Assembly: GCA_918797485.1 (NCBI GenBank) | Contig: CAKKNE010000001.1 | Span: 5,394,001 to 5,458,000, forward strand | Length of the DNA: 64,000 nt | Direction: 5' to 3' | From: Pelagomonas calceolata | Lineage: Eukaryota; Sar; Pelagophyceae; Pelagomonadales; Pelagomonadaceae | In this document: one piece after another, positions 1 to 64,000 of the stretch | Position numbering within the stretch: the stretch's first letter is position 1 | How the letters are laid out: each line of letters starts with the position of its first letter | The notes under the pieces: generated by a model | Told to the model about the DNA's origin: nothing | The model's input: the letters and a program-made list of their open reading frames with translations, nothing else | Databases searched by the model: none | Made by a program: the position numbers and the translations under genes

Positions 1-1
1 C

Positions 2-277
2 GCCGCGCCGGCGGCGGACGGCATGCAATCGGCCGCGGCCGCGGAGGACGGCAAGCCGTCGGCTGCGCCCGTCGATGTGGCCGCGATACTCAAGGCGCGT
101 GCCGCGGCCAAGAAGGGCGGCCGCAAGGGCAAGCCCGCCTCCGCGGCGGCGCAGGCAGCCCTCGCGAACGCCAAGGCGCGGCCGCAGAAGAAGAGCGGCG
201 CCAAGGGCGGCCGGTCGGAGGGGGGCCCGCGTGCGGCGAAGACCGGCAAGAGCCAGAACGACAAGTGCCTGCCGTGA
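2..277 (+). CDS. C-terminal tail of an unknown Ala/Lys-rich protein (partial)
   Basis: The frame is open from the window edge to a TGA at 275-277, so the 5' part of the gene lies outside. The visible 91 residues are low in complexity: Ala, Lys and Gly rich, with many KK, RK and KGG steps. It looks like a basic, probably disordered tail of a nucleic-acid-binding or nucleolar protein, but nothing identifies the family. A Met at position 23 could start a short ORF; the open frame before it argues that it is internal. Confidence 0.5.
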   Translation, partial: AAPAADGMQSAAAAEDGKPSAAPVDVAAILKARAAAKKGGRKGKPASAAAQAALANAKARPQKKSGAKGGRSEGGPRAAKTGKSQNDKCLP

Positions 278-674
278 GAGTCGCGCAGGAGGCTCGGAGT
301 AATGATAGTGTGACATGACCCGGCGTAGTATCGAGCTGTTGGTTTCAAGAGATCTCGGGATCTCAGGCTCACGGCCGCCGCGACGGCGCCGTCGCACACT
401 GGTCTCGAGATGTCACTCGACGCTTGCGAGTCGACGCCGCGGGCTGGGAGTCGCCACTTCCAAGGCTTTAGAGCTGCAAGCGGCTCGAATATGCCGAAGC
501 TACAGGTAGTTAGCGTAGCCCTCTCTGAAGGCGCTGCACTCGACGACGGGGCTTTTGGGCGCCGGCGACGGTGGACGCGTCCCGAGCGGCTGCCCCGACG
601 TTACTGACGTGACAGGCGACGCATCGCTCGCAGCCCTCCCGCGAAAACAGGCACGCCGGCCGTACACAAGCAAC
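278..674. other. Intergenic gap, 397 bp
   Basis: It separates two genes on the + strand and must hold the 3' end of the first and the promoter/5'UTR of the calpain-like gene. The frame of the calpain-like gene stays open back to 555, but the better-placed ATG is at 675. No RNA gene, repeat or copy of the window-wide promoter motif was seen. Confidence 0.4.
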
Positions 675-3461
675 ATGGCCCAGCAGATCTGCGAGGAGGA
701 CGCCGTCATCCAGCAATTACGGGAGAGCCGGACGGAAGACGAGCAGTATTTTGATGTGCACTTCGGGGGCTTACCTGCGGCTCTGTACAGGGATGAGGAG
801 GACGTGCCGCCGTACGACAGCAACCTGGACGAGCCGATCGTCTGGTTGAGGCCCGGTGAGTTATGTAGGGACCCGCAGTACTTTGTGGATGGGGCCATTG
901 GTGTCTCTGGATGCGTGGTCGAAGGTCGCAATGGAGATGGGTGGCTGTTAGGGGCCATGGCTGCTTTATGGGGCCATCCCGAGTACTTGATCGAAAACTT
1001 GTTCGGTTCTGATCCAGACGACTTCCAGGAGTGGGGCGTCTACACGTGTCGGTTTTACAGGGAAGGCTCGTGGGTGGAGGTCTGTGCGGACACGCGGATG
1101 CCGGCGCTGTCTGGATTTACGGCAGCAGAGGGCGAGGAGCCGACGGGGCCCCAGTGCCTGTACGGGAGATGTGTGGACCCGCGGGAGCAGTGGGTTCAAT
1201 TATTAGAGAAGGCCTACGCCAAGGTTCTGGGGAGTTACGAGGCCCTGTCCAAAGGTAGTGTGACGGAAGCCCTAGTGGATCTCACGGGAGGCTCTGGAGA
1301 AGAAATTCTACTGAATGAAGACTCCGCGAAGAAAACTAGTACATTATTCGAGGAATGTCAAGATTATCTCGAGAACAAGCACGTCCTCTGCGTCACGGCC
1401 GACCCAGCAAACAACGGCCAGGGCGGCGTGCCCTCGCCGGATTTGAAACAGACGGCTTTAGGACTATTACCGGGCCACGCGTACGGTGTGATGCAGTGCA
1501 TCCAGGTGGAGGACAAGAAACTCGTGAGGTTGCGGAACCCGTGGAGCGGGAGGGGCGGCACGTGGAAGGGCCCCTGGGCCGACTCGTCGTCGCAATGGGA
1601 GGACTTCCCGGAGGTGCTCGATGAGTGCCTGAAGCAGGCAAGCGGCTGGACGCGCGAGGAGGACGGCATCGACCAGACCGATGGTTCATTCTTCATGGAG
1701 TTCTCCGACTTCTGCAGCAAGTTCGACACGCTGCATTTATGCCGCTTGTTCGACGACAAACAGTACAAGCAGTATAAAGTTTTAAGTAGTTGGGCAGGCA
1801 AGACCGCCGCGGGGCCCGACGAGGGCGTCCCCGTGAGTACTGATACGGGCTTCGCTAAGCTCATCGCGGCGAAGGCGAAGCCGCGCACGGACAAGGACGC
1901 GTGCTGGTTCAACAACCCCCAGTTTCGGGTGGAAGTGAAGCACAAGTCTACAACTCATATTTCGCTGCTCCAGGGCCCGCCGAAGTCGGGCGAGCGCTTC
2001 GAGCTGTGCCTCGAAGTCATAAGGGAGAAGAAGACGCCGGCCTTGCCGGGCCGCGTCTGGGAGCGCGGCGACGTCTACCGATCTACAGAAGTCAACCAAC
2101 CGGTCATGCGGGAAGTGTCTCTATCTAATGTGGTATTGGAGCCCGGTTACACCTATTGTGTGGTAGCAAGAGCGGCAACAGAGAGAGGCCGGGAAGCGCC
2201 CTTCGCGTTGCGGGTCTTCTCGCCGAGGGAACTCGTGCTGCAGCCGCTCGACGAGTGCGAATCGTCATATTTGCCAGGAAGCTGGAACGGCGCCGCCGAG
2301 GTCGATTCCGCGGGCGGCGCGCCCTTCCATTTTGAGAAAGATCAATTGATCCCGAACCCGACGTTCCGCCAGTCGCCGCAGTATTTCCTGAATTTACCGG
2401 AACCACCACCAGACCACCCCAAGGCCACGACGGGCGAAGTGAACGTGACCCTCGTGCTACGACGGACGGACCCGACGCCGGACAAGGCCCAGAAGGCCCA
2501 GATTGGGTTGTGTGTCTTCCGCGGGCCGGCGCCGGAAGTCGTTTTGGGCAAGAAACACAAAAAGACGGGCCCGAAGGTCAACGCGTTGGGTGAGAAACCG
2601 AAGGGCAAACCTAGTACATTGAAAAAGAAGCGGCGCCAGGCGGCGCAACTGCTCGATGGGTTGGCGGGCCCGCAGCACGGCTGGGACAACGATCTTAGGT
2701 CAGAAGATTCCATCACGACGGCGCCGAAGAAGATCGGCTTGTACCCGAGCGAGTGGCACCGTTTAAGCTCCTTCGGCAACGAGACCGTGGCCGTGCTACA
2801 CTTACCGACGCTCGTCCGATCAAAATTCCCGCACGGCTTGGTCATTACGCCGTGTTTGAGCGAACGAGGTATTAGTGGACAGTACGTTTTAGAATTGCAT
2901 GCGGACTGCCCCACTACTCTAGAAATGATATCAGCTTCTAAGTCGAAAACACTAGCTGGCGAGTGGACCGCAAGACACGCGGGCGGGTCGCACCTCCAGC
3001 CGTCCTGGTCGACGAACCCTATATACAGAGTGCGGTTCGCGGATCCCACCGCGAGGCCGCGGGTCCGCGTCGACCTGACGAGGCCCGCCGAGTACTGGAA
3101 CTCCTCGGACGTCGTCGGCCGGATGATGGGCTTCTACATCCACCGCGCCGACGGGCCGAACGGCACGGGTCCTTCCTTAGATCCGGACCACTGCATCATG
3201 CACGTCGATCCCAATTTGAAAGATGTGGAGCCGGAGCCCTACACGCAGTCGCCCTTTACACCTTTACATACCGTGCAAACACCACAAGCTTTTAGATTGG
3301 ACAAGTCCGAGGATCCCTTCTTAATTGTGCCGGCGACGTACGCGCCGGGCCAGACGGGGCCTTTTTTTCTCTCGGTCACGAGCGACGTCGACTTCACGCT
3401 GACGGCGGCGCAGGGCTGCTCCGTGCCGGCGGAGCCTGTTGCGGCGGCGGCGACGGAGTAA
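675..3461 (+). CDS. Calpain-like protein with catalytic Cys replaced by Gly
   Basis: A 928-residue protein. Residues about 80-390 match the calpain (C2 peptidase) core: GDGWLLGAMAAL at 87-98 stands where the family has GDCWFLAAL, GHAYGVMQ at 267-274 carries the catalytic His268, and RLRNPW at 285-290 carries Asn288. The catalytic Cys is therefore Gly89, and the oxyanion-hole Gln is Glu83, so peptidase activity is unlikely. Past residue 420 there are about three beta-rich segments resembling calpain domain III (C2-like), with a basic KKHKK/KKKRR insert in the middle. The ATG at 675 (context CAACATGG) was chosen over an in-frame ATG at 555. Inactive calpain-like proteins are known in protists; a scaffolding or regulatory role is inference. 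Confidence 0.85.
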   Translation: MAQQICEEDAVIQQLRESRTEDEQYFDVHFGGLPAALYRDEEDVPPYDSNLDEPIVWLRPGELCRDPQYFVDGAIGVSGCVVEGRNGDGWLLGAMAALWGHPEYLIENLFGSDPDDFQEWGVYTCRFYREGSWVEVCADTRMPALSGFTAAEGEEPTGPQCLYGRCVDPREQWVQLLEKAYAKVLGSYEALSKGSVTEALVDLTGGSGEEILLNEDSAKKTSTLFEECQDYLENKHVLCVTADPANNGQGGVPSPDLKQTALGLLPGHAYGVMQCIQVEDKKLVRLRNPWSGRGGTWKGPWADSSSQWEDFPEVLDECLKQASGWTREEDGIDQTDGSFFMEFSDFCSKFDTLHLCRLFDDKQYKQYKVLSSWAGKTAAGPDEGVPVSTDTGFAKLIAAKAKPRTDKDACWFNNPQFRVEVKHKSTTHISLLQGPPKSGERFELCLEVIREKKTPALPGRVWERGDVYRSTEVNQPVMREVSLSNVVLEPGYTYCVVARAATERGREAPFALRVFSPRELVLQPLDECESSYLPGSWNGAAEVDSAGGAPFHFEKDQLIPNPTFRQSPQYFLNLPEPPPDHPKATTGEVNVTLVLRRTDPTPDKAQKAQIGLCVFRGPAPEVVLGKKHKKTGPKVNALGEKPKGKPSTLKKKRRQAAQLLDGLAGPQHGWDNDLRSEDSITTAPKKIGLYPSEWHRLSSFGNETVAVLHLPTLVRSKFPHGLVITPCLSERGISGQYVLELHADCPTTLEMISASKSKTLAGEWTARHAGGSHLQPSWSTNPIYRVRFADPTARPRVRVDLTRPAEYWNSSDVVGRMMGFYIHRADGPNGTGPSLDPDHCIMHVDPNLKDVEPEPYTQSPFTPLHTVQTPQAFRLDKSEDPFLIVPATYAPGQTGPFFLSVTSDVDFTLTAAQGCSVPAEPVAAAATE

Positions 3462-3945
3462 GGGTGTCTAGCTAGGTCTTTTTTTGGGGAAGGGGTGTTG
3501 CTTAGAGCTGCCAGGCCACCTGGCCGCCGCGCCGACGCGAGGCCCGCCACCCGCGTGACCGCACCGCCCCAAGCCATCATGCACCGTCGCCCCGAGTGTT
3601 AGCTCGGAGGCGGTGACTGCGGGGGGCTCTGCGAGCAGGTTCTATCCGAGCTAGGTGCTACGACGAGTTTGGCCCCGGGCGAATTGCGACGGGGCGGCGG
3701 CCGCTCTGGGATCCTACTAGACGTGTATTTCCATTGCATCTGAGGTTAAAGACGTATTACCCAACGCTGTAAAACTCGATAAGCGCGCCATTCCCAACAT
3801 CTTACAGCCATGCTCCGTCTACAACAAGAGCACAAATGTGCTTGAGTTACAAGTTGAAACGAAAAAAGGTGCGGGTTGCCCCTATTCCAAAAGGTTCTTT
3901 AAAGAACCTTTTGGACTACGACAAGAATAAAACACGCGACCCTAC
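3462..3945. other. Convergent intergenic region
   Basis: 484 bp between the 3' ends of the calpain-like gene (+) and the dynein light chain gene (-). It must hold both 3'UTRs and poly(A) sites. The only clear structure is the perfect palindrome listed separately at its right end. Confidence 0.4.
3887..3914. repeat. Perfect 28-bp palindrome
   Basis: CCAAAAGGTTCTTT is followed directly by its reverse complement, with no spacer. It lies 31 bp past the stop of the (-) strand dynein gene, in a convergent intergenic region, so it would form the same hairpin in transcripts from either side. A role in 3' end formation is possible but unproven. Confidence 0.7.
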
Positions 3946-4650
3946 TTACTTTGCCGCCGGCCCGAGCTGGCGCAGGAACTGGTCGAGGTGCTGGCCCTGG
4001 TACTTGAGGAAGTCGATCTCGTCCTTGCGCTTCTTGTCGGCCATGGCCTTGTGCTCCGACGCTCTCTTTTCCACGACCTCGACGCCGTTCCGGAGCTCGA
4101 GGACGCGGTTCTCCAGATCCTTGTTCTCGGCCTCGAGCTCGGCGACCCTCCCTTGGAGCTCTGCCATGCCTTGTTCGGCTTGGAGCTGCTTGCGGACTCC
4201 AAAAGTCACCGACGAGTCGTACAATACCTTGTAGGCGTCGACCGTCATCCGGACCTCGTCCCGGACGCGCAGGAGCAACAAGCCGCGCTCGGGTCCATCC
4301 AACGTCAGCTGCCGGATCAGTTCGTCGAAGCATTGCGCGTAGAGGTCCTCTCTGACCGGGCAGATGCCCGCGTCGCGCGCCTGTCGCTCGAGCAGTTTGG
4401 CATCCAACGCCTCCTGCATCGCGATGACGTCCGTGCGCGACGCCGGCGCCTTGGACACGTACTGCATCCACGTGCCCGTGGGCTCGGTCCACTCGCGCGG
4501 CGGCAGCATGGAATTCACCATCTCGCCGAGCTGGCCGCCCGCCGCCGTGCCGGGCTTGGCCGCGCTGTCGGCGCCATCGAAGCCCACGAAGAGGGGCTCG
4601 TCGTGCTTGAGAAGGCTCGCGGGCGGCGCGCAGGCCGGCGGCTCGGCCAT
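3946..4650 (-). CDS. DNALI1: Axonemal dynein light intermediate chain p28 (DNALI1 family)
   Basis: A 234-residue protein close to the p28 light chain of ciliary inner-arm dyneins. The family block is plain around residues 95-165: CPVREDLYAQCFDELIRQ, then ERGLLLLRVRDEVRMT, then the AYKVLYDSSVTFG stretch. The C-terminal third is a coiled coil with heptads of Leu, Glu and Lys, ending in a KYQGQHLDQFLRQL segment. In Chlamydomonas, p28 binds single-headed inner-arm dyneins with actin. The start at 4650 fits family length; the frame stays open upstream to 4800 with weak, low-complexity sequence. It implies that the organism builds a motile flagellum at some stage. Confidence 0.93.
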   Translation of the reverse strand: MAEPPACAPPASLLKHDEPLFVGFDGADSAAKPGTAAGGQLGEMVNSMLPPREWTEPTGTWMQYVSKAPASRTDVIAMQEALDAKLLERQARDAGICPVREDLYAQCFDELIRQLTLDGPERGLLLLRVRDEVRMTVDAYKVLYDSSVTFGVRKQLQAEQGMAELQGRVAELEAENKDLENRVLELRNGVEVVEKRASEHKAMADKKRKDEIDFLKYQGQHLDQFLRQLGPAAK

Positions 4651-5043
4651 GGCTGCGTGTTCCGCCGCGTCGCTGCTTAGACGGGCGTGAGTGGGAGCGT
4701 GGGTCGGTCCTTTGCGCTCGCTACCTCGACGGCTGCCTCGACGGCGTGGTCCTCCCGCCGCAAAGCAAAGCGCTGCCCAGCCCGCTGAGCGGGGAAACAT
4801 AGACCTGGTGCGGGTTTGTGGCGCGCCGAGGCATCCCGGCAGGCATTAAGGACGGCCCGGGAACGCTCCCTGGTCGCCCCGGCCCGTGGAGGCTTCCGGC
4901 CCCATTTCTCAGTCGGCTCGACACCATGATGTATGGGCAGCCATATGGGCAGCCCTGGATCACCCAGCACTGGAGGCATCGCTGCTGACATTGCTGCGGA
5001 TACACTGCAAAGCTCTGACGCGCTGCGTGAGCGCCCAAACAAG
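4651..5043. other. Divergent promoter region
   Basis: 393 bp between the divergent dynein light chain (-) and secreted methyltransferase-like (+) genes. It should hold both promoters. The GCTAGCGG...TAAGACACTAGC motif seen at other divergent junctions is absent here. ATGs at 4933 and 4945, in frame with the downstream gene, would put a hydrophilic leader before its signal peptide and were not used. Confidence 0.35.
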
Positions 5044-6165
5044 ATGCGATGGCTACTCCTCATCTTCCTGCCGGCAGCATCTGCAGAATGCCAGGCCGCA
5101 GCAGTCATACTGTCACCCGGCGCGCGCGTCGACAGCGGCCGCGAGGTCAAGCTCATGGACTCCGGCGGCGCCGGCTGCGAGAGTTGCTGGGAGCTGACGC
5201 ATCCCGCGCTGGCGCCGATCGGGGGCTGCTTCGAGGCCGGCACGGCCGTCGACGTCGCGCTTCCCGCGAACGGTGGGTACGTCGCAAGGCTGCGCCTGCG
5301 CGACGTCGCCACGCAAGCAGTCGTGGCGGAGGCCGAGCGAGAGTTCGTCGCGGGCCCCCCGGAAAAGTGCGCGGCGCGGCTGCGCGCGAGGAGCGACCTG
5401 GCCACGAACTACCGCGAGGCCATCGAGCGGGAGGGGCGACGCGCGTTCGGCGTGGAGGGCAACGGCTCCGCCGTGCAGCGCTCGGAGGTCTATATTGACC
5501 TCGAGGCGTCGCCGCTCTGCTACGGCGTCGTGGGCACGTCGCGCGAGGCTGTGCTCGGCACGGCGAGCGGGGCGCGCGGCTTCTGGGGCGTCGACTTTGG
5601 ACGGCAGGAGTTCGGCCACGGCGACCGCATCCTGCTGGACTTCGTGCTGTCGAGGCACCGCGCCGACGTGCGCAACATCGCGGAGTTTGGCACGGGCGGC
5701 GGCATCACGTCCTTCTACCTCGGCGTGGCGGCGGCCTTGCGGGGCGGGACGCTGGACACCTCCGACGTCGTCGACGCGCGGGCGGCCGACGTGCTCAAGG
5801 TGTGGCTGCCGTCGATGCGCTTCCACAAGGCGGACCTTGCGGGCGCCGTCGCGAACGACGCCGTCGACGCCGCGATACGAGCGGCGTCGGTCGTGCTCGT
5901 GGACCACGTCGACCGCCTCGAGTTCTGCCGCGACGTCGTCGCGCCGCGGCTTCCGCGGCGAGGTCTCTTACTGGTGCACGACTTCACGCCGCACGCTGGG
6001 CCAGGACCCACGTTGCATCAGGCGTGGGCGGAAGCTCTCGCACCACAAGGGTTTTCGCGCTTCTACAGGGACTACGGCGACACGTTTTTTTCGTCTCTCG
6101 CAGTGTTCGCGAGACCGGCGGACTTCGACGACTTCCTCGCCGAGGGCGCGAGGGGCATTGTATAG
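5044..6165 (+). CDS. Secreted/ER protein with methyltransferase-like domain
   Basis: A 373-residue protein. The ATG at 5044 places a clean signal peptide (MRWLLLIFLPAASAECQ) at the N-terminus, which decides the start over the ATG at 4933. After a Cys-containing, beta-rich region, residues about 210-226 read NIAEFGTGGGITSFYLG, like motif I of class I SAM-dependent methyltransferases. VVLVDHVDRLEF and GLLLVHDFTPH follow at the expected motif IV and V spacing. The fold resembles CmcI/rhamnosyl-O-methyltransferase-type secreted enzymes. The acceptor is unknown; modification of a secreted glycan is inference. Confidence 0.6.
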   Translation: MRWLLLIFLPAASAECQAAAVILSPGARVDSGREVKLMDSGGAGCESCWELTHPALAPIGGCFEAGTAVDVALPANGGYVARLRLRDVATQAVVAEAEREFVAGPPEKCAARLRARSDLATNYREAIEREGRRAFGVEGNGSAVQRSEVYIDLEASPLCYGVVGTSREAVLGTASGARGFWGVDFGRQEFGHGDRILLDFVLSRHRADVRNIAEFGTGGGITSFYLGVAAALRGGTLDTSDVVDARAADVLKVWLPSMRFHKADLAGAVANDAVDAAIRAASVVLVDHVDRLEFCRDVVAPRLPRRGLLLVHDFTPHAGPGPTLHQAWAEALAPQGFSRFYRDYGDTFFSSLAVFARPADFDDFLAEGARGIV

Positions 6166-6179
6166 TGTGCTATGTATTT

Positions 6180-6824
6180 TTAGAGCCTCCCCCGCATCCG
6201 GTCGGAGATACGCTTCGACAAAGACCGCCGCGGGCGCGGCTCCTCGACGAGCGTCGCCTCGATGGGGTTGTCCCACGAGAGGACCTCGGCCTCCACCGGC
6301 GGCGCCGGCTGCCGCTGTTCGAGGATCATGGCCGCGGCGGCGTCGCGGTCGCCGTTCGTGCGGCGGAGCGCGTCGGCGGCGGTGGCGCGGGGCACGTCGA
6401 GCGCGCGCGCGAGCGCGTCGGCGGCGTCGCCGTTGTCCCGTACAGGCTGTGGTGTCGCCGAATCGCGCAGCGCGGCGAGCGCCGCGCGCTTCCGATCGAT
6501 GACGGCTTGCAGCGCCGAAATATCGCTCCGCGCGGCATTAAATACCAGTGCCAGCGCCTGGCGGTCCGCGGCGCGCAGCGGCGCGTAGGCCTCGACGCCG
6601 AATTGGCGCTTGCGCGCGCGAATTTTGCTTTCGTAGCTCGCGATCTCGCGCTCGAGGCCGAACGCGCCGACGGAGCGCGACGCCGAGGCGACCGCTTCCG
6701 TGAACGCGTCGCCGACGGACGACGCGCTGCGCTGCATGGACGCCACGAGGTCGCCGCGGGGCGGTGCCGGGGCCGGTGCCGCGCGGCCGGGGCGTCGGTT
6801 GCTGCTGCTGAACCGCGCGCCCAT
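6180..6824 (-). CDS. UBA-domain protein with possible N-myristoylation
   Basis: 214 residues. The N-terminus MGARFSSSNRR has Gly2 and Ser6, so myristoylation is possible. Residues about 55-125 are Arg/Ala-rich and likely helical. Residues about 145-178 (ALARALDVPRATAADALRR...AAAAMIL) match a ubiquitin-associated (UBA) three-helix domain. The C-terminus is short and very basic (SLSKRISDRMRGRL). Together this suggests a membrane-tethered ubiquitin-binding adaptor (inference). Its ATG follows the TGA of the short upstream ORF with no base between, in the same frame, so the two are either a dicistronic pair or one frame split by a stop. Confidence 0.65.
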   Translation of the reverse strand: MGARFSSSNRRPGRAAPAPAPPRGDLVASMQRSASSVGDAFTEAVASASRSVGAFGLEREIASYESKIRARKRQFGVEAYAPLRAADRQALALVFNAARSDISALQAVIDRKRAALAALRDSATPQPVRDNGDAADALARALDVPRATAADALRRTNGDRDAAAAMILEQRQPAPPVEAEVLSWDNPIEATLVEEPRPRRSLSKRISDRMRGRL

Positions 6825-7019
6825 TCACTCGCTCGCGCGCTTGATGGCGGCCACGAGGCGCGCGACCTCGAGCTGCGTCGGCGGCTCCTGGCGCACCTCG
6901 TTGCGCTGGCCCGAGAACTCCGAGTTCACGCTCGCGAGCTCCTCCTTGGTCGGCAGCTTTTCGTTTTGGGGCGCAGGCTGCTTCAGGAGTTGCTCGACGG
7001 CGGCGCCGAAGTTTGACAT
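6825..7019 (-). CDS. Short ORF directly abutting the UBA-domain gene
   Basis: 64 residues starting MSNFGAAVEQLLKQP, hydrophilic and probably helical, with no recognised family. In-frame ATGs at 7088 and 7151 would lengthen it to 86-107 residues. Its TGA stop is followed at once, in the same frame, by the ATG of the UBA-domain gene (GAG TGA ATG GGC). Codon use looks like that of its neighbours. It may be a separate small protein on a shared transcript, an upstream ORF, or the 5' part of a longer protein read through TGA. Confidence 0.45.
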   Translation of the reverse strand: MSNFGAAVEQLLKQPAPQNEKLPTKEELASVNSEFSGQRNEVRQEPPTQLEVARLVAAIKRASE

Positions 7020-7174
7020 CTCTCTCTGGGCTTGTTTCAGGTGGTCGAGGGATGGTGGGACGGTCCTGGAAGTCACAAGTTTTGACATGCAGTGTTGGCT
7101 GCCTTTTCTCTGTTGTTCGTCGTCAACTGTAACAGCGCTATCAAGCCGCAAATGTGAAGCAGCCTGCCGGTCGA

Positions 7175-7197
7175 GCTAGCGGTGGTAAGACACTAGC
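7175..7197 (+). promoter_or_regulatory. 5'-flank motif, copy 1
   Basis: GCTAGCGG, spacer TGG, TAAGACACTAGC. It lies in the divergent gap between the short ORF/UBA genes (-) and the DONSON-like gene (+), 131 bp before the ATG of the latter. Confidence 0.6.
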
Positions 7198-7328
7198 CCC
7201 ATTGCGAGCTCGAGCTCCAGGGCGGTATAACTCGTAGTCTTTCATAGCGTGACCGCGCATCGATCACATTCGTGGCCTCACGACCGCCACCGACGCGCTG
7301 CCGCTGCACGACGAGCGTAGGAGCACCC

Positions 7329-8453
7329 ATGGCCTTCTTGCAGGAGCTCGCAGACCTGACGCTCGCGCCAAAGTCCGAGGCAGAGATCGATGCGCTCATG
7401 ACTGCGGCGGCACCGGCGCCGGCACCCGCACCGGACGCCAGCAGCAGCGACGACGACGGCGCCGTCGACGTGCAGGCGAGCAGCGACGACGACGACTTCG
7501 ACGGCAGACCGGCGCTCGCCGACGCGACGTACGCGCTGGCCACGCGCTGCACGCTCGAGGCCGCGAGCCCGTTCCCCTGGAAGCACGCGACGGCGCGCGG
7601 CCGCGCCGCCGGCGCCGCGTCCTTCACGAAGCGCGAGGGCGGCGGCGACCCCGCGGAGACGTACCGCGCGGCGTCGCTGCGCTGGGAGTACGACGAGGCG
7701 CAGCTCCGGGCGTCCGTGGAGCGCGGCGACGGCGAGTGGTGCATGGCGCTCTACGACGCCTACGAGGGCTGGCGCGCCGGAAACGCCGAGAGCGTCTACG
7801 CGCGCGCGGGCGGCCTCGCGGTGCTCTGGACGCGTCACGAGGACGAGGAGACGGTGCTGGTGTCGTCGACGGAGCGCCGGGCCTTCGACGCTTTCGTCAA
7901 GGCCGTCGACGCCGCCGCGAAGCGGTCGGAAGTCATCCGGGGCGCGCGCGACGTCGCCGCGGCGCGGGGCCCGACGGCGTGCCGCGCGGCGCTCAACGCG
8001 GTTTTGAATAGTGACGTGAAGGAGCGGCCGCGGCGGCGCGGCCAGGCGGAGGACGACCCGCGCTTGACATATTGCGTCCTCTCGGACGGCGCGTTCCAGC
8101 ACGCGGCCATGAAGCCCCTTTCCTTGGTCTTCAACCGGCCGGTCAAGGTGCCCGGCGCCGACGACAAGCACCGGTTCGTGGTCGAGGGCTGGCTCCAGCC
8201 CGTCTGTGCGCGGCGCCTCGCGCGCGCGGCCGACGCGGCGCGCGCGATCAACTTCGTGGAGTTGGATGATGCCACAGCGATCTTCGACCGCGCGGACGTG
8301 CGGCAGCGCCTCGCGGAGCTCTGCGTGCCGGCGCCGGCGCCGGCGCCGGCGCCGCCAGCGGAAGACGACGGCATCATCGCTGCGGCCAGCGACGACGAGG
8401 ACGACGGCGCGCCGCCGCCGGCGAAGAGGCCCATGCCTTCGCCAACTAGTTAA
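7329..8453 (+). CDS. DONSON-like DNA replication protein
   Basis: 374 residues. After an acidic, Asp/Ser-rich N-terminus, segments follow the order of the DONSON family: SPFPWKHA (compare QPFTWADH in animals), then LYDAYEGWRAGNAESVYA with AVLWTRH (compare SLYNLLK...YFYV...FTVLF), then SDGAFQHAAMKPLS and FVVEGWLQP (compare SPVAFRGATM and FSLEITGPI). DONSON delivers GINS to MCM during CMG helicase assembly in animals. Identity here rests on remembered motif order, not a search. The C-terminus is acidic with a PPPAKRP signal that could be nuclear. The start at 7329 (CACCCATGG context) is preferred to 7272. Confidence 0.55.
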   Translation: MAFLQELADLTLAPKSEAEIDALMTAAAPAPAPAPDASSSDDDGAVDVQASSDDDDFDGRPALADATYALATRCTLEAASPFPWKHATARGRAAGAASFTKREGGGDPAETYRAASLRWEYDEAQLRASVERGDGEWCMALYDAYEGWRAGNAESVYARAGGLAVLWTRHEDEETVLVSSTERRAFDAFVKAVDAAAKRSEVIRGARDVAAARGPTACRAALNAVLNSDVKERPRRRGQAEDDPRLTYCVLSDGAFQHAAMKPLSLVFNRPVKVPGADDKHRFVVEGWLQPVCARRLARAADAARAINFVELDDATAIFDRADVRQRLAELCVPAPAPAPAPPAEDDGIIAAASDDEDDGAPPPAKRPMPSPTS

Positions 8454-9985
8454 TTATTGTTACCGAATACATCCACAATTGTGATATCCGCCGGCCGTTT
8501 CAGGTGCGCGTGCTCGCGGCGGCGCAAATCCACGTAAACGCCGCCGTGCTCGTCGACGCGTGCCGTGTAGCTACACGACGGGCCGTAGGTCCGGTTCAGC
8601 GAGGCCCACGCGTCGTGCGGGACGAAGACCTCCAGGTCGTACATGGCCAACGCTTCGCGCGGCGCGAACTCGCCCGGCCCAAAGTACTCGTCCTGGAAGA
8701 ACGCGACCTCGGGCCCGCGGAAGCGCCCCGCCGCGTCCCAGCGGTCGCCCTGCAACAGGTTGCCCCGGTCAATGTCCTCGGGGATCACGAGGTAGTCGAG
8801 CGGGCCCGCTTCATGTGAAAACGCCGCAACGACCCTAGGAAACGGCGGCCAAGACGTCCAGCCGAACCGCTTGCCGTGCGTCCAGGGGGCGTAGGAGGAC
8901 GCCGCCAGCACCAGGACGTCGAGCTCGCACGCCGTCGACGTCGCGTGGAAGGCCTTGTACCCAAAGCCGCAGCACTCGTCGCCGCGCCCGTCGACGAAGC
9001 CCCGCCACAGCAGCGCGCCGCAGGCGGCGGCGTCCCGACGGCCCGGCGCGCATTTTTGTAACCGCTCCGCGAGCGCCGCGGCGTCCCGCGCCGGGATGTA
9101 GACGTCGACGTCGTGCTCCCAGGGCAGGAGCCCGGCCGGCTCGGACCGCAGCGCGCCCAGCAGCGTCCCCGCGCCCAGCGTCCAGTCGAGACCCGCCGCG
9201 ACGCGCGTGAACGACTTGAGCAGCTCGTAGTTGCACTGCGCGGCGCCGGCCGTCGGCTCCAAATCCTCGGCGGCGACGACGGCGCGCGTTCGGACGTGGC
9301 GGTGCATCGCATAAGCGAGCGCCGCGAGAACCGCCCCGACCACGAAGCGCCGTCGCCGCGGCTTCCGCAACACGTAGACGTGGACGGCCTGGTTCCGCTC
9401 GTTCCGGAGCGTGTCGACCGTGTGCGAGGCCCAGGGCACGCGCTGCAGATGTCTTAGACGCGTCTCCGAGAAGCTGACCACGAACAGAACGCCGCCCGGC
9501 CGCAGGACGCGGAACACGCCCCGGACATACTGCTCCGCGCGCCGCGCCGCCTGCTTCGCGTCCCGGTCGCAACAGAACGCGTCGAGCGTGCCCTTGTCGA
9601 GGACGGCGTCGAACGAGTTAGGGGCGAAGGGCAGGTCCAGGCAGTCGGCCACGCGCCAGTCGCCGTCCGGGCGCCGCCGGCGCATCGCCTCCACACATTC
9701 CGGCGCCACGTCGACGTTGACGGCGCCGAGGTCCGCGCCGACCGTGGACGTGCCGCAGCCCGCGTGGAGGACGCGCCGCGCGGCGCCGACGCGGCGGCGC
9801 CAGAGCGGCGCGAGCGGGCGCCAGCCGCAGAGCCACTCGAAGGCGGCGTCCTGCGTCGCGTAGCGGTCGTGCCAGTAGCTCGCGTCGGCGTACGACTCCT
9901 GGTTTTGTTGGAGGTCGTCGCTCGTGTGCACGGTCTCCGGCCGGGCGCGTCGGCGGAGCTGAGTGCTGAGCTCGGTGGGGTCCAT
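8450..9985 (-). CDS. Methyltransferase-LicD/fukutin-type fusion protein
   Basis: 511 residues in three parts. Residues about 30-205 are a class I methyltransferase of the METTL13/EEF1A-lysine type: SYWHDRYATQDAAFEWL, motif I HAGCGTSTVG (74-83), and the signature DKGTLDAF (130-137). A single hydrophobic helix with basic flanks follows (about 211-230). Residues 255-511 are a LicD/fukutin-like nucleotidyltransferase domain: LDWTLGAGTLLGALR (267-280), then the metal-binding EHDVDVYIP (290-298). The helix suggests a cytosolic methyltransferase joined to a lumenal phospho-sugar transferase (inference). It overlaps the 3' end of the convergent DONSON-like gene by 4 bp. The ATG at 9985 is the first in frame. 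Confidence 0.8.
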   Translation of the reverse strand: MDPTELSTQLRRRARPETVHTSDDLQQNQESYADASYWHDRYATQDAAFEWLCGWRPLAPLWRRRVGAARRVLHAGCGTSTVGADLGAVNVDVAPECVEAMRRRRPDGDWRVADCLDLPFAPNSFDAVLDKGTLDAFCCDRDAKQAARRAEQYVRGVFRVLRPGGVLFVVSFSETRLRHLQRVPWASHTVDTLRNERNQAVHVYVLRKPRRRRFVVGAVLAALAYAMHRHVRTRAVVAAEDLEPTAGAAQCNYELLKSFTRVAAGLDWTLGAGTLLGALRSEPAGLLPWEHDVDVYIPARDAAALAERLQKCAPGRRDAAACGALLWRGFVDGRGDECCGFGYKAFHATSTACELDVLVLAASSYAPWTHGKRFGWTSWPPFPRVVAAFSHEAGPLDYLVIPEDIDRGNLLQGDRWDAAGRFRGPEVAFFQDEYFGPGEFAPREALAMYDLEVFVPHDAWASLNRTYGPSCSYTARVDEHGGVYVDLRRREHAHLKRPADITIVDVFGNNN

Positions 9986-10210
9986 CAATCTGCGACACTT
10001 GACGACCGTAGGCGAGCGATGCGTGCTTCCTTCGCCGCTTTCGCTTTCCCTTGGAGCTGGTGCTGAGGGCTGAGTGCTGGGTTTGGCTCAGCGGTGCTCG
10101 TTTCGACTGCGGGCGGCTTTGCGCTGTCGCAGAAGCTTCTGCGAGTCCTTGAAAGCGCACGCACGATTAGTCAGCCGCAAAGGCTGCTGTTTTGGCTTTT
10201 TTGCCTTAAT

Positions 10211-10233
10211 GCTAGTGCCTTACAGCCGCTAGC
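10211..10233 (-). promoter_or_regulatory. 5'-flank motif, copy 2 (reverse)
   Basis: Read on the - strand: GCTAGCGG, spacer CTG, TAAGGCACTAGC (one change, A to G). It lies 62 bp before the ERA ATG and 225 bp before the ATG of the divergent methyltransferase-LicD gene, in their 310-bp shared promoter gap. Confidence 0.6.
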
Positions 10234-10295
10234 TAAAAAGCAGGGCCGCGTTGAAGGTGAGAACGCGTGCGCGACGCATCAATTTGACGCTCGAA

Positions 10296-11564
10296 ATGGT
10301 TGCACGCCTCGCCCTGCTCCTCGTGCTACGCTGCAGCGCCTGGCATGCGCCCACGCGTGTGAGGTATATGCGCCCACTGAGTGCAGCGCCTGATGCTGAA
10401 GCACTGGCCGAGCTGCGCGTGCCCGACCTCAAGGACCAATGCCGCGCGCTGGGCCTGCCCGTCAGCGGCACGAAGGCGGTCCTGATCGAACGGATCCTCG
10501 AGGCCGACGGCGCGCCGGCGGCGACCGCGGACGCGGCGGACGCGGCCGCCGCCGCGATCGACGACGCCGGCGTCGCGCACCCGGCGGAGCTCGAGGCCAC
10601 GGCGCCGCTCGCGCCGAAGACCGGCTTCCGCGCCGGCTTCGTCGGTGTCGTGGGCTCGCCGAACGTCGGGAAATCCACAATCACCAACGCCTTGTTGGGA
10701 GAGGACCTCTGCGTGACGACGTCCAAAGCCCAGACGACGCGGCACCGCATCCTGGGCGTCGTGACGGCCGACGCCTACCAGCTCGTCCTGTCGGACACGC
10801 CGGGGATTTTAGAAAGGCCGGCCTACGAGCTCCAGGAGCGCATGATGGTCGCGGCCAAGGCGGCGGCGCGCGACGCCGAGTGCCTCCTCTTCGTCACGGA
10901 CATCTTTCAAGACGAAGAAGAAGTAAGAGACGCCTACGCGTGGATGGAGGAGCTCCTGCCCGCGCAGCGGCCGCCTGTTGTGGTTGCGCTGAACAAGGTC
11001 GACCTGCTCGAGGAGGGCCTCCTCGGCGACCGCGCCGCAAGTAGAGTAGGGACCCTCGAGGATTGTGTCGAGAGAACGAAAGCCAGCTGCCCCGCGGCGT
11101 GCGCGGTCGTGCCGGTCTCGGGCCTGGCCAGGGACAACATCGACGACCTAGCCCAAACGCTCGCCTCAAACCTGCCTCCGTCAAACTACCTCTACGACCC
11201 CGACTTCTTCACGGACCGGCCGCAGCGCTTCTTCGTGGGCGAGATCATCCGCGAGCAGATCCTGGAGCAGTTCTCCAAAGAAATCCCCTACTCGTGCGAG
11301 GTCCGCGTCGACCGCTTCAAGGAGCGGACCAAGGACGGCCGGCCCTTCGTGGCCATCGACGCCGTCGTCCTCGTCGCGCGCGACTCGCAGAAGGGCATCT
11401 TGATCGGCAAAAGAGGCAGGGGCATTAGGGACCTGGGCACGGCGGCGCGGCGGCGGCTCGAGGACTTCCTCGGCGCCAAGGTCCACCTGGCCCTGCGCGT
11501 CAAGGTGTCCAAGGAGTGGCGCTCCGACGACGCGAAGCTGCGGCAGATGGGCTACCCCAGCTAA
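10296..11564 (+). CDS. ERA: Plastid-type ERA GTPase with N-terminal SAP domain
   Basis: 422 residues. The N-terminus (hydrophobic stretch, then CSAWHAPTRVR) looks like a bipartite signal plus transit peptide of a secondary plastid. Residues 35-69 form a SAP-type helix pair (ELRVPDLKDQCRALGLP). The GTPase core carries G1 GSPNVGKST (120-128), the TTRH G2 Thr near 148, G3 DTPG (167-170) and G4 NKVD near 228. The C-terminal KH domain has the GKRGRGIRDLG loop. ERA assembles the small ribosomal subunit by binding the 3' end of 16S-type rRNA, so the likely site is the plastid stroma. The SAP domain ahead of ERA is unusual for bacterial forms. Confidence 0.93.
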   Translation: MVARLALLLVLRCSAWHAPTRVRYMRPLSAAPDAEALAELRVPDLKDQCRALGLPVSGTKAVLIERILEADGAPAATADAADAAAAAIDDAGVAHPAELEATAPLAPKTGFRAGFVGVVGSPNVGKSTITNALLGEDLCVTTSKAQTTRHRILGVVTADAYQLVLSDTPGILERPAYELQERMMVAAKAAARDAECLLFVTDIFQDEEEVRDAYAWMEELLPAQRPPVVVALNKVDLLEEGLLGDRAASRVGTLEDCVERTKASCPAACAVVPVSGLARDNIDDLAQTLASNLPPSNYLYDPDFFTDRPQRFFVGEIIREQILEQFSKEIPYSCEVRVDRFKERTKDGRPFVAIDAVVLVARDSQKGILIGKRGRGIRDLGTAARRRLEDFLGAKVHLALRVKVSKEWRSDDAKLRQMGYPS

Positions 11565-11606
11565 ATGTTGTGTGTCTTCTTCTTAGTCGTGGTGGTGGGG
11601 GAGGAA

Positions 11607-12566
11607 TCAGTCGACGAGGCGCGCGACGCGCGCGAGGACGTAGCGCAGCGAGGGCCGCGCGTGGAAGCCGTGGACGCACCGCTCGGCGTTCGCGAACGCG
11701 AGCGCGTCGACGCTCGGCCGGCGCCACCGGAAGGCCCGTCGCGGCATCGGCTCGTCGGCGAGGTACGTCGCGACGAGGTCCTCGGGCGGCCACTTGTGCG
11801 CGGCGCAGTACGCCGCGATCTCGCCATCGTCAGCGTCGTCGTCGTCGTCGTCGCAGAGGTCCACGACGCTGTCGTCGCCGTCCTCGTCGCGCCAGCGGCG
11901 CAGCGCGTCCAGCGCGTCCGTCTCCGCCCCGCGCCGCGACGCGACGAAGGCCGCCGCGCGCACGGGCCCGACGCCGCGCGCGCCCGCGTCGAGGTCCGTG
12001 CCGCAGAGGAGGCCGAGGGCCACGAGCTCGCGCCGCGACCAGGGCAGCGCCGCCGCGTCATAGACGCGCGCCGTCAGCCGCTGGAGGCCGTCGACCGTCG
12101 CGCCGCGGATCACGCGCGTCGCGCCGTAGAGCAGCGCGTCGCCGTCCTCGGTGACGACGCCGTCCGCGACGCCGGCGGCCGTGAGCCGCGCGCAGCAGGC
12201 CTCGGCCTCGCCGGCCGCGACGAGCGTCGGCACGCCCAGGGCCCGCAGGAGCCGCGCGGCCTGGCGCGACCACGCCGCGAGCGCGGCGCGGCCCGGATCC
12301 GGCCGGTCCGACTTCCAGCGCTTCCGCGGGTGGCGCGCGCCCTCGACGACGACGATCGGCAGGGCGCCGTGGCGCAGCAGGAACGACGCCCGCGAGAGCG
12401 TCAGGAACAGGTGCGGGTGCTTGTGCTCCGTCTTCAGGAGCTTGGACGTGCACGCCTCGACGAGCCAGATGCTCAGGTCGACGGCGAGGACCTTACCCCG
12501 GAGGTCCTCCGCCGTTACCGGTTTGCTCCCCTGGTCGAGGGCCGGCCACAATCCGTTGACGCCCAT
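11607..12566 (-). CDS. XPG/FEN1-family structure-specific nuclease (GEN1-like)
   Basis: 319 residues. It opens with the XPG N-region signature MGVNGLWPAL and a metal-site Asp in AVDLSIWL (28-35). The XPG I-region follows with GEAEACCARL and VTEDGDALLYG (about 138-148). Then comes a helix-hairpin-helix segment (LCGTDLDAGARGVGPVRAAAF). MGVNGLW and the short length resemble GEN1/SEND-type Holliday-junction nucleases more than FEN1, which starts MGI. An acidic Asp run sits near residue 240. GEN1 usually has a further C-terminal chromodomain; none is present. Function in resolving branched DNA is from the family. Confidence 0.8.
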   Translation of the reverse strand: MGVNGLWPALDQGSKPVTAEDLRGKVLAVDLSIWLVEACTSKLLKTEHKHPHLFLTLSRASFLLRHGALPIVVVEGARHPRKRWKSDRPDPGRAALAAWSRQAARLLRALGVPTLVAAGEAEACCARLTAAGVADGVVTEDGDALLYGATRVIRGATVDGLQRLTARVYDAAALPWSRRELVALGLLCGTDLDAGARGVGPVRAAAFVASRRGAETDALDALRRWRDEDGDDSVVDLCDDDDDDADDGEIAAYCAAHKWPPEDLVATYLADEPMPRRAFRWRRPSVDALAFANAERCVHGFHARPSLRYVLARVARLVD

Positions 12567-12789
12567 ATCACTTGTGTGCCGCCTTCTTCACGTCGTGGCG
12601 ACGCCGCCTTTTTAAGAACGGGTCAAAGTTAAATGGGTCTCTCGCCTGAGGCGCGTGATGCTCGATTTTTTTTTGGCTGAAAAACCCGGCGTCTGGACCG
12701 ACGGGGCGGGAAGCGAACCTAGCTAGTTCAGTTCTTAATAGGCTGGCTCGCTCGGGAGGAGGAGAACACTCCGACGGCGACGAGAGAGT

Positions 12790-14800
12790 TCAGTTCCACG
12801 GCGGCAGCATCGTCGGCCGCGCGCGGCCCTTGGCGTCGCCGACCCCTAAGCCCGCGCCGCCGTCGCCGCCGCCCCAGGCGAAGTACGTGTCCTCGGTCGT
12901 GCGCACGACAACGTGGCGCGCCGACGACGCGACCTCGAGGACCGGCGCGTGGAAGCGGTGCGCGACGACGGCGGACTTCTGCTTCGAGGACGCCGCGGGC
13001 TTGGGCCCGCCGCCGCCGAAGGACGGCGCCCGCGCGCGGCCGATGCCGGCGAGGGGCGAGGTCTCGGGCGTCTTCCGGGGCAGCGTCGGCGACGCGCCCG
13101 CGGCCTGCGCGGAGGCCTGGCCGACGACGTAGACGACGCCGTCGCCGTCGAGGGCGACGGTCTCGCGCTCGTTGCACTGGACCTGGACGACGCGCACGTG
13201 GCGCAGCGCCGCGACGGGCCGCGGCGTCAGCTCGGCCGCGGGCGCGGCGCCCGCCGAGTGCTGCAGGGCCTCGCCTAAACGTAAAGCTGACTCCCACGAC
13301 GGCATCGACGCCAAACCCGTGTCGTTCTTGTTCTTGCGCGGCCGCGGCCCGAGGTGGCCGAGCGCGCCCTTGGCGCCGTCGCCCCACGTGTAGAGGCAGC
13401 CCGCCGAGTCGCAGCACGCGCTGTGCGTCGCGCCGGCGGCCGCCTGCCGCACGAACTGGTGCAGCGGCACCATCTCCGGCAGCGTCGCGTTGAGCTGGTG
13501 GCCCAGGCCGAGGCGGCCGTCGGCGCCGAGGCCGAAGGCGTAGAGCGCGCCCTCGCGCAGCACGGCCAGCGAGTGGAAGGCGCCGGCCGCGGCCTGCACG
13601 ACGGGCCGCGCGCGCAGGGGCAGCACGCGCCGCGGCGCCGGCGACGGCCGCGCCGTGCCGTGGCCCAGCTGGCCGTGCGCGTTGCGGCCCCAGCTCCAGA
13701 GGCCCCCGTCCGCGTCGACGGCGAGCGAGTGCGCCGCGCCGGCCGCGACCTGCCGCGCCCGCAGGTCCCCCTCGAGCCGCACCCGCGCCGGCGCCGGCGC
13801 CATCACGTCGTCAACGCGCGTGCCCAGCTGGTGGTCCGCCGCCTTGCCCCAGGCCCAGAGGCTCCCGTCGTCGCAGACGCAGAGCGAGTGGTGCGCGCCC
13901 GCCGCGACGCTGGCGACGCGCCGGCCCAGCGCCAGCCTCGTCGGCCGCGTCACGTCGCAGCGGCCGCTCCCGAGCCCGAGCTGGCCGCACGTGCCGCGGC
14001 CGCAGACGCTCAGGTTGTCCTCGTCGTCCCCGGCGCCCAGGAGGAGCGAGTGCGCGCCGCCGGCCGCGACGGTGCTCCGCGCGTCGAGGCGGTGGTACCT
14101 GTGTGGAAATCAACCAGTGTGTCGGGTGCATCGGCGATGACGCGGCCGACATGGCTCGGTCGAGCGGCGAGGAACCGGCATCGCCACGCCATCGAGCAGG
14201 CGTCGCGTCGATGGCGTGGAGGACGACGCGATGATTCAGCACGAGCGCGCCGTAAATTTTTGATTTCCACACAGGGTGGTACCGCGCGCAGGCCTTGAAG
14301 GCGCGCCACGCCGGCTCGCAAAAGGCGTTCGAGATGCGGCACCGCCGCGGCGCCGGCGCGTCCCGCGTCTTCGAGAGCAGGTAGCGCGCGGCCTCCTCGA
14401 CCGGCGCCGCGAAGGCCCGGTGCGTGCACACGAGCGCGCCCATGTCGTCGGCGCAGAGCTTGAGCACGCAGGCCCGGACCTCGTCCGTGCCGAGCATCTC
14501 CCAGCGCGCCGCGCCGGCCATCTGCTCCTCGTCGTTCGCGCCGCGCCGCGGCGGCTCGTAGGCGCACTCCGCGAAGCTCCGCGGCTCGATCTCGCGCGTG
14601 AGCGGCGTCAAGGCCGTGACGTCGCGCTGCACGACGACGGACCGCCGCCCGGAGTTTTTGCTCGAGAGCGTGCGCGGCCGGAGCGTCTGATGCCGCCGAG
14701 GGGTCGGCGCGAGCGTCTGGAGCCGGCTGTGGCGCTCCTCGGACTCGCGCCTCACCGCGCGCAGGGTCGCCGCCGCGAGCTGGCGCTCGATGTCCTCCAT
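12790..14800 (-). CDS. RCC1-repeat protein with F-box-like N-terminus, split by an introner
   Basis: Exons 14800-14283 and 14098-12790 (608 residues). The N-terminal part is basic, then an F-box-like stretch (WEMLGTDEVRACVLKLC) precedes several RCC1 beta-propeller repeats with VAAGAHHSL, GSLWAWGKA and QLGHGT blades. RCC1 repeats serve chromatin binding, Ran exchange or ubiquitin-ligase adaptors; with the F-box-like start an adaptor role is likeliest (inference). The intron of 184 nt is one target-site copy plus the element; removing it joins RYH to RLDARSTVAAGG in frame, which adds the first blade. A (-) strand intron GT comes from the duplicated GTACCACC and the AG from the element end. Confidence 0.8.
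14099..14274 (+). mobile_element. Introner, 176 bp, in the RCC1 gene
   Basis: Inverted ends CTGTGTGGAAATCAA / TTGATTTCCACACAG. Exact 8-bp duplication GGTGGTAC on both sides (14091-14098 and 14275-14282). Inside is a 12-bp stem, CCACGCCATCGA pairing with TCGATGGCGTGG. Listed as + because its CCGTAAA-bearing end is on the right; this is opposite to the gene. Confidence 0.92.
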
Positions 14801-15893
14801 GGACGGCAGCTGCTTCTCTGCTGCGAGGACTCGTGCGGCTGTTCGCTGCGAGGACTCGTGCGGCTGTTCGCTGCGAGGACTTGTGCTGTTTGCGGACTAG
14901 TACACGTGCGCCATACGGCTAGGTCTGCTGCTCTGTCTGCTGCTCTGGCCGTTCGATCTTCATCCTCGGTATGCCTAGTATGTCAATAAACGCTAGCCGC
15001 GCTCCAGCGGCTAAGCGGCCGTGTCGGTCGTACCAGCCGTCAGCGTCGAGCTGAATGCTAACACGCGTGCCCGCAGCAGCCCGTGCCAGAAAACGCCATC
15101 GCTGTGACGTGAAAAAAAAGGCTCTCCTGGGCCTGAGGCTGCGGCTTGGCCTCTCACAGAGACGCGCGGCGCCGCTGTCCGCGCACAGCTGATTTCATCA
15201 ACGATTATCGACGGGCTGCTAGCAGGCCCGCCCAGAGCGTCGGCGCCGATCTCCAGAATCTCTCTAGATTTACGCCGACAGACTCGCGGCACCCGGTGTT
15301 TTGGGTAATCAGCGCCGTGTCGCGACCACGCCGTCGTTCGTGGTTCAGCACTTTTGCGATAGGACGGTCGTGGGCTGGATGACGTTATTTTGTCGTGAAG
15401 TCGTCGTGTGATAGTGTTCCACAGCTTTTTGTGCGTCGCGGCCTGCTTCTGGCGCCATCGCGTGCTGGCGTTATTGGGGCCCGCGCGGGTGCGCGCACGT
15501 GTCCGTCGACCGACTAAAGGTGCTCCGAGGGCGGCGCGGTCATCGCAGCGATGGCGTGGACAGTTTCTGAATTTTGCCTTCGCTGACGCCTCAGAGCGCG
15601 GGCCCGCCGTGTGGCTTGACGCGGTACGGCTCGGCGCCGAGGCGTGCGCGCACGCGCGCCGCGACGCCTGCGCGGCGTGCGGGCGCGTCTACGCGGCGCA
15701 GGAGTTGTCAATAAATAAAATACACGTCGAGGACCGGCGGCCGCCGCGAAGGTACTCGTGTTGTTGAACGGACGCCGCGCCGCGACGACGTCCGACGCGG
15801 CCCGCCAAACGAGGGGTCCAATAAGTCTAGCTCGTAAAGTATGCACCCCTAATTACCCGAAGGGACGCGCGCAACTCGGACGTGAGAACCTCC
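14801..15893. other. Gene-poor interval, about 1.1 kb
   Basis: It holds the tandem repeat upstream of the RCC1 gene and several ORFs of 60-119 codons on both strands (for example 15408-15767 +, 15514-15846 -). None shows a recognisable domain, signal peptide or conserved-looking composition, so none is called. It must contain the RCC1 promoter and the 3' end of the gene at 15894. A non-coding RNA cannot be excluded. Confidence 0.4.
14812..14890. repeat. Tandem repeat, about 25 bp x 3
   Basis: Three adjoining copies of a unit of about 25 bp (core GCTGCGAGGACTCGTGC, then GGCTGTTC), the last diverged. It lies just upstream of the RCC1 start codon, in the presumed 5'UTR or promoter. Confidence 0.7.
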
Positions 15894-16694
15894 TTAGAGG
15901 CCCGGGAACTTGACACCCAGCCCCTTGTAGTACACGATGACCTCCTGGGGGATCTGCCGCGTGTCGATGAGGCCCTTGTCGATGTGGTACTGCATCCACG
16001 CCTTCTTGACCGGGTCGCTCTCGCCCGACATCATCTTGTAGAACTCCGGGCCGCTCTTGACGGCCTTGTACTTCTCGTGGTCGAGCTTCAAGTCCTTGAA
16101 CTCCTTTCGAAAGTCCTTGAACTGGTCCATGGTGAAGCCCGCCGTCCCGACATGATCGTGCAACCACGTCACACATTTAATGTCGGCGGCCTGGATCGTC
16201 TGGTCGATGACCGTCTCGCCCTGGTACTTGCGCTTCTTGCTCTCCCCTTCGAAGTTTTTCTCTAGATAGGCAGCATAGGACACGGGCGTGACGTAGGACA
16301 CGAGCAACGTAATACCGTCGGTGCTGAGCTGGCGCGAGGACGACAACCAGGTCGGTCCCGGGTAGCGGCCCGTCGGGCCTTGGAGTTCTTGAATTTGGTC
16401 CGCCAAATTCAACTTACACAAGCCGCGGATGGACCGCTCGCAGTGATTGAGAAACCCGTCGCCGATCACGCCGAGCTGCTGTTTGTCGAGGAACTGCCTA
16501 GCGGCGTCCGGCACCGTGACGAGGGTGGACCACGTGTCCTCTAGGAACTGCTCGCCTTGGTCCAGCAGATCTCTTTTGGCCTGCTGGTAGCTGGGGGCTT
16601 GAATAACTAAAGCACCCGTGTAGCCCGTGTAGCGGTCGTCGTAGGCCGACTTGTGTTCGCCGACCGTCGTGGTGAGCTGGAGAGCTGCGGCCAT
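15894..16694 (-). CDS. Conserved-looking protein of unknown function
   Basis: 266 residues, mixed composition, no signal peptide and no low-complexity tracts, which marks it as a folded soluble protein. It starts MAAALQLTTTVGEHKS and has Tyr/Gln-rich and Lys-rich segments, including CVTWLHDHVGTAG near residue 178. No family was recognised. One exon with a clean ATG at 16694 and TAG stop. Confidence 0.6.
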   Translation of the reverse strand: MAAALQLTTTVGEHKSAYDDRYTGYTGALVIQAPSYQQAKRDLLDQGEQFLEDTWSTLVTVPDAARQFLDKQQLGVIGDGFLNHCERSIRGLCKLNLADQIQELQGPTGRYPGPTWLSSSRQLSTDGITLLVSYVTPVSYAAYLEKNFEGESKKRKYQGETVIDQTIQAADIKCVTWLHDHVGTAGFTMDQFKDFRKEFKDLKLDHEKYKAVKSGPEFYKMMSGESDPVKKAWMQYHIDKGLIDTRQIPQEVIVYYKGLGVKFPGL

Positions 16695-17271
16695 AATTCG
16701 TCAGGAGTCTTGGTTGTCGTTCGCGCGTCGCAATCGTAAAGTTGCCGATGCCACTGCAACAAAGCGTGTGAAACCTGTTTTGCCGATGGCCCCATCGTCT
16801 CCGCGACCATCGCTTCGCGCTGATGGTGTGAGAACGCGCAGGCTGCTGCCTGACGCTGCGCACGACGCGCTTGCGCGCTGCGACGATTTCGGCCGCGGCT
16901 TCCGGTGCGATCTAACTAGGGTAACCTGGCCTACTCTAGTGCAAAAGTCCGCGCCAGCGTTCAAGATCAAGCCTCCCAACATATTAGTTGTATTCGGGCC
17001 GCCGCGGCGAGTCCAAGCGTCCCGGACGACCCCTGCGCACCTGCGCCCCGCGGGGTCGCGCGGGTCACGCGGAGCCGCAGGGCTACCGCAGCTGCCCCGA
17101 GGACGGGCACTCGCCCTCGAGCCCTCGCGGTAGCCGTCCTCGCGCCGTGGCCGGAGATGCTAGGTGCCGCAGCGTCATCGCGTCGTGAACGCCGAGTTGC
17201 CCATCTCCCCAGTAAAAGACAAAAAAAGCGAAGACGCTACTCGCGAAGGACCAAACTCACAAAACTTGAAC
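16695..17271. other. Intergenic gap, 577 bp
   Basis: It lies between two (-) strand genes, so it holds the promoter of the 15894-16694 gene and the 3' end of the TPR gene. Apart from the hairpin at 17081-17135 nothing stands out. Confidence 0.4.
17081..17135. other. GC-rich hairpin
   Basis: GGCTACCGC (17081-17089) pairs perfectly with GCGGTAGCC (17127-17135) around a 37-nt loop that has its own GC-rich partial pairing. It could be a structured RNA or chance in GC-rich DNA. Confidence 0.3.
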
Positions 17272-18561
17272 TTAAACTTTGGAACCGCCCTTCTTCGTGG
17301 AGAGCTTCGCCCGCGTCGCCGCGAGCGCCTCCTTGCGGCGCCGGTACTCCTCGAGCCGCTCGCGGTGTTCATCCTCTAGCTCCGCGAGGGAGGAGTCGGC
17401 AACGGGCGCCCGCACGACCCCGCTCTTCTTCCGGGCGCGCGCCTCCTGGAGCACCTGCCTGGCCTTGCGCCGCGCCGTCGCGTCGCCTTCGGTCGCGCCG
17501 GCGTCGTTCCGACACGCTGCGATCGCTTGCTTCGCGGACTCGTCCGTTTCCAGGGACATCCAGGCCTCCGCGACTTGCGGTCCCGCGTTCATCGGCTCGA
17601 CGCCGCTCGGGCCGCGGTCCTTGCGGTCGCTCTTCGGCGGGGCGCCCGCGGGCCGGCGCGTAATGGCATTCGCGACCTCCGCGGCCTCGGCGGCGGCCAT
17701 CGCCGTCCAGGCAGTGGCGGGCGCCGCGCTCGCCGGGGCGGGCGCTGCCCGCGCGGCGCGGCGCGCCTTGCGCTTTTCCGCGAGGATCGCGTGCACGGAC
17801 CGGGGCGCGCCGTCCGTCGAGGCCTCCGGCCGCCGCGCGGCCCGCAGGCGCGCGACCTCGGCCGCCGCAGGGTCCGCCCGGGCGGCCGGCGGCGGCGCCT
17901 TCGGCGCGTCGACGTTGAAGCGGGAGGCGGGCGGCGCGTAGGCCTCGCGCGCGGCCATAGCCGTCCAGGTGGTGGCGAATGCGGGCCGAGCGGCGGCCCT
18001 CGCGCGGACCGTGGGATCCGTCGGCGCGGCGGCCGGCGCGGCGGCTTTTGCCCGCGCCGCGTCGCCGTCGGCGCGAGGCACGTCGACCTCGGCCGGCGCG
18101 GCCTCGGGGACCCGCGCCGCCTCGGCCTCGAGCTCCAGCACGCGCGGGTTGCCGGGCTCTCTCGCCACGAGCCACGCGATCGCCTCGTCCGCGTCGGCGC
18201 GACGGCCCAGCGCCAGGAGGGCCCGCGCCCGGAAGTAGCGCGCGCGCGCGTGGTCCGGATCGAGCGCGAGCGCCTCCGCGGCCGCACGCAGTGCGTCGGT
18301 GGCGCGGCTCAGGTCGAGCTGAGCGCGTGCCGTGTTCGCGAGGCACGCCACGGCGAGCCGGCGGTCGTCCCGCCCGGCCGCGGCCGCTCGCGTCCAGAGT
18401 CGCGCGGCCGCCGCCGCCTCGCCGCGCCGGAAGGCGGCGTCGCCGCGTTTCTTGAGGGCTTTTGGTGTCTCGACCTCGTCGGCAGCCCTGACGGGTGCCG
18501 GCTCCTCTGGGGCTGCCGCCAGGCCATCGTCCCTGAGGAGATCGATGCGGACCTTAACCAT
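17272..18561 (-). CDS. TPR-domain protein with basic C-terminus
   Basis: 429 residues. Residues about 30-145 contain tetratricopeptide repeats (LKKRGDAAFRRGEAAAAARLW; CLANTARAQLDLSRATDAL; ARYFRARALLALGRRADAD), typical of Hsp70/Hsp90 co-chaperones such as SPAG1, RPAP3 and TTC proteins. Two copies of a short TAMAA-x-EA motif follow (about 205 and 295) in an Ala/Pro-rich linker. The C-terminus resembles the RPAP3-C region only loosely and ends in a Lys-rich tail (TKKGGSKV). The ATG at 18561 (MVKVRIDLL) is preferred to 18636. Role in chaperone or dynein/complex assembly is inference. Confidence 0.65.
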   Translation of the reverse strand: MVKVRIDLLRDDGLAAAPEEPAPVRAADEVETPKALKKRGDAAFRRGEAAAAARLWTRAAAAGRDDRRLAVACLANTARAQLDLSRATDALRAAAEALALDPDHARARYFRARALLALGRRADADEAIAWLVAREPGNPRVLELEAEAARVPEAAPAEVDVPRADGDAARAKAAAPAAAPTDPTVRARAAARPAFATTWTAMAAREAYAPPASRFNVDAPKAPPPAARADPAAAEVARLRAARRPEASTDGAPRSVHAILAEKRKARRAARAAPAPASAAPATAWTAMAAAEAAEVANAITRRPAGAPPKSDRKDRGPSGVEPMNAGPQVAEAWMSLETDESAKQAIAACRNDAGATEGDATARRKARQVLQEARARKKSGVVRAPVADSSLAELEDEHRERLEEYRRRKEALAATRAKLSTKKGGSKV

Positions 18562-18957
18562 GTTGCTGGTTGGGCAGCCTATGCCATCGATGATGCTGCG
18601 CTGCGCGTTCGACGTCGCGACGCCGGTTTTAGTCAAAGTGCGGGGTTCTACTGCGGGCGCGTGCCGTGGGGGGTCTAATGGGATGAGGTAGGACGCATTA
18701 CTCGCAACAGAATACTAGGAAGAACTACATTATAGACAGGCGGACGACGGCAGTTCGAGGCGGTCGATGGGCGCGGCGGTCGCGCCGACGAAGGAACGAA
18801 CTACCGACCATGGCATAGAGATACGAAGTTACTCGCACGTCGTGGCGCCCGCGCGACGGCAGCATGATCTAGTGTACGTACGCCCGGCGGCCTGCGCCGA
18901 CATAAAGCTGCAGCGTTGACGACGGGTTGGTAGACACATACATACTTACTCGGACGA
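18562..18957. other. Intergenic gap, 396 bp
   Basis: Between two (-) strand genes. It must contain the promoter of the TPR gene and the 3' end of the next gene. No motif, repeat or RNA gene was recognised. Confidence 0.35.
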
Positions 18958-20322
18958 CTACCAGGGCCAGGAGAAGAACCGCGCGCGCTTCGGCGACGGC
19001 GGCGCGACGACCTCCTCGGACTCCTCCTCCTCGGACTCGTCCTCGTCGGACTCCTCCTCCTCGGACGACGACGGCTCCGGCGCGTCAGGCCTCGACTTGC
19101 AATAATGCTTCTCGTGTTTCACACGATCACATATTCGACCGAACGGTCTATGGTCGCAATACGCGCAAGTAAAGGCCTCCAGCGGCACCGTGAGCATCTT
19201 CTTGCGCTCGTCGTTCGACGTCGAAGGAGCCATGAACTTTTCATAGGCCGTGACGGCCACGTCCTTGTCCGAGAAGACGCAGGACCGAGTCTCGGGGCAG
19301 TAAACGCGCATAGGGTCGCCGCTCATTTTTAACGGACGGCGCATATGGACCGGCGGATGAACCTCCCAGCCACCGCAGTTGGGGGACACATACGTACCGA
19401 AGTCGCTCTGGTCGCGTTCGGGCACGTTGTTCCGCTCGCGACAGTAGGCCACGATCCGCACGATCTCGTTGCGGTCCCAGGTCGGCGGGAACTGCAGGCC
19501 TTGCGAGATGTAGGAGCACACGAGGAAGCCGTTCGGGCTCAGCGTGGCGCCGCGCGGCGGCACCGCGTCCACGCCGTGCACCGCAATGATATCGTCGCGC
19601 CACCGGGTGGGGTTGCGCCGACGCCATCGAGCAGACGCATCCTGCAGCGACCGCATCGACGCATTGGTCGCCGCCTCGTTCTGCAAACCGCGCCCCCCCG
19701 CCGAGGTTCTCGACTCCAGCGCGACGTCGCGGCCCCCGGGCATGGCGCTGCACTGGCGTCCGCGCTCCGCCCTCGCCGCGATTTCGGCCGGCGAGTGCTC
19801 CTTGCCCTTGCGGTCCGTGTAGCCCTCGGTCTTGACCTTCTCCCGCTGCACCGCGCGCCCCAGGCGATCCTCGGTAACCGCCTTGAGGTCGGCCTGGTAC
19901 TGCGCGAAGGCCTCGCGGCAGTTCAGCCCGCGGACCGCCGAGAGCAACGCCACGCCGAGCTGGGCCTGGAACTCGCTCGGGTCGAGCGTGCTGTACGTCG
20001 ACACCGCCTCGATCAGGTGGTTCGTGGCTTGTTCCAGCGAGTCATGCGCTTCGACGTTGTCCTCGTTGTACCCGCTCAGCGCTTTTTCGTGGTGGCGCAC
20101 GGCCGCGAAAAAGCCGCGCACGTATCGCAGCGTGGGATGTCTTTCGTCCAGTTCGCGCCGCGCGCACGACCGCTCAAAATCCGCGACCTGTCGGTGAACG
20201 CGCCTCACGTTCTCGCGGGCCTGGGCGAGAGGACCACTTTTGATGTGGTAGAGGCGGCTGGCCGTGCTCTTGCGGCGGCCGAAGGTGCTCTTCAGCGCGG
20301 CCAGCGGGTTGATGTTCAACAT
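18958..20322 (-). CDS. Unknown protein with Cys/His cluster and acidic C-terminus
   Basis: 454 residues from the ATG at 20322 (MLNINPLAALKSTFGRRK). The first 150 residues are helical, with regular Glu/Arg/Leu spacing. A segment of about residues 270-390 looks globular (NGFLVCSYISQGL; CPETRSCVFSDKDVA). Near 400-425, CAYCDH...CDRVKHEKHYC has the Cys/His spacing of a zinc-binding finger. The tail is Ser/Glu/Asp-rich, then PKRARFF, a possible nuclear signal. The function is not recognised. Confidence 0.6.
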   Translation of the reverse strand: MLNINPLAALKSTFGRRKSTASRLYHIKSGPLAQARENVRRVHRQVADFERSCARRELDERHPTLRYVRGFFAAVRHHEKALSGYNEDNVEAHDSLEQATNHLIEAVSTYSTLDPSEFQAQLGVALLSAVRGLNCREAFAQYQADLKAVTEDRLGRAVQREKVKTEGYTDRKGKEHSPAEIAARAERGRQCSAMPGGRDVALESRTSAGGRGLQNEAATNASMRSLQDASARWRRRNPTRWRDDIIAVHGVDAVPPRGATLSPNGFLVCSYISQGLQFPPTWDRNEIVRIVAYCRERNNVPERDQSDFGTYVSPNCGGWEVHPPVHMRRPLKMSGDPMRVYCPETRSCVFSDKDVAVTAYEKFMAPSTSNDERKKMLTVPLEAFTCAYCDHRPFGRICDRVKHEKHYCKSRPDAPEPSSSEEEESDEDESEEEESEEVVAPPSPKRARFFSWPW

Positions 20323-20401
20323 CGCAGATATGTCGTTTGCTGAGCTTGATTGATTGCTGCACAGGGAGTGCAGAGACAACGGCAACCCACGTGTCCAGCG
20401 A

Positions 20402-20425
20402 GCTAGCGGCCAGTAAGACACTAGG
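20402..20425 (+). promoter_or_regulatory. 5'-flank motif, copy 3
   Basis: GCTAGCGG, spacer CCAG, TAAGACACTAGG (last base differs). It sits in the 362-bp divergent gap, 79 bp before the (-) gene's ATG and 259 bp before the amine oxidase ATG. Confidence 0.6.
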
Positions 20426-20684
20426 GATGCCTAGGCATCCGCAAGCGCAGCAAGCAAGCTAGACGCGATCGTATAACTCGCCCCACAGCCTAAGAATTGC
20501 TGTTCGTGCAGCACCTGCACCGTGCACACAGAGCACGCAAAGCACTGCATCGCTACGCGACATTTAGACTCCTAATACAAAGAGGAGGCTGCTGCTCTCA
20601 TTACACCCGCAGCTCCAACCAGCGCGCACACCAATACCGGGAGCATCGCTCGCAGCCGAGCCCTCATCTCACTGTGCAGCAGCG

Positions 20685-22127
20685 ATGGCCGACGAGTTCG
20701 ACGCCGACGTTCTCGTAGTCGGCGCCGGCTTCGCGGGCCTCGGCGCGGCGCGGGCGCTGCAACGGGCGGGGAAGAGTGTTGTTGTCGTCGAGGCCACGGG
20801 TGTCGCCGCCTGTGTGGAAATCGAATTTACGGCGCATTCACTGCTCGATGGCGTGGCGATGCCGGTTCCTCACCGCTCGACGGAGCCAGCGCGGCCACGT
20901 AGTCGCCGAGAAATGACTTAGTGACGAATTATCGTGCACCCGACACACTGGTTGATTTCCACACAGGTCGTCGGCGGCCGGGCGCGGCGCGGGCGGCTCG
21001 AGGGTCTGGAGTTCGCCGCGGGCGCGGAGTACGTGCACGGCGCCGCCGGCGAGGTCCTCGACCTCCTGAAGCGAGCGAAGGTCGACGTGGAGACGCGCGC
21101 GTGGCCCGCGACGTACTGGCTCGGCCGCGAGCGGCGCCACTTCGACGCGGACGGGGCGCCGGCCGAGCTCCGGGCCGCGCACGACGCGTTCGACGCCATC
21201 GAGGATGACCACGCCGCACACGAGTCCCTGCTGCAGTACTTCGTGCGGAAGGGCGTCAAGTCGCGCTGCCTCGACGTCGCCGACGCCGTCTACGCGAACG
21301 ACTACGGCGAGAGCGCGTCGGAGCTGGGCGCCGCCGAGGTGGCCCACGAGCAGAAGCACTGGACGGGCGGCGAGGACTACTTCGTCCTGCGGAACGGCAC
21401 GCTCGCCGACGCCGCGGCCGAGCTCGCGCGGGGTCTCGACGTGCGCCTCGGCTGGCCCGTCGCGCGCGTCTACCGCGACGCGGCCGGCGCGAGCGTGCGG
21501 AGCCGCCGGGACGAGATGCTGCGCGCGCGGTGCTGCGTCGTGGCCGCGCCGCTCGGCGTCCTCAAGAAGGGGGCGCCGGCCTTCTCGCCGGCGCTGCCGC
21601 CGGCGCACGCCGAGGCCATCCGGCGGCTGCCGGTGGCGAACGCGCTCAAGGTCGCCGTGGCGCTCGACCGGCCGGTCTGGCCGAGCGGCTGGTGGAACGC
21701 GGTCTGCGGCGACGCGCTCTTCCCGGAGGTCTGGCGGTCGGGCGAGCGCGTCGTCGTGGGCTTCGCGACGGGCGCGCGCGCGGACGCCGTCGCCGCGCTG
21801 GGCGCGCCGGCGGCGGCGCGGGGCCTGCTCGACCAGCTCGACGCCATGTTCGGCGCGCGGCGCGCGACGGCGGCCTGCGTCGGCACGGCGATGGCCGACT
21901 GGGGCGCCGAGCCGGAGTTCCGCGGCGGCTACACGTACCCGTCGCCGGGCTGCCTGCCGCTGCGCGCGGCGCTGCGCGCGCCCGTCGACCGGCTCCTCTT
22001 CTGCGGCGAGCACTGCACGGTAGGCCTCGACCCGTGCGTCCAGGCGGCGCTGGCCGACGGCGAGCGCGCGGCGGCCCTGGCGCTGGATCGCCTGGCCGGT
22101 GCCGATCCGCCGCCGCCGCCCGGGTAG
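20685..22127 (+). CDS. FAD-dependent amine oxidase (polyamine/monoamine oxidase family), split by an introner
   Basis: Exons 20685-20801 and 20967-22127 (425 residues). The Rossmann FAD site GAGFAG is at 13-18 and the second dinucleotide motif is rebuilt by splicing: EATG joins VVGGRARRG, matching the family's EAxDRVGGR spacing exactly. The C-terminal FAD-binding block LLFCGEHCTV...GERAAALAL is present. The family oxidises amines or polyamines and releases hydrogen peroxide. No plastid or secretory peptide is visible. The 165-nt intron is a multiple of three but has an in-frame stop, so retention would truncate the protein at the FAD fold. Confidence 0.88.
20810..20966 (-). mobile_element. 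Introner, 157 bp, in the amine oxidase gene
   Basis: Inverted ends CTGTGTGGAAATCGA / TTGATTTCCACACAG. Flanks GTCGCCGC (20802-20809) and GTCGTCGG (20967-20974) match at 6 of 8 bases, so the duplication has aged. The intron runs 20802-20966. The element lies opposite to the gene. Confidence 0.88.
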
Positions 22128-22342
22128 GACGAGCTGCCGGCATTCTATCATAAGTCTCTGTTGTTTCGTGAGCGGCTCTTAGATCGCGGGTTTTGCAATT
22201 GACGTATGGCAAAAACGTATTCAGGAGGTTTGCGGTGCTCCTGTCGTCCTGTATCCTGGGTCCTGAGATTACCACTGCACGTTTGCGCCTCGCAGGAGGA
22301 GAGTACTTAAGCGGTCACGAAGGAGTGCCCGTTACTCAGGGG

Positions 22343-22739
22343 TATAGTAGGCAATCAAATTACCAGGGTAATTGCCGGTAGTGGAAATTACCGGTAATTA
22401 CCGGTAATTACCGGAGTCGATTTTTGGCTACCGGGTAATGACCCCTGGGGTGGAAAGGTAAAACGCGTCAGTAAAGGGTGGACGCGGCAGACGCGTTTTG
22501 GACTATGGGCAGGATATGGCCAAGCCCATGCCCCAGGGGCATCGTCCCACGGTCCCAAGTGAGCTTTTTACGCGTCAGTCCCATTGGAAATGCTTATCTG
22601 GGTTCTGGGAGGCTGCCCCGGCCCGGCTCACCTTGGACCTCCCAGATTACCGGTAATTTCCGTTACCAGGGTAATTTACCGGTAATTACCGGTAATTACC
22701 GACCCTGAGATCTCGTTACCGGGTAATTTGCCAACTATA
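22343..22739. mobile_element. MITE-like non-autonomous DNA element, 397 bp
   Basis: Both sides carry the 8-bp duplication CTCAGGGG (22335-22342 and 22740-22747). The ends are inverted, TATAGTAGGCAA and the complement of TATAGTTGGCAA. Both subterminal regions are filled with palindromic GGTAATTACC and CCGGTAATTACCGG units. There is no coding capacity. The superfamily is unknown; 8-bp duplications occur in hAT elements among others. The remainder of the 690-bp gap between the amine oxidase and UPF0126 genes shows nothing. Confidence 0.8.
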
Positions 22740-22817
22740 CTCAGGGGAGGGATTAACTCCTCCTCTCAGGCTCAGGCTAAAACCCAAGGCTAATTACGTC
22801 GCGGGGTCCTCTGCAAT

Positions 22818-23653
22818 ATGCCCCTGGACCGCCACATCTCCGTCTTTGCCGAGCCTGCCTTCGAGCCTAGAAACGTGCTTTCGTTACGAGGCGAAGCGAC
22901 GTCGCGCGACTCGCGCCGGCCGCGCATATCGCGGCAAGCCTCGACAAGACAAGTGCTGGTCTACACCAAGAACAACCAACCAGTCACAACGAAAGAGACC
23001 GCCGACGAGGATGAGGAGGACTGGATAAAATTCCCGCGCACTACCACTCTCCTCATAATTGGCGTCGTCCTCACCACGGGCGCCGCCATCGGCGAGGACA
23101 ACCACGAACGCGTGACGGTGTTCGCCTCCGCGATCGCCGGCACGGCAACCGGATGTTTTGGAGGCATTTTTCGCGACGTATTCCTGCAGAAGCCCGTGCG
23201 GATCATGAATAGTTATCTAGAGATATACGCGTCGCCGTGCTTTGTCGGCGCGCTGGCCACGGCCCTGATCATCCGCCTCTGTCCCAGCCAGCACCTGTGT
23301 GGAAATCAACCAGTGCGTCGGGTGCGCATCGAGCAGGCTTCGCGTCGATGGCGTGGAGGACGACCCGATGATTCAGCACGAACGCGCCGTAAAATCTTGA
23401 TTTCCACACAGGCCAGCACAACACCGCTTTGCTCGTTGGCTTCTTTATCGTGATCGCTCTTCGCGTCCTGGCGGTGACGCGCGACATTCGACACCCGACG
23501 ATGGTCACGATGCAGGACGACGAGGTCCAAACAACGACGACGCCGCTGTCGCCAAAGATATCTCCAGCGGTCAAGTTCGCGCATGGTCTGGGTCTCCCGG
23601 ACGACGACGGCGTCCGCAGCCCGAACTCGCGCATGAGCACGCTGTCGGTGTGA
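22818..23653 (+). CDS. UPF0126-domain membrane protein (TRIC/glycine-transporter-like), split by an introner
   Basis: Exons 22818-23286 and 23412-23653 (236 residues). A hydrophilic N-terminus of about 70 residues is followed by a run of hydrophobic helices. The UPF0126 signature is clear: TATGCFGGIFRDVFL, then YLEIYASPCFVGALATALI. Splicing joins SQH to NTALLVGFFIVIALRVLA, supplying the last helix. In bacteria UPF0126 proteins (YicG/YadS) form TRIC-like trimeric channels. The intron starts with GC rather than GT; no GT alternative keeps the last helix in frame. The C-terminal tail is polar. Confidence 0.75.
23295..23411 (+). mobile_element. Introner, 117 bp, in the UPF0126 gene
   Basis: Ends CTGTGTGGAAATCAA / TTGATTTCCACACAG. 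Exact duplication GCCAGCAC (23287-23294 and 23412-23419). The intron 23287-23411 would be GC-AG. Same orientation as the gene. Confidence 0.9.
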
Positions 23654-23725
23654 GCCCCGCTCCTCCGCAGTAGTCCCTCCCCCCCGGAGTCCCCCGCATT
23701 GCACGCTAATCCTATTCTATTACTA

Positions 23726-24436
23726 CTACAGCGCCAGCAACTCCGGAAAGTCCACGAGCATCTCGTCCTTGAAGAGCGCCTCGTCGGCGGAGGACGGCGT
23801 CCACAGGACCTCCGCGTTGTACACGAGGTCGCCGCCCTGCACGCCGCACCGCGTCGCGAGGTCGCGGAGCGCCGTCCGCAGCCGCGGCTCCGACGCCGCC
23901 GCGTCCGCGAAGAGCTCCGTCTCGTCGCCCTCGAGGCAGACGACGATGGACACGACGCACATGCCCCGCACGCCCTCGCTGGTCTGCTCCAGCTCCGCGC
24001 TGGACGGCGTCCGCTCCTCCTCGAACTTCGCCGCCTCCGCGTTCACGAGGTTCTCGTACGCGGTCTCGTGGTCGTAGCGCTCGACGCGGCCCGGGTCGAA
24101 GCGCTCTCCGACGGACGCGGCGTAGAGCCACGCGTCTGCCCGCCGCGCGAGGGAGGTCGCCACGTCCGCGATGAATTTCGGCAGAGCGGCGCGGCTCCGG
24201 TCGCGCTCGAAGCGCGCGGCGCAGTCGGCGACGACGCGCGTCGCCGACATGTCTTCGTTCGCGAGCGCGATCTGCAGCTTGCCGACCGTCGCGCCGGGCC
24301 GGTCGTCGAAGGGGTTCTCGAATTTGAAGCCGCCGAAGGAGCGTCGCGTCCCGAGGCGCTGCCGCGGCGTTGCGGTGGGTGTCGGTGCGAGTGCGGCGGC
24401 GCAGGCGGCCAGGGCTGCCACACGTATCGAGCGCAT
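23726..24436 (-). CDS. DUF1517 plastid protein (FLAP1 family)
   Basis: 236 residues from the ATG at 24436. The N-terminus (MRSIRVAALAACAAALAP, then an Arg-rich stretch and SFGGFKFENPF) looks like a signal plus transit peptide with the Phe of a plastid cleavage site. The rest follows DUF1517: GKLQIALANEDMS, MCVVSIVVCLEGDETELF, then RLRTALRDLA...VYNAEVLWTP and the end LVDFPELLAL. In Arabidopsis the DUF1517 protein FLAP1 acts at thylakoid and envelope membranes in control of photoprotection under fluctuating light. The predicted TM segment of plant members is weak here. Confidence 0.8.
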   Translation of the reverse strand: MRSIRVAALAACAAALAPTPTATPRQRLGTRRSFGGFKFENPFDDRPGATVGKLQIALANEDMSATRVVADCAARFERDRSRAALPKFIADVATSLARRADAWLYAASVGERFDPGRVERYDHETAYENLVNAEAAKFEEERTPSSAELEQTSEGVRGMCVVSIVVCLEGDETELFADAAASEPRLRTALRDLATRCGVQGGDLVYNAEVLWTPSSADEALFKDEMLVDFPELLAL

Positions 24437-24855
24437 GGTGTAGTCTATCGGGCCTCTACGCAAGTTATGACTCTGCTGCCCGGTCCAGCTGACTTCCAAA
24501 TGGCCCTGGCTGGCTCTGCCTGGTCCCGGCTTTGGCTGTCTGGCGCTGGAGGCTTTTTTTTTTTTTGCTTTGTACGTAGCAGAGGTAGCGAACAAACACA
24601 CTAGCAAGCCACCAAAAAAAGCAGCCCGCGGCGGCGCTAAGGCACGCAGCGCCTGAACTCGTGGAGATCAGCATCACTGCTCTATCTCCATCAAAAGGAA
24701 AAGGGCTCTCATCGCTGTCATCCCTCTGCCTGCCGAGTAGTACGCCAGCTGCAAGCAAGCGGCCTCTGCCGGGCTGCAGCAGCGGAGCAGCGGGTCTCCG
24801 CAGCCCGCATCGATCGATCAATACGTCGCTCATTAATGGCAGCAGCAGCAAGCAA
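24437..24855. promoter_or_regulatory. Divergent promoter gap with a degenerate motif
   Basis: 419 bp between the DUF1517 gene (-) and the CCCH-methyltransferase gene (+). Near 24594-24607 ACACACTAGCAAGCC resembles the right half of the 5'-flank motif, with the left half worn. A T-run lies at about 24554-24566. Confidence 0.3.
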
Positions 24856-26012
24856 ATGAAGCTCGCCCGGCGCACGAGTCCCTGCGTCGCCTGCGGCGCG
24901 CCGATCGCGGTCGACACGCCGATCGCGCCGCTCCTCGGCCAGAACGGGCGGATTCGCTGGGTTCATCCGGCCTGTGCGCCGGCGACGCCGCAGCCGTGCC
25001 CGCATTGGGTGCGCCGCGGCGTGTGCCACCTCGGCGACCGCTGCGCCCTCGCGCACCCGCCTCTGGTTGACGTGCCGGGTGCGTTCGCGCAAGCGGCCTT
25101 CACGAAGGCGGGCCGCGTCGGCGTCTTCCGGCGGTTCATCGTCGAAGAGTTCGGGCCGGCGGCCGTCGTCGACGTCGCGGGCGGCAAGGGAGAGCTGAGC
25201 TTCGAGTTGGAGAACTTGCACGACGTCGCTTGCGTCGTCGTGGACCCGCGGGCGCCGATGCTCGACGACGTGAGCCAGCGCTTCCGGAGGTTTCGCGCGC
25301 GCAGCTTCCTCGACAACGGGGACGAGGCCGTCTCGGAGGGCTTCCGGCGGCGATGGAGGGAGCACGAGGAGGCCGGCGTAGAGCTGGCGCTGCGGCGGCC
25401 GCGGCACCTGCGCCTGTTCTTCGACGGCGCGCTCGTGGATTGGACGGTGTCGGGCGGTGACGATTTCTTCGCCGCGGCCGCGCGGCGCTGGACCGAGCAG
25501 GTCCTCATCGGCGAGTCGTCGCGCAAGCAGAACTACGTCAAGGTCGACGGGCGGCTCGAGCTCCTGCCGCCGCCGCCCGACCTTGTGGCGGCGCCGGACG
25601 ACGCCTGGTCCGCGACGGCGGCGCGCGCGGCGCTCGTAGGGGCGGACCTGCTCGTGGGCCTCCATTGCGACGGCGCCGCGGAACCGATTATCGACTTCGC
25701 TCTCGCGCACGGCAAGGCCTTCGCCATCGTCCCGTGCTCTTGCGGCGTCCTTTTATTCTCTTCGCGTTGTTCGCGTCGGCATCGCGCGCCACGTCCACAT
25801 CGCGTCGATGGCGCCACGCGCCACGCCATCGACGCGATGCCCCACGCAGGTGCTGCACGTGCAGCAAGCAGTTCCCTCATAGGAGGATGAACGGGGCGCC
25901 GGTCAAGTCCTACGACGACCTCGTCTCTTATTTATTGGCGAAGGACCCGCGCATCCGGAAGGCGCGCCTCGACTTCGAGGGGCGGAACGCGTGCTTGTAC
26001 TTCCGGCCATAG
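24856..26012 (+). CDS. CCCH zinc-finger methyltransferase-like protein, one intron
   Basis: Exons 24856-25733 and 25850-26012 (346 residues). Residues about 8-50 hold CVACGAP and HPAC, then a CCCH finger CPHWVRRGVCHLGDRC-x3-H (C-x7-C-x5-C-x3-H). A methyltransferase-like fold follows: VVDVAGGKGELSFEL (about 100-114), VVVDPRAPM, LLVGLHCDGAAEPIIDFAL. The intron (116 nt, GTGCTC...CGCAG) rebuilds the family's VPCC motif: IVPCCTCSKQFPHRR, then the YEDL-like SYDDLVSYLL and FEGRNACLYF. The family occurs in algae and oomycetes; an RNA substrate is inferred from the CCCH finger. Confidence 0.75.
25734..25849 (+). other. Intron with a 16-bp hairpin, possibly an old introner
   Basis: CATCGCGTCGATGGCG (25798-25813) and its exact complement (25824-25839) form a 16-bp stem around 10 nt. 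The stem shares the TCGATGGCG core of the introner stems, but the CTGTGTGG ends are absent. GTGCT occurs at both intron borders, as a worn target duplication would. Confidence 0.55.
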
Positions 26013-26066
26013 TTAATTGTAAGTATGTGACAAAATATTATGCACAAGAGCAATATGTACAACCGA

Positions 26067-27294
26067 TCACGCGGAGAAGCCCTCGCAGTAGGCGCGGAGC
26101 TTCGCCACGAGCGCGGCCTTTTCTTCGGGCGCGGCGAAGGTCGCCTCGAGCGAATTGCGCGCGAGGAGGACGCACTCGTCCGCGGTGAGGCCGCACTCGC
26201 GCGCGGTCGCGTGGTAGCACGAATCGACGTAGCCCCCGTGTGTCTTCCCATATTTATCGGTGTGCCCGAAGAAATACGCCGGGTCGTCGGAGTTCAGCGT
26301 CACCTTGAGGCCCTTGGTCAGCAGCTGGCGCGTCGGGTTCTCGCCTCCAAAAAAGCGCCGGTTCACCTGTAGCCGGTGGTTCGAGCACGGACAGACCGTG
26401 AGGGGGATGCCGTCGCGCGCCAGGCGAGCGAGCAACATGGGGTCTTCGAGGGACCGCACGCCGTGGTCGACGCGCTCGATTTGTAGGAGGTCGAGGGCCT
26501 CGGTGACATACGACGCAGGCCCCTCCTCGCCCGCGTGAGCCACGCAACGCAGCCCCGCCGCGCGCGCCTTGGCGAAGACGCGCTCGAAGAGTCGTGGTGG
26601 ATGACCCGCCTCCGACGAGTCGAGGCCGACGCCTATTATTTGATGCTTGTGGTTGGCGAGGGCCTCGTCGAGGATCTTTTCGGCCTCGTCGGCCGGCGCC
26701 AGCGGCGGATGACGGTGGCGAAGGAAACACATGATCAACGTCGCGTCGACGGGCGACGCCGCGCACGCGCTGTAGAGACCATTTACGACCATCGCGAGTG
26801 GGAGGCCGTTGCGTTCGACCATGTGCGTTTGCGGATCGAAGAAGATCTCCGCGCGGACCACGCCATTTGCCTGTGTACAAATCAATCTGTGAGGCGGGTG
26901 GCCGCAGCGACGTTTGATTTGTGCACTGCCGATTCGCGTGAGCTCGAGCGAGATAGGCGGCGCAAATATCGAAAAAGTCCTGTTCGGTCCGTAACACATC
27001 GCACGACGAGTAGTACAGGTCGAGGAATTCCTGCAGGTCGCGGAACGACCGTTTCGCGCGTTGCGCGGCGCAGAAGCGTTCCGCGTCGTCGGTGCCCTCC
27101 ATTTCGATTCCATTGCGGCGCGCGATGGCAAGGACCATCTCGGGTTCTATCGTACCCTCTATGTGAAGGTGTAGCTCTGCTTTTGGCAGGCCAGCGACGA
27201 ATCGACGCATAGCCTCATCGCTTCGATTGATTGCGGCCGCTTGGTCGAGCGTGAGATAGCCAGTCTTGCTCGCACGGAGATCGACGGCCGCCAT
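26067..27294 (-). CDS. Adenine/adenosine deaminase, split by a variant introner
   Basis: Exons 27294-26938 and 26870-26067 (386 residues). Metal-site and catalytic motifs are complete: AELHLHIEG (His42, His44), HAGEEGPASY, RVDHGVRS and LNSDDPAYF. FDPQTH and VCPCSN fit the fungal-type adenine deaminase branch (Aah1), which deaminates adenine to hypoxanthine; adenosine cannot be excluded. Splicing joins RAH to ANGVVRAEIFFDPQTH, the normal family sequence. The 67-nt intron begins GC. The product would act in purine salvage in the cytosol. The ATG at 27294 is the first in frame. Confidence 0.9.
26871..26929. mobile_element. Variant introner, 59 bp, in the deaminase gene
   Basis: Inverted ends CTGTGTACAAATCAA / TTTGATTTGTGCACTG, differing from the main family at the GTGGAAA step (GTACAAA). 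Flanks read on the gene strand are GCGAATCG and GCAAATGG, 6 of 8 equal. The intron is 26937 to 26871. Confidence 0.75.
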
Positions 27295-27504
27295 CCGTGA
27301 CACCGTGGTAATTGAGAGAGTGGTATTGAACGTCGCTCAGAGCCGCAGAGTCCACACAAATCACACGAGTGATTTTTTTTGCGTGTAAAACCCGTTTTAA
27401 TCGTGGCATACGGATGAATCGTGGCCTACGGATGAATCGGACAAATCGCGACGACCGGGGCATCCATCCATCCAAGCAAGGCGAGTATAAAACCACAAAC
27501 CAAA

Positions 27505-30048
27505 TTACGCCAGCAGCAGCGGCTCGAGCCGCCCCCGGACGCGCTCCGCCAGGCGCGCCGCGACGCGGCCCGCGCTGTCGCGCAGCGCCGCTTTCTCCGC
27601 GTCGTCGAGCTCCGACGCGACGTGCAGGAGCGACTCGGCGTGCGCGTCCCGTCGCCCGAGCGCCGCCGCCGCCGAGTCGAGCAGCGCGTCGAAGCGCCGG
27701 TCGTCCGAGATCTTCGACGCGGAGGTAGCGATGTCCAGGAGCGTCCGCGCGGCGGCGACAGGACCGGCGGCGCCGCTCCCACCGCCCAGCAGCGTCTCGA
27801 GGGTGGCGCGCGCCTCGTCGTCCGGCGCCGCATCTTCGAGTAATTTCGTCACGTCCAGGGCGTAGAGCTCGTCGTCGCGGTCTAATGGAGGCGCGACGGC
27901 GTCGAGCACTTCGCGCGGCGACGCGAAGAGGAAGGCCGGCGCGCCGTCCCCGGGCAACAGCAACGGCGCCGGCGTCGTCGCCGGGTCCGGCAGCGCCTTC
28001 TCGAGGCGCGCACCGACGAAGGGCAGGCGCCTGAGCGCCACGCCGGGCGCGCTCGCCGCGCGGTCGAACAAGCGCCGCGCGGCCTGCCTCCCCAGCGCGT
28101 CCGCCACCACAACGGCCTCGTCCTCGCAGAAGTCCCGGATCGCACTCCCGCGGTCGCTCAATACGTACTTCGCCAGGGTAGTAGAGTTGGCATCTTCCCC
28201 GATGGCGTCGAAGTCGATCGACCCGCCCTTGACAATCGTGTCCTCGCCCGTCTCGTCCAGGGCCGACGAGACGAGCGACGCGAGCCGCCGCGGGCTGAGG
28301 GCGCGCCGCGAGCCGTCGTCGCGGCCGGCCCCGGCGTAGAGCGCCTCCTGGAGCGCACGCCGCGCCGCGGGCCGGTCCGAGGACAGCAATTTGCGCGAGA
28401 CGAAGGGGTAGGCCGCCTGGATGATGGCGTAGTCGGGATCGCCTTGTAAAGCGATGCCTTCGAGGGTCACAAAAGCTCGGCCAAGCAGAGCGAAGTACGG
28501 CGGGATCGAGAACGGGACGTCGTTCAGCACCGTGAGCGCGTCCTGCGTCATGGCCTGGAAGCCGCCGACCGCTTTCCCTAGATCGGCGTCGGCGTCGATG
28601 CCGTAGGACGCCCGGACTCTTTCTTCAAATTTCTTGGCCCCGCCTCCCGCAATGTACGGCGACAGGGCCTTATCCATCAACGGCACGACGGTCCCCCGAC
28701 TCGTATCCCTCGGCAGGATCTCGAGGTCGATGAAATCATCCACCAATGACGGGAAATCTTTATTGGCCAGGTGGACGATGGCATTGATCATCGTGTCCTG
28801 GTCCTCGCTGCGTACCCGAGCAACTAACCCGAAATCCAAGATGGCGAGCTGGCCGTCGTCCTTCCGGAACAGGTTTCCAGGGTGGGGGTCCGCGTGGAAT
28901 ATCCCTGCCTCGAGCAATTGGACTAAAAACGCCTCCTGCGCGACGGGCGTCAGGCGCTTGATTTCGTGCGGTTCGCAGGTAGAGAGCTTGACGCCGTCGA
29001 TCCACTCCGTGACGGCGACGCGCGCCGTGCATAATTCTTCCAGCGCGTAGGGCACGTAGACGCCTTGTACAGTTGTCGACGCGTCCTCGTGCGCCCCTTC
29101 GACGAGCACGTCCCTTATGGAATTCAGGTTGTCGATCTCCGACCGAAAATCTAATTCCGTGTAGAAGCCGACGGCCCACTCATTTAACAAATCAACGTAA
29201 TTCGTCTTTTGTTGGGGCGCAAACCTATCAATCAGTCGCTGGTAGACCTCCGCCGCCCTCCGCAAAACATATAAATCTTTGGAGACCTGCTCCAGTATTT
29301 GGGGCCTTTGCACTTTTACGGCCACGGAACGTCCATCATCTAGTTCTGCTTTGTAGACTTGCGCCAACGACGCCGCCGCGACCGGTTCTTCGGAAATGGA
29401 AGCGAAGAAAGTACCCAGCGGCCCGCCGAGCTCCTTCTCGATGATGTCGATGGCCACGTCCGTTTCAAAGGGCACGACGGAGTCCTGCAAGACGGCCAGC
29501 TCCGCTAATGCTGAAGGCGGCAGGACGTCGGGCCGCACACTCAAGGTCTGGGCCAATTTGATGAAGGTCGGTCCCAGCTGCTCGCAGATGACCCGTGCAT
29601 CTCGGGCGAGCTCCGCATCATTTTCCTGTAGGGCATCGACGCCGCCCTGGACCAGTAACGTCGCCGTTTTTAACAGAAAGGGCACGCTCAGGCGGAGGAA
29701 CTCGCCCCAGCGCTGCTGGAGGGCGGAACCCTGCTTCAGCCAGTACTGCTGGATGCGGTCCTTGTCGTAGCTCAAAGGCAAACCGGTCTCGGCGTCGGTG
29801 GCGCCGTCCTTGTCATCCCTCAATGCCACGTAGCTGCGGCCGACGTCCGGCGCGTCGAGCGTCGTCATCGAGACGGCCTGGTTCACGGCGGCCGCCGCGA
29901 CTGTCGCGGCGGACATGAGGCCGGCCCGCCCGGCGGTCTCTACCACATTATCCTGCTTTGTTGAGTGGAGTTTTGTTGGGTGGCGCGTCACGGCGGTGGG
30001 CACCAGCGCATGGCCGAGTGCGGCCAGCACGAGCAGCAGCTTGGCCAT
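27505..30048 (-). CDS. ABC1/UbiB atypical kinase, plastid type (ABC1K/ADCK)
   Basis: 847 residues. Signal-like N-terminus MAKLLLVLAALGHALVPTAV, then a region that may be a transit peptide. The ABC1 core is complete: GPTFIKLAQTLSVRPD (159-174, the KxGQ-type extension), the Ala-rich nucleotide loop AAASLAQVY (224-232), Lys245 in VAVKVQRP, HADPHPGN (385-392) and DFG (405-407). ABC1 kinases regulate prenylquinone synthesis in mitochondria and plastoglobules. Large plastid ABC1Ks have C-terminal extensions like the 400 residues here. The product is probably plastidic, acting in quinone/tocopherol metabolism (inference). Confidence 0.88.
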   Translation of the reverse strand: MAKLLLVLAALGHALVPTAVTRHPTKLHSTKQDNVVETAGRAGLMSAATVAAAAVNQAVSMTTLDAPDVGRSYVALRDDKDGATDAETGLPLSYDKDRIQQYWLKQGSALQQRWGEFLRLSVPFLLKTATLLVQGGVDALQENDAELARDARVICEQLGPTFIKLAQTLSVRPDVLPPSALAELAVLQDSVVPFETDVAIDIIEKELGGPLGTFFASISEEPVAAASLAQVYKAELDDGRSVAVKVQRPQILEQVSKDLYVLRRAAEVYQRLIDRFAPQQKTNYVDLLNEWAVGFYTELDFRSEIDNLNSIRDVLVEGAHEDASTTVQGVYVPYALEELCTARVAVTEWIDGVKLSTCEPHEIKRLTPVAQEAFLVQLLEAGIFHADPHPGNLFRKDDGQLAILDFGLVARVRSEDQDTMINAIVHLANKDFPSLVDDFIDLEILPRDTSRGTVVPLMDKALSPYIAGGGAKKFEERVRASYGIDADADLGKAVGGFQAMTQDALTVLNDVPFSIPPYFALLGRAFVTLEGIALQGDPDYAIIQAAYPFVSRKLLSSDRPAARRALQEALYAGAGRDDGSRRALSPRRLASLVSSALDETGEDTIVKGGSIDFDAIGEDANSTTLAKYVLSDRGSAIRDFCEDEAVVVADALGRQAARRLFDRAASAPGVALRRLPFVGARLEKALPDPATTPAPLLLPGDGAPAFLFASPREVLDAVAPPLDRDDELYALDVTKLLEDAAPDDEARATLETLLGGGSGAAGPVAAARTLLDIATSASKISDDRRFDALLDSAAAALGRRDAHAESLLHVASELDDAEKAALRDSAGRVAARLAERVRGRLEPLLLA

Positions 30049-30795
30049 CTTGTGCTTAAGCTGTGCTTAACTAGAGCTCGCAGCCGTGCCAATTGCAATG
30101 CTATCAAACGAGCTGTGAGCAATGCGAATCGTGGCCGAGTGCAATGTTGTTTGGCTCTTCGACTCGCGCGCAGCCTGGACACCACGCTGGCAAGCTGATC
30201 GACACACAGCTGGCTCGAGCGCTCGCCCCCCCCCGGAATCCTCCCTGACTGCAAAGAGGGATCCGACAGCGATGAGCGTCGACGAAATGGCGGTGGTTGA
30301 GGGACGTCTCTAGTAGCCGGCTCCCATTCGCGGTCGGCTCCAGTCGGACCTGTCCGGCGTCGGTCCGGCTCAAGAAACCGCAGGCGCTCCCCACGGGTCG
30401 GCCGGCGGGCCTTGCACGGTGAATTGGATTCGTGTTCGTTCGCTTCCCTGGGAGAAAATTCTCGCGGGCGTCGGACGGGCATGTCCTGGGGCCAGCAGTA
30501 CCGCAGGCCCTCCCCACACGTCCTCCACGGCGGTCCGCTCTTACTTCGACTTCATGTTCTTTCGATATACATCCGCAGGTGCCACGTACGGAACGTTATG
30601 AGGCCCAAGCTGAGAGGCTCTAGACCATCGAGAGCACTCTGCAAAACAAGCGCTGCTCACCACGCATCGCAAACGACCGCACAGCTCGTCCCGCGCTCTC
30701 AAAGCACGGCTACGACACAATCCCACAAACCTGCAATCGCTGCGCTCACGAAACCGCAGCTAAAAAACGCTCAGCTCAGCCCTCTCAAGCACATC
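30049..30795. other. Divergent gap, 747 bp
   Basis: Between the ABC1 kinase (-) and MLF-like (+) genes. It must hold both promoters. The frame of the + gene stays open upstream to 30412, but without sequence that looks coding. No motif copy or RNA gene was seen. Confidence 0.35.
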
Positions 30796-31665
30796 ATGTC
30801 TCTCCGCTACGCCGCTCTTCTAGCCCCCGCGTGCGCGTTCACGCACTCGCAGCAGCCGCGCCGCATCGTCGTGCGGCGCGACTACAGCTCCATTGACGAC
30901 GTCTTCGACTCGGTCTTCGGGGACCCGTGGAGCCCGTTCGGCCTCTCGCGCCGCGACCCGTGGGGCATGCGGCGCCGCTCGCCGCTCGCCCAGCAATTCG
31001 GCCAGCTCAAGCGCCTCTCGCAAGCCTTCGAGGAGCAGCTCCAGCGCGTCGACGAGGACGACTTCCTCGCGGACACGCCCTTAGGGCAGCGCCGCCAGCT
31101 CGGGACGCCTAAGGAAGACGCGCCCACCAAGACCGACGAGTCCACGAGCTCGCTGTACGAGGCGCCCAAGGCCGAAGGCGACGCGCCCGAGGCCGTCGCG
31201 CCGGCGGCGCCGCGTGGCTACGCCTACTCGTGGTCGAGCTCGTCCGTCACGCAGAACGGCGAGACGCGGACGACGGTACGCAAGAATTTCAAGGACGCCG
31301 ACGGCGGCGCCAAGTCCTTCCAGGAGCGCTCGCTCGCGCGCGATGGCAAGAAGCTCACGGAGACGCGCACCCAGGGCTTCGGCGACGCCGAGGCCAAGTT
31401 GAGCTTCGAGGGCGTCGACGACGCCTCGGCCTTCGAGAACGCCTGGACCACGAAGCCGGCGCTGCCCGCCGCCGAGGCGCCCGCCGCCGAGGCTCCTGCC
31501 GCCGAGGCGCCCAAGACGTGGGCGCCCGAGGCGCTCAAGCAAACCAAGGAGCAGAAGGAGGAGCTCGCCGCCGACGCGGAGATCGCCAAGCTCAAGGCCG
31601 AACTAAAGGCTTTGCGCGGAGACGGTCCGTTGCCGCCGGCCGATTACGGCACGACCCAGGTGTAG
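30796..31665 (+). CDS. MLF-like (myeloid leukemia factor family) protein with plastid-type leader
   Basis: 289 residues. The start MSLRYAALLAPACAFTHSQQ has a hydrophobic core followed by ACAFTH, like the A-F cleavage site of heterokont plastid leaders. Residues about 35-60 (DPWSPFGLSRRDPWGMRR) and 135-200 (YAYSWSSSSVTQNGETRTT; DADGGAKSFQERSLARDGKK) resemble the MLF core with its Ser-rich beta strand and DxxG...R pattern. Near 220-235 there are three AAEAP units. MLF proteins are chaperone-associated or nuclear regulators elsewhere; a plastid location would be unusual and is inference. Confidence 0.5.
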   Translation: MSLRYAALLAPACAFTHSQQPRRIVVRRDYSSIDDVFDSVFGDPWSPFGLSRRDPWGMRRRSPLAQQFGQLKRLSQAFEEQLQRVDEDDFLADTPLGQRRQLGTPKEDAPTKTDESTSSLYEAPKAEGDAPEAVAPAAPRGYAYSWSSSSVTQNGETRTTVRKNFKDADGGAKSFQERSLARDGKKLTETRTQGFGDAEAKLSFEGVDDASAFENAWTTKPALPAAEAPAAEAPAAEAPKTWAPEALKQTKEQKEELAADAEIAKLKAELKALRGDGPLPPADYGTTQV

Positions 31666-31855
31666 GCCGCCGTCGCACCACCATGTCCTGTCCTGTCCCG
31701 GACTCCCCGCGCGCCCTAAAAACCACCCCGCGAGACGTCTAAAATTTTACTAACCTTCTTAGCTCCCCGTACGCGTTGTGCACCCACTCCGTAGCATCAC
31801 GGACCTTGGAAAGTAGACAGTCTGTACTTATGGACACCTTGGGGAGAGCACGTAC

Positions 31856-33266
31856 CTAGGCGGCGGCCGGCGCGCTCGTCGACGCGACGGCGTAGAGCAG
31901 CCCGTACTCGATGGTCTGGAGCGGCCAGAGCAGGAGCTCGACGACGAACGGAGGAGAAAACATCTGGGTGTACTGGAAATAGAAGCCCACCGCCGCCAGC
32001 GTCCAGCCCAGGACCTCGTCCAAATACGTCTCGTTGTGGTCCACGTGGACGATGCCCCTACGGTCCAGAATGGCGAAGAGCGAGCGGAAGACCATCAGGC
32101 CACCGCGCGTCGCCGAGTAGAACGCCGTGATTATCTTCTGGACGTGGTACGCGATGATCACGGCGATGGCCTTGCACGTGTACGAGATGTACGTCGGGAT
32201 CCACCTACAGAGACAACATCGCGTCGATGGCGTGGGGCGCCCAAATTCGATTTCCACACAGGCGCCGCACTTATGCGAGTCCTTGTCCATCACGTGGACC
32301 ATGACTTGCGTCGCCGGGACCCGGAGGAGCTGTGCGACGAAGTCACCAATCGCCGCGCCGAGCGCGATCATCTGAGCCTGTGCGGAAATCAAAATTTTAC
32401 GGCGCGTTCGTGCTGAATCATCGCGTCGTCCTCCACGCCATCGACGCGGCGCGTGCTCGATGGCGTGGCGAAACCGGTCTCTCACCGCTCGACCGAGCCA
32501 GGATGGCCGCGTCATCACCGAGAAATGACTTAGTGAAGAATTGTCGCATGCACCCGACGCAGTGTTTGATTTCCACACAGATCTGGGCGAATTGAATCTT
32601 GAGCACCGCCAAGACCGCGACCCAGGCCGTGTACACTCCTTTGAACGCCTTGTCGAGGACGTGCGGGTCCGTCGCCTTGAGGAAGACGCCGTGCTTGCGT
32701 TTCGCGAGCTGGACTCCAGTGATCTCTTCAACATCAGCGATACCGTTGTTGTCCGTATCTACCAAGTCGTCCGCCGCCGAGGCCTTTTTATACTTGGACA
32801 GCTCCACGGCGATGTCGTGCAGGGCCTCGTAAGTGTCGCTGCCGCCGCACTGGCGCGCGGCCTCGAACGCGGCCATGGTGAGCGGATAGAAGCCGCCGAA
32901 GAAGACTAAGCACAAGCCCCAGACGACACCAAAGACATCCGTAGGTAAGGACGCGCAGAACTTGGCAATGTAATAGGCGATCTGGCCGTAGATCGGGAGG
33001 CAGACCTCGCAGCACACCGCGATGCCTGCGAGGCACGGCTTCGTGGCATTCAAGCACCCGGCCATCTTTCCGGGGGCTTTCGACGACGCCGATTCAATGA
33101 GTGCTTCAAACTTCTTCTGCTCTTTGGCTCTTAACGAGCCGTCGAGGACCCACGTCGGCGCCGCGGGCTTAAAGTCGGAGATATCAATCTTGCTCTCCTC
33201 CGCGTCGGTCCCGCCGTAACCTGGCTCCTCCTTAAGGGCAACCATCTCCGATTCATCCTTGCCCAT
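31856..33266 (-). CDS. Membrane protein with EF-hand-like loop, two element-derived introns
   Basis: Exons 33266-32589, 32377-32271 and 32204-31856 (377 residues). It has several hydrophobic helices (PIYGQIAYYIAKF; VFGVVWGLCLVFFGGFYPL; AVIIAYHVQKIITAFY) and an EF-hand-like acidic loop, DLVDTDNNGIADVEE, near 167-181. Cys-rich stretch CLAGIAVCCEVCLP near 78-91. The first intron (211 nt) begins GC and joins KIQF to AQMIALGAA; the second (66 nt) begins GT and joins DSHK to WIPTYIS. The 66-nt intron is in frame and stop-free. The family is not recognised; homologues are expected in other stramenopiles. Confidence 0.65.
32205..32261. mobile_element. Worn introner, about 57 bp (second intron)
   Basis: The right end, CGATTTCCACACAG, and the GTCGATGGCGTGG half-stem are clear; the left end is degraded to CTACAGAGACAAC. 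On the gene strand the AG now used is in CTCTGTAG. The intron is 32270 to 32205. Confidence 0.7.
32378..32580 (-). mobile_element. Introner, 203 bp (first intron), longest copy
   Basis: Ends CTGTGCGGAAATCAA / TTTGATTTCCACACAG. Flanks ATCTGAGC (32370-32377) and ATCTGGGC (32581-32588), 7 of 8 equal; read on the gene strand GCCCAGAT and GCTCAGAT. Same orientation as the gene. Confidence 0.9.
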
Positions 33267-33579
33267 TTTCTCCCTGCCTCGGCGCGCTGGACTCCGACTT
33301 CTAAGGCCGAGAAACGACGTGGTTGACAATTTATGCTCGACGACGCAAGCGCGGCGACGAGTCGTGTGGATTTATAACGCGTCTCGACGCACAGCACGCT
33401 CTGAAGTGAGTGGCTGTGGCATGGCAGCTGTGGGCTCTCAAATCGGGTTTTCTAACCAATCCCACAGTACGCCGCTATGGACGTGTCGAACGCACCAGGT
33501 TTGCGCGTCACACAAAGTCAGAGTCAAATTCATTAAACAGGGGAATAGGGGGGGAGCACCGCGCACTACCACCAACCAG

Positions 33580-33640
33580 CAACAGACTCTCGCCGCCAAG
33601 GCCCATGAATGGAGCCGAGGGCGGGTCACGTGGTCTGTCG
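33580..33640 (-). promoter_or_regulatory. SECIS-like hairpin in the 3'UTR of the arsenite methyltransferase gene
   Basis: Read on the - strand, CGACAGAC pairs with GTCTGTTG over 8 bp (helix I). An internal loop leads to GTGA on the left and CGAG on the right (the non-Watson-Crick quartet), then CCGCC pairs with GGCGG. Thirteen bases after GTGA comes an apical CC, where SECIS elements have AA or CC. It starts 55 nt past the true stop. Helix II is short and interrupted (GGC/GCC above an internal loop), so this is a candidate only. Confidence 0.45.
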
Positions 33641-33694
33641 CGGGTCGGCGGCGCGTTTGCGATGAGAAATCACGCGAAGCCGCCGCGCCTAGCC

Positions 33695-34906
33695 TCACGC
33701 GGCCGGCTTCGCCGACCCGCCCGCCGGCGGGCAGCAACCTGTCGCGGCGGGCGCCACGGGCGCGGCGGCGACCGGCGGCGCCGGCGGGCAGCACGCCGCC
33801 GCCGACGACGACGGGGCGCAGCACGCCGCCGACGCGCCGTAGAAGACGCCGTCGCGGAAGCCGTGGGCCTGGCGCGGCTTCGTGGCCGTCACGTAGGCCG
33901 ACGTGACGTAGTTCTCGGCGCCAGAGCCGGGGATCCAATCCTTGACGATGTCGCGGCCGTTCTCCTTGACAGTGATTTTGATGTCGTGGAAGCCGGCCGC
34001 AACAAGCATGTCGCGGATCTCGTCCTCGGCGCTGGCGCCGCTGACTCAGCAGGCGTAGGCCTCGGCCGTGCGCAGCTCCTCGGGGATTGTGGCTGTCCTT
34101 AACACGTCCGAGATGGACACGCGGCCGCCGGGCCGCAGCACGCGGTTCATCTCGCGGTAGACGGCGGGCTTGTCCGGGCTGAGGTTGATGACGCAGTTCG
34201 AGATCAGGCAGTCGACGACGCCGTCGCCGACCGGCAAATGCTCGATCTCGCCCAGCCTAAACGAGACCGTGGCGTAGCCCTTGGCCGACGCGGTCTGGCG
34301 CGCGCGCTGTAGCATCTCGGGCGTCATGTCGACGCCGATGACGCGGCCCTGCGGGCCCACCTGCTTGGCCGCCGCGAAGCAGTCGACGCCGGCGCCGCTT
34401 CCCAGGTCGAGCACGACCTCGCCCTCCTGGAGCCGGGCCGCGATCAGAGGATTGCCGCAGCCCAGTCCCAAATCCGCCCCTTCCTCGAGCTCCGTGCCCT
34501 CGTAGCCCAGCTTCGCCGAGCGCTTCTTCGCGTCGCCGACGTCGCCCGGTAGCACGCCGTGGCCGCCCGTCGCCGTCGCCGCGTAGGCGTCGCGCACGCT
34601 CGACCGGACGTCCGTCGAGCCGCCTCTTAAGGAAGCGAGCGTCTTCGGGACGTCGTGCGGCGCGCAGCCCGCGCTTTTGCCGTCCAAGGCTAGAGAGACC
34701 CACGGGAGAGAAGTAGCGCCGAGCGCGAGCGCCGCTTCCTCGCCGTCGTCCTCGTTGGCGTCGCACGTGGCCACGGTACATCCCTCGGCCGAGCAGATCA
34801 ACGCGAGCGGCGCGAGGCTATTCACCGCGAAGACGACGGCGCGCGGGCCGGGCTGCGCCAGGAAGGCGCGCGCCGCGGCCTCGTCCTCGAGAGAGGCTTG
34901 GGCCAT
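33695..34906 (-). CDS. arsM: Arsenite S-adenosylmethionine methyltransferase, probable selenoprotein
   Basis: Read through an in-frame TGA at 34048-34046 the product has 403 residues. LGCGNP (Cys150), motif [10 protein letters not shown] (167-175) and SNCVINL (Cys238) match ArsM/AS3MT. The TGA is codon 287 in EAYAC-TGA-VSGAS, aligned with the catalytic Cys of GECLGGA in human AS3MT and AYAGCVAGA in bacterial ArsM. Homology continues after it ([25 protein letters not shown]), so TGA most likely encodes selenocysteine. The tail holds four CC pairs in Ala/Pro-rich sequence, likely As-binding. The upstream frame is open to 35047 without ATG and resembles a transit peptide, so a 5' exon may be missing. 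The enzyme methylates trivalent arsenic. Confidence 0.85.
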
Positions 34907-35140
34907 CCTGACGCCGCGCGGTCTGGCGCTCCGCCCGCTCGCCGCCGCGGCTAGCGTCGCTACCGCGAGGAGGACGGCGCGCCGCGTCTTGCCTGATGCC
35001 ACGCGGCGCCACTCGCAGCGGCTGGAACGAGGCGCGGCCGCACAGCTCAAAATTTGAGATGTGTGGCGGTCTACCTGTGTCTGGCAACGCGCAGCGATGG
35101 CGTTTCAGGCTCTATTCAATGTGATGCGCCTCTCATGTTA

Positions 35141-35163
35141 TCTAGCGCCGGTAAGACACTAGT
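35141..35163 (+). promoter_or_regulatory. 5'-flank motif, copy 4
   Basis: TCTAGCGC, spacer CGG, TAAGACACTAGT. It lies 234 bp before the ATG of the arsenite methyltransferase gene, in a gap with no other gene start, on the strand opposite to that gene. Confidence 0.5.
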
Positions 35164-35209
35164 AAGCAGATCGTGTCCATGGGATCCGTCGCGCCGCGTC
35201 CGCGTATTA

Positions 35210-35232
35210 GCTAGCGGCCTGTAAGACACGAA
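35210..35232 (+). promoter_or_regulatory. 5'-flank motif, copy 5
   Basis: GCTAGCGG, spacer CCTG, TAAGACACGAAC; the right arm is degraded. Second member of a tandem pair with copy 4. Confidence 0.45.
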
Positions 35233-35250
35233 CAAGTAAGCAGAATCGAA

Positions 35251-36078
35251 TTACCCGTCCCCACGCCTCATCGGGTCCGTCGCCGCGTCCGCGTATTGGC
35301 GGACGCCGTGCCCACCGTCGACGTCCAGGACTACGCCCGTGACGAACTGTGCCGACGCGAGGTAGTGGATCGCCGCGCCCATGTCCGCGGGCTCCCCTAC
35401 TCGCTGGAGCGGTAGCGACGCCGCCGTGTTGGCGAGCATCGCCGCCTTCCTCTCGGTATCCATATGATCGAAGCGCTCCGTATCGCAGAAGCCGGGAGAC
35501 ATACAATTCACTCGCAATCGAGGGCCCAGGTCCAGAGCCAGGGAACGAGTCAAGCCTTCCAGTGCGCCGTTCGTCGCGGCCAGAGGTGCGCAGTTCTTGC
35601 CCGGCCGTCGATTCAAGACGCCCGCAACAAACGTGATCGATCCGCCGTCGGCGAGAACAGGCGCGACGTGCTTGGCGCAGTGCCACGCCGTCCAGAATTT
35701 AGAGTCCATCATGCCTCGAGCGTCCGCGACGTCAAGCTCGGCGACGGGTCCATGCGGCGCCCGGCCCGCCGCCGAGACGACCAAGGCATCGTAGCTGTCG
35801 GGAGCGAGTCCCGCCGCGAACGCTGCGACGGACGCCTCGTCGGTGGCGTCGACGGCCGCCGTGTCCACCGCATACGCGTCGGCGCCCGTCTCACGCATAA
35901 TCTCCTCGCGCGCGCGCTGCAGCTTGTCGGCACTACGCGATACGAGCAACGCGTGGCCGCCATTCTTCACAAACTGCTTTGCCGCCGCCTTACCCATTCC
36001 GGAGCTGCCTCCCACGACGATTGCGCGCTGTGGGGTCATCGCTGTGGCCGCTGCAATCCATGCCAACACAAGCTGCAT
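35251..36078 (-). CDS. Short-chain dehydrogenase/reductase lacking the Tyr-Lys pair
   Basis: 275 residues from the ATG at 36078. A hydrophobic N-terminus (MQLVLAWIAAATAM) precedes the Rossmann site VVGGSSGMGKAAAKQ. NAG-like VSAAGRAP is present. Where classical SDRs have YxxxK, this one reads LAATNGALEGLTRSLAL: Leu for Tyr and Asn for Lys. The product end (RVNCMSPGFCDTERF; VTGVVLDVDGGHG) is typical. Members with an ATN version of this motif exist among bacteria and algae; catalysis by the usual mechanism is doubtful. The frame is otherwise intact. Confidence 0.8.
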   Translation of the reverse strand: MQLVLAWIAAATAMTPQRAIVVGGSSGMGKAAAKQFVKNGGHALLVSRSADKLQRAREEIMRETGADAYAVDTAAVDATDEASVAAFAAGLAPDSYDALVVSAAGRAPHGPVAELDVADARGMMDSKFWTAWHCAKHVAPVLADGGSITFVAGVLNRRPGKNCAPLAATNGALEGLTRSLALDLGPRLRVNCMSPGFCDTERFDHMDTERKAAMLANTAASLPLQRVGEPADMGAAIHYLASAQFVTGVVLDVDGGHGVRQYADAATDPMRRGDG

Positions 36079-36307
36079 CACTCCAGTGTGCCAGCGGACG
36101 CAGCAGCAATGCAATGAGTGCGCGTAGGGCAATGGAAAGATCACCAAGCGTGTGTTGACGACGTCTTTGCGTCACGCCTCGCCGCGAAGGGCAGAGAGAA
36201 GCTGGCAGCTCTGCCACTGCTGTGAGAGCAAAGAGGTTGTGAGCAGCCAAGCTATCGCATAAATCGTCCAGCGGACTAGCCAATCGGCGCAAAACAGCTT
36301 CTCGGGT

Positions 36308-37396
36308 ATGCGTCGACGACCGCTCACAGCAGCGCTGGTACTCGGCGCATGCACGGCTCTGAAACCACCAGACTTCCTGCGCAAAGCTGCAGAGAGCCTG
36401 CGAGCGGCCACGTCCGGGCCGCCGCCACCACAAATCCAAGCGTTCCTCGCCGGCGCCTCATCACAAGCAAAACGTGAGTACGCCGCGTTGCAAGACGCCT
36501 TTCCGGTGGGAGCATCTGAAGACGTGCAATTAGAATATAGCGCGTTCGAGCAAGTCTTCGCGGGCCGCCAAGCGAGCGGCTCGTCGGAGACGGCGTGGGC
36601 CCAGCAAGAAGCGTTCGAGTGCCGCGGCGAGGTCTACGCTTTGGAGCCGCACGCGCCGGATCAGCTCGTCGCTGCCGTCCGACGAAACGGCCGAGGCGGC
36701 GTAGGACGCCTGCCGCGCGCCGTCGCCGTGGACAGGGCGCGAGCTCTGCGGGACCACGTCCTGCGCGTGCGCGACGATTCACCGCTCGTGGGCGACATCC
36801 TCGGCCCCAGCGACAACTCCATACCGGACGCGCCGCAAACGAGATGGGACGTGTTCATGGACCCCGCTGACCCTGAAGTCGCTTCCGTCGTCCAAGAGCT
36901 CCTAGCGGGCCCCGTCGGCGCCGCCTTCGCCGAGCTCTGCGGGCCCGATGCGGTTCTACGTGAATGTTCGGCCGTGGTCTCGGCGCCCGGGTCTCCGCCG
37001 CAGCCCTGCCACAGCGACACGAAGTGGACCGAGGACTTGGTACTCGCGACGTGTTTCGTGGCCCTGCAGGACGTCGGGCCGGAGCTCGGTCCGACTAGAT
37101 TCCTGCCGGACACGGCGACGGCCGACGCGCACGGAGCGCTCGCCGACGCCCTCGCGGCGCCCGACGCCGCCGCGGCCGTCGTGGCGTACGCCGAGACGGT
37201 CTCGCAGCTTGCCGTGCTCGACGCGGGCGACGCGACGCTCTACGAGTCGCGGCTGCAGCACGCGGGTACGCCGAACTTTGGAGATAGGGACCGGGTCCTC
37301 TTCTACGTGTCGTTCGGCCGCGAGCCGGAGGACGCGCCGACGAGCATCGACCCGGCCGTGGCGGCGCGCGGGCTGCGGCTCGGGGATTTTCGTTGA
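36308..37396 (+). CDS. Phytanoyl-CoA dioxygenase (PhyH)-like protein, N-terminal leader
   Basis: 362 residues. The leader MRRRPLTAALVLGACTALKPPDF is signal-like. A helical segment of about 90 residues follows. The PhyH-type 2-oxoglutarate/Fe(II) site reads CHSDTKW (His235, Asp237), the distal His is in LQHAGTPNFGD near 319, and the 2OG-binding Arg is in RDRVLFYVSF. All iron ligands are present, so it should be active. The substrate is unknown. Its ATG is 230 bp from the start of the divergent SDR gene. Confidence 0.75.
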   Translation: MRRRPLTAALVLGACTALKPPDFLRKAAESLRAATSGPPPPQIQAFLAGASSQAKREYAALQDAFPVGASEDVQLEYSAFEQVFAGRQASGSSETAWAQQEAFECRGEVYALEPHAPDQLVAAVRRNGRGGVGRLPRAVAVDRARALRDHVLRVRDDSPLVGDILGPSDNSIPDAPQTRWDVFMDPADPEVASVVQELLAGPVGAAFAELCGPDAVLRECSAVVSAPGSPPQPCHSDTKWTEDLVLATCFVALQDVGPELGPTRFLPDTATADAHGALADALAAPDAAAAVVAYAETVSQLAVLDAGDATLYESRLQHAGTPNFGDRDRVLFYVSFGREPEDAPTSIDPAVAARGLRLGDFR

Positions 37397-37489
37397 TGTT
37401 GTTTAAGTTGTATCTGGGATGAACTCTGCCCCCAACGACGGCCCCGCCCTCCTCCCGCCGGACGAGCACATCCTGAACTTTGAGACGCA

Positions 37490-37509
37490 GCTAGCTGAAA
37501 GACACTAGC
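37490..37509 (+). promoter_or_regulatory. 5'-flank motif, copy 6 (short spacer)
   Basis: GCTAGCTG then AAAGACACTAGC with the spacer lost. It lies between two + strand genes, 87 bp before the ATG of the OmpA-domain gene. Confidence 0.5.
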
Positions 37510-37596
37510 AAGCAGGCAAAAAATGAGAGATCGAAGCGCTGCGCGGCAGCCCAGAACCGTTGCCAGCGTGGAGATAAAGGAACACAAAATTACAAA

Positions 37597-38772
37597 ATGG
37601 CAGCCCTCGACACGCCGGCCTACGAGAGCACGAAAGCGGCGGCCGCCGACCTGGATAGAGCCGAGGCTTTAGAATTTGACGCGGGCCGGCCCTACCAGCT
37701 CCTCGTGGCCGAGGCCGAAGCTAGAGCTAGGTTCGAAGAGGAACAGATGCGCTGTCGCGACGGCGACCGCGTGCGGGAGCTGATCAGCGTCAGGCAGAAC
37801 GACGACCACCTGCGCGTCGTGGCGCCGCCTTCTATAATAAACGTGGGCGTGCGCGGCGAGCTCAGGCTGCGCATTGCCGCCCAAAAAGCCGACGAGGTCG
37901 TCTACGCCGTCGGCCGCGACGGGCGGCTCCCGGATTCCTTAGACGGCTGGCGGCGCTCGGACGCGGGCCGCGACGGCGCCAAGGAGGCGCTCCTTACTAT
38001 TCCGAAGGGCGGCCGCTACCTCATCGCGTGCTTCGCGAAGAAGGGCCTCGCCCAGTCCGCGGTCACGGCCGCGTACGTGCAGCACGAGGACCCCCTCTAT
38101 TTATATACGGAGCGGCACGCGCACGGGCTGCGGCGGTTGGATGACAACGACCAGGACGGCGACCACGCCTGCGAGCGCTGCGGCGCCACGGTCGAGGGCG
38201 CGGGCTACTGCTGTGTGGAGGGTAGTGCCTTTGCGCTCTGCCGGAGCTGCGCGCTGCCAAACGGGGACGATCAGCGGCGCCTCGCCGTCGACTTCTCCAC
38301 GGGGTATCTCGAGGAGGCGAACGCAACGAAGGACCGGACCGCGGCGCTCGACGTCGGCGGCCGGCGCCTCTGGCTGTCGGAGCCGGTCCGCTTCGCGGGC
38401 AACGGGTCGCGGGTCCTCGACGAGAAATTAATGGCCGTCGCCGCGCGCGCGCTGCGGAGCCACCCGGGCCTCTTCATACGGTGCGAGGCGCATTCTACCG
38501 GTTGTGGATTGGAGTGCGACGGGTCCGGTCCGTGCTCCAACGAAAAGTGCCGGAAGCTGTTCGGGGCGCGGGGCGGCGCCGTGGGCTTCTCCCGAAGCCG
38601 CGCGGAGGCCGTGGCGGCGTCGCTCGGGGGTGATCGGGTCGAGGGCGTCGGTCTGGCCGGGTCGCGGCCGCCGATGGATACCAAAAACGGGCGCCGCGTC
38701 GAGTTCCATTTGTCCGCGGTATCCAAGCGCGACGACGACGTGCCGATGCTTCCGGACTTGCCGCCCGAATAA
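37597..38772 (+). CDS. Protein with zinc-binding cluster and OmpA-like C-terminal domain
   Basis: 391 residues. The N-terminus is soluble and helical (residues 1-65), then a beta-rich domain (about 80-165, GGRYLIACFAKKGL). CERCGATVEGAGYCCVEG...LCRSCA near 200-228 has the Cys spacing of a small zinc finger. Residues about 265-380 match the OmpA/MotB fold: VRFAGNGSRVLDEKLMAVA, GLFIRCEAHSTG, then SRSRAEAVAASL and KNGRRVEFHL. OmpA-like domains bind peptidoglycan in bacteria; in eukaryotes the ligand is unclear. Confidence 0.6.
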   Translation: MAALDTPAYESTKAAAADLDRAEALEFDAGRPYQLLVAEAEARARFEEEQMRCRDGDRVRELISVRQNDDHLRVVAPPSIINVGVRGELRLRIAAQKADEVVYAVGRDGRLPDSLDGWRRSDAGRDGAKEALLTIPKGGRYLIACFAKKGLAQSAVTAAYVQHEDPLYLYTERHAHGLRRLDDNDQDGDHACERCGATVEGAGYCCVEGSAFALCRSCALPNGDDQRRLAVDFSTGYLEEANATKDRTAALDVGGRRLWLSEPVRFAGNGSRVLDEKLMAVAARALRSHPGLFIRCEAHSTGCGLECDGSGPCSNEKCRKLFGARGGAVGFSRSRAEAVAASLGGDRVEGVGLAGSRPPMDTKNGRRVEFHLSAVSKRDDDVPMLPDLPPE

Positions 38773-38792
38773 ATAATTCAGTTGTTTTTTAC

Positions 38793-40844
38793 TCACATCA
38801 TCCCGTGCCTCTCCATGAGCTCCAGCACGGACATGGCGTCGTGCGCGTCCAAATTCCCCTGGAGCCCGTCGGCCTCCAGCGCCGCCGCATCACCATAATA
38901 CCGTTTCACGGTCCTAATATTGAGCTCGCACTCGCGCACCGGGTCTTCCGACCGCGGAAACGTGTCGAAGTAGATATGCCCGTCAAAGTGATTCCGTCGC
39001 AGCCAATAGACGAATTCGCGCGCCATCGTGGGATGCACGCTCCCAAACACCAAGCCATCTTCCGCTCCTATCCGCTGGTACCCGTCGTTCAGCTGCACGC
39101 CGAACAACTTTCCGCGAGAAGCGACCTGCGCTATTGATTGAGCGGGGTTCTCACCAGCAGCAAGACAGTGGCCTATATCTATCGTCAATCCAAAATTCTC
39201 CCGATCGACGTCCTGGCACAACACCAAAGCACTCCCCGTCGACGGCACGGCGAAGAAGCGCGTGTTCTCGTCGGTCGGCTTGAACTCCAATGAGACTTTT
39301 ACGTCCGGTGCAGCATCACAGACTTGCTGGAAGCCCGCCACCAATCGGGACCAGAGCTGGTCGTAGTCGCACTGGAGCGAGTAGTCATAGCCGTCCCAGG
39401 CGCTCCAAACAACCACTTCGGAGGCGCCCAAGGCTTGGGCCCAAACACACGCATCAATTGTTAATTTGATGGCTTCTCGCCTGACACTTTCGTCAGGATG
39501 CGTGAGCGAGCCTCTACGAAATTTGGAGGCCGGGTAGCGCAAGCACACGGCGCCGCACTTTAGTGAAGCCTCGTCGAGAGCTGCCCTGACGTCTTCCACG
39601 TTCAAATCACCAAGGTGCTCCGGGAAGTTGAAATCCACTAAATCCAACCCGTCGATGGTACCTTGCCTTCGCACCCAGCCCAGCGGGTCATCACTAAAAC
39701 CCTCGGCGAGGTCGCGCCGGTCCTTCATCGAATTCAATCGCGACGCGAACTTCCACGGGCACGCGTCGCCGCCTCTCAAAGACCACCACTTGCGCTTGCC
39801 GCCACCACGGGGCACGTCGGGCAGGGAAGGTAATAACGCGTCGCGCTCCTCTCGAGAAGGTAGAGAGGGCTGCGCGCCTTCCTTCGTGACCGCCGCCGCG
39901 CCCGCCGCCGCCGCGTGGCGCAGGGCCGTCCTTTCATCCAAACCTTCCGCCAGGGCGACGGCGAAGGCCGCTCGGAACGCGTCGCCCGCGGCCGTCTCGT
40001 CGACGGCCTTTATTGACGTACACGCGTCGCCGACGACGACGCCGTCCTTCGAGACGAGGCGACATCCCCTCGAGCCTAGTGTAGCCAGGACCTTGGTGGC
40101 GCCCCTTGCGATCAAGACGTGGCACGCGGCGTCCACATCCGCATCGGAAGCATCCTTCCTATCGAGATCCCTTCCGGTCAAGCGAGCCAGCTCCGACACG
40201 TTCGGCGCGACGTACGTACACCTCGCGAGGTGCTCGTCGCTCATCTCTCTTTCTTCACCGCCGCAGTCCTGCACCACAATAGCGCCGGCTTTTTGTGCCG
40301 CTCTTGCGACCACTTCGTTAATTCTTTCAGGAACCTCGCGCTGCAGCAGCACGACGCGCGCGTTCTGGACGACCTCGGCCGCCCAGGCGTCGTCGCAGCT
40401 CTGCAGATCCCAGCCGTGGTTCGCGCCCTTGTTCACCACACTTAGTACCGTGCCGCCGTCCTCCAAGAGCACGAAGCCCTGGCCGCTGCCGCCCGCGACG
40501 CGCCGCACGCCACTGATGTCGACATTCGCACGTTGCAGCTCCTTCACCAAGACCTCGCCGGCCGTGTCCGATCCCACTCTACCGTAGAACGCGATTTCGA
40601 GAGTATCGTCGACTAATCGCGCACACGCCACAGCCTGGTTCGCGCCCTTGCCGCCGCAGCAGACGAGCGGGTCGCCGCGCGTCGACACCGTCTCGCCGCG
40701 CGTCGGCAGGCGCGCGCCCACTGCCAAGGTCGTGTCGAGGTTGGCACTACCGACGACGGCGATGCGGTTTCTACGTTCACCGCCGCGCGGGGAGCGCTTG
40801 ATGGCCCCGGCGCTCACCACGAGGAGTGCGAGCAGCCGCGTCAT
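38793..40844 (-). CDS. Ribokinase/sugar-isomerase-like (AP2Ec TIM barrel) fusion
   Basis: 683 residues after the ATG at 40844, which begins a signal-like leader MTRLLALLVVSAGAI. Residues about 25-340 are a PfkB ribokinase: RIAVVGSANLD, the GGKGANQA glycine motif, and the ATP/anion-hole motif DETAAGDAFRAAFA. Residues about 370-683 match the xylose-isomerase-like TIM barrel: VSLEFKPTDE, LTIDIGHCLAAGE, LFGVQLNDGYQR and HIYFDTFP, with metal-type Glu, Asp and His in place. The two activities would isomerise a sugar and phosphorylate the product (inference); the substrate is unknown. No linker stop or frameshift. Confidence 0.85.
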   Translation of the reverse strand: MTRLLALLVVSAGAIKRSPRGGERRNRIAVVGSANLDTTLAVGARLPTRGETVSTRGDPLVCCGGKGANQAVACARLVDDTLEIAFYGRVGSDTAGEVLVKELQRANVDISGVRRVAGGSGQGFVLLEDGGTVLSVVNKGANHGWDLQSCDDAWAAEVVQNARVVLLQREVPERINEVVARAAQKAGAIVVQDCGGEEREMSDEHLARCTYVAPNVSELARLTGRDLDRKDASDADVDAACHVLIARGATKVLATLGSRGCRLVSKDGVVVGDACTSIKAVDETAAGDAFRAAFAVALAEGLDERTALRHAAAAGAAAVTKEGAQPSLPSREERDALLPSLPDVPRGGGKRKWWSLRGGDACPWKFASRLNSMKDRRDLAEGFSDDPLGWVRRQGTIDGLDLVDFNFPEHLGDLNVEDVRAALDEASLKCGAVCLRYPASKFRRGSLTHPDESVRREAIKLTIDACVWAQALGASEVVVWSAWDGYDYSLQCDYDQLWSRLVAGFQQVCDAAPDVKVSLEFKPTDENTRFFAVPSTGSALVLCQDVDRENFGLTIDIGHCLAAGENPAQSIAQVASRGKLFGVQLNDGYQRIGAEDGLVFGSVHPTMAREFVYWLRRNHFDGHIYFDTFPRSEDPVRECELNIRTVKRYYGDAAALEADGLQGNLDAHDAMSVLELMERHGMM

Positions 40845-41025
40845 TCCTCCGCTGCGCAGCTGCTGCGGATCGCTGTGCTTGCAAGGTATGCAGACTCGCA
40901 CTACTCCCGGAACTGTGCAGCGAAGCTAACCACGGCCAAAGCCCACACTGTATGGCTTTCTGTGCTGCACTGTAAGCCGTGTGAGGCGCGTTAGGCTAGG
41001 ATTTCTAAGGGAGAGCAGCTCGCGT

Positions 41026-41049
41026 GCTAGCGTCGTGTAAGACACTAGC
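41026..41049 (+). promoter_or_regulatory. 5'-flank motif, copy 7
   Basis: GCTAGCGT, spacer CGTG, TAAGACACTAGC. It lies in a 460-bp divergent gap, 181 bp before the ribokinase-fusion ATG and 255 bp before the ankyrin-protein ATG. Confidence 0.6.
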
Positions 41050-41304
41050 AAGAGCAAGCCCGAGAGTCTGCTGCAATTTCCACGGCACTTTGCGGCTCAC
41101 GGTAGACCTGCGCTTATTGGCGGGGCCCCACAGTACTACAGGCTTGATCCGAGAGGCTTGGCTCGTGACGAGAATCGACTGACAACCTTGACTCAAGGAA
41201 TCCAGCGGCGGTTACGCGGGCGCGGCGCGCGGACGAGGGATTAATTCTGTCCGAGATCATCTTTTTCAAGATAAAACAACCGCGAGGGTTTCACGTACCG
41301 CGGA

Positions 41305-42117
41305 ATGGCCGTCCGCGTGATTGGCTCGTGGTATTACACCAGCGAACTCCCCAGGCAAGAGGCCGCAAACCTCCGCGCGGCCATGATCAGAAAAGATTGC
41401 AAATCCCTGGAGACCTGGCTCAAGACGTCCGTTCGCGACGCCGACCGCAAAACGAGGTTGTACGCACTCTTACGACACGCCGCCTTCGAGTCGTGGTTGG
41501 CAGGGCTCGAACTATTGATAAAGTACGACGCGGACGTGAATCCACCGGCCGGTGGTGGCCGCCGCGACGGCGCGCTCGATGGCGCACGCCTCGGCCCGAC
41601 GCCGCTCCATTACGCCGCTGCCTCCAAGGCGACACATCAGGTCGCTGTCGTCGATTTACTCTTGGCAGCGGGCGCTGACGCCTCGTCGACGCCGGCGATG
41701 GAAGGCTCCGCGGTCCTGCCGCCCCTCCACTTTGCCGTATCCCTGGGCCGGCGTGAAGAGGAGGCGGTCAAGGACCGTCGTTATCAGGTCGTCGTTCACC
41801 TGCTTAGGCACGGCGCCCGGGCGAACGCCGAAGACGCCAACCACGTCACAGCGGAAGCGCGCGCGCGGCAGTATCGCCAGTTCCGCTGCGAAAAATTGCT
41901 TCGAGCCGTCCGTCTCGCGGGCGGGTCGTGGGAGCAATACATCGGGCAACGCTATGAGCTGGTCGCTCTGCGGGCGCTCTGCGCGGGCGAACGGCCCCGG
42001 GCGCGCTGGGCCGGCGGTCTGGGCAAAGAACTGTTCCTCCGAAGCCTCTTCGATCCCGATCTGCCAAAAGAATTGTTCCGAAAGGTCTTGTCGTTCTGGG
42101 CTCCGGTCTGGGACTAA
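41305..42117 (+). CDS. Ankyrin-repeat protein
   Basis: 270 residues. Three ankyrin-type units can be read: LLRHAAFESWLAGLELLIKY-DADVN, TPLHYAAASK...VVDLLLAAGADA, and PLHFAVSLG...VVVHLLRHGARAN. The C-terminal part (LPKELFRKVLSFWAPVWD) resembles the helical end of SOCS-box or F-box-type ankyrin proteins. No signal or membrane segment. Protein-protein adaptor, partner unknown. Confidence 0.75.
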   Translation: MAVRVIGSWYYTSELPRQEAANLRAAMIRKDCKSLETWLKTSVRDADRKTRLYALLRHAAFESWLAGLELLIKYDADVNPPAGGGRRDGALDGARLGPTPLHYAAASKATHQVAVVDLLLAAGADASSTPAMEGSAVLPPLHFAVSLGRREEEAVKDRRYQVVVHLLRHGARANAEDANHVTAEARARQYRQFRCEKLLRAVRLAGGSWEQYIGQRYELVALRALCAGERPRARWAGGLGKELFLRSLFDPDLPKELFRKVLSFWAPVWD

Positions 42118-42139
42118 TGTTATACACACTATTAATAAG

Positions 42140-43369
42140 CTAGGACGTTGCTTCCTCCTCGAGCGCCTCCCACTGCGCGAGCAACAGCTCTCGCGCGCGC
42201 TGGAGTCTCGACTCGGTCGACCGGGTTCCGAACGCCCACATGACGTCGTTTGCCGAGGCGACGCCTCTCGGTGGCCGCAGCGCGCGCCACGCGGCGAAAG
42301 ACAGCGCCCGAAGCTCGTCGATCTCCGCGGGCGTATCTACAATATCGCCGTAGGCGTCGTAGAGCGTCGCGCCGACGGCGTCGCCGACCTCGGTCTCGCG
42401 CGTCGCCGCCAGCGCCGCCTCGGCTGCATCTACAAGCGACCGGTCCACCGCCAGGTCGACCTCGTCCGACCTGTGTGGAAATCAAATTTACGGCGCATTC
42501 GCCGCGTCGACCTCCACGCCACCGATGCGGCGCTTGCTCGATGGCGTGGCGATGCCGGTTCCTCACCCACCCGACACACTGGTTGATTTCCACACTTCGT
42601 CCGACGTGTCGCGGAGCCGCTCCCGAATCAAGTCGTGGAAGCGCGCGCAGTCGTCGGCGAGCGGCCTCAGGCGATGCACGGCATGCACGGGACTCTGCTT
42701 GATTTCGTCGACCCACGCGTCCTGGAGCACGGCCGAGCCGCCGACCGCCGCGACCAGGCCGGTGCCGCCGGCGGCCTTGTCGTCGGACCAGTAGGCCTCG
42801 TCCTTCTCCGCCAGGACCTCGAGGCGCTTGACCGCGACGCGGCCGACGACCTCTAGGGTTGCTCTCTCAATAATCGGCCGCACGCCCTTGGCCTCGCGAC
42901 TACCGGCCGTCCGCACGCCGCGCACGGCGCACAGCGCGGCCACGCGCAGGCCCGACGACGTCTGCTTCGCGTCCATGAACGCCCGCCGGAAGGCGCTCTG
43001 GCCGTCGCGGCGCGTGCCCTCGTCGTGGACGCCCTCCTGGTACCGCACGCGCCGGCCGCCGCCGCCCGGTGCGAGCACAGCCTCGTCGTTCTGGGGGTAC
43101 TCCTCCTGCGCGACCGTCGGCAGCATCGCGACGAGCGCGGGCGACTCGGAAAACAAGGCTTCCGCCGCGGCGGCGTTCAGCGCCGCCGCCTGCGACGGCG
43201 ACGGCCGTCGGATCGTCCGCCGGTCGCCGGGGAGCCACTGGACTTCGTCGCCGACGTCCGCGATGAGCACGCGCAGCGTCTTCTCGGCGGCGATGCGGCG
43301 CGGCGGCTGGCGCAGCGCCGCCGCCGTGGCGAGTGCTGCAAGTAACAGCGGGTGTCGTCGTCGCGGCAT
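42140..43369 (-). CDS. Secreted or plastid protein of unknown function, split by an introner
   Basis: Exons 43369-42606 and 42470-42140 (364 residues). N-terminus MPRRRHPLLLAALATAAALRQ is a signal-like leader, then a likely transit region. The middle shows RVAALCAVRGVRTAG and PIIERATLEVVGRVAVKRLEVL, the end a helical domain (VDLAVDRSLVDAAEAALAA). This layout recalls the LON-protease N-domain proteins of plastids, but the match is weak and no call is made. The 135-nt intron begins GTCGGACG and joins DTSDE to VDLAVDRS. Confidence 0.6.
42471..42597 (-). mobile_element. Introner, 127 bp, with one mutated tip
   Basis: Left end CTGTGTGGAAATCAA; right end TTGATTTCCACACTT, where AG is now TT. Exact duplication CGTCCGAC (42463-42470 and 42598-42605), GTCGGACG on the gene strand. 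The mutated tip lies at the 5' side of the intron and is not needed for splicing. Same orientation as the gene. Confidence 0.9.
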
Positions 43370-43721
43370 CGTCGCACTGTGGCGGCGCTGTACGATGATG
43401 TGTGCGGTCGTACGGTGCGGTTCTCTCCCTGGTGTCGGAGAGCACGGTTGTATAGCTCCCTTCCAGTGCCGCGTGCACGCTGGGAAACGCGCTAGTCGTG
43501 GTCAAGAACAGCGTAGGTGCAGTCGAAGCTTGCGCAATCAGCGGCACGAATGCCGCGTCGTGGCTTGCGGCAAGCCACAAAGCTGATGTGTACTGTGCGG
43601 GTTTTAAGCACTTCCTCCTACTTCCTCCCATGGGAGATTAACTAGAAACGAGATCGAACTTTAGAGAAAGCATAATAGTTCACAATGCCGCCGGCTGGTC
43701 GGTGCCGCACGGCCCGCCGGA
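43370..43721. other. Intergenic gap, 352 bp
   Basis: It holds the promoter of the 42140-43369 gene and the 3' end of the next (-) gene. Nothing else was recognised. Confidence 0.35.
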
Positions 43722-44181
43722 TCATCGGGCTACGTCTTCGTCAGAGTTTCCGAAGCGCTCGTGAGGTTTTGGCGGCGGCGGCGGCCTCAAGCCCGCGTGG
43801 TACTGGCGGATGATCTCCGACGCCTCGGGACTAAATCGTCGCGGCGCGAGCGGCGGGTGCCAGTCGCGCGGCGGGACTAAATCGTCGCGGCGCGAGCGGC
43901 GGGTGCCAGTCGCGCGGCGGGCCGCGGTCGCGCCCGCGGTCCCGCGGGTCGTGGCCGCTCTCGTAGCGCGACCAGTCCGCCGCCTCGTCCCAGGCGGCCA
44001 CCAACAATTGAACCGCGTCGCGGAGCGGTACCGCGTGCGGCAAGCGGCCGCCGTTCTCCAGACCAAACGTCGCCGCGACGACGCCGTCGACGTCCACCCT
44101 CCGCCGCTGCCGTGGTGGTGCTGGCGCCGCACTTTCAGCAAAGCCTGATGCGGGCGCGTCGCCTGGCTGCCAATGGGCCAT
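43722..44181 (-). pseudogene. Small Pro/Arg-rich protein gene, frame broken by a 46-bp tandem duplication
   Basis: Without the second repeat copy the frame from the ATG at 44181 to 43722 gives 137 residues: MAHWQPGDAPASGF, a folded-looking segment (VVAATFGLENGGRLPHAV; AVQLLVAAWDEAADWSRY), then DWHPPLAPRRFSPEASEII and a Pro-rich end. The 46-bp duplication (not a multiple of three) shifts the frame after RRFSP and adds a short missense tail. It could be a recent allele, an assembly error or true loss. Family not recognised. Confidence 0.55.
43829..43920. repeat. Perfect tandem duplication, 46 bp x 2
   Basis: The unit begins GACTAAATCGTCGCGG and ends CAGTCGCGCGGCGG; copies 43829-43874 and 43875-43920 are identical, so the event is recent or an artefact. 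Confidence 0.9.
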
Positions 44182-44574
44182 CCTTGAAGGCACGTACTCG
44201 GCGATGCGAGGCGCGGCGCGTGCCGATTGCGGCTGCAGAAGCGAGCAAAATTAACAAAGGAACGCTACCGCAAGTCTATTCTAGCGATGTTGCATGCATG
44301 CGCTCGCGCAATTCGGGCTGGATATCCTGCCGCAAGTCTCGTTGGCCGCGAGCTCCAAGGTGCGACGAGCCGCTGAATACCGGCACCCATCGCTCGCCGA
44401 CGCGATCCAGACGCCTGCAGGAGGGAGGGGCCGCTTGGAACGCGTGCTCCCACCTTGCCTGTCTGTTTTGGACCCTGGCGTCACCTCGCGAACAAAAGGC
44501 TTTTTTATGTTAATATTTGTACTAAGACTCCGGGCGTACTACCTATGTTCAGTTCCAGCACGTACGTCATGCTT

Positions 44575-44596
44575 GCTAGTGTCTTACACCGCTAGC
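44575..44596 (-). promoter_or_regulatory. 5'-flank motif, copy 8 (reverse)
   Basis: Read on the - strand: GCTAGCGG, spacer TG, TAAGACACTAGC. It lies 198 bp before the ATG of the PhyH gene at 44795 and 393 bp from the divergent broken gene. Confidence 0.6.
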
Positions 44597-44689
44597 CCAT
44601 CATAAGCAAAAAAAACAAAGCCGGCCTCAGTGCTGGCTTAAAGTAGGCCTGCACAGTGCGCACGTGATCGGTTTCGACTGCTGCACTGG

Positions 44690-44780
44690 CGCTGCGAGCT
44701 GTGCGAGCTGTGCGAGCGTGTGCTACAACTATACGAGCTGTGGGAGCTGCTGTGGCGTGCGAGCTGTGCGTGCGAGTGGT
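44690..44780. repeat. Degenerate short tandem repeats (GCGAGCTGT)
   Basis: About six imperfect copies of GCGAGCTGT or GAGCTGTGC just upstream of the PhyH start. Probably 5'UTR low-complexity sequence. Confidence 0.5.
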
Positions 44781-44794
44781 GTAACCTTCTACAG

Positions 44795-45736
44795 ATGCTG
44801 CATTCCACCCTCCTCTGCTGCACAGCAGCGCTAGCCGCCGCGAAGAGCCGCGGCGGCCCAAGCTGGACGGCAGCTCAACGCGAGCATTTCGCCACGAACG
44901 GCTACGTGCTGCAACCGGACGTCATACGACCGGAGGACCGCGATGCGTTAGTGGCTGCGTTCGAGCGGTTGTTTAGCGGAGAATTCGACACAGGGATCTA
45001 TCCCGACGAGTGGCACTGGCGAGAAGGCATCTCGAAGCCGGACGCGTTCCGAGAAATAGTCAATGCTTGGAAGTTCGACGACAGCGTCGCGGCGGTGGCG
45101 CTGGACGCCTCTATTGGGAAACGTGCGGCGGAATTGATGGGCTGGCGTGGCGCACGGTTGGCACAAGACGACGTGTTGTGGAAGCCGCCAGGTGCACAAG
45201 GCGTAAGCTATCACACGGACGGAAAGTACATCTCGGACAATTTCATGCCCAGAGACGACAACTCCGTCACCGTGTGGATTGCTCTAGACGACGCCGACGA
45301 AGCCTCAGGAGTCGTCGAGTACGCGCGCGGCTCGCACCGCTGGCCCCGTGCAAGCGCAAAGGCCTCGTTCCACGACGGCGCGGGCGCCGACCCCGTGACA
45401 ACAGCGGCCGCGGCGGCGGGCGTCGAGCTCGTCGTGGATCGTCACGAGGTGCCCGCGTGCTCGGCGGTCTTCCACCACCAGGACGTCTGGCACGGGAGCG
45501 CTGCCAACGTCTCGCCGGATCGGCCGCGGCGGGCTCTAGGCCTGCACTATATCCGCGACGACGTGAAATTCCGCCGCGACCCGGACTACATCTACGGTCG
45601 CTACGACCTCGGCGACGGCGTCGTGCACGACGCGTTCTTTCCGCGCGTGTACCCAGCGTCTCCAATGAGGGCGCGGCGACTAGGTGTCACGGTGGACCGG
45701 AGGCGTTCTTCCTCCGATGCTGCGCCTTCTTCTTAG
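44795..45736 (+). CDS. Phytanoyl-CoA dioxygenase family protein, secreted-type leader
   Basis: 313 residues from the ATG at 44795, which begins the signal peptide MLHSTLLCCTAALAAAKS. PhyH fold: WTAAQREHFATNGYVLQPDVI at the N-terminal strand, iron ligands YHTDGKY (His140, Asp142) and the distal His233 in DVWHGSAAN, and Arg in RPRRALGLHYI. The DNSVTVWIALDDAD strand and GVVEYARGSH are typical of PhyH enzymes acting on small molecules. All ligands present; substrate unknown. Confidence 0.83.
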   Translation: MLHSTLLCCTAALAAAKSRGGPSWTAAQREHFATNGYVLQPDVIRPEDRDALVAAFERLFSGEFDTGIYPDEWHWREGISKPDAFREIVNAWKFDDSVAAVALDASIGKRAAELMGWRGARLAQDDVLWKPPGAQGVSYHTDGKYISDNFMPRDDNSVTVWIALDDADEASGVVEYARGSHRWPRASAKASFHDGAGADPVTTAAAAAGVELVVDRHEVPACSAVFHHQDVWHGSAANVSPDRPRRALGLHYIRDDVKFRRDPDYIYGRYDLGDGVVHDAFFPRVYPASPMRARRLGVTVDRRRSSSDAAPSS

Positions 45737-45846
45737 AATGTATATATGTATTTCTTTGTGTAAAAAAGGAGCGGAATGGGGTCTATATGTTGTAGCGTCG
45801 GACACAAGCGAAGGACAAGGTAGAACTAATCGCAGAGTGCGCGTGG

Positions 45847-45868
45847 GCTAGCGGTGTAAGGCACTAGC
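45847..45868 (+). promoter_or_regulatory. 5'-flank motif, copy 9
   Basis: GCTAGCGG, spacer TG, TAAGGCACTAGC. Between two + strand genes; 236 bp before the poly(A) polymerase ATG. Confidence 0.6.
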
Positions 45869-46104
45869 AAAAAGTAGCAAGCTCGGCCGCCGCCGCGTTT
45901 TGCAGGCTCTGTGCAGCGCTGCCGCCTGTGTATGTCAGCATCGGTGCTTCTTGAACCAATCTAGAACGCCCAGCGCACCCGCGCGCCGCGTCGTCCGCCG
46001 GAGCAGTCCAACACAGCAGCGCACCTCGCTGCGCGCAGTCGCCGCGCGCCGCAGCAGCCAACAGCAGCGCCGCACGCGCGCCGCCGCAGCCACAAGCAAC
46101 AACC

Positions 46105-48033
46105 ATGGCGGCAGTAGAACCCTTGCTGAAACCCTTCGAGACGGCCGCGCCGCCGGCGAACTACAAGAAGCTCGACGCCTCTCTCGAAGCTTTCATGAAA
46201 GTACATGTACCAGTAGAAAAGGAAGCCGGCTTACGCACGAGAGAGCGCGTCCTGGGCGAGCTCAAGCGCATCTTCCAGGACTGGGTCCGCCAGGTCTGCC
46301 GCGCCAAAGGCTTGTCAGACGACCTCGCGAACGAGGCCGGAGGAAGGTTGTACACGTCCGGGAGTTACCGGTTGGGCGTCCACGAGCCCGGCGCGGACAT
46401 CGACAGCGTGTGTGTGGCCCCGAACCACTGCACGCGCACCGAGTTCTTCGATACCCTAAAAACGGCTCTGCTCGATCACCCCGACGTGACCAATCTGAGG
46501 TCTGTCGAGACGGCCGTGGTGCCCATCATGACCTTTGATTTTTGTGAGGTGAACATTGATTTGTTATTTGCGCACTTGCCGCTCAATGCCATACCCGCCC
46601 ATTTGGATGTTGATGAAGATGCTGTTTTACAGGGTGTTGATGAGGCCACGGAGAAATCTCTCAATGGTCCTCGCGTGACGAACCTGATTTATAAATTAGT
46701 AGAACACAACTACGGGTCGTTCTTAGTGGCTCTACGAGTAGCAAGAGTCTGGGCCAAAAAAAGAGGTATCTACAGTAACAAGATGGGCTACTTGGGTGGT
46801 GTCAACTTCAACATCTTGGTAGCATTAGTATGCCAGCTCTTCCCGGCGGCGACGCCGTCCTATCTATTGACGAAATTCTTCCACATATTTGCGGACTGGA
46901 ACTGGCCGTCGCCCGCTATCCTTTGCAGACCGGTGGACCACGGCTACGGCTTCGAGGTCTGGGGCCAGCACGCCGATCAATTACGGGGGCGGATGGCGTA
47001 CGCGAACCTGCGGTAATCGGCGGCGTCCGCGTTTTCGCGTCGACGGCGTATGAGCCGTACTCGCGTCGATGGCGTCCGCCCGCCGCCGCGACACACGCCT
47101 CCCGCGCGCAGGAACAACCTCATGCCCATCGTCACGCCGGCCTACCCGGCCATGAACTCGTCGGCCAATGTCAATGCGTGGTCCTTTGCCGTGTTGAGGG
47201 ACGAGTTCAAGCGAGGCAGTCGCATTTGTGAGGAGATCGTCGAGAATGCCGATGAAGACCCGCTGAAGCTCTGGGCGCCTTTGTTGGAGAGAACAGATTT
47301 CTTCGACAAGTATGACGCGTATCTTGCCGTGAATGTACTAGGCGGCGACGAGGAGTCGTTCAACTCCTTTAAAGGTTTTTTAGGGTCTCGCTTACGAAAG
47401 CTGGTGGAACGACTGGGCTACCTACCGCTGCGAGCCATCCACCTCTTCCCCGAAGAATTTGAAAGGACCACCACCGAAGGCCTCGCGGACTACGGCGGCT
47501 GCTGGTTCCTGGGCATCAAGGAGGACGTCACGAGGATGGAGGGCGAAACTTTGATTTTAACACATACGTGGACCGAGTTCTGGACGGAAGACGTCTGTAA
47601 ATACCGCGACCTCGATGATGACTTGGATGTGAGGCTCGAGCACCTGACGTGGGAACAATTACCAGATTTCGTGTTTGGGGACGACCAGGACGAGGTGGCC
47701 GTGGCCAAGGAGGTCGCGCTGGAAAGGCGAGAAGTGCGCCACGCGAGAGAAGCGGAGGAGGAGGAGTTATTAGCTGTGGAGGAGGAAAATCCCGCTCTCA
47801 AGGCGCTGAAGGAGGCCGAGGAGAATGCAGATGCCGGCACATTGAAAAGAGCTAGGGAGGAGGAGGCGGCCGAGGACGAAGTCAAGAAGCCCCTCGCGCC
47901 GACGGAGGCGCGGACGCTGCACGACGACGCTGACCTGCCTCGCCTGGCGGCCGTCCTGCCGCCGTGGCACCCGCTCGCTACAACCAGTCGTGTGCCGCGG
48001 TCCAAGAAGGTGCAGCTGGAGCTGGCGTCCTAA
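46105..48033 (+). CDS. PAP: Poly(A) polymerase (canonical nuclear type), one intron
   Basis: Exons 46105-47012 and 47112-48033 (609 residues). Nucleotidyltransferase motif GSYRLGVHEPGADID with Asp98 and Asp100, third Asp152 in VNIDLLFA. The central domain has RVWAKKRGIYSNKMGYLGGVN and the QLFPAATPSYL stretch, then WPSPAILCRP. Splicing joins YANLR to NNLMPIVTPAYPAMNS, the family motif. The RNA-binding domain follows (SFKGFLGSRLRKLVERL), then a Glu/Lys-rich C-terminus with a possible nuclear signal. It adds poly(A) to mRNA. Intron GTAATCGG...CGCAG has ordinary ends. Confidence 0.93.
47013..47111 (+). other. Intron of the poly(A) polymerase gene, 99 nt
   Basis: Two direct copies of a TCGCGTCGAYGGCGT unit (one diverged) recall the introner stem core, but there are no CTGTGTGG ends and no target duplication. 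It could be an old introner or an unrelated intron. In-frame TAA at its start. Confidence 0.5.
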
Positions 48034-48052
48034 AATCTTAATGTACTAGTGC

Positions 48053-48427
48053 CTAGTCAGTCTTCTTCTTGGGCTTGAGCTTGACGAGCGTCCACATTGA
48101 TAGTGCGGAGCCCGCGGTCATGACCATGAAGAGGAAGGCCCGCGAGGCTTTGTCGGGGTCGCCGCGCGACCGCAGGTACTGCACGCAAAATACCACTGTA
48201 AAGAGGGCGTTGAACATCAAACCGAGGTGCACCGCGATCATCCACTTTTTGTAGTCCTTGTCGCCCTTCTTCGGCTCGCCGAACGAGTTCGCGCCGCACA
48301 AGATCATGAGCGCGCCGCTGCCGACGCCGGCGTAGAGCGAGTGCATGGCACCGCTCGTGTGGGCGCCGTACCAGCCGCAGGCACCGAGGAAGCCGCCGTA
48401 CGAGAGCATGGTCGTCGCGACGGCCAT
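48053..48427 (-). CDS. Small four-helix membrane protein (TMEM14-like)
   Basis: 124 residues with four hydrophobic segments: MLSYGGFLGACGWYGA, LYAGVGSGALMILCG, WMIAVHLGLMFNALFTVVF and AFLFMVMTAGSALSMWTLV. GGFLGACGWYGAHTSGAMHSL recalls the TMEM14 family's GG-x-GY-x-SGS-x-SL signature. Lys-rich C-terminus (LKPKKKTD), a possible ER retrieval signal. TMEM14 proteins act in mitochondrial or plastid envelope transport of porphyrins or lipids; the match is by motif only. It converges on the poly(A) polymerase gene with 19 bp between the stops. Confidence 0.6.
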   Translation of the reverse strand: MAVATTMLSYGGFLGACGWYGAHTSGAMHSLYAGVGSGALMILCGANSFGEPKKGDKDYKKWMIAVHLGLMFNALFTVVFCVQYLRSRGDPDKASRAFLFMVMTAGSALSMWTLVKLKPKKKTD

Positions 48428-48696
48428 GGTTGCTTTGTTGTGTTGGCGTAGAGACGGCTGTTTGAGAGCTGTCGCGTTGGCGGCGTAGTAGGGAGAGCTA
48501 GCTGTCTGGGAGAGCGTCCTACGGTCGCGCTGGCGTGTAGGGAGAGCTGTCTCTGGGAGAGCTGCCCTGAGAGTGGTCTTTATGGCTGCCGTCGAGCGGT
48601 GCTCTGCGCTGCAGCTACTAAGGGCTTGCAAAGGAAGGACTGGAGAAGGATTGCGCGTGCGATTGCAAGCTGGAGCGCTTTTAGCTTGGGCTGGCT

Positions 48697-48720
48697 GCTA
48701 GCGTACAGTAAGACACTAGC
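48697..48720 (+). promoter_or_regulatory. 5'-flank motif, copy 10
   Basis: GCTAGCGT, spacer ACAG, TAAGACACTAGC. In the 478-bp divergent gap, 269 bp before the TMEM14-like ATG and 185 bp before the ATG at 48906. Confidence 0.6.
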
Positions 48721-48806
48721 GAAACAAGCCTGCATCATTCGGTGATTGCGGCAAAGCAGTCGCTTTCGGGCCGCTGCGGGCCGCGCTGGGTTGCAATTTA
48801 TCGTCA

Positions 48807-48898
48807 CCCATCAGAACACATCGAAGGGGCTGCGTTGCCACCCATCACAACTCATCGCAAGGGCTGCATCAAGCACCCATCCGAACACACTCACCACC
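48807..48898. repeat. Degenerate tandem repeat, about 36 bp x 2.5
   Basis: Three diverged copies built on CACCCATC-x3-ACWCATC and RAAGGGGCTGC, in the presumed 5'UTR of the gene at 48906. Confidence 0.6.
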
Positions 48899-48905
48899 AA
48901 AAGAG

Positions 48906-49556
48906 ATGCTGCCCTCGCGGCGCGACTACCGCCCGAAGGCCCCCTTCCACCTGACGCCGCTGCAGCGGCGCCTCGCCATCGCCGGCACGTTGATAATAGG
49001 CCTCGGCGCCTTGTTTCCCTGGGCGCTGGCGCAAGCGATGAGCGCGCACGGCGTCGACGACCACCACTACCACGCGCGGAGGACGACGGCCGTCGTCGCC
49101 GTCGTCTGCGGGCTGATACTGCTCTTCAGCTACGCGCGCGACCGCAGACGCGACAGGGCGCGGACGCGAGGGGCGCAGTCGCAGCGCGCCATCAAGAGCC
49201 AGACGTTCCAGTGCGTGGCGCCACAGACGCCGGGCGAGTTTGTCGTCTTCCCCGTGCGCGTGGCGCGGCGCGGCGTCGCGGCGTCGCGCGTCGTGTCGCT
49301 GGACGGCGACGAGCTGCGGGTCGAGCTCGACACGAAACAACGGGACGCGGCGGGCCGCCTCGACACGGAGGCGAGCTTGAGAAGCTTGCTGGAGGCGGCG
49401 CTGCTGCCGCGCTTTCCGACGGGCGCGGCGGAGGTCGTCACGTTTTATGGCGAGGGCCCGACGGGCCTCGCGGGCGGCCTGGCGCTGCGGCGCGGGGCGC
49501 CGGACTTTGCGCTCGGGCGCAAGGTCGGGTGCTACCTCATGGACGCGGCTGGGTAA
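48906..49556 (+). CDS. Membrane protein of unknown function
   Basis: 216 residues. Two hydrophobic segments near the N-terminus (LAIAGTLIIGLGALFPWALAQ and TTAVVAVVCGLILLFSYA) separated by a His-rich loop (HGVDDHHYHARR), then a soluble, Arg-rich C-terminal domain with TFQCVAPQTPGEFVVFPV and SLRSLLEAALLPRFP. No family recognised; it is a well-bounded single-exon gene. Confidence 0.6.
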   Translation: MLPSRRDYRPKAPFHLTPLQRRLAIAGTLIIGLGALFPWALAQAMSAHGVDDHHYHARRTTAVVAVVCGLILLFSYARDRRRDRARTRGAQSQRAIKSQTFQCVAPQTPGEFVVFPVRVARRGVAASRVVSLDGDELRVELDTKQRDAAGRLDTEASLRSLLEAALLPRFPTGAAEVVTFYGEGPTGLAGGLALRRGAPDFALGRKVGCYLMDAAG

Positions 49557-49561
49557 CTATT

Positions 49562-50350
49562 CTATGTGTTAGTCTCATTGCGTGGGCGCCGATGTTTCGC
49601 CACGCTGTGGTCACAGAGGTGGCACCGGCCCCGTTTCGCCGCGAGCGCTCTTCCAGAAAAGTCCGGCGAAAAGCCCTTCAGCCCGAGGAACTCGAAGAGC
49701 GCCTTCCGCGTCCGGCCCTTGCGGTGGACGAACAAATCTTCGAAGGACACCGTATGTACGCGCGGGTGGCGCTGCGCGATGCCGAGCTGCCACGTGAAAC
49801 GATTCCACATGCCCTTGAAGGACGCCTCGCCCGCGTGCCGTTTCTCGACCCAGGACCGGCGCGCGGAGGCGCGCGTCTTGTAGACGAACACGACGGGCAC
49901 GCCCGGGGCTCGTCGCAGAATAAGTTGGAGCTTTTCCCAGTACGCGGGGGTCTTGTCCACGAAGCGCGTGGTGTTTGTGCCGTGGAACATCGGCGCTTCG
50001 CGAAGCGCATAGGCGTACATGTCCAGGTGCGTCCTTTGGCGTAGGAGCTCGCGGAAACGCGGGCCGGCGAGGCCCAGGGCGCCGGCACCTGTATCTTGCG
50101 TCCACTCGGAAAAAGGTTTGGTGTTGATGAAAGCCGCGGGCCGCTGTGGGAGCAGGAAGCCGGTCTCGAACGGTCCGAGTAGACCAGGCGCCGTCATTAT
50201 CAATTCGCTCGTCACTGTCGTGCCGCCGTGCGCGAGGCCGGTGACGATTATTACAGGCGGCCCGGCCCGCTCCGACGTCTCTGACGACGTCTCGAGCGCG
50301 CTCGCCGCGGCGGCGATAAGGAGGACGGCGCATGCGAAGAGGCGAGACAT
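49562..50350 (-). CDS. Sulfotransferase-family protein, secretory leader
   Basis: 262 residues. Signal peptide MSRLFACAVLLIAAAASA. The PAPS-binding 5' loop reads IVTGLAHGGTTVTSELI (about 36-52), and a 3'-phosphate site is suggested by VFVYKTRASARRSW. FEDLFVHRKG and the FLGLKG end fit the family's C-terminal helices. Golgi or ER lumen sulfation of a glycan or small molecule is inferred. It ends 5 bp from the stop of the convergent gene at 49556. Confidence 0.7.
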   Translation of the reverse strand: MSRLFACAVLLIAAAASALETSSETSERAGPPVIIVTGLAHGGTTVTSELIMTAPGLLGPFETGFLLPQRPAAFINTKPFSEWTQDTGAGALGLAGPRFRELLRQRTHLDMYAYALREAPMFHGTNTTRFVDKTPAYWEKLQLILRRAPGVPVVFVYKTRASARRSWVEKRHAGEASFKGMWNRFTWQLGIAQRHPRVHTVSFEDLFVHRKGRTRKALFEFLGLKGFSPDFSGRALAAKRGRCHLCDHSVAKHRRPRNETNT

Positions 50351-50556
50351 ATGTCACAATCAATGACGTGCAACGCGTTGCGACGTCTTGCGTCGACGAG
50401 TCAAGTGACTCAAGTTGTAATGCAGGAAGTTTCACGACAATGCAGGCGGCCGGCACTCGCAGAAATGATCTAGGTCTTCAAATATCGACCTCAGTATGTG
50501 TAGAATCGCGCCTGGCGCGAACTCACACGAGTTACCAAGGAGGTGCCAAAACCGTA

Positions 50557-50580
50557 GCTAGCGGCTTGTAACACACTAGC
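50557..50580 (+). promoter_or_regulatory. 5'-flank motif, copy 11
   Basis: GCTAGCGG, spacer CTTG, TAACACACTAGC (one change). In the 365-bp divergent gap, 206 bp before the sulfotransferase ATG and 135 bp before the E1-fusion ATG. Confidence 0.6.
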
Positions 50581-50715
50581 AACCAAGCAAGTGCCGGGCC
50601 GTAACCCAATTTGTGCGGGCTCAGTGCTGCAATTACAACCAGCGAGGCGTCCCCTGCACACCAACTATTGGCAGGATCAATCGAATTGCATGCGTTCGAG
50701 CAGTGCCACCGAGTA

Positions 50716-53406
50716 ATGATGCTCCTGCGCCAGGTGCGCTGGTTCGGCGCCAATGGCCGGCGCGCACTCGAAGCGCTACAAAAGACGAGCGCACTCGATT
50801 GGCAGTTCAGCCGCGCGTCGGGCCCCGGCGGCCAGCACGTGAACAAGGTCAACACGCGCGCGGAGCTGCGGCTCGACCTCGACCGCGCTACTGATACAGC
50901 GGCGCTCCCGCGCGACGTGGCCGACCGGCTCACCAAGCACTTGACCAAAGAGCGCGTCGTCGTCGTATCGGCGCAGACGGCGCGCACGCAGAAGGGCAAC
51001 CGCGAGGCGTGCGAGGCCAAGCTCGCGGAGTTGTTGGAGGAGGCGTGGGCGCCGCCCAAGGCGCGGAAACAGCGGGAGGGCATCTCGAGGGACGGCAAGC
51101 GCGCGCGCACGGCCGACAAGCGGCGCCGGCGGGACGTCAAGTCCAACCGCGGGCGCGTCGACTACTTCTCCACGAGCGCTTCGCCAACGACGCTCGCCGA
51201 CAAGCGCTTGAACAGCGCAAAAGAGCTCGCAGCGCTATCCGAGGTCGTCGCGGCGGAAACGCTGCGCCAGCAGCTCGCGAGCGGGGCGCTGCCGACTCAA
51301 ACCTCGTCGGCGCCGCCGCTCGACGCGGACCAAACGAGACTCGTCGTCGACGCGGGCCTGGCGACGTTTCATTTACACGTCGAGGCGCGGATCGCGGCTT
51401 ACTGCGGCGAGGGCTTCTACACGATCGGTCCCTGCGGCGAAGAGCTGCTGGGCGCCGTCGGACTCGTGCTCGAAGACGGCGACGGCGCGGCCCTGCACTA
51501 CCGGCACCTCGCCACGAACGTCGTGCGCTCGCTCCGACGCGGCGACGCGCTCGAAGACCTGCTCCTGGCCAGGGCGCGGGGCTACGTCGTCTCGGGCGCG
51601 GACCCGGCCTGTGGTGGGGTCCATTGTTGTGTCGGCGGCGGTCATAATGATTGGCTCGTCACGTCGACGCTCGCGAGCCAGGCGCCGCGCGCCGTCGGCC
51701 GCGCGCTCGCCGACGCCTTCAAGCCGCGGCGACGACGTGAGCGTCGCGTCGAGTACGTGTCCGTGGGCGACGGCAGCGTGAACAACGCCCACTTTCTGAG
51801 CGCGGTTAATTTTGCCGAATATTGCTCCCACCGCGGCGCCGGCATGCCGGTCGTCTTCGGCGTCGCCGACAATGACGCGTCGATCTCGCTGGCGGGCCAC
51901 GGCTGGCTCCCCAAATTCATTGAGCAGCGCCTGGGCGGCTGCAAGGTTTTTTGCTGTGACGGCGCGGATGGGTCCGACGTCTTTCGCGCGGCATCGGAAG
52001 CGTTCGCGTACGCGCGCCAGGAGCAACGCCCGGCCGTGCTCGTCTTCCAACACCTCCCCCGCCGCTTCGGCCACGCGGCCACGGACCGCCAGGACGCTTA
52101 CCTCTCGCCGACGGAAATCGAAGGCCGCCGCGCGCGCGATCCGCTCGCCGGCTTCATCGGCGACGCCGTCGAGCGGGGCGTGCTGGACGCGGCGACCGTC
52201 GCGGCGCGCAACGACGAGATCGCGCGCGCGGCGCGAAATGCCTTCGACGCGGCCGCGGCCGAGCCGAAGCTCGACGACCGCGCGGCCCTTATCCAACGCG
52301 TCGCCGCGCCGCTCGCGCCCGTGCCGCCGACGCCGGCCGCAACAACCGGGAAAAAAGACGTGCTCCGGAAGCATGCGACGCGCGTTTTAGATGAACTGCT
52401 ATCAAAACATGAGGACGTCGTCTACATAGGAGAGGACGTCGAGCACGGCGGCTACTACCTCGTGAGCGAGGGCCTCAAGGCCAAGCACGGGCGGCGCGTG
52501 CGCGATTTTCCGCCCGACGAAACGGCTCTGTTGGGCGCGGCGGCGGGCCTGGCGCAGCGCGGGCTCGTACCGATTGTCGAGGTGCCGTACGCTAAATATT
52601 TGGACTGTGGCTTCCCGTGTGGGATCAACCACGTCGCGTCGATGCCGAAATTTGATTTCCACACAGGTGGCTTCGACCAGTTCGCCGAGATCGCCGTCAT
52701 GCACTGGTTGAGTAATGGGCGGCAGCCCAACGGTATGGTGATTCGCATGCAGGGCTTCGACCGGGGCTTATTTGGCGGCAACTTCCACACGCACAACTGG
52801 CTGCCCTTACTGCCGGGCGTGGACGTGGTCGCGACGTCGACCGGGCGGGAGTATGTGAAAGCCATGCGCCACGCCGTACGCCAGGCGCGCGCGGGCCGCG
52901 TGGTGATGGTGGTCGACGCCACGTATCTGCTGAACCTGCGTCACGTCCACGGTCGCGATGAAGCGTGGTTGACGAGCTACCCCGCCGAGGGCGACGAGCT
53001 CGCCTTCGACGCCGTCCTGGAGCGCCCTGATGACAGCGACGCCGTTCGCAGAGTAGCCTGCGTCACGTGGGGTACTGGTGTCGTGGCGGCACTTCGAGCG
53101 CGGAAGCTACTCGACGACGGCGTCGCTCTGGACGTCTTCGAGCAGCCGTGCCTGACGTGGTCGGCGGAGGGTCTCGCGACCGCCCTCGCTCCGTACGACG
53201 CCGTCGTCTTCGCCGACCCGTGCAAGCCGAACCAGTGCCCGCTCATGCGGGTAGTGTCGGAACTGCAGGAGACGGACGCGATTCCGCGACGATGGCGCCT
53301 CGCGGCGGCCCAGCCGACCTACAACCCGCTCGGCCGCGACCTCACTTTTTTGTCGGCCGACGACGTCGCCGAGGCGGTCAAGACCGTCCAGCCGTTGTTG
53401 TTATAA
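50716..53406 (+). CDS. ICT1-type peptidyl-tRNA hydrolase fused to 2-oxoacid dehydrogenase E1 (alpha plus beta)
   Basis: Exons 50716-52606 and 52667-53406 (876 residues). Residues 24-150 are an RF-1/ICT1 (YaeJ) domain: FSRASGPGGQHVNKVNTR with the GGQ at 38-40, then a Lys/Arg-rich tail. From about 200 a fused E1 follows: YRHLATNVVRSLRRGD, the TPP motif GDGSVNNAHFLSAVNF (about 351), VADNDASISLAGHGW, then the beta part VYIGEDVEHGGYYLV, LPLLPGVDVVATST and GRVVMVVDATYL. Fused alpha-beta E1s of branched-chain or pyruvate dehydrogenase type occur in some bacteria. The intron restores YLDCGFDQF. An organellar address is likely but the leader is weak. Confidence 0.85.
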   Translation: MMLLRQVRWFGANGRRALEALQKTSALDWQFSRASGPGGQHVNKVNTRAELRLDLDRATDTAALPRDVADRLTKHLTKERVVVVSAQTARTQKGNREACEAKLAELLEEAWAPPKARKQREGISRDGKRARTADKRRRRDVKSNRGRVDYFSTSASPTTLADKRLNSAKELAALSEVVAAETLRQQLASGALPTQTSSAPPLDADQTRLVVDAGLATFHLHVEARIAAYCGEGFYTIGPCGEELLGAVGLVLEDGDGAALHYRHLATNVVRSLRRGDALEDLLLARARGYVVSGADPACGGVHCCVGGGHNDWLVTSTLASQAPRAVGRALADAFKPRRRRERRVEYVSVGDGSVNNAHFLSAVNFAEYCSHRGAGMPVVFGVADNDASISLAGHGWLPKFIEQRLGGCKVFCCDGADGSDVFRAASEAFAYARQEQRPAVLVFQHLPRRFGHAATDRQDAYLSPTEIEGRRARDPLAGFIGDAVERGVLDAATVAARNDEIARAARNAFDAAAAEPKLDDRAALIQRVAAPLAPVPPTPAATTGKKDVLRKHATRVLDELLSKHEDVVYIGEDVEHGGYYLVSEGLKAKHGRRVRDFPPDETALLGAAAGLAQRGLVPIVEVPYAKYLDCGFPCGINHVASMPKFDFHTGGFDQFAEIAVMHWLSNGRQPNGMVIRMQGFDRGLFGGNFHTHNWLPLLPGVDVVATSTGREYVKAMRHAVRQARAGRVVMVVDATYLLNLRHVHGRDEAWLTSYPAEGDELAFDAVLERPDDSDAVRRVACVTWGTGVVAALRARKLLDDGVALDVFEQPCLTWSAEGLATALAPYDAVVFADPCKPNQCPLMRVVSELQETDAIPRRWRLAAAQPTYNPLGRDLTFLSADDVAEAVKTVQPLLL
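52615..52666 (+). mobile_element. Introner, 52 bp, shortest copy, in the E1 fusion gene
   Basis: Ends CCGTGTGGGATCAA / TTGATTTCCACACAG. Exact duplication GTGGCTTC (52607-52614 and 52667-52674). The intron is 60 nt, in frame and without a stop, so an unspliced message would add 20 residues. Confidence 0.9.
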
Positions 53407-53420
53407 ATATGTTTGTCTTA

Positions 53421-54950
53421 TTACAGTGTCACAGTATGGTGGTTCCGGGATTTCTCCTCGAGACGGGCTCGCTCCCTCAGGACCTCGTCTGCACTACGTA
53501 CCTCGGCCACGTGCGCGAGGCGGTCCTCGCGCGTGCATTGAGGGAGGCGGTCCTGGTGGATGCCCCGCCCGTCGAAGACGGCGCCGCGGAACGGCGCGGT
53601 GATGTCCTTGAGCGCGGCCTCACATGTTATAGAACCGCCGAGGTCCGCCAGCGCTGCCCGGGACGCGTTCCGGAGCCAACTTTTATCAAGCGTATGCCGC
53701 ACGAGGGCGGACCCGTCCCGGGGGATGTCCTGATTCAGCACCAAATTTGACGTCGGCATGTCGCGGTGCACGTAGTAGTAGACAACATCGCCTCTGACAA
53801 CAAGCCCGTCGGCCGGGTAGTCGCGCACGCGGCCGGCTTCGTTCGAGCAGCCCAGGTCGACGAGCGGTTTTGGTGTCGACCAGTGGACGGCGTCGCAGGA
53901 GAACGAGAGCGCGAGGTAGCACCTTCTCTCTTCATGCATGGGGAAGAGGCCCAGTAATGTCCGGGCGTCGACGGGATTCTCTTCCACAACAATGTAGTAG
54001 ATCGACGCGCGCCGCACGCGGCAGCCGTTCCATCCCGTAATTCTGATGGGCTCGAAGGCCGAGAACGCGCCCTCAATACTATCAGAGACGGCGACCTGGA
54101 CCCAGCGCCGGCCGTGCGCCGTGTTTAACCTACCAAATAAAGCGACGCCGCTTCCAAATAACGCCGCGGAGAGCTTGCCGTCCCACTCGCAGGTCACGGG
54201 CGTGCGTCGCAGCTCCTGGCAGCCCGCGTGGCGGCCCGTTATTCTGATTGATCCAGTCTCGAACGTCAGGGGCTGATGAGATGGAGGAAAGTAGTGGACG
54301 CCGCGCTGTCGATAGGCCTTGGGCAGGACGGTGCCGCCGCGCGCGCGGCCGCCGAAGCCGTGGACGCGGCCGTCTTTGATGATGGCGGCGAAGTTGTGCG
54401 CGGGCCGCTCGTCTACTCCTTGTGGCAGTGGTAATCGTACCTCCGCCGGCTCGCTTGTGAGTTCGAGCCGCTCGTTCGTAGCCCACATCCACAGCCGCTC
54501 GTCGGGCGCCGCGTTCGGCCAGAGGCCGTCCCGCGCGAGGAGGTACACTTTCTCTTTAAGATCGACGACGGAGAAGAAGCGGTAGGCCAGGCCCGGCGCG
54601 AAGCGATGCAGCACCTCGCCCGCCGCCGGCCGCTCGTTCGTTCTATACGAAGCGACGCACGCGTTGCTAGTGGACCCGTTCAGCGCGCCGGTCCTATACA
54701 ATGTGCACTCCTCATCACCGTAGGCCACGGCGCCGCAGTGCCGCGTCCGCGCGCAGCGTTTGGCGCACGCGTCGCGCGGCGAGGCTTTTTGCGTGCAGCG
54801 GCTGTCGCCGCAGGCCGCGTCTCGCTTTACTGTCGCGAGCTGGTCGCCCAGTTTTACTGGACCGCAGCGGAAGAGGTCGGCGTACTCTTTGAGCTCCGTG
54901 GCCGTGGGGTCCTTGGCCCTGACCGCTGCGAGCAATAGTAGCAGCAGCAT
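53421..54950 (-). CDS. Secreted Cys-rich protein with PAN-like and beta-propeller-like regions
   Basis: 509 residues. Signal peptide MLLLLLLAAVRAKD. Residues about 28-110 carry paired Cys (LFRCGPVKL; ACGDSRC; ACAKRCARTRHCG; GDEECTLY; SNACVASY) like a PAN/Apple or Kringle-type module. The rest is a repeat of short beta strands with WDGKLSAALFGSGVALFG, ISIYY-type and SFSCDAVHWSTPKPL, recalling GH32/GH43-like five-bladed propellers, but no catalytic trio was identified. Cell-surface or extracellular; function unknown. Confidence 0.6.
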   Translation of the reverse strand: MLLLLLLAAVRAKDPTATELKEYADLFRCGPVKLGDQLATVKRDAACGDSRCTQKASPRDACAKRCARTRHCGAVAYGDEECTLYRTGALNGSTSNACVASYRTNERPAAGEVLHRFAPGLAYRFFSVVDLKEKVYLLARDGLWPNAAPDERLWMWATNERLELTSEPAEVRLPLPQGVDERPAHNFAAIIKDGRVHGFGGRARGGTVLPKAYRQRGVHYFPPSHQPLTFETGSIRITGRHAGCQELRRTPVTCEWDGKLSAALFGSGVALFGRLNTAHGRRWVQVAVSDSIEGAFSAFEPIRITGWNGCRVRRASIYYIVVEENPVDARTLLGLFPMHEERRCYLALSFSCDAVHWSTPKPLVDLGCSNEAGRVRDYPADGLVVRGDVVYYYVHRDMPTSNLVLNQDIPRDGSALVRHTLDKSWLRNASRAALADLGGSITCEAALKDITAPFRGAVFDGRGIHQDRLPQCTREDRLAHVAEVRSADEVLRERARLEEKSRNHHTVTL

Positions 54951-55406
54951 TGGGTGCTACATTATGTGCATTTTGGCTCTGCCCCATTCATTTGCCGGTG
55001 GGGCAGCCCGTTGCTTCTCCTTTTGCAAGTTTTGTGTCTTGGTTTTTGTGTGAGCAAAGAGGGTTTTCGAGTTCGGGTCGGACGACGGTGGAGTAATCCT
55101 CCCCCGGGGGCGTCGAGGACGAGAGGTGCGTGCGCCTGCGCAGATTCCTTGGACTGATCGACAAAACCCGACCATTTTGTAACTGCTCGAGCGCGTGCCG
55201 AGGACAGCACGACAGACTGGCCGCTGCTGTTTCAATTTTCACGCCGTCGCAGCGCACAACGCAGTCCTCGGCAACCCGCAGGACTCATCCACGCACTCTC
55301 CCAACCGCTGCGCACTCGCCGCGGCTTTGCGCGATTTAAAACGCGAGTTTGACTCGGAGCGCGGGCGAAGCCTTCGCACGAGCCTATTCGTCTGCTCGAC
55401 TCCAAG
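54951..55406. other. Divergent gap, 456 bp
   Basis: Between the secreted protein gene (-) and the membrane protein gene (+). A small ORF-rich but non-conserved stretch. No copy of the 5'-flank motif. Confidence 0.35.
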
Positions 55407-56417
55407 ATGGGGGCGCACCGCCACGGTCTCCGCCGCCTGAGCTCCGGCCGGCGCTCAAGCGCCATACCATTCAATCTAGATCAAACGGCCGCCGTCGTCA
55501 CGCTGCTCGTCGTCGGCTCGTGGGTCATCGTGCCCGCGTTCGCCCTCGAAAAGGCCGTCGTCCTCGACGCGCCGCCGAAGTGGGCGCCCTCCCTGATGAA
55601 CGCGGCCCGCGACCGGGCCCTGGCGCCGGTCTTCGTGAGCGAGGGCGTCAAGAGCACGTTCGGCCTCCGCAAGCGCGTCAAAGGCGCCACTATCGAGCGC
55701 CGCCGAGGACGCGACGCCGCAACCGTGCTCGAGCGCCACGACGGCACAAAGCTCGTCGTCGTCGCGGCCGGACTAGGTGATGATGTTTCCAAGGCCCTAA
55801 CGCGTGCCGCGAAAGCCGCGGAGGCCTTCGGCAAGGCGGTGCGCGACACGACGACGCGGTTGGTGATCGCCGTGCCGGACGCTACGGAGCTCATGAATCG
55901 CGCCTTCGCCGCCTTCGCCTACACGCTCGAGGGCGGCGGCGCGGCGCTCGTGGCCGCCGTGCCGCACGCCGCGTCGCGCGAGGCGGCGCTCGCCGTGGTA
56001 GATGCCGCGCCGCGAGTAGCCGAAACGGCGCCACCGGCCGCCCCGGTCTGGCTCGTCGCGCTGCTGGCGCTGGCCCTCGGGCTCGCGATTGGCCGAGGCG
56101 CGCGCGGCACCGCGCCGAAGGCCGAGGTCGTGAAGATGGTCCCAGTCGTCGCGGAGCCGGACTCGCACGTCGTGTCCGAGACCGAGGCGACCTTTGACGA
56201 GTCCGATACCGATGACGAGGAATTGTTCGACGACTCGGAGGAGGACGACGACGAGCCGCGCGCCGTCACGACTGGCAGAGTCACGCCGTCCCCGATCCCG
56301 GCCGCCGAACGCGCCGCCGAGGCCATGTTCGGCGAGGCCACGACGTTCGACGAGTCCGACGACGAGAAGCCCGCCTTCGAGGACTCCGGCGACGAGGACG
56401 AGGCGCCCCTCCCCTGA
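55407..56417 (+). CDS. Two-helix membrane protein with acidic C-terminus
   Basis: 336 residues. N-terminal helix (TAAVVTLLVVGSWVIVPAFAL) near 26-46, a soluble lumenal-type domain (residues 50-200, with VLERHDGTKLVVVAAGLG), a second helix (VWLVALLALALGLAIG) near 215-230, then an Asp/Glu-rich disordered tail with repeated FDESD (three times) and FEDSGDEDE. The layout is that of a membrane protein of the TPM/Thylakoid type only loosely; no family call. The tail may bind Ca or basic partners (inference). Confidence 0.55.
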   Translation: MGAHRHGLRRLSSGRRSSAIPFNLDQTAAVVTLLVVGSWVIVPAFALEKAVVLDAPPKWAPSLMNAARDRALAPVFVSEGVKSTFGLRKRVKGATIERRRGRDAATVLERHDGTKLVVVAAGLGDDVSKALTRAAKAAEAFGKAVRDTTTRLVIAVPDATELMNRAFAAFAYTLEGGGAALVAAVPHAASREAALAVVDAAPRVAETAPPAAPVWLVALLALALGLAIGRGARGTAPKAEVVKMVPVVAEPDSHVVSETEATFDESDTDDEELFDDSEEDDDEPRAVTTGRVTPSPIPAAERAAEAMFGEATTFDESDDEKPAFEDSGDEDEAPLP

Positions 56418-56514
56418 AGAAATTTCCCGTGCGTATACATGTTTGTTTTCCCGAATCATGGCCACTATTGTTACGGTGCTAGGACTAGTTGGCGAGCTGG
56501 GGAATCATGACGAA

Positions 56515-56537
56515 GCTAGCGGCTGTAAGACACTAGC
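56515..56537 (+). promoter_or_regulatory. 5'-flank motif, copy 12
   Basis: GCTAGCGG, spacer CTG, TAAGACACTAGC: a perfect copy. Between two + strand genes, 248 bp before the ATG of the EGF-like protein gene. Confidence 0.65.
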
Positions 56538-56785
56538 AAACAAGCGGACACACATCCGCTGGGATAGCGCAAAAGACGCCGTCGAGGCAGCCTCCGGACC
56601 GCACACCTCGACACGAGGTGCCCACGACGCATAGTGGTTGCCCGCGTCGCCGGGCGAGGTCCCTCAGGAGTTCCTGAGAGGCAGCCCCTGGCCGAGGGGC
56701 CAGTACCGCACGCTGAGCAGTCCTGCCGGCACGCCACCGCCGCGACGCTGACCAAGCGTCAACGCCGGTGCGCACATAAAGAGCC

Positions 56786-58120
56786 ATGGGGCAGCTCCCC
56801 CTCCTCACGCTCTTTACAGTATCAGCCCTCGCGAGCGACTTCACGGACACCTACCTCTACGTGAACCCGACGCAGCCGCAGGAGGCTGCTGAGATACAAA
56901 TAGACTTCTTCACGACCTATGAACTGACTGGGAACGGGATCCAGGGCGATGTTATATACGTCCAGCTGCCCAAATTCACCATTGGGGGAGGAGGCAAGAA
57001 GCCGGGGCCCAACGTTCCACGAGGCGAATTAGTTATAAGCCCGTCGGTCTATTTTGAGGGGAGATGGATCGAGGGCGAGTTCAATAACCTCACACATCCG
57101 TTCCCCAACTCGACGCTCGCGTTGTACGTGCAGGAAGAAGTAACCATCCCGGCGGGCACATCTCTCAGAGTCCGCATCTACCGGTCGAACAACATCAAGG
57201 TCTACTGTGGGTATGATAGACCGCAAAACACGGACAATGACTTTTTTCTCATGTGGACGAACGCCTCAAAGGCGACGGGTCAACAGCAACAGATCGAGTA
57301 CGGCGACCGCGTCGGCAACGGCTGCTCGAAGATCTCGGACTGCGGCTTGGTGGGGGACTGCGACTTCTGCCAGCAGAAGTGCTACTGCTGGCCCGGCAAG
57401 GGCGGCTCGGACAACTACAAGAATACCGGTAGTATGGACTGCACGCAGTTCGAGTGCCCCGAAGGTCCGAGGTGGGGCAGCATGCCCCTCTCGGAGACGG
57501 ACGGTGGCCACGTCGCGCAGACCATGGCCTGCTCCGGGGCCGGTCTCTGTATTGCGGAGTCGGGCGAGTGCGAGTGCTTCGACGGGTTCACCGGAGACGC
57601 TTGTCAACGCCGCATTAGCACGTGCGGCGTCGGCGGCAAGTGCTCAGGTCATGGACAATGTTTGCCCATGCACCATTTAGCGAGAGCGAAGGAGGCGCTT
57701 CCTTTATCTGAAGGTATGTCGTCGTATGGGGACGACCATACTGTGAGAGAGCACACGGGCACGTGGGACTGGAACACGATGATGGGGTGTGCGTGCGACT
57801 CGTCGTGGCCCGTCGGGTTCGGGCCAGACGAGTACCAGCTGGGCGAATACTACGGCGCGGACTGCTCCAAAAAAAGGTGTCCGACGGGCGTGGCCCCCTG
57901 GATCCGGAACACGGACCCGAACGACGCGTGGAACGACACGGCGGCGCAGGCGGTCGGACCATCGCGACCAGCGCAGGACCCGCTGAACCGCGTCGGGCGC
58001 AAGGGCAACCAGCACCTCGTCGAGTGCTCTGGCCGCGGCTCTTGCAACGAGGGGCGCTGCTCGTGCTTCGCAGGATATACTGGGCACAACTGCGACCGGT
58101 GGGTTCCAAATAAGTACTGA
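56786..58120 (+). CDS. Secreted protein with EGF-like, Cys-rich modules
   Basis: 444 residues. Signal peptide MGQLPLLTLFTVSALAS. A beta-rich domain of about 150 residues with NLT and NAS sequons follows, then Cys-rich modules: CSKISDCGLVGDCDFCQQKC, CSGAGLCIAESGECECFDG, CGVGGKCSGHGQC, and at the end CSGRGSCNEGRCSCFAGYTG-x3-C, all of the EGF/tenascin type. Such tandem modules occur in large stramenopile surface proteins; this one is short and ends at the edge of an introner fragment, so it may be truncated relative to homologues. Confidence 0.7.
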   Translation: MGQLPLLTLFTVSALASDFTDTYLYVNPTQPQEAAEIQIDFFTTYELTGNGIQGDVIYVQLPKFTIGGGGKKPGPNVPRGELVISPSVYFEGRWIEGEFNNLTHPFPNSTLALYVQEEVTIPAGTSLRVRIYRSNNIKVYCGYDRPQNTDNDFFLMWTNASKATGQQQQIEYGDRVGNGCSKISDCGLVGDCDFCQQKCYCWPGKGGSDNYKNTGSMDCTQFECPEGPRWGSMPLSETDGGHVAQTMACSGAGLCIAESGECECFDGFTGDACQRRISTCGVGGKCSGHGQCLPMHHLARAKEALPLSEGMSSYGDDHTVREHTGTWDWNTMMGCACDSSWPVGFGPDEYQLGEYYGADCSKKRCPTGVAPWIRNTDPNDAWNDTAAQAVGPSRPAQDPLNRVGRKGNQHLVECSGRGSCNEGRCSCFAGYTGHNCDRWVPNKY

Positions 58121-58135
58121 CACTGGCATCACCTA

Positions 58136-58169
58136 ACGCCATCGAGCAGGCGTCGCGTCGATGGCGTGG
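58136..58169. mobile_element. Introner fragment
   Basis: The central stem of the introner at 14099 (ACGCCATCGAGCAGG...CGATGGCGTGG) is repeated here almost base for base, 16 bp past the stop of the EGF-like gene, without ends or target duplication. Confidence 0.7.
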
Positions 58170-58240
58170 ATTTCAACATTTAACGTTACTCGCAAACAAA
58201 GGAGGAGGGGTGTGTCTGGTCCGGGGCGAGGGGGACACGA

Positions 58241-58732
58241 TCACGGCGTCGGCGCGTGGCGCTTGGCCTCGTTGCGCGACTGGCGCCGCGAGAGCCGGCG
58301 CTTCTCGGCGGCCCGCTTCTCGGCCGAACTCATGGCGCGAGGCCGGGCGTTGCACTCCGCCAAAGCTTCTTCGGCGAGCCGAACCTCCTCGAGCTGCATC
58401 ATAACCTCCCGGAGCCGCGTCGAGCAACGCCGCGCGGCGACGACGTCCGAGTTATTGTCGTCGAGGGACGCCTCCAACAAAAGCTTTTCTACTTCGAGCG
58501 CGCCTCTCTTGGACGCCATCGTCTCGTCATCGGCCTCGGAGACCGTGAGGCTCAGCGAGCGGTATACGTTACTCGCGAGGTCCGCGTCGGAGTTGCTGCC
58601 GCTGCTCGACAGGCGCGACGGCGTGCTGTCAGAGCTGAACTGGCGCGACGCCGTCTTGCTCGCGACCGGTCGCGGCTTCGCTGCGTCGCCCGTGGCGTCC
58701 TTGGTAAACGCTCCGGCAAAGGAGACCCGCAT
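58241..58732 (-). CDS. Small Ser/Arg-rich protein of unknown function
   Basis: 163 residues from the ATG at 58732 (MRVSFAGAFTKDATG). Ser-rich first half (SSDSTPSRLSSSGSNSD), then a charged helix (STRLREVMMQLEEVRLAEEAL) and a very basic C-terminus (KRAAEKRRLSRRQSRNEAKR). The frame stays open upstream to 59005. Possibly a nucleic-acid-binding or cytoskeletal regulatory protein; family unknown. Confidence 0.45.
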   Translation of the reverse strand: MRVSFAGAFTKDATGDAAKPRPVASKTASRQFSSDSTPSRLSSSGSNSDADLASNVYRSLSLTVSEADDETMASKRGALEVEKLLLEASLDDNNSDVVAARRCSTRLREVMMQLEEVRLAEEALAECNARPRAMSSAEKRAAEKRRLSRRQSRNEAKRHAPTP

Positions 58733-59092
58733 GCGGTCGAGTACTGCGAGCGGTGTTGCTGTACAGGTAGCCGTGATGCGTGCGCCGCAAGCCGTGGAGG
58801 CTCGCAGCGATAGAAATGTCAGCGAGACGTGCAGCGAGCTGCACTTATAGGGCGCGAGGAAGCGAGTTCGCGGCGGCCAAAAGCTTAAAGCCGGAGAGCT
58901 TGCTCGAGTCGTTCTCCTGTTCGGGTTGCGCAACAGACGTCTCGCGCGGCCAAGACGACCAGTCGCAGCCTCGACGGCACCCCCAAAGACACATAGGAAA
59001 GGCAAAAGGACCGCTAGACCGCAACGCGCGGACCACGACTGCGCGCCGCAGAAGACAACCCAGACGAATGGTAAACTTAGGGCAGGGACAAA

Positions 59093-60160
59093 TCAGGGGT
59101 TGCCCATGCTCGCCGCCGGCACCTCGAAGGTCTCGCCCTCCCAGGCCGGCGCCGCGCCGCACTGCTCGAATGTGGCCGGTTTTTGATCAATAGTGTCGTC
59201 GGCCCTACCCCTCAAAGAGGGCTTCACCTTGAGGTAGTGCGTCGGCCCTGTCTGTTCGAGCTGCGCCACCAGTTCCAATCTATGACTATAAAACCGCTTC
59301 GCGACGCGCACTTCGGCCACCGCGACCCACTCTTCCGAGCGAGCTGGGAACACGAACCTCTCAAGGACGTAGCGCCCGCCATTCGTCTTGTTCCTTGAAA
59401 CAGCTGAATTCGCCAGTAGTTTCCACACTCCTAACCAGTACTTCGAGCCCGCGTGCCGCGTCCACCCGTGCACGTCGGGTCGCTCCGCTCGGACATGTTT
59501 CACCGAGAAATGATTGGCGGCATATCTAGCGAGCTTCGGCGGGCACCCTATGTGCTCGTTCGGCCCGTACAGCGGTTTTTCGCTCTTCTCGGCGGCCCTC
59601 AACTTCTTGGTTATCTCCGTGACGTGTTTTGGAGTTAAACCCTTGGCCTCGCTGACTTTCAGGCGCCTACCGTGCTCGTAGGCCACGCCCTCGCCGCCCA
59701 TGGCCGACAAACGACTGAGCGTCCAGCACATGGTTCGAGGCGACGTCACGTACTTGTCTAGTATGGTTTCTATCGTACCGAGGTCCGCGTTCTGGATCTT
59801 CCTTCGTAGTGCTTTCCAGGCCTTGAGCTTGGGCTCGCAGCGCACCCTCGCTAGACCGCAGGTCGACGCGAGCGCGCCGGCCGCTTCCACATCACAGGTC
59901 TCCAGCACGAGATCCGTGCAGAACTCGGCACCCAATAACGCGGATCGGCCCTGGTTATGTGACAATTTAGCGAGCTTCGTCGGCGACATCTCGCTCTTAT
60001 CAAAATCCTGGGCCTTGCGTCTTGTACTGGTGGTTTTGAAGAGCTGCCGGATTCGTTTGTCGGCGCCGCAGTCGACCAGTGTCGATCGTTCCGTGTGTTC
60101 TAGCACCAACAAAGCCTGCTCGATCTCGCTCTTCATGGGGATGCGCGGCTGGCGCGCCAT
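59093..60160 (-). CDS. Unknown protein of 355 residues
   Basis: The ATG at 60160 is preferred; the frame runs on upstream to 60589 through low-complexity, Pro/Arg-rich sequence. The product is soluble and folded in look: ALLVLEHTERSTLVDCG, then DLVLETCDVEAAGALASTC, a helical middle (IETILDKYVTSPRTMCWTL), and a beta-rich end (RYVLERFVFPARSEEWVAV; YSHRLELVAQLEQTG). Trp and Cys are spread through it. No family recognised. Confidence 0.55.
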   Translation of the reverse strand: MARQPRIPMKSEIEQALLVLEHTERSTLVDCGADKRIRQLFKTTSTRRKAQDFDKSEMSPTKLAKLSHNQGRSALLGAEFCTDLVLETCDVEAAGALASTCGLARVRCEPKLKAWKALRRKIQNADLGTIETILDKYVTSPRTMCWTLSRLSAMGGEGVAYEHGRRLKVSEAKGLTPKHVTEITKKLRAAEKSEKPLYGPNEHIGCPPKLARYAANHFSVKHVRAERPDVHGWTRHAGSKYWLGVWKLLANSAVSRNKTNGGRYVLERFVFPARSEEWVAVAEVRVAKRFYSHRLELVAQLEQTGPTHYLKVKPSLRGRADDTIDQKPATFEQCGAAPAWEGETFEVPAASMGNP

Positions 60161-60686
60161 CGTCTCGGGATTATTCTTTGTCGCGGTTTTGCGCGTTTTT
60201 CGGGAGCGCGGCGGCTGGCGTGGCCGCGCAGCTGTTTTGGGCGTGTAGTGAGCGTGCGGCGGCGGCGGCGCGCCCTGTGGGGCTTTCGCGGTGGGGATAT
60301 TCACTTGGTCTGAGTTGAGGTGCTCCCTGGGCCGCGCGGCGGCTGGCAAAGACCGCGTGGTGGTCGGAACAGATCTTAGGCGTGTCGCTGGCAGCCTCGC
60401 CGCGTCGCACGAAGTCAGTGGGCTGTACGACCAGCGATGTTCAGGCGCTCTGCGGCATGCTGGACGAGGAGCCGACGGCGGCCGCGCGGGACGCCTCCGA
60501 CCCATGCCCCAAGCACTCCAGGACGTCTCATCGTGGAGGTCTACGGCCTTTGCAAACCGAAACATACTCAAAACCTCCTTACCGCGCACCGTAAACGAGA
60601 CAGGAGAGCAAAACTCAAAACCTCCTTACCGCGCACCGTAAACGAGACGAGGAGAGCAAAACCACAAAAATCGACGACCACAAAAG
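60161..60686. other. Intergenic gap, 526 bp
   Basis: Between two (-) strand genes. It holds the promoter of the 59093-60160 gene, the 3' end of the MYND gene and the direct repeat listed separately. Confidence 0.35.
60567..60661. repeat. Direct tandem repeat, about 46 bp x 2
   Basis: Two adjoining copies of a unit beginning CTCAAAACCTCCTTACC and containing GCACCGTAAACGAGAC, differing by an indel, just 3' of the MYND gene. Confidence 0.8.
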
Positions 60687-61397
60687 TCACCGACACCAGT
60701 ACCCGTGCCGCGCCGCGTCCGCGTCGCGGTGCGCGTCGCAGCAGTACGTCACGTTGCGGCACCGCGCGCACCGCCTTTCGGCACACCCGACGCCGCAGAC
60801 GGCGCAGCGCGCGCGCGTGTTGAAGGAGAGCGGCTCCGGCACTAATGTATCATCCTCGGCGCGGAAACCGTTTGGTGTGGCGATTTTCGCCGACGGCGCG
60901 TCGAGCCGCGCCGCGAGGCACGCCAACCCAACTGAGCCTTCCGACGGACGGGCCTGGAGCCGCCCCCGCGCCGCCTTCTTCACCTCCCCCCGCGCGCGCT
61001 GCACGAGCAGATTCCACTCGTCCTCGGCGACGTCCCACGCGTCGTCGAGCTCCGTGACGGCCAAGAGCAGCGAAATAGCGTCGGCGTCGCCGTTTGACGC
61101 GTCCTCGACGGCAATATCCAGTAGAGTTCTTCCATCCTCTCGTTTTTTTCCGAAGTCGTCCGCGTGCTTGCCTGCGACGTCATCTAACAAATCCTCCAGC
61201 ACGTCGACCTCGCCGAAGATAATGCTTCGTAAAGCACGGCCCGCCAGCGCTCTTACGGTACTATCGCCGTGGGCCAGCGCGTGCAGGATCTCGGGCACGG
61301 AGCACTGCGGCACATTTACTTTATTGCGCTTCGCCCACCTAGTGTAGCCCAGCGCAAGCGCTATTGTTATTAGTGTGGCGACGACGCGCGGGTCCAT
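60687..61397 (-). CDS. MYND zinc-finger protein with N-terminal membrane segment
   Basis: 236 residues. The N-terminus PRVVATLITIALALGYTRWAK is one hydrophobic helix. Residues 30-150 are helical and ankyrin/armadillo-like (ILHALAHGDSTVRALAGRAL; GRTLLDIAVEDASNGD). The C-terminus is a MYND finger: CAVCGVGCAERRC, CRNVTYCC and HRDADAARHGYWC, with all zinc ligands. MYND domains bind Pro-rich peptides. The membrane anchor suggests an organelle- or ER-bound adaptor (inference). Confidence 0.8.
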   Translation of the reverse strand: MDPRVVATLITIALALGYTRWAKRNKVNVPQCSVPEILHALAHGDSTVRALAGRALRSIIFGEVDVLEDLLDDVAGKHADDFGKKREDGRTLLDIAVEDASNGDADAISLLLAVTELDDAWDVAEDEWNLLVQRARGEVKKAARGRLQARPSEGSVGLACLAARLDAPSAKIATPNGFRAEDDTLVPEPLSFNTRARCAVCGVGCAERRCARCRNVTYCCDAHRDADAARHGYWCR

Positions 61398-61914
61398 TTC
61401 TTTGGCACGGCTCGCGTCGAGGGCGTGCAGCCGCTATTTAGCAGTGGGCACTGTGTGCGGTCTGGTGCAGCGCGAGCGTATGTAGATGTGCCGTGCAGCG
61501 ACCGTAGCAATAGATGCTCACCTCTGAGCGTCCGTCCAGGGCCTGAAAAGGGCTTCGGGCTGCGGCAGCGCTCGATTTCGAAGCTGCAAAACCCGTATCA
61601 TACTGCCTCGATTTGCCGCATTGCTTGTGCGCTGCGGCAGGCGCAGTGGTTTGCGTGAGCGCGCTGCTACCGTTCGCATTCGTGCCGTCGAAGTGCATCT
61701 GCAATTCGTGGGACACATAGCTGCCGTCAAAGAGCTCCCAGTGTCGCCAGAGCAATCGGCAAGCGGCGACGCGACGCCGCATCACGCGCTTGTTCTGGCC
61801 GCATCGGTGGCGATTGTGTTGTGACAGTATCACTGCGGCAAGTGCAAAACCGCGCCCACCATCGTCAAGCGGTGACGGCGCGCTCGTGCCGCAGCGGTCG
61901 GGCAGTGCATAACA
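61398..61914. other. Divergent gap, 517 bp
   Basis: Between the MYND gene (-) and the C31-like gene (+). It should hold both promoters. No 5'-flank motif, repeat or RNA gene was seen. Confidence 0.4.
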
Positions 61915-62493
61915 ATGGCCCGGGGCCGCGGCCGCGGCAGAGGCAAGTCAGCAGCAGCGCAATTAGGAAGAGAGATCGGCGAGGAGGTCGGTAGAGCAAG
62001 AGGCGACTCGGAGGCGGACCGGCCCGCGCCCGAGGCGCAGCCGCCGACGACAAAACCGTGGACGGACGACGACCGCGCGCTCGTGGATGATATGAGACGG
62101 TTAGCGCGCGCGCGACGGGCCCAACCCGACTTTTTGACCATGGAACGCGCGAGGCGAGCAAGACTGGGCCAGGCCGTCGACGACGCCGCGCCCTTGAATG
62201 ATGGCCTCCCGACGGACCCCGCCGCGCGGGCGTTGCTGCCGCCCGAGTTGCTTGGACATGCGCCGCGCCGGCCGCCGCCTGCGCCCCGACGGCCCGCCAA
62301 GAAGCGGCCGCGGTCCATGAGCGAGGCGGCGGTGTTTAGCGACCGGCTCGTGGCCCTCGACGAGGCGCAGCGCGAGGAGCCCGAGGAGGAGGAGCCGCCC
62401 GTCGAGGAGGACGAGCCCGACGACTACATGCGCGATTATTATGATGAGGACCAGGACCCGGTGGACGGCGACGGCGACGAGCAGGTGCTGTAG
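61915..62493 (+). CDS. RNA polymerase III subunit C31/RPC7-like protein
   Basis: 192 residues. It starts MARGRGRGRGKS, like the GRGRG start of Rpc31/POLR3G. The middle has Pro-rich and Arg-rich stretches (MRRLARARRAQPDFL; KKRPRSMSEAAVFSDRLVALDEAQREE). The end is the family's acidic tail with aromatic pairs: PDDYMRDYYDEDQDPVDG. C31 links the RPC82-RPC34-RPC31 initiation trimer to Pol III. The call rests on architecture rather than a strong domain and needs a profile search. Confidence 0.5.
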   Translation: MARGRGRGRGKSAAAQLGREIGEEVGRARGDSEADRPAPEAQPPTTKPWTDDDRALVDDMRRLARARRAQPDFLTMERARRARLGQAVDDAAPLNDGLPTDPAARALLPPELLGHAPRRPPPAPRRPAKKRPRSMSEAAVFSDRLVALDEAQREEPEEEEPPVEEDEPDDYMRDYYDEDQDPVDGDGDEQVL

Positions 62494-62663
62494 GCACGCC
62501 TAAAATGTGAGAACCTTCTCCTGCACGCCGTCGACGCGACAGCCTCGCTTCGATGGCGTCGGAGGCGAACGTGAGCAAACGAGTGTAAGCGATATGTCAT
62601 TTACCGACGGGAGGGGGTGGGAATGTGGGCACAGGCGTCTTCAGGCTTGGTCGTTCAACTGCT

Positions 62664-63746
62664 CTAGTACGAGTAGTTGGCGACGAAGGTCGACGCCGTC
62701 GCGGCGGCGCCGCCGGCGCCGCCCTTGTACGTGCCGAGGTTCGCCTCGCTGTTGGCCTTGGACCGGATCATGAGCTCCTTCTGGGCGGCCGCGATGTTCG
62801 CGTCGGAGCCCTTCCAGGCTTTGAGGACGGACTGCTGGAGCGCGCGGCCGTAGGAGAAGGTCAGCGACCAGGGCTTCTTGCCCGGGCAGACGTTCATGGC
62901 CTGGAGCGCGAGCGACGCGTCCTCCTCGGACATGCCACCGGACAGGAAGGTGATGCCGGGGACCGCCGGCGGCACCGTGCGGCTGAGGCAGCGGACCGTG
63001 CGCACGGCGACCTCGGTCATGTCGCACTTCGTGGCAGCACTCTCGCCACTGCGGACCATGTTGGGCTTGAGGAGCGTGCCCTCGAGCAGGACGTGGTGGT
63101 CCGACAGCTTCTTGTAGACGGCGGCCAGGACCTTCTCGCAGACCTTCTCGGCGTCTTCCGCCGAGTGGGGGCCGTCCATCAAGACCTCGGGCTCGACGAT
63201 GGGCACCAAACCATTGGCCTGGCAGATGGCCGCGTAGCGGGCCAGCGTCTCGGCGTTCTGGTCAATCGATAAGGGCGTGGGGCAGTGCGTCGCGGCGTCG
63301 ATCTTGAGCACCGCGCGCCACTTGGCGAATCTAGCACCTTGAGCATAGTACTTGGCGCATCTTTTGCCGAGGTCGTCGATGCCCTGGGTCACGGTCTCGC
63401 CGTTCGTGCCGAACAAGGGCTGGACGCCCTTGTCGACCTTAATGCCCGGGATGATGCCCTCCTTCTTGAGGAGGTCGACCATGGGCGTGCCGCACGTCGC
63501 GGTATCAAAAAGGGTCTCCTCGTAGGTGATGGCCCCCGAGATGTACTGGCCGAGGCCCTTGGTCTTGAAGAGGAGCTCGCGGTAGCGCACGCGGTTCGGC
63601 TGCGTGTTCTCGACGTTGATCGGCGCGAAGCGCTTGCCGATCGTGCCCGTCGACTCGTCGGCCGCGAGGATGCCCTTGCCCGGCGCCGCGATGGCGTTGG
63701 CCGTGGCGATGAGCTCGTCTTTGTAGGTGCCGGTGAAGGACGCCAT
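62664..63746 (-). CDS. FBA: Fructose-bisphosphate aldolase, class I
   Basis: 360 residues, the normal length. [16 protein letters not shown] (25-40) is the N-terminal family signature, Lys227 in [11 protein letters not shown] is the Schiff-base residue, [12 protein letters not shown] the active-site strand, and it ends in the Tyr typical of the family (VANYSY). It cleaves fructose 1,6-bisphosphate to triose phosphates. The absence of a leader indicates the cytosolic, glycolytic form. The strongest single identification in the window. Confidence 0.98.
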
Positions 63747-64000
63747 CTTGTTTTAACCTGCGGGGCGGTTTGCGTCGCTGCCAGCTTGCGTAGGGGGGGG
63801 GCGGCACGCCAACGACAGCGATGCAAGGGAAACCGGCGCGTCGGCGGTCCCGCGCCCGTCGCATATCAGCTTTTAGAAATTGGCTATTTTTGGCCACCAC
63901 GTAGTACCAACGTGCTTTTTTGGCGGCGGATCTCGCGCGCTGGCGTCCGCGCTGTGGCGCAGTGCTCTGGCTGCAACGGCTGTGTTATGCGACGCTGCTG
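63747..64000. promoter_or_regulatory. Aldolase promoter and 5'UTR region
   Basis: The last 254 bp lie upstream of the aldolase ATG and run to the window edge. A run of G (about 63792-63800) stands out; no 5'-flank motif copy is present. Confidence 0.35.

Follow-up and report, generated by a model that had tools for sequence, protein, structure and literature searches.

A probable selenoprotein arsenite methyltransferase gene, with a likely SECIS element, in Pelagomonas calceolata

The gene and the parts of its product

Here we describe a gene for a 403-residue ArsM-type arsenite methyltransferase, with one in-frame TGA, on the minus strand (34906-33695) of a 64,000-nucleotide stretch of the Pelagomonas calceolata genome, the whole of which is referred to below as the window. 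The frame is open from an ATG at 34906 to a terminal TGA at 33697-33695, the TGA at 34048-34046 (residue 287) being its sole interruption, and with Cys substituted for Sec the predicted product has a mass of 40.9 kDa. A sequence-only reading of this DNA had placed the in-frame TGA at a conserved catalytic cysteine, and our alignment agrees, setting it against Cys224 of CmArsM. The search query (P0001) comprised the 403 residues and one extra terminal Cys, from translation of the terminal TGA, hence the numbering 288-404 of the fragment that follows residue 287. Upstream of the ATG the frame stays open, without a further ATG, through 34907-35050 of the same strand; a similar hydrophobic leader that begins with Met is found in relative P0003, and a targeting leader whose start sits in an upstream exon is possible. 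The upstream neighbour on the same strand (35251-36147) resembles short-chain dehydrogenases/reductases and scores 237 bits against NF005449, below the cut-off of 257.

The central part of the product, residues 98-346 (33869-34615), is an ArsM methyltransferase domain that spans the TGA and matches positions 5-270 of the 272 in profile NF008823. The read-through form scores 283.3 bits and the form cut at the TGA 238.7, so that only the former reaches the curated whole-protein cut-off of 263. Taken alone, the post-TGA fragment (116 residues) matches NF008823 positions 205-270 of 272 (E=5.6e-5), with homology extending over 59 residues, in keeping with the earlier estimate of at least 50. A phmmer alignment to CmArsM (4kw7) sets Cys150 (34457-34459), Cys238 (34193-34195) and residue 287 (34046-34048) on chain positions 72, 174 and 224, as counted from the alignment's printed coordinates, which we take to be the arsenic-binding cysteines of ArsM. 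With Sec counted as Cys all three positions compared are present, and both Cys150 and Cys238 are Cys in all 120 listed relatives. The residues 44, 72, 174 and 224 listed for ArsM in a passage of PMC5552862 agree with this assignment. Cys286 (34049-34051) adjoins the Sec position on its N-terminal side, and three CC pairs lie in a Cys-rich tail (residues 362-392; 33731-33823).

Residues 1-99 (34610-34906) form a thioredoxin-like domain without a CxxC motif. A profile built from ten N-terminal segments of the family matched PDB thioredoxins with a best E-value of 1.5e-8, and four of the ten segments matched Pfam Thioredoxin (best E=0.0003); when five whole proteins were scanned against Pfam, none matched thioredoxin. 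In the 44 relatives whose sequences stop at that column (see below), some of which are short at the N end, namely the column of the TGA, a CxxC upstream of the methyltransferase domain occurs in one row, and the thioredoxin-like domain therefore seems to have lost its redox pair.

Stop or cysteine at residue 287 among relatives

A protein search with U written as C, in which 8000 candidates were scored, yielded 120 listed relatives. In 44 of these the sequence ends exactly one residue short of column 287, and in the other 76 this column is Cys, as assigned by pairwise alignment. Ten of the 44 carry labels of a eukaryotic source (MMETSP, EukProt or a named pelagophyte), namely P0007, P0008, P0019, P0023, P0024, P0032, P0047, P0051, P0060 and P0071, and the remaining 34 are without such a label; the named Aureococcus relative, P0007, covers 59% of the query at 70% identity. 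A tree built by a quick method comprised 117 rows and left out four rows longer than 420 residues (P0004, P0005, P0017 and P0025); in it the 44 rows and the query form one group with an SH-aLRT value of 100. We infer that the stop codon of the other algal relatives, known here as protein sequences, is TGA as well. A single TGA in a frame that is otherwise open is also what a pseudogene or a one-codon sequencing error would leave behind, but the identical end point recurs across 44 protein clusters, with 139 member sequences in the closest one, and we regard either event as extremely improbable. Cys stands immediately before the column in 44/44 rows that end there, compared with 15/76 Cys-type rows, a contrast whose test value overstates the difference, the rows of one clade not being independent.

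The codons of prokaryotic relatives could be read directly. In the best 80 of 532 confirmed loci, which are mostly bacterial with some archaeal, the column is TGC in 52, TGT in 24 and TGA in 4, the TGA-bearing loci being those of Faecalicatena contorta (L093), two Desulfobacteraceae (L107 and L119) and Pelotomaculum (L116). The alternation between Cys and TGA for which the sequence-only reading had proposed to look is thus found at this column, with 76 Cys against 44 ending among the 120 listed proteins and 76 Cys codons against 4 TGA among the 80 prokaryotic loci. A search of viral contigs found no relatives. The P. calceolata genome also holds a second ArsM-like gene (L002, contig C2, 1165-2283 of the minus strand) that has Cys in the motif GECIGGA and no internal stop; it scores 200 bits against NF008823, below the cut-off of 263.

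As a query of its own, the post-TGA fragment matched 57 database proteins, 73-174 residues long and with identities reaching down to about 50%; the E-value was 1.9e-13 or lower for 56 and 0.01 for the remaining one. Many of the 57 are near copies of the query sequence rather than independent examples. In 47 of the 57 the first residue is the Met at position 13 of the fragment, and of the 55 in which the YVTSA anchor is present, 43 have a CC pair in the tail. One upstream half and one downstream half, P0024 and P0174, share the MMETSP transcript number 39127, with g.93505 and g.93509 as their gene numbers, suggesting a common transcript for the two. A search with residues 288-404 listed no full-length protein among 6880 candidates at an E-value threshold of 0.001, but it also missed known Cys-type relatives and carries little weight.

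These downstream proteins bear directly on the reading of the UGA as a true stop, by which the gene would encode a 286-residue ArsM without the third arsenic-binding residue and the C-terminal part. Gene callers do end 44 of the 120 listed relatives at this point, and two other catalytic cysteines would remain in such a product. Against this, the downstream frame has its 57 database matches even at around half identity, belongs to the ArsM profile and keeps its Cys pairs, and a dead frame is unlikely to have stayed open in so many relatives; we consider a true stop very unlikely.

The candidate SECIS element and the selenoprotein genes of the genome

The genome (32,445,274 bases in 8 contigs) contains two copies of tRNA-Sec, with anticodon TCA and 62.5 bits against a gathering threshold of 47. 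A tRNA-Trp/tRNA-SeC pair occurs twice at C5:5024950-5025614, about 580 bases apart, the first pair being followed by tRNA-Val, and this locus is a tandem duplication holding tRNA-Sec. One internal TGA was found in 4/5 family matches of GPX, 2/3 of Rdx and 2/11 of MsrA; none of nine AhpC-TSA_2 (PF13911) matches had an internal stop. The eight TGAs of the GPX, Rdx and MsrA genes stand in the contexts NVAS[EA]-U-G, YCGG-U-G, CTS-U-G and G-U-FW, which we take to be the usual Sec sites of these families.

At seven of these eight loci a structural scan found hairpins that share a single type, [AG]TGAC - helix II - apical CC or CA - CGA[CT], with the L009 hairpin ranking second in its locus and the 3' quartet of L012 re-read three bases earlier, and no hairpin of the type at L011. 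In six of the seven (L009, L010, L012, L015, L016 and L020) the first base of the next in-frame stop precedes the quartet by 25-54 nt, and this stop is TAG in every case. In the seventh, L027, where the family match is partial, this distance is 391 nt and there may be an intervening intron. The ArsM gene itself ends in TGA, and the second codon past this terminal TGA is a TAG (33691-33689), the codon with which the six other selenoprotein genes end; a two-residue readthrough of the terminal TGA near its own SECIS might occur.

Past the ArsM stop there is indeed a hairpin of the kind that the sequence-only reading had described, at 33640-33580, with 54 nt between the stop and helix I. Its helix I is formed by CGACAGAC (33640-33633) and GTCTGTTG (33587-33580), its quartet by G-TGAC (33629-33625) and CGAG (33592-33589), with an apical CC, and the distance from the first base of the stop to the quartet is 69 nt. 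The structural scan of 1.3 kb around the end of the gene returned this GTGAC...CC...CGAG arrangement (33629-33589) as the best candidate. Its score of -26.3 falls inside the range of -25.5 to -35.4 of the six controls recognised by the strict scan, which missed one of its seven controls (L012) and picked out five places in the window over both strands. Among 3000 dinucleotide shuffles of the 443-nt 3' region, 25 gave any candidate of the type and none reached the structural score of the hairpin, and 7 of 1146 overlapping window segments reached it, although the strict pattern was fixed after viewing the controls and the candidate together and such statistics mildly favour the candidate. Apart from the hairpin itself, only one place in the window attains this score. 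The folding energy of the 93-nt region is -51.9 kcal/mol, with a z-score of -4.95. A further species-type hairpin, at 34339 of the plus strand and antisense to the ArsM coding sequence around it, scores slightly above the candidate and was taken for a chance occurrence.

Searches with sequence-structure models gave a different picture, and the model match past the stop that had been proposed as a check did not appear. Rfam SECIS_1 had no match in 1,101 bases at the ArsM locus, nor anywhere in the genome; because TGA occupies the usual Sec sites of GPX, Rdx and MsrA genes in this genome, SECIS_1 seems to be blind to the SECIS type found here. A covariance model of our own, built from the seven hairpin loci (R1), gave the ArsM hairpin 12.8 bits (E=2.2), below 16 other non-training matches, compared with 31.8-44.2 bits for the seven training hairpins, which score highly by construction. 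A second model (R2), built from five of the seven, did not find the ArsM hairpin at E<=10; of the two held-out loci it found L009 (26.3 bits) and missed L016. Since R2 also missed a real control, we give the covariance models little weight either way. Three frame-shifted database ORFs, P0164, P0177 and P0178, read through the 3' region (33640-33560 of the minus strand); P0164 and P0177 keep the hairpin codons while their flanks differ, a pattern, taken from protein ORFs rather than DNA, that is suggestive only of a hairpin conserved between diverged flanks. In sum, the structural scan, the shuffles and the likeness to the genome's other selenoprotein genes speak for a SECIS element downstream of the ArsM stop and the covariance models do not, and we consider such an element likely.

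The same genome-wide survey bears on whether the UGA might be read as another residue (Cys, Trp or Arg), through programmed readthrough or a reassigned code. The Cys found at this column in 76 of the 120 listed relatives would suit such a reading, but TGA also serves as the terminal stop of the ArsM gene, eight other genes have TGA at usual Sec sites, seven of them with one hairpin type, and tRNA-Sec is present. We therefore think it highly improbable that the codon stands for any residue other than selenocysteine.

The proposed enzyme and its known counterparts

We conclude, with a probability of roughly 94%, that the gene encodes a selenoprotein arsenite methyltransferase in which UGA is decoded as Sec by way of tRNA-Sec and a SECIS element. 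The sequence-only reading had reached the same view, and it is upheld by the open frame, the homology on both sides of the TGA, the Sec/Cys alternation, the single end point in 44 of 120 listed relatives and the tRNA-Sec gene, all of them observed directly, together with a well-supported SECIS candidate of the genome's own type. The gene very probably functions as a selenoprotein gene and is of an ordinary kind.

ArsM enzymes methylate As(III) in a reaction that depends on S-adenosylmethionine. In the mechanism we propose, ribosomes would use tRNA-Sec to decode the UGA at 34048-34046 as selenocysteine, as directed by the SECIS hairpin that starts 54 nt past the true stop, to give a predicted product composed of a thioredoxin-like domain without CxxC, an ArsM domain and a Cys-rich tail. 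Cys150, Cys238 and Sec287 would bind As(III), and by analogy with ArsM chemistry its methylation would be S-adenosylmethionine-dependent, with Sec287 acting as a more nucleophilic ligand and as a redox residue. Cys286 and Sec287 could possibly form a selenenylsulfide that is resolved between methyl transfers. A bolder version of this proposal is that a widespread algal clade has a distinct, throughout selenium-dependent arsenic-methylating machine, in which an inactive thioredoxin domain is fused to ArsM, the third arsenic-binding residue lies in a constant vicinal Cys-Sec pair, every cycle of methylation is switched by a selenenylsulfide between Cys286 and Sec287, and open-ocean arsenic detoxification is tied to selenium supply; we hold this to be doubtful as a whole.

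If the selenoprotein reading is true, a marine picoalga needs selenium for arsenic methylation, and within one entire group of relatives Sec is the standard form. On a practical level, the UGA accounts for the two pieces in which these enzymes appear in databases: the 44 N-terminal halves stop short of the third arsenic-binding residue, and their C-terminal counterparts are small, mostly unnamed proteins. According to a passage of one survey, ArsM was counted only where at least three of the four conserved cysteines were present (PMC5552862), and surveys that use a cysteine rule of the type given there could miss or misjudge such split entries.

Sec-containing arsM is already in print for both bacteria and algae, and the kind of gene reported here is thus known. 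A passage of PMC13188914, citing Fomenko and others 2007, places NF008823 with the motif UxxG among prokaryotic selenoproteins, and the four TGA codons in our best 80 prokaryotic loci repeat that finding. The algal protein shares with the prokaryotic type both the family and the UxxG motif (here U-V-S-G), and the TGA lies at the same column. In contrast, in the best 80 prokaryotic loci the match to the query starts no earlier than about residue 83, with no thioredoxin-like part aligned; the residue before the TGA is Cys in two of the four TGA loci and Gly in the other two, whereas in the alga it is Cys, and Sec insertion in the prokaryotic type is presumably bacterial. Among eukaryotes, a methyltransferase selenoprotein was reported in 2007 from O. 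tauri, O. lucimarinus and T. pseudonana (in a passage of PMC2375036), and in 2008 arsM (PRK11873) was named in part of PMC2398784 among the selenoprotein families common to prokaryotes and eukaryotes, the latter mostly aquatic. Our gene resembles these systems as a predicted algal methyltransferase selenoprotein; they can be compared by description only, and the passages concerned make no mention of a thioredoxin-like domain or a Cys-Sec pair. MT, for methyltransferase, also appears in the abbreviations of algal selenoprotein families in PMC7539508, and MTR, for methyltransferase, in a figure legend on Aureococcus selenoproteins in PMC5917014. No open-licence paper pairing Pelagomonas calceolata with a selenoprotein was found, and to that extent the gene had not been described.

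Three further families, ArsM_AhpD_UU (NF041537), ArsM_DUF2284_UU (NF041536) and MTase_UXPK_star (NF047649), likewise have a Sec-bearing ArsM-like domain, but they are named for other fused domains and for two or three Sec residues, and the query, at 147, 138 and 143 bits respectively, falls far short of their cut-offs of 510, 575 and 460. Enzymes of the CmArsM (4kw7, 4fr0) and AS3MT type align at cysteines 72, 174 and 224, with Cys where the alga has Sec. Set beside these known systems, the details noted here are the thioredoxin-like N-terminal domain without CxxC and the constant Cys before Sec, present in 44/44 rows.
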